Assembly (NCBI GenBank): GCA_023134715.1
Contig: JAGLUP010000008.1
Span: 1 to 6,583 of the forward strand
Origin: Candidatus Parcubacteria bacterium
GTDB lineage: Bacteria; Patescibacteriota; Minisyncoccia; Minisyncoccales; JAGLUP01
Direction: 5' to 3'
DNA length: 6,583 bases
Position 1 is the stretch's first letter; every line of letters begins with the position of its first letter. Position numbers and translations under genes: made by a program. The notes beneath the pieces were generated by a model. The model made no database searches. It had not been told where the DNA came from and was given only the letters and a program-made list of their open reading frames with translations. Of the stretch, positions 1 to 6,583 are shown piece after piece.

Positions 1-70
1 TATCCCTGTAAATATGTGTTTCATTGTCTACATTATAACTTATTTATATTATAACTTAAATTCCCAATTT

Positions 71-94
71 AAAAAAGCTACCCTTGTGGATAGC
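71..94 (-). terminator. Degenerate copy of terminator-like element B
   Basis: The minus strand reads GCTATCC, loop ACAA, GGGTAGC, then TTTTTT (plus-strand A-run 71-76, hairpin 77-94). One arm base differs from the other copies, but in minus-strand RNA the change gives a U-G pair, so a 7-bp stem remains. The flank TTCCCAATTT on the left matches the flank of the other copies. No recognisable element A follows it on the far side. It is the second terminator-like hairpin downstream of the sanA-like gene and could be a backup stop. Function is inferred from the hairpin plus U-tract. Confidence 0.55.
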
Positions 95-133
95 CGAATA
101 TATATTTAGGCAGACAGCCGCAACTCAAACAAA

Positions 134-169
134 CATAACAAATCTCGCCGATCGACCTACTTTGTTACG
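134..169 (-). repeat. Palindromic element A, copy 1
   Basis: This is a 36-nt imperfect palindrome. The left arm is CATAACAAA and the right arm is TTTGTTACG. The core TCTCGCCGATCGACCT is identical in all five copies in the window. The right arm carries C where copies 2, 3 and 5 have T. Read as minus-strand RNA this gives a G-U pair, but as plus-strand RNA an A/C mismatch. It lies between terminator-like hairpins at 186-203 and 77-94, downstream of the sanA-like gene. Function is unknown. Confidence 0.85.
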
Positions 170-179
170 CTCCCCAATC

Positions 180-203
180 AAAAAAGCCATCCTTATGGAT
201 AAC
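180..203 (-). terminator. Intrinsic terminator after the sanA-like gene (element B, copy 1)
   Basis: The minus strand gives GTTATCC, loop ATAA, GGATGGC, followed by TTTTTT. The hairpin starts 5 nt after the TAA stop at 208-210, a normal place for a Rho-independent terminator. Compared with the other copies, two stem pairs are G-U rather than Watson-Crick in minus-strand RNA, so the stem is kept but weaker. The plus strand has no T-run after the stem, so termination should act only on minus-strand transcripts. Confidence 0.75.
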
Positions 204-207
204 TTAT

Positions 208-876
208 TTAATCCCAGCTTTTTTTACTATCCCCTGTAATTGGAATTGGTTCTCCTAAATATTTCGACCCAAGTTGAAGATTAAGTTCGAAAAAACTTTT
301 TATATTTGCTATTTTTTCTCGAAATTCATTATATTGAATGTTTCTATAAGAATGTTTGTCTGCGATAAGACCATAAGCATCAATGCCTAAATTTCTTCCT
401 AAATATACTGCTCTGGGTAAATGAAAATTTTGAGTAATAATAATTAAAGATTCTACTTGGAATATATGTTTAGCTCTAAATAAGCTGTCATAAGTATCAA
501 ACCCAGCATGGTCTAAAAAAATATCTTCTGCTAAAACTCCTTTTTGCAAAAGCCAATTTTTTACTGTATTTACTTCATCATAATCTTTTTTTCCATGATC
601 TCCGCTTATTAAAATTTTCTTTACCTTGCCATTATAATATAGCTCAAGCGCTGTTAAACTTCGGTCTTCAAGCATAGAGCTCATTCTTTCTTGTTTAAAA
701 ACCTTTGCTCCTAAAATTAAAGCTGTTTGAGCTTCGGGGGCATTATTAATATCTGAAAAAATATAAACGGCACTTTGTTCTTTGACGCGCGAGTTTATCA
801 GATAAATTCCCAAAATTAATAAACCAAAGATAATTATGGACGCAATGACAATAATTAATTTTTTCTTAAATTTCAT
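208..876 (-). CDS. sanA: SanA-like DUF218 membrane protein
   Basis: The 222-residue protein has a lysine-rich start (KFKKK) and one hydrophobic segment at about residues 7-27, which predicts an N-terminal anchor with the rest outside the membrane. The DUF218/YdcF-type domain spans about 50-210. Visible SanA-type motifs are ALILGAKV (52-59), MLEDR (68-72), TALELYYNGKVKKILISGD (75-93), YDEVNT (99-104), DHAGFDTYDS (122-131), TQNFHLPRA (148-156) and GIDAYG (164-169). E. coli SanA is linked to envelope barrier function and vancomycin exclusion at high temperature; its biochemical activity is not established. The ATG at 874-876 has no clear Shine-Dalgarno sequence and begins 9 nt after the stop of the DUF1287 gene, so the two are probably co-transcribed. 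A terminator follows directly. Family assignment is strong; the role in this cell is inferred. Confidence 0.87.
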   Translation of the reverse strand: MKFKKKLIIVIASIIIFGLLILGIYLINSRVKEQSAVYIFSDINNAPEAQTALILGAKVFKQERMSSMLEDRSLTALELYYNGKVKKILISGDHGKKDYDEVNTVKNWLLQKGVLAEDIFLDHAGFDTYDSLFRAKHIFQVESLIIITQNFHLPRAVYLGRNLGIDAYGLIADKHSYRNIQYNEFREKIANIKSFFELNLQLGSKYLGEPIPITGDSKKSWD

Positions 877-885
877 AGTTTAATT

Positions 886-1581
886 TTATTTTATTTCAGG
901 AATAGGAAATCTAAAATGGTAAGCAATTGGTGTCGGCCATTTCAGCAAATGATTACTTTCTTGTGTGCCTAAACCATAATTATGAATTACATAAGGAATG
1001 CCGTTTTTTCGCCTTTGATTAGATATTATGCCAATGTGCATTTTTCCTGATGGTAATTTTTCCCAAATCACAATATCCCCTCCCTGCCATTGATATAAAT
1101 TTTCAGTATCCCATGAATTAACTTTAGTTGTTAAAGGCTGGGCATATTTTTGAAAGAATGGAATTAAATTTAATACTCTTCTGAAATCAATATTAGGATC
1201 CGGGTCTCCATTAACGCGCGGATAATAATCAGGGTTTTGTTTAATATCATTATCAAGTATTTCTTTCAAATCAAAGCCGGCATTTTTAAAACTTCGCCAA
1301 ATAACATCAGTGCAAACACCGGTATTTTCTGGAGGATATCCTCCCATATAATATTGGTCTTGATAAAATTTCGTCTGTCCTACTCGTTTTTTTGCTCCTT
1401 CTAAGATATCGTGTAAATCATCTATGCCGTCTTTGTCTTGGTCTGTCTTAAGAAAAAGTTCAGGAACAGTTATCCGTTGAGCAAAAGAATAATAATTAAA
1501 AAACAGCCATAATAAAAAAGCTATAAAAATTAAGCTTAAAATTGAAAATCCAATTATTTTCCAAGAAAAAACCTTTTTCAT
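886..1581 (-). CDS. Membrane-anchored DUF1287 protein with a calcium-loop-like motif
   Basis: The 231-residue protein has a hydrophobic segment at about residues 9-30 after a short basic start, giving a signal anchor or uncleaved signal. Residues 47-55 (DQDKDGIDD) form an acidic DxDxDG loop like those that bind calcium in EF-hand or thrombospondin type 3 repeats. The remainder matches DUF1287 (E. coli YijF family): TGVCTDVIWRSFKNAG (88-102), DPNIDFRRV (128-136), GGDIVIW (167-173), KMHIGIIS (180-187) and VIHNYGLG (198-205). Cys90, His182 and His200 are candidate catalytic residues, because the Cys...His order recalls NlpC/P60-type cysteine hydrolases; that mechanism is inference, since DUF1287 has no settled function. 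It is first in a two-gene unit with the sanA-like gene, suggesting an envelope or cell-wall role. The start is ATG at 1579-1581, with A/T-rich sequence and no Shine-Dalgarno motif upstream. Confidence 0.85.
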   Translation of the reverse strand: MKKVFSWKIIGFSILSLIFIAFLLWLFFNYYSFAQRITVPELFLKTDQDKDGIDDLHDILEGAKKRVGQTKFYQDQYYMGGYPPENTGVCTDVIWRSFKNAGFDLKEILDNDIKQNPDYYPRVNGDPDPNIDFRRVLNLIPFFQKYAQPLTTKVNSWDTENLYQWQGGDIVIWEKLPSGKMHIGIISNQRRKNGIPYVIHNYGLGTQESNHLLKWPTPIAYHFRFPIPEIK

Positions 1582-1600
1582 TTTTTTATAAAAATTAAAA

Positions 1601-1690
1601 TAAAATTAAAATAAAATTAAAAATCCCAAATATAGAATAACATAAAATAATAAACATAACAAATCTCGCCGATCGACCTGATTTGTTATG
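1601..1690 (-). repeat. Extended intergenic repeat, left copy (pairs with 2580-2669)
   Basis: This stretch aligns without gaps to 2580-2669 at a constant offset of 979 bases, with about 10 differences in 90 positions by hand count. It contains element A copy 2 (1655-1690) and a downstream A/T-rich tail that includes ATAGAATAACATAAAA. The shared tail shows that a whole intergenic segment, not just the palindrome, was copied in front of two different genes. Confidence 0.8.
1634..1662 (-). promoter_or_regulatory. Candidate promoter for the DUF1287-sanA unit
   Basis: On the minus strand TTGTTA (1662-1657) and TATTCT (1639-1634) are 17 nt apart, a possible sigma-70 -35/-10 pair. Transcription would start near 1627, leaving a leader of about 45 nt before the ATG at 1581. 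The -35 box lies inside the downstream arm of palindrome A, so folding or protein binding there could affect initiation. The same pair and spacing recur at 2613-2641. The -10 box is only 4/6 to consensus in very A/T-rich DNA, so this is tentative. Confidence 0.35.
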
Positions 1691-1700
1691 TTTCCCAATC

Positions 1701-1724
1701 AAAAAAGCTATCCTTGTGGATAGC
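1701..1724 (-). terminator. Terminator-like element B, copy 2
   Basis: The minus strand reads GCTATCC, loop ACAA, GGATAGC, then TTTTTT: a perfect 7-bp stem with a U-tract. It is the second of two such hairpins downstream of the PaaX-like gene, so it could catch transcripts that pass the first. It lies upstream of the candidate promoter at 1634-1662, which fits insulation of the following unit. Confidence 0.65.
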
Positions 1725-1788
1725 CGCGACCCAAACAAACATAACAAATCTCGCCGATCGACCTACTTTGTTATGCCTCTCCCCAATC

Positions 1789-1812
1789 AAAAAAGCTATC
1801 CTTGTGGATAGC
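1789..1812 (-). terminator. Intrinsic terminator after the PaaX-like gene (element B, copy 3)
   Basis: The minus strand reads GCTATCC, loop ACAA, GGATAGC, then TTTTTT. It is the first terminator-like hairpin met after the TAG stop at 1865-1867; element A copy 4 lies between them, so the hairpin begins about 53 nt past the stop. The stem and U-tract are identical to copy 2. Confidence 0.7.
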
Positions 1813-1864
1813 CGCGACCCAAACAAACATAACAAATCTCGCCGATCGACCTACTTTGTTACGC

Positions 1865-2476
1865 CTATTCTTTTAATAATTCAAGTAGCTTTTCTTCTTT
1901 ATCGGCTTTATCTATAGTAAAAATATGAATATCCTGAAAAAGATTATTATCAATTAGGTCTTGATAAAGATCATCGGGAATTGGATATTTGCCGATATAA
2001 GTACTCTTTTGGAGAGGTTTGAACATTAATAAAGATAATTCTGCTCGAAACCATTCTCTGAAGCGTCTTCTTTTTTCTGGAATATCAAAGACAACCACTC
2101 TTATCTTTTCATCCCACGGCTTATTTAAAATAGAATACCTGTCTTTAATGTATATAATCATTTCTTTTCCTTTGTCTGTAAGCAAAAGTTTTTTATTCTT
2201 TGTTTGTTTTATAAGCCCTTGTTTTTTAAGCCGAGAAATATTTACTCTAATAATTTCTTTTTTAAATTTCTTTTCTGAACTACAGCCAAACATATCTTTC
2301 ATAAGTTTGAATCCGGGATAACAATCAGGCAGCTCTCCTATAAACCCTTTAGTAAAATCCTCGCCAAGATCTTTGATGCCAAACAAAATATAACTTCCAG
2401 CATTTAACCCTTGTTCAAAAAGCCGCTTAGTGAAACTTATTTTTCTTTTTTGAAAAATATATTTTGGATTTTTCAT
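1865..2476 (-). CDS. PaaX-like regulator with Cas2-type C-terminal domain
   Basis: This 203-residue, basic protein has an N-terminal winged-helix-like region at about residues 15-110. It includes KKEIIRVNISRLKKQGLIKQTKNKKLLLTDKGK, the usual 'recognition helix plus wing' pattern of PaaX-type regulators. The C-terminal half begins with KPWDEKIRVVVFDIPEKRRRFREWFR (119-144) and continues to LQKSTYIGKYPI (155-166), a pattern shared by PaaX C-terminal domains and Cas2 ferredoxin folds. Asp131 is at the position of the Cas2 beta-1 aspartate. Proteins of this type in CPR genomes are often labelled Cas2 by homology, yet no cas1 or CRISPR array is present here. DNA-binding regulation is therefore more likely than spacer acquisition. 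The ATG at 2474-2476 lacks a Shine-Dalgarno motif. The TAG stop lies at the edge of a palindrome A copy, which makes the repeat a candidate binding site (inference). Confidence 0.78.
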   Translation of the reverse strand: MKNPKYIFQKRKISFTKRLFEQGLNAGSYILFGIKDLGEDFTKGFIGELPDCYPGFKLMKDMFGCSSEKKFKKEIIRVNISRLKKQGLIKQTKNKKLLLTDKGKEMIIYIKDRYSILNKPWDEKIRVVVFDIPEKRRRFREWFRAELSLLMFKPLQKSTYIGKYPIPDDLYQDLIDNNLFQDIHIFTIDKADKEEKLLELLKE

Positions 2477-2503
2477 TTTTTATAAGAAATAAAATTAAAA
2501 ATT

Positions 2504-2557
2504 AAGAATAAATACAAAAATTCTAATTATAAGAATAAATACAAAAATTCTAATTAA
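2504..2557. repeat. 27-bp tandem duplication upstream of the PaaX-like gene
   Basis: Two adjacent 27-bp units (2504-2530 and 2531-2557) share 26 of 27 bases; each starts AAGAATAAATAC. The sequence is A/T-rich and lies 28-81 bp upstream of the start codon. The junction creates a perfect TATAAT on the minus strand, absent from either unit alone. The duplication probably arose by replication slippage. Confidence 0.85.
2526..2553 (-). promoter_or_regulatory. Candidate promoter for the PaaX-like gene
   Basis: On the minus strand a perfect -10 box TATAAT (2531-2526) lies 16 nt after TTAGAA (2553-2548), a weak -35 box. The expected start near 2519 leaves a leader of about 43 nt to the ATG at 2476. 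The -10 box is made by the junction of the 27-bp tandem units. A/T-rich DNA produces such matches by chance, so confidence is limited; a second candidate lies at 2613-2641. Confidence 0.35.
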
Positions 2558-2579
2558 AAGTAAAAGTTAAAAATTTGAA

Positions 2580-2669
2580 TTAAATTAGAATAAAATTAAA
2601 AACTCTAAGCATAGAATAACATAAAACAATAAACATAACAAATCTCGCCGATCGACCTACTTTGTTATG
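2580..2669 (-). repeat. Extended intergenic repeat, right copy, with element A copy 5
   Basis: This aligns gaplessly with 1601-1690 at about 89% identity by hand count. It holds palindrome A at 2634-2669 (arms CATAACAAA and TTTGTTATG, 9 bp, invariant core). The tail at 2580-2633 repeats the TTGTTA-17 nt-TATTCT pair on the minus strand (2641-2636 and 2618-2613). If that pair is a promoter, the PaaX-like gene would have a leader of about 130 nt. It lies just after the gap terminator in transcription order. Confidence 0.8.
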
Positions 2670-2682
2670 CCTCTCCCCAATC

Positions 2683-2712
2683 AAAAAAGCTATCCACAAG
2701 GATAGCTTTTTT
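2683..2712. terminator. Bidirectional terminator after gap (element B, copy 5)
   Basis: A perfect 7-bp stem GCTATCC/GGATAGC (2689-2706) has AAAAAA on one side and TTTTTT on the other, so either strand gives a hairpin plus U-tract, and on either strand the A/T runs extend the pairing to 13 bp. It begins 8 nt after the gap stop codon. The 4-nt loop is ACAA on the plus strand, whereas copies 0, 2 and 3 have TTGT there. The loop is therefore inverted although the left flank CCAATC is in the usual orientation. Confidence 0.88.
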
Positions 2713-2720
2713 GAATGTTT

Positions 2721-3728
2721 TTATAGTTTTTTGCCCATGAACTCGGCGAATTCGGCTAAACGGCAGGCATAGGCGAATTCGTTGTCATACCATGCAACTA
2801 CTTTAATCAAATTATCTTTCACCATTGTCAAATCAGCGTCAACTATGGATGAAAAAGAATTCCCAATATAGTCAGAAGAAACCAGGTGGGCATCCTCTAT
2901 ACCTAAAATTCCTTGTAATTCTTTTGTTTGAGACGCTTTTTTAAAGATAAAATTTACTTCTTCGGCACTAGTCTTCTTTTCAGTTTCACATATTAAATCT
3001 ACTACGGAAACAATCGGAGTCGGCACCCTAAGAGCGATTCCGTCAAGTTTTCCATCAAGTTCTGGTATAACTTTTCCTATCGCTTTAGTTGCTCCGGTTG
3101 TTGTGGGAATAATATTCACAGCTGCTGCCCTGGCTCGCCTTAAATCCTTATGAGGCAAATCTAAAATTTTCTGGTCGCTGGTATAGCTATGAATAGTCGT
3201 CATAAAGCCCTTAATAATTTTGAAGTTTTTATGCAAAACTTTCACTACGGGCGCTAAACAATTAGTCGTGCAAGAGCCCATGTCAACAATTTCATCTTTT
3301 TCAGAATTATATTTCTCTTGATTTATTCCTAAAATATAAGAAGAAATTTCCGGACTTTTTGCCGGAGCGGAAATTATTACCTTTTTTGCTCCTGCTTTAA
3401 TATGTTTTTTCGCGCCCTGTAAATCTCTAAATACTCCGGTGCATTCTAAGACAATATCAATCCCTAATTTTTTCCATGGCAAATTTTCTGGATTTTTTTC
3501 AGCAAAAACTGGAGTTGATTTTCCATTTACAGAAAGTTTATTTTTAGTAAAATCTACTGCTTTATCATAAATTCCATATGAAGAATCATATTTTAAAAGA
3601 TGAGCCAAAATTTTTGGTTCAGTTAAATCATTGATAGCCGCTATTTCAAGTTCAGGATGTTTATTTAAAATTGTTTTAAAGGCAGAACGGCCTATCCTCC
3701 CGAAACCATTTATTGCAATTTTTATCAT
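2721..3728 (-). CDS. gap: Glyceraldehyde-3-phosphate dehydrogenase (type I, NAD-linked)
   Basis: This cytoplasmic enzyme oxidises glyceraldehyde 3-phosphate to 1,3-bisphosphoglycerate in glycolysis. At 335 residues it has the usual full length. The Rossmann motif INGFGRIGR is at residues 6-14, with NDL (33-35) at the adenosine-ribose position. The catalytic segment is GSCTTNCLAP (151-160) with Cys153, and the partner His180 is in TIHSYT. ILDLPHKDLRRARAAA (188-203) has the Leu-Pro pair typical of NAD-dependent enzymes, and WYDNEF (313-318) is intact. Residues before the active-site Cys are Met-Gly-Ser instead of the common Ala-Ser or Asn-Ala-Ser. The ATG at 3726-3728 starts 2 nt after the glutaredoxin stop, so translation is probably coupled. 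A strong terminator follows. Function is near certain; NAD preference is read from the motifs. Confidence 0.97.
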   Translation of the reverse strand: MIKIAINGFGRIGRSAFKTILNKHPELEIAAINDLTEPKILAHLLKYDSSYGIYDKAVDFTKNKLSVNGKSTPVFAEKNPENLPWKKLGIDIVLECTGVFRDLQGAKKHIKAGAKKVIISAPAKSPEISSYILGINQEKYNSEKDEIVDMGSCTTNCLAPVVKVLHKNFKIIKGFMTTIHSYTSDQKILDLPHKDLRRARAAAVNIIPTTTGATKAIGKVIPELDGKLDGIALRVPTPIVSVVDLICETEKKTSAEEVNFIFKKASQTKELQGILGIEDAHLVSSDYIGNSFSSIVDADLTMVKDNLIKVVAWYDNEFAYACRLAEFAEFMGKKL

Positions 3729-3730
3729 AT

Positions 3731-3964
3731 TTAGTCTTTGATGTTTAATAATTTACATATTTCCTCTCTGTCAAAGCCCTCTATAATTTGTCCGTCAATA
3801 TCAAGCACAGGCACTTCATATTTTCCGGTTTTCTCCTCTACTTCTTTCACAGCTTGTTTATTTTTCGCAATATCAATATCTTCAAATTGAATTCCATGCT
3901 CTTTTAGAAACATTTTTAGAGTAAAACAATAAGGACAATTTGGAGAAGAATAGAATTTTATCAC
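3731..3964 (-). CDS. Glutaredoxin-like protein
   Basis: This 77-residue single-domain thioredoxin-fold protein is the typical size of small bacterial glutaredoxins or NrdH-type redoxins. The active site CPYC is at residues 10-13, after the first strand IKFYSSPN. The cis-proline motif is VPV (51-53) in TGKYEVPVLDIDG, and GFD (63-65) is the usual C-terminal binding motif. It likely reduces disulfides or glutathione-type mixed disulfides in the cytoplasm; the reductant in this organism is unknown. The start is GTG (3962-3964), supported by the fold beginning at residue 2 and by the 14-nt gap to the upstream stop. It lies between a thioredoxin-fold gene and gap in one apparent operon, so it may serve GAPDH's catalytic cysteine (inference). 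Confidence 0.92.
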   Translation of the reverse strand: MIKFYSSPNCPYCFTLKMFLKEHGIQFEDIDIAKNKQAVKEVEEKTGKYEVPVLDIDGQIIEGFDREEICKLLNIKD

Positions 3965-3978
3965 GAATATAACACAAA

Positions 3979-4734
3979 TTAAATCTGATTAATTAATTCT
4001 TGGACTTCGTTACAAATATCAGATGGTTGATTTCCAGTTAGTTTGCAAATCAAAGCGGTTAATACCTTGGACTCTTGTTCTTCGCCTAAGTTTTGGCCAG
4101 AGCCAGTCCTATGATATTTACAACCGATTACTAAAGCAGGAACTCCTCCTGTGCTGTATTTTGAAAATATATCCATATCTTCTTGGGAATCCATATTGTT
4201 ATGGAAAACTATATTTTCTTTAAATTTTAAAGCAACACTTTCTATTAAAGGATGCTCCCAAATGCAATGAGGACAACCTTGAGACCCAAAAAAATAAACA
4301 ATTGGCTTTCCGTTTTCTTGGCAAACATCATCTTTACTTGCTGAAAAATTGCCAATAGTTTCCAATGCCTTTTGTTCTGCCTCTTTGGCTAAATCAATTA
4401 TTTGAGGAAATAAATATTTTGCGTCTTTGGTACTGTAAAAGTTATATTTTTGTCCCTCTACTTCAAAATTAATTTTATATACGCCATTTTCTTCTATCGG
4501 AGTTTCTAAAAGAGAAGCTGTCGCCTGTCCTTGTAAAAGATTTTCATTAATATATTTAATAATTTGCTCTCCAGCTTCTTGAGTAGATAAAACATTTTGA
4601 TTATCTTGCTGATTATCTTGCTGACTGCCTTGTTTTTTTGTGAATAAAGAAGGATTAGAATAAGCGACTGCTCCGATGGCTAATGCTACGACAATAACGA
4701 CGAGAGGTATTAAGTTTTTATTTATGTTTTTCAT
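3979..4734 (-). CDS. Membrane-anchored thioredoxin-fold protein with CPHC active site
   Basis: The 251-residue protein has an N-terminal hydrophobic segment at about residues 9-25, then a Gln/Asp/Asn-rich linker (QQDNQQDNQ, 39-47), so the body is probably extracytoplasmic. Residues 50-130 form a less familiar domain with NGVYKINFEVEGQKYNFYSTKDAKYLFP (83-110), which may position substrate. The thioredoxin-like domain follows: KPIVYFFGSQGCPHC (143-157) with active-site Cys154 and Cys157, and GGVPALVIG (196-204) with cis-Pro199. Extra cysteines at 138, 205, 230 and 241 could form structural disulfides. A CPHC site suggests a DsbA-like thiol oxidoreductase for exported proteins rather than a cytoplasmic reductant. 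The ATG at 4732-4734 has no Shine-Dalgarno motif; a promoter-like sequence lies just upstream. It is first in the apparent operon with glutaredoxin and gap. Confidence 0.88.
   Translation of the reverse strand: MKNINKNLIPLVVIVVALAIGAVAYSNPSLFTKKQGSQQDNQQDNQNVLSTQEAGEQIIKYINENLLQGQATASLLETPIEENGVYKINFEVEGQKYNFYSTKDAKYLFPQIIDLAKEAEQKALETIGNFSASKDDVCQENGKPIVYFFGSQGCPHCIWEHPLIESVALKFKENIVFHNNMDSQEDMDIFSKYSTGGVPALVIGCKYHRTGSGQNLGEEQESKVLTALICKLTGNQPSDICNEVQELINQI
4599..4622 (-). repeat. 12-bp in-frame tandem duplication in the linker
   Basis: The 12-bp unit GATTATCTTGCT occurs twice in a row and a diverged third unit follows. Within the thioredoxin-fold gene it encodes the repeated Q-D-N-Q of the linker between the membrane anchor and the folded domains. 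It looks like slippage in a tolerant spacer. Confidence 0.8.
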
Positions 4735-4742
4735 ATAGGTCT

Positions 4743-4770
4743 ATTCTAACAAATTATTAATTAAAAGCAA
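4743..4770 (-). promoter_or_regulatory. Candidate promoter for the thioredoxin-glutaredoxin-gap operon
   Basis: On the minus strand TTGCTT (4770-4765) and TAGAAT (4748-4743) are separated by 16 nt, and the -10 box is preceded by TGT, giving an extended -10 pattern (TGnTAGAAT). Transcription would start near 4736, only about 2 nt before the ATG at 4734, implying a nearly leaderless message. That fits the lack of a Shine-Dalgarno motif. The site lies in the 40-nt gap after the beta-helix gene, and the -35 box is just past that gene's stop codon. Confidence 0.4.
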
Positions 4771-4774
4771 ATTA

Positions 4775-6583
4775 TTATGGAATATAATCGCCACTCAAAG
4801 ATAAATTATCTGCATTATCTGCATTTAATGTATAAGGATTATCACAAAATCCATCTGTATTTGAATCAACGCAGTTATCAGAATATCCATTTCCTGAAGG
4901 ATTTGTCCAATAATTACCTCCTATCTCTGGTCCATTTCCGTAGATTCTTGTTCCTGTTTGTTTTGCTATGTTCCAGTGATTCGTATAAATTGTTCCTCCG
5001 AAACCAATATGATTCGTGTTGTTAAATAAGTTGTTATAAATTAAATTTGCACTACTCTCTCCTGCGTTTAAAAGATGCATTGCATAAGATATTCCTGTTC
5101 CTCCTGGTGAACCAGTGCTATATCCCGCAACTCCCCCCATGCCTCCTGCCAAACTAGAAATTATATTACTGGAAAAAGTATCACCATTTGAAGATGACAA
5201 ATAAATCCCTGTTGAAATTCCTCCTGTGCCTCCGTTATAATAAAACCCGCCCGCGCCTCCTGTGCCTCCTGTTAGATTAGAGACTGTATTAGCGGAAAAA
5301 GTATCACCATTTGAAGATGACAAATAAATCCCTGTTGAAATTCCTCCTGTGCCTCCGCCATCATAACATCCGCCCGCGCCTCCTGTGCCTCCTGTTAGAT
5401 TAGAGACTGTATTAGCGGAAAAAGCGTTACTTTCTGAATTTAACAGGTATATACCTGCTGAAATTCCTCCCACGCCTCCTAAAGAACTAAATAATCCGCT
5501 TGATCCAGACATTCCTTCAAAATTAGCTATAATATTATTCTCAACTATTGAATCAGTTATATTAATGAAAGCTAAGCCCGTAGAAATTCCTCCTGTATCA
5601 CCCGAATAAATTGAACCGCCGATTAACATTGGTATTGTGCTGACTTCTATATTAAAATTTGAAATATTTAAATTGGATTGATCGTAAAAGTATAAAATAG
5701 GTTTTCCATCTATTGTATTTAATTTATTGCTGTCTGGAACATTATCAGAACCATAAATTATTGTCAAAGTAACAATATTGTTATATGAATTAATATCAAG
5801 CCATACTCCCGCTGATGCGCCAGGCGAACCATCTGACCCATTACATCCTGTTGCGCCGCCTATTCCGCTTATCAAATTTGATATGCTATTTGAAGTTAAT
5901 GTATTACTATTTGAAAATGACAAATAAATCCCTGTTGAAATTCCTCCTGTGCCTCCTGATCCCTGACCAGTATCAGCCCCTCCTGCGCCTCCTGTTAGAT
6001 TAAAAATTGTATTAGAATGCAAGCTATTGCCCGATGAGGCAGACAAATAAATCCCTGTTGAAATTCCTCCTGTACCCGATGGATCGCCATATTTAGCAAT
6101 TCCTCCTGTGCCTGCTATCAAATCTTTTATGACATTATTAGAAATCGTATTATTTAAAGATTTTGAATAAATTCCTACTGCTGTTCCTCCCAAACCTCCG
6201 GGTTGATCGCTGACCGTAGATCCTCTGGTGCCGTACAAATCCTGAATAGTGTTGCTGTCTATATTTCCGTTATCCGCTCCTGTATCAAAATAAATTCCTG
6301 TTTGCCAATTCGTAATTACGCAATTTTTTATTGTTGTGTTAAGCTGATTTGAATAAATCGCATATTTATTATCTTCGCTTGCTCCGTTTAAATTAAAACT
6401 TCCATTAATTGTATGCCCCTGACAATCAAAAACAATATTTGGCGCGGTTATATCTATGCAATATGAAAATGTTGAATTTACAATATCCGACGTTAATAAA
6501 TAATTTGCTCCTTCTTGATCCAATGTTAAGCAATTAGAAACTTCTATGCCTTCACTCCCTCCTCCATATTCTATCCCTCCTCC
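4775..6583 (-). CDS. Secreted NosD-like beta-helix protein with glycine-rich repeats (5' end outside window)
   Basis: The reading frame stays open to the window edge, giving 602 visible residues; the true start and any signal peptide lie upstream. The TTG at 6521-6523 is not the start, because family-like sequence (SNCLTLDQEGANYLLTSDI) runs through it. The first part (YCIDITAPNIVFDCQGHTI, then NTTIKNCVITNWQTGIYF) is the usual opening of NosD/pectate-lyase-like right-handed parallel beta-helices. The middle holds about nine rungs of the type GGISTGIYLSSSNGDTFSAN, most followed by an insert rich in GG and GGTGG, with a 41-residue period where intact. The end has GGNYWTNPSGNGYSD and DSNTDGFCDNPYTL, a common C-terminal module with an acidic calcium-loop-like motif. 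No catalytic residues stand out, so a surface or adhesive role is likelier than enzymatic activity (inference). Confidence 0.82.
   Translation of the reverse strand, partial: GGGIEYGGGSEGIEVSNCLTLDQEGANYLLTSDIVNSTFSYCIDITAPNIVFDCQGHTINGSFNLNGASEDNKYAIYSNQLNTTIKNCVITNWQTGIYFDTGADNGNIDSNTIQDLYGTRGSTVSDQPGGLGGTAVGIYSKSLNNTISNNVIKDLIAGTGGIAKYGDPSGTGGISTGIYLSASSGNSLHSNTIFNLTGGAGGADTGQGSGGTGGISTGIYLSFSNSNTLTSNSISNLISGIGGATGCNGSDGSPGASAGVWLDINSYNNIVTLTIIYGSDNVPDSNKLNTIDGKPILYFYDQSNLNISNFNIEVSTIPMLIGGSIYSGDTGGISTGLAFINITDSIVENNIIANFEGMSGSSGLFSSLGGVGGISAGIYLLNSESNAFSANTVSNLTGGTGGAGGCYDGGGTGGISTGIYLSSSNGDTFSANTVSNLTGGTGGAGGFYYNGGTGGISTGIYLSSSNGDTFSSNIISSLAGGMGGVAGYSTGSPGGTGISYAMHLLNAGESSANLIYNNLFNNTNHIGFGGTIYTNHWNIAKQTGTRIYGNGPEIGGNYWTNPSGNGYSDNCVDSNTDGFCDNPYTLNADNADNLSLSGDYIP
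5171..5416 (-). repeat. Near-identical 123-bp tandem repeats within the beta-helix gene
   Basis: Units 5171-5293 and 5294-5416 match almost perfectly except for a short segment at about 5235-5248 versus 5358-5371 (the FYYN versus CYDG insert). A third, diverged unit continues from 5417. The same 123-bp spacing occurs between 5919 and 6042, where a segment reading ISTGIYLS on the minus strand recurs. Synonymous sites are conserved too, pointing to recent duplication or gene conversion. Confidence 0.9.

Follow-up and report, generated by a model that had tools for sequence, protein, structure and literature searches.

The stretch of DNA analysed here (the window) comprises 6,583 nucleotides and represents one entire contig of the 762-kb genome of a Candidatus Parcubacteria bacterium (the host genome, assembly 90% complete). 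It carries five copies of a 36-nt palindrome, A, five copies of a terminator-like hairpin, B, and a minus-strand gene whose product combines a winged helix with a Cas2-like domain. The features are located as follows:

76..95 (repeat 77-94), minus strand: B hairpin, terminator-like, accompanying A and outside the dispersed family
134..169, unstranded: A palindrome copy 1, centre CGATCG at 149-154, asymmetric halves TCTCGCC / GTAGGTC
184..205 (repeat 186-203), minus strand: B hairpin, terminator-like, where the DUF218 gene ends
1655..1690, unstranded: A palindrome copy 2, centre at 1670-1675, halves TCTCGCC / TCAGGTC
1694..1869 (1694-1781 and 1782-1869), unstranded: two tandem copies of an 88-bp A+B unit, 85/88 identical
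1706..1725 (repeat 1707-1724), minus strand: B hairpin, terminator-like
1740..1775, unstranded: A palindrome copy 3, centre at 1755-1760
1794..1813 (repeat 1795-1812), minus strand: B hairpin, terminator-like
1828..1863, unstranded: A palindrome copy 4, centre at 1843-1848, 1 nt beyond the stop of the Cas2-like gene on the minus strand
1865..2476, minus strand: winged-helix + Cas2-like gene (PaaX_M, PF20803), 203 aa, proposed to encode the cognate protein of A
2634..2669, unstranded: A palindrome copy 5, centre at 2649-2654, ahead of the Cas2-like gene start by about 158 nt
2681..2714 (repeat 2689-2706), unstranded: B hairpin, bidirectional form, just beyond the stop of the GAPDH gene

The original prediction of five A and five B copies, all lying between ORFs, was borne out, and the A core is indeed unvarying across the five copies of the window, which are not independent since 1694-1781 and 1782-1869 form a tandem duplication. 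A and B had also been taken as a single two-part element, a view that did not survive the genome search. The pattern AACAAAn4GnCGATCGnCn4TTTGTT returned 20 exact copies in the host genome and none with 1-4 mismatches, while permuted palindromic patterns used as a control returned no exact copy; A therefore recurs far above chance, with 20 full copies and one further copy cut by a contig end. B, on the other hand, showed no match at up to 3 mismatches in the host genome outside the window contig. B is an ordinary terminator confined to this contig and oriented with the minus-strand genes, as had been proposed.

A proved to be one of six palindrome families (A, C, D, E, F and G), which together account for 56 intergenic palindromes in the host genome, all centred on CGATCG or CGGCCG; family D counts 11 copies. 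Each palindrome spans about 36-40 bp and consists of an outer arm, a variable inner stretch of 4-7 nt and the fixed centre. When all 64 palindromic hexamers were ranked, CGATCG had by far the top share of long palindromic extensions both in the host genome and in genome G049, with CGGCCG as runner-up in the former; CGATCG was also the most over-represented palindromic hexamer, 42 of its 49 occurrences being palindrome centres. Other families of the order have palindromes with the same centres and different arms. The palindromes were never located inside genes, were indifferent to gene orientation and could accumulate in one spacer: genome G045, which has two palindrome families of about 8-11 copies each, holds four palindromes within 917 bp of a convergent spacer whose equivalent in congeners is short and palindrome-free. 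Two matches to the A core in GTDB were due to chance and had no palindromic arms. A phage origin was also discarded, as IMG/VR contained no A sites, one chance partial match to the D arms and no confirmed PaaX_M relatives.

The window PaaX_M gene sits between A copies, and the two other PaaX_M genes of the host genome are likewise enclosed, one by family D and one by family F, so that each of the three has its own palindrome family on either side. With bracketing defined as a matching palindrome pair scoring at least 48, the order-wide analysis returned 27 bracketed PaaX_M loci out of 35 vs 32 of 1733 other genes (p ~3e-36); a second bracketing statistic gave 20/32 vs 5/1733 (p ~4e-34). At most bracketed loci the matching palindrome lies 14-50 nt beyond the stop codon, the upstream one usually no more than about 120 nt from the start codon. 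Gene and palindrome also covary, protein identity being correlated with half-site similarity (Mantel r=0.47, p=0.0002). The four long-form proteins that were scored all go with CGGCCG or CGGTCG centres, and the window protein and its G004 counterpart share 67% identity, the sites of both showing AACAAA..CGATCG..TTTGTT. We regard the association between PaaX_M genes and palindromes as virtually certain, and binding of the protein to its cognate palindrome as likely.

PaaX_M genes were found in 122 of the 379 genomes sampled from the phylum, with up to 13 paralogues in small genomes. Their products share invariant or nearly invariant residues (F130, D131, P133, E134, R140, R144 and S158 in the window protein); the nearly invariant F-D-x-P-E corresponds to the conserved Asp motif of Cas2, and a Cas2-like active site is predicted on this basis. 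TIGR01573 scored above cut-off in three of the five proteins tested, with the window protein below it, and TIGR02277 stayed far under cut-off in all five. A single-sequence structure model was too poor for use (pLDDT 36). The genes and repeats annotated in the window include neither cas1 nor a CRISPR array, and no paa genes adjoin the window gene.

The reading that we favour, as a whole at slightly better than even odds, is that the palindromes are the cognate sites of the PaaX_M protein encoded between two of them and that this protein spreads them. A dimer would bind the palindrome with one half-site per winged helix and with the Cas2-like core placed over the CG-NN-CG centre, where nuclease or recombinase activity is proposed; this would carry single palindromes, at times also the gene between them, into intergenic DNA, much as RAYT transposases are supposed to do for REPs. 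The palindrome size fits a PaaX-type dimer, as the E. coli PaaX site, TGATTC-N27-GAATCA, is a 39-bp palindrome (PMC9493321). We consider the chances of mobilisation by the PaaX_M protein to be about evenly balanced. The broader proposal, that the Cas2-like protein might be the mobilising enzyme of a non-HUH REPtron class across Patescibacteria, its core acting at the CG-NN-CG centre, is put forward more tentatively, at a little under even chances. In genome G219 a 1.8-kb variable region surrounds the PaaX_M gene, against 28-37 bp at this place in G224 and G222; as the region also holds other ORFs, genus-level comparison gave no exact insertion boundaries. The same comparison, among congeners about 70-78% identical, revealed neither transposition nor a target duplication nor a precise empty site.

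Known PaaX proteins are repressors, which counts against a mobilising role. The palindromes might accordingly be operators of PaaX-type repressors, one of them autoregulatory and the rest forming a regulon, and the winged-helix domain, the resemblance to E. coli PaaX (8a39, E=1.7e-4) and the upstream palindrome close to the start codon all agree with this, as do the palindromic site and the repression by PaaX of its own promoter (PMC9493321). We nevertheless regard this alternative as unlikely. Sites are not confined to regulated promoters, since they also occur beyond stop codons and in convergent spacers, including the four of the G045 spacer, and promoter-bearing spacers are not preferred. 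The number of paralogues is hard to reconcile with it, and so is the protein itself: the complete architecture of PaaX N-terminal, Cas2-like and PaaX_C domains is not the rule, PaaX_C being present in two of the seven proteins tested, and the Cas2-like Asp motif is kept, in contrast to the E. coli PaaX alignment.

A further alternative regards the palindromes as REPs or MITEs moved by another enzyme (an HUH RAYT, a Xer-type recombinase or an unknown transposase), with the PaaX_M genes as passengers or insertion hot spots. Candidate enzymes are available, as Y1_Tnp genes occurred in all ten genomes tested and the host genome has two tyrosine recombinase matches, both on contig C5. Some palindrome families also stand without a PaaX_M gene: C, E and G have none of their own in the host genome, at 90% completeness of the assembly. 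This also counts against the reading favoured above, as does G049, which carries palindromes and no PaaX_M gene above cut-off. However, none of the eight Y1_Tnp (HUH) genes checked in the same genomes is bracketed by palindromes, and an HUH RAYT partner was rejected on this inspection of flanks. Half-site position counts displayed the CG..CG centre as the fixed feature and no obvious GTAG or CGTC tag, the tetranucleotide found at one end in REP families (PMC3733652), and passenger genes would leave the covariation unexplained. We therefore judge another mobilising enzyme to be improbable.

The original prediction had interpreted A as a structure of minus-strand RNA, following the direction of the genes. 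The arm changes on which it was based do become G-U pairs in minus-strand RNA in the window copies, but a count over all 20 full copies in the genome gave 38 pair positions mismatched on both strands, with inner positions affected in many copies, and the 35 minus-strand G-U cells derive nearly all from one asymmetric half-site combination common by descent. On contig C5, G-U pairs in A copies are 5 in the plus direction vs 2 in the minus direction. Placement is equally blind to transcription: the identical A orientation adjoins plus-strand genes (C6:166072) and sits between divergent promoters (C8:13607), and of the 54 sites whose context could be called, 41 are in tandem, 10 in divergent and 3 in convergent spacers, against 38.9, 10.2 and 4.9 expected by spacer length. 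Pairing broken on both strands and placement unrelated to gene ends, the two outcomes that the prediction had itself named as contrary to it, were both observed, and an RNA element was rejected for A. What varies coherently in A is not an RNA stem but the DNA half-site beside the fixed CGATCG centre. For the palindromes in general, transcribed hairpins (terminators or 3' stabilisers) are very improbable: family C is flanked by an A-run on one side and a T-run on the other, and B is terminator-like, but a hybrid F/G site pairs poorly and the window has no match to structured RNA families in Rfam at gathering score. The asymmetric A copies all share a constant plus orientation (13/13); replication polarity as its cause was dropped because the copies represent few clusters that are independent, and the orientation of a contig is arbitrary.

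A role in organising or marking the chromosome, as nucleoid protein, methylation or segregation sites, would suit the over-representation of CGATCG at palindrome centres but is extremely improbable given several families per genome, each PaaX_M gene tied to its own, and copy numbers that differ strongly between genomes.

The dispersed palindromes of Patescibacteria, in families tied to bracketed genes for Cas2-like DNA-binding proteins, constitute a previously unrecognised class and may represent a new kind of self-spreading element; the literature searched, bioRxiv preprints lying outside the coverage, contained no account of palindromes on both sides of a PaaX or Cas2-like gene. Roughly one in three sampled Patescibacteria genomes carries PaaX_M genes, which family models label PaaX or Cas2 by similarity. 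If their products spread palindromes, an overlooked class of elements would be at work on intergenic DNA across one of the largest radiations of bacteria, and Cas2-like domains would gain a DNA-mobility role outside CRISPR, as a Cas2-fold transposase or recombinase bearing on the origin of Cas2. Since the gene and its proposed cognate site have both been delimited, a single protein and a single 40-bp DNA would suffice for a direct test.

Among known systems, integron attC cassettes were considered because of palindrome spacings of 0.5-0.65 kb on contig C9, and in them too single genes are surrounded by palindromic sites at intervals of about 0.5-1.5 kb; this reading was rejected, as no integrase or other recombinase gene lies beside the arrays and the sites belong to six families that all keep CGATCG or CGGCCG at the centre. 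The proteins resemble Cas2 and VapD in their Cas2-like domain with its conserved Asp motif and in the TIGR01573 matches, but differ in the winged-helix fusion, in the lack of Cas1 or a CRISPR array beside the window gene and in their link to dispersed palindromes. With the PaaX repressor they share the winged helix, the Cas2-like middle domain and a palindromic site of about 39 bp; PaaX_C is instead missing in most of the proteins tested, the Asp motif is retained, the window gene has no paa neighbours, and the gene has sites on either side, which are dispersed independently of promoters. The closest parallel is the REPtron, in which REPs flank the gene of a RAYT/TnpA-REP transposase and also occur dispersed and in BIME mosaics (PMC3733652, PMC2817692, PMC8266576). 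Here too, short extragenic palindromes form several families per genome and mixed intergenic clusters, and the dispersed copies match those flanking the gene to which their family is tied. In contrast to REPtrons, the bracketed protein is not an HUH Y1 transposase, the Y1_Tnp genes of the same genomes are unflanked, and the centre is self-complementary whereas the REP tag is unpaired. Palindrome and gene are best read as a REPtron-like unit in which a Cas2-like protein would replace the HUH transposase.

The host genome (G000; 761,603 bp) was analysed over all of its 12 contigs, one of which, C11, is the complete 6583-bp window. Neither a tRNA nor an Rfam match was found in the window, whose seven genes all lie on the minus strand:

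DUF218 protein (-)
DUF1287 protein (-)
1865-2476 (-), PaaX_M (PF20803, Cas2-like) protein
GAPDH (-)
glutaredoxin (-)
thioredoxin-like protein (-)
4775-6523 (-), NosD-like right-handed beta-helix repeat protein in which a 123-nt (41-aa) unit recurs; its gene runs open to the end of the contig

The five copies of the palindrome A and the five of the hairpin B were recovered where the original prediction had placed them, each between ORFs. B, described there as terminator-like, corresponds to ordinary terminators of minus-strand genes, and an 88-bp tandem duplication takes in two B copies together with A.

The sequence AACAAAn4GnCGATCGnCn4TTTGTT occurred in 20 exact copies in G000 and in none with 1-4 mismatches, and one further A copy was truncated by a contig end. 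Contig C6 starts within an A palindrome (C6:1-22), so A-type repeats probably break the assembly. As many as 42 of the 49 CGATCG hexamers of G000 were centres of long palindromes, belonging to A and to two other families:

family C, GGTTCAA arms, centre CGATCG
family D, TATAACACATATA arms, centre CGATCG

Families E, F and G are centred on CGGCCG, and one hybrid site joins a left half from F to a right half from G. Among the 64 palindromic hexamers compared, CGATCG was a clear outlier as a long-palindrome centre in both G000 and G049, the latter belonging to a different family of the same order; CGGCCG took second place in G000, whereas its third place in G049 rests on few sites. The D arms also occurred in G049 and in genome G025, in both with a CGGCCG centre. 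The A core was not found in the 146 other genomes of the order searched; a GTDB scan gave two chance hits only and IMG/VR none.

The proposal that A is a minus-strand RNA element drew on pairing, and over the 20 A copies 35 pair positions were indeed G-U only in minus RNA vs 8 only in plus RNA. However, 38 were mismatched on both strands, and copies on contig C5 leaned to plus-direction G-U (5 vs 2). The minus excess stems from a single asymmetric pairing of halves (TCTCGCC / GTAGGTC) that several copies share by descent. Called genes contained none of the 56 palindrome sites of the six families, though intergenic DNA makes up only 14% of G000. The 54 sites with callable context fell in tandem, divergent and convergent spacers 41, 10 and 3 times vs 38.9, 10.2 and 4.9 expected from length, counts that are approximate because genes were called by a simple ORF method. 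Placement thus follows spacer length and not gene direction, which also contradicts the RNA element. Different-family pairs less than 150 bp apart numbered eight vs 2.4 expected (random maximum 8).

Single genes of G000 are often bracketed by same-family site pairs, and three of these are the only PaaX_M genes found in the genome:

C11:1865-2476 (-), PaaX_M gene, bracketed by A
C9:116858-117433, PaaX_M gene, bracketed by D
C7:63416-64165, PaaX_M gene, bracketed by F

We compared 35 PaaX_M loci (29 new from an order-wide search, three from the host and three from G025 and genome G004), picked by protein score or genome regardless of palindromes at the gene. A pair score of at least 48 was reached by 27 of the 35 vs 32 of 1733 other genes (p about 3e-36), the controls coming from three genomes and the PaaX_M loci from many. 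A centre-based statistic gave 20/32 vs 5/1733. Some PaaX_M loci scored as unbracketed have odd-length centres (L173 and L186, with TTTTTTCACGTGGCGTGAAAAA on both sides), and other misses run into contig ends. Both PaaX_M genes of G025 have matching palindromes on either side, with CCATGG as the centre of one pair; the search at the G004 gene gave a single palindrome, upstream.

Other arrangements were also observed. An MNT nucleotidyltransferase and HEPN gene pair of toxin-antitoxin type, possibly passenger cargo, lies between two A palindromes (G000 C5:17807-19016). At C9:43600-45560 A palindromes alternate with C palindromes, and one E also occurs, in the spacers between small ORFs; two of these ORFs resemble each other and encode 133 aa (the one tested had no Pfam match). 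In genome G045 a TACGTA-centred family of about 8 copies brackets a non-PaaX_M gene, TrpR-like as judged by eye (C2:119167-119816).

Sites and proteins covaried: half-site similarity correlated with protein identity over 28 loci (Mantel r=0.47, p=0.0002), significantly so for outer, inner and central segments separately, and mean half-site identity rose from about 0.44 at <30% protein identity up to 0.66 at >60%. Long PaaX_M proteins had CGGCCG or CGGTCG centres in 4/4 scored cases. PaaX_M proteins combine PF20803 with partial winged-helix similarity, and several are matched by Cas2 models (TIGR01573, PADLOC Cas2); PaaX_C is confined to the long subfamily (2/7 proteins tested). The motif F-D-x-P-E and the residues R, R and S vary little or not at all, and the matching Asp segment is absent from the E. 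coli PaaX alignment (8a39). PaaX_M was present in 96/243 genomes of the order and 122/379 of the phylum, with up to 13 copies per genome and a few genes interrupted by stops; no relatives were confirmed in IMG/VR.

Dispersal was evident in G045 (about 86% of the genome covered), where PaaX_M genes have two cognate palindrome families, each numbering about 8 to 11 copies. One convergent spacer of G045 holds four palindromes of different kinds within 917 bp; congeners have a short, palindrome-free spacer for the same gene pair, and the two clearest examples measure about 70-172 bp. Since a promoter is not expected in a convergent spacer, this argues against operators. The PaaX_M gene of genome G219 sits in an approximately delimited variable region of 1.8 kb that measures 28-37 bp in two congeners.

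Membership among PaaX repressors fails on domains and on site placement. The E. coli PaaX operator, TGATTC-N27-GAATCA, covers 39 bp (PMC9493321), so a PaaX-type dimer is able to span a site of this size. The only tyrosine recombinases found in G000 were two adjacent ORFs, one a weak match (C5:165890-167645). RAYT-like Y1_Tnp genes occurred in 10/10 Patescibacteria genomes tested (L224-L226 among the places); none of the eight checked was flanked by palindromes of this class, and no REP-type tag was seen in the half-sites. The palindromes and the PaaX_M gene favour a unit like the REPtron, a RAYT transposase gene flanked by REPs. Judging from sequence, the PaaX_M protein would recognise the palindromes, two bracketing its gene and many dispersed. 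The system differs from REP/RAYT in that its protein is not an HUH enzyme, and the Cas2-like protein might represent a categorically new mobiliser.
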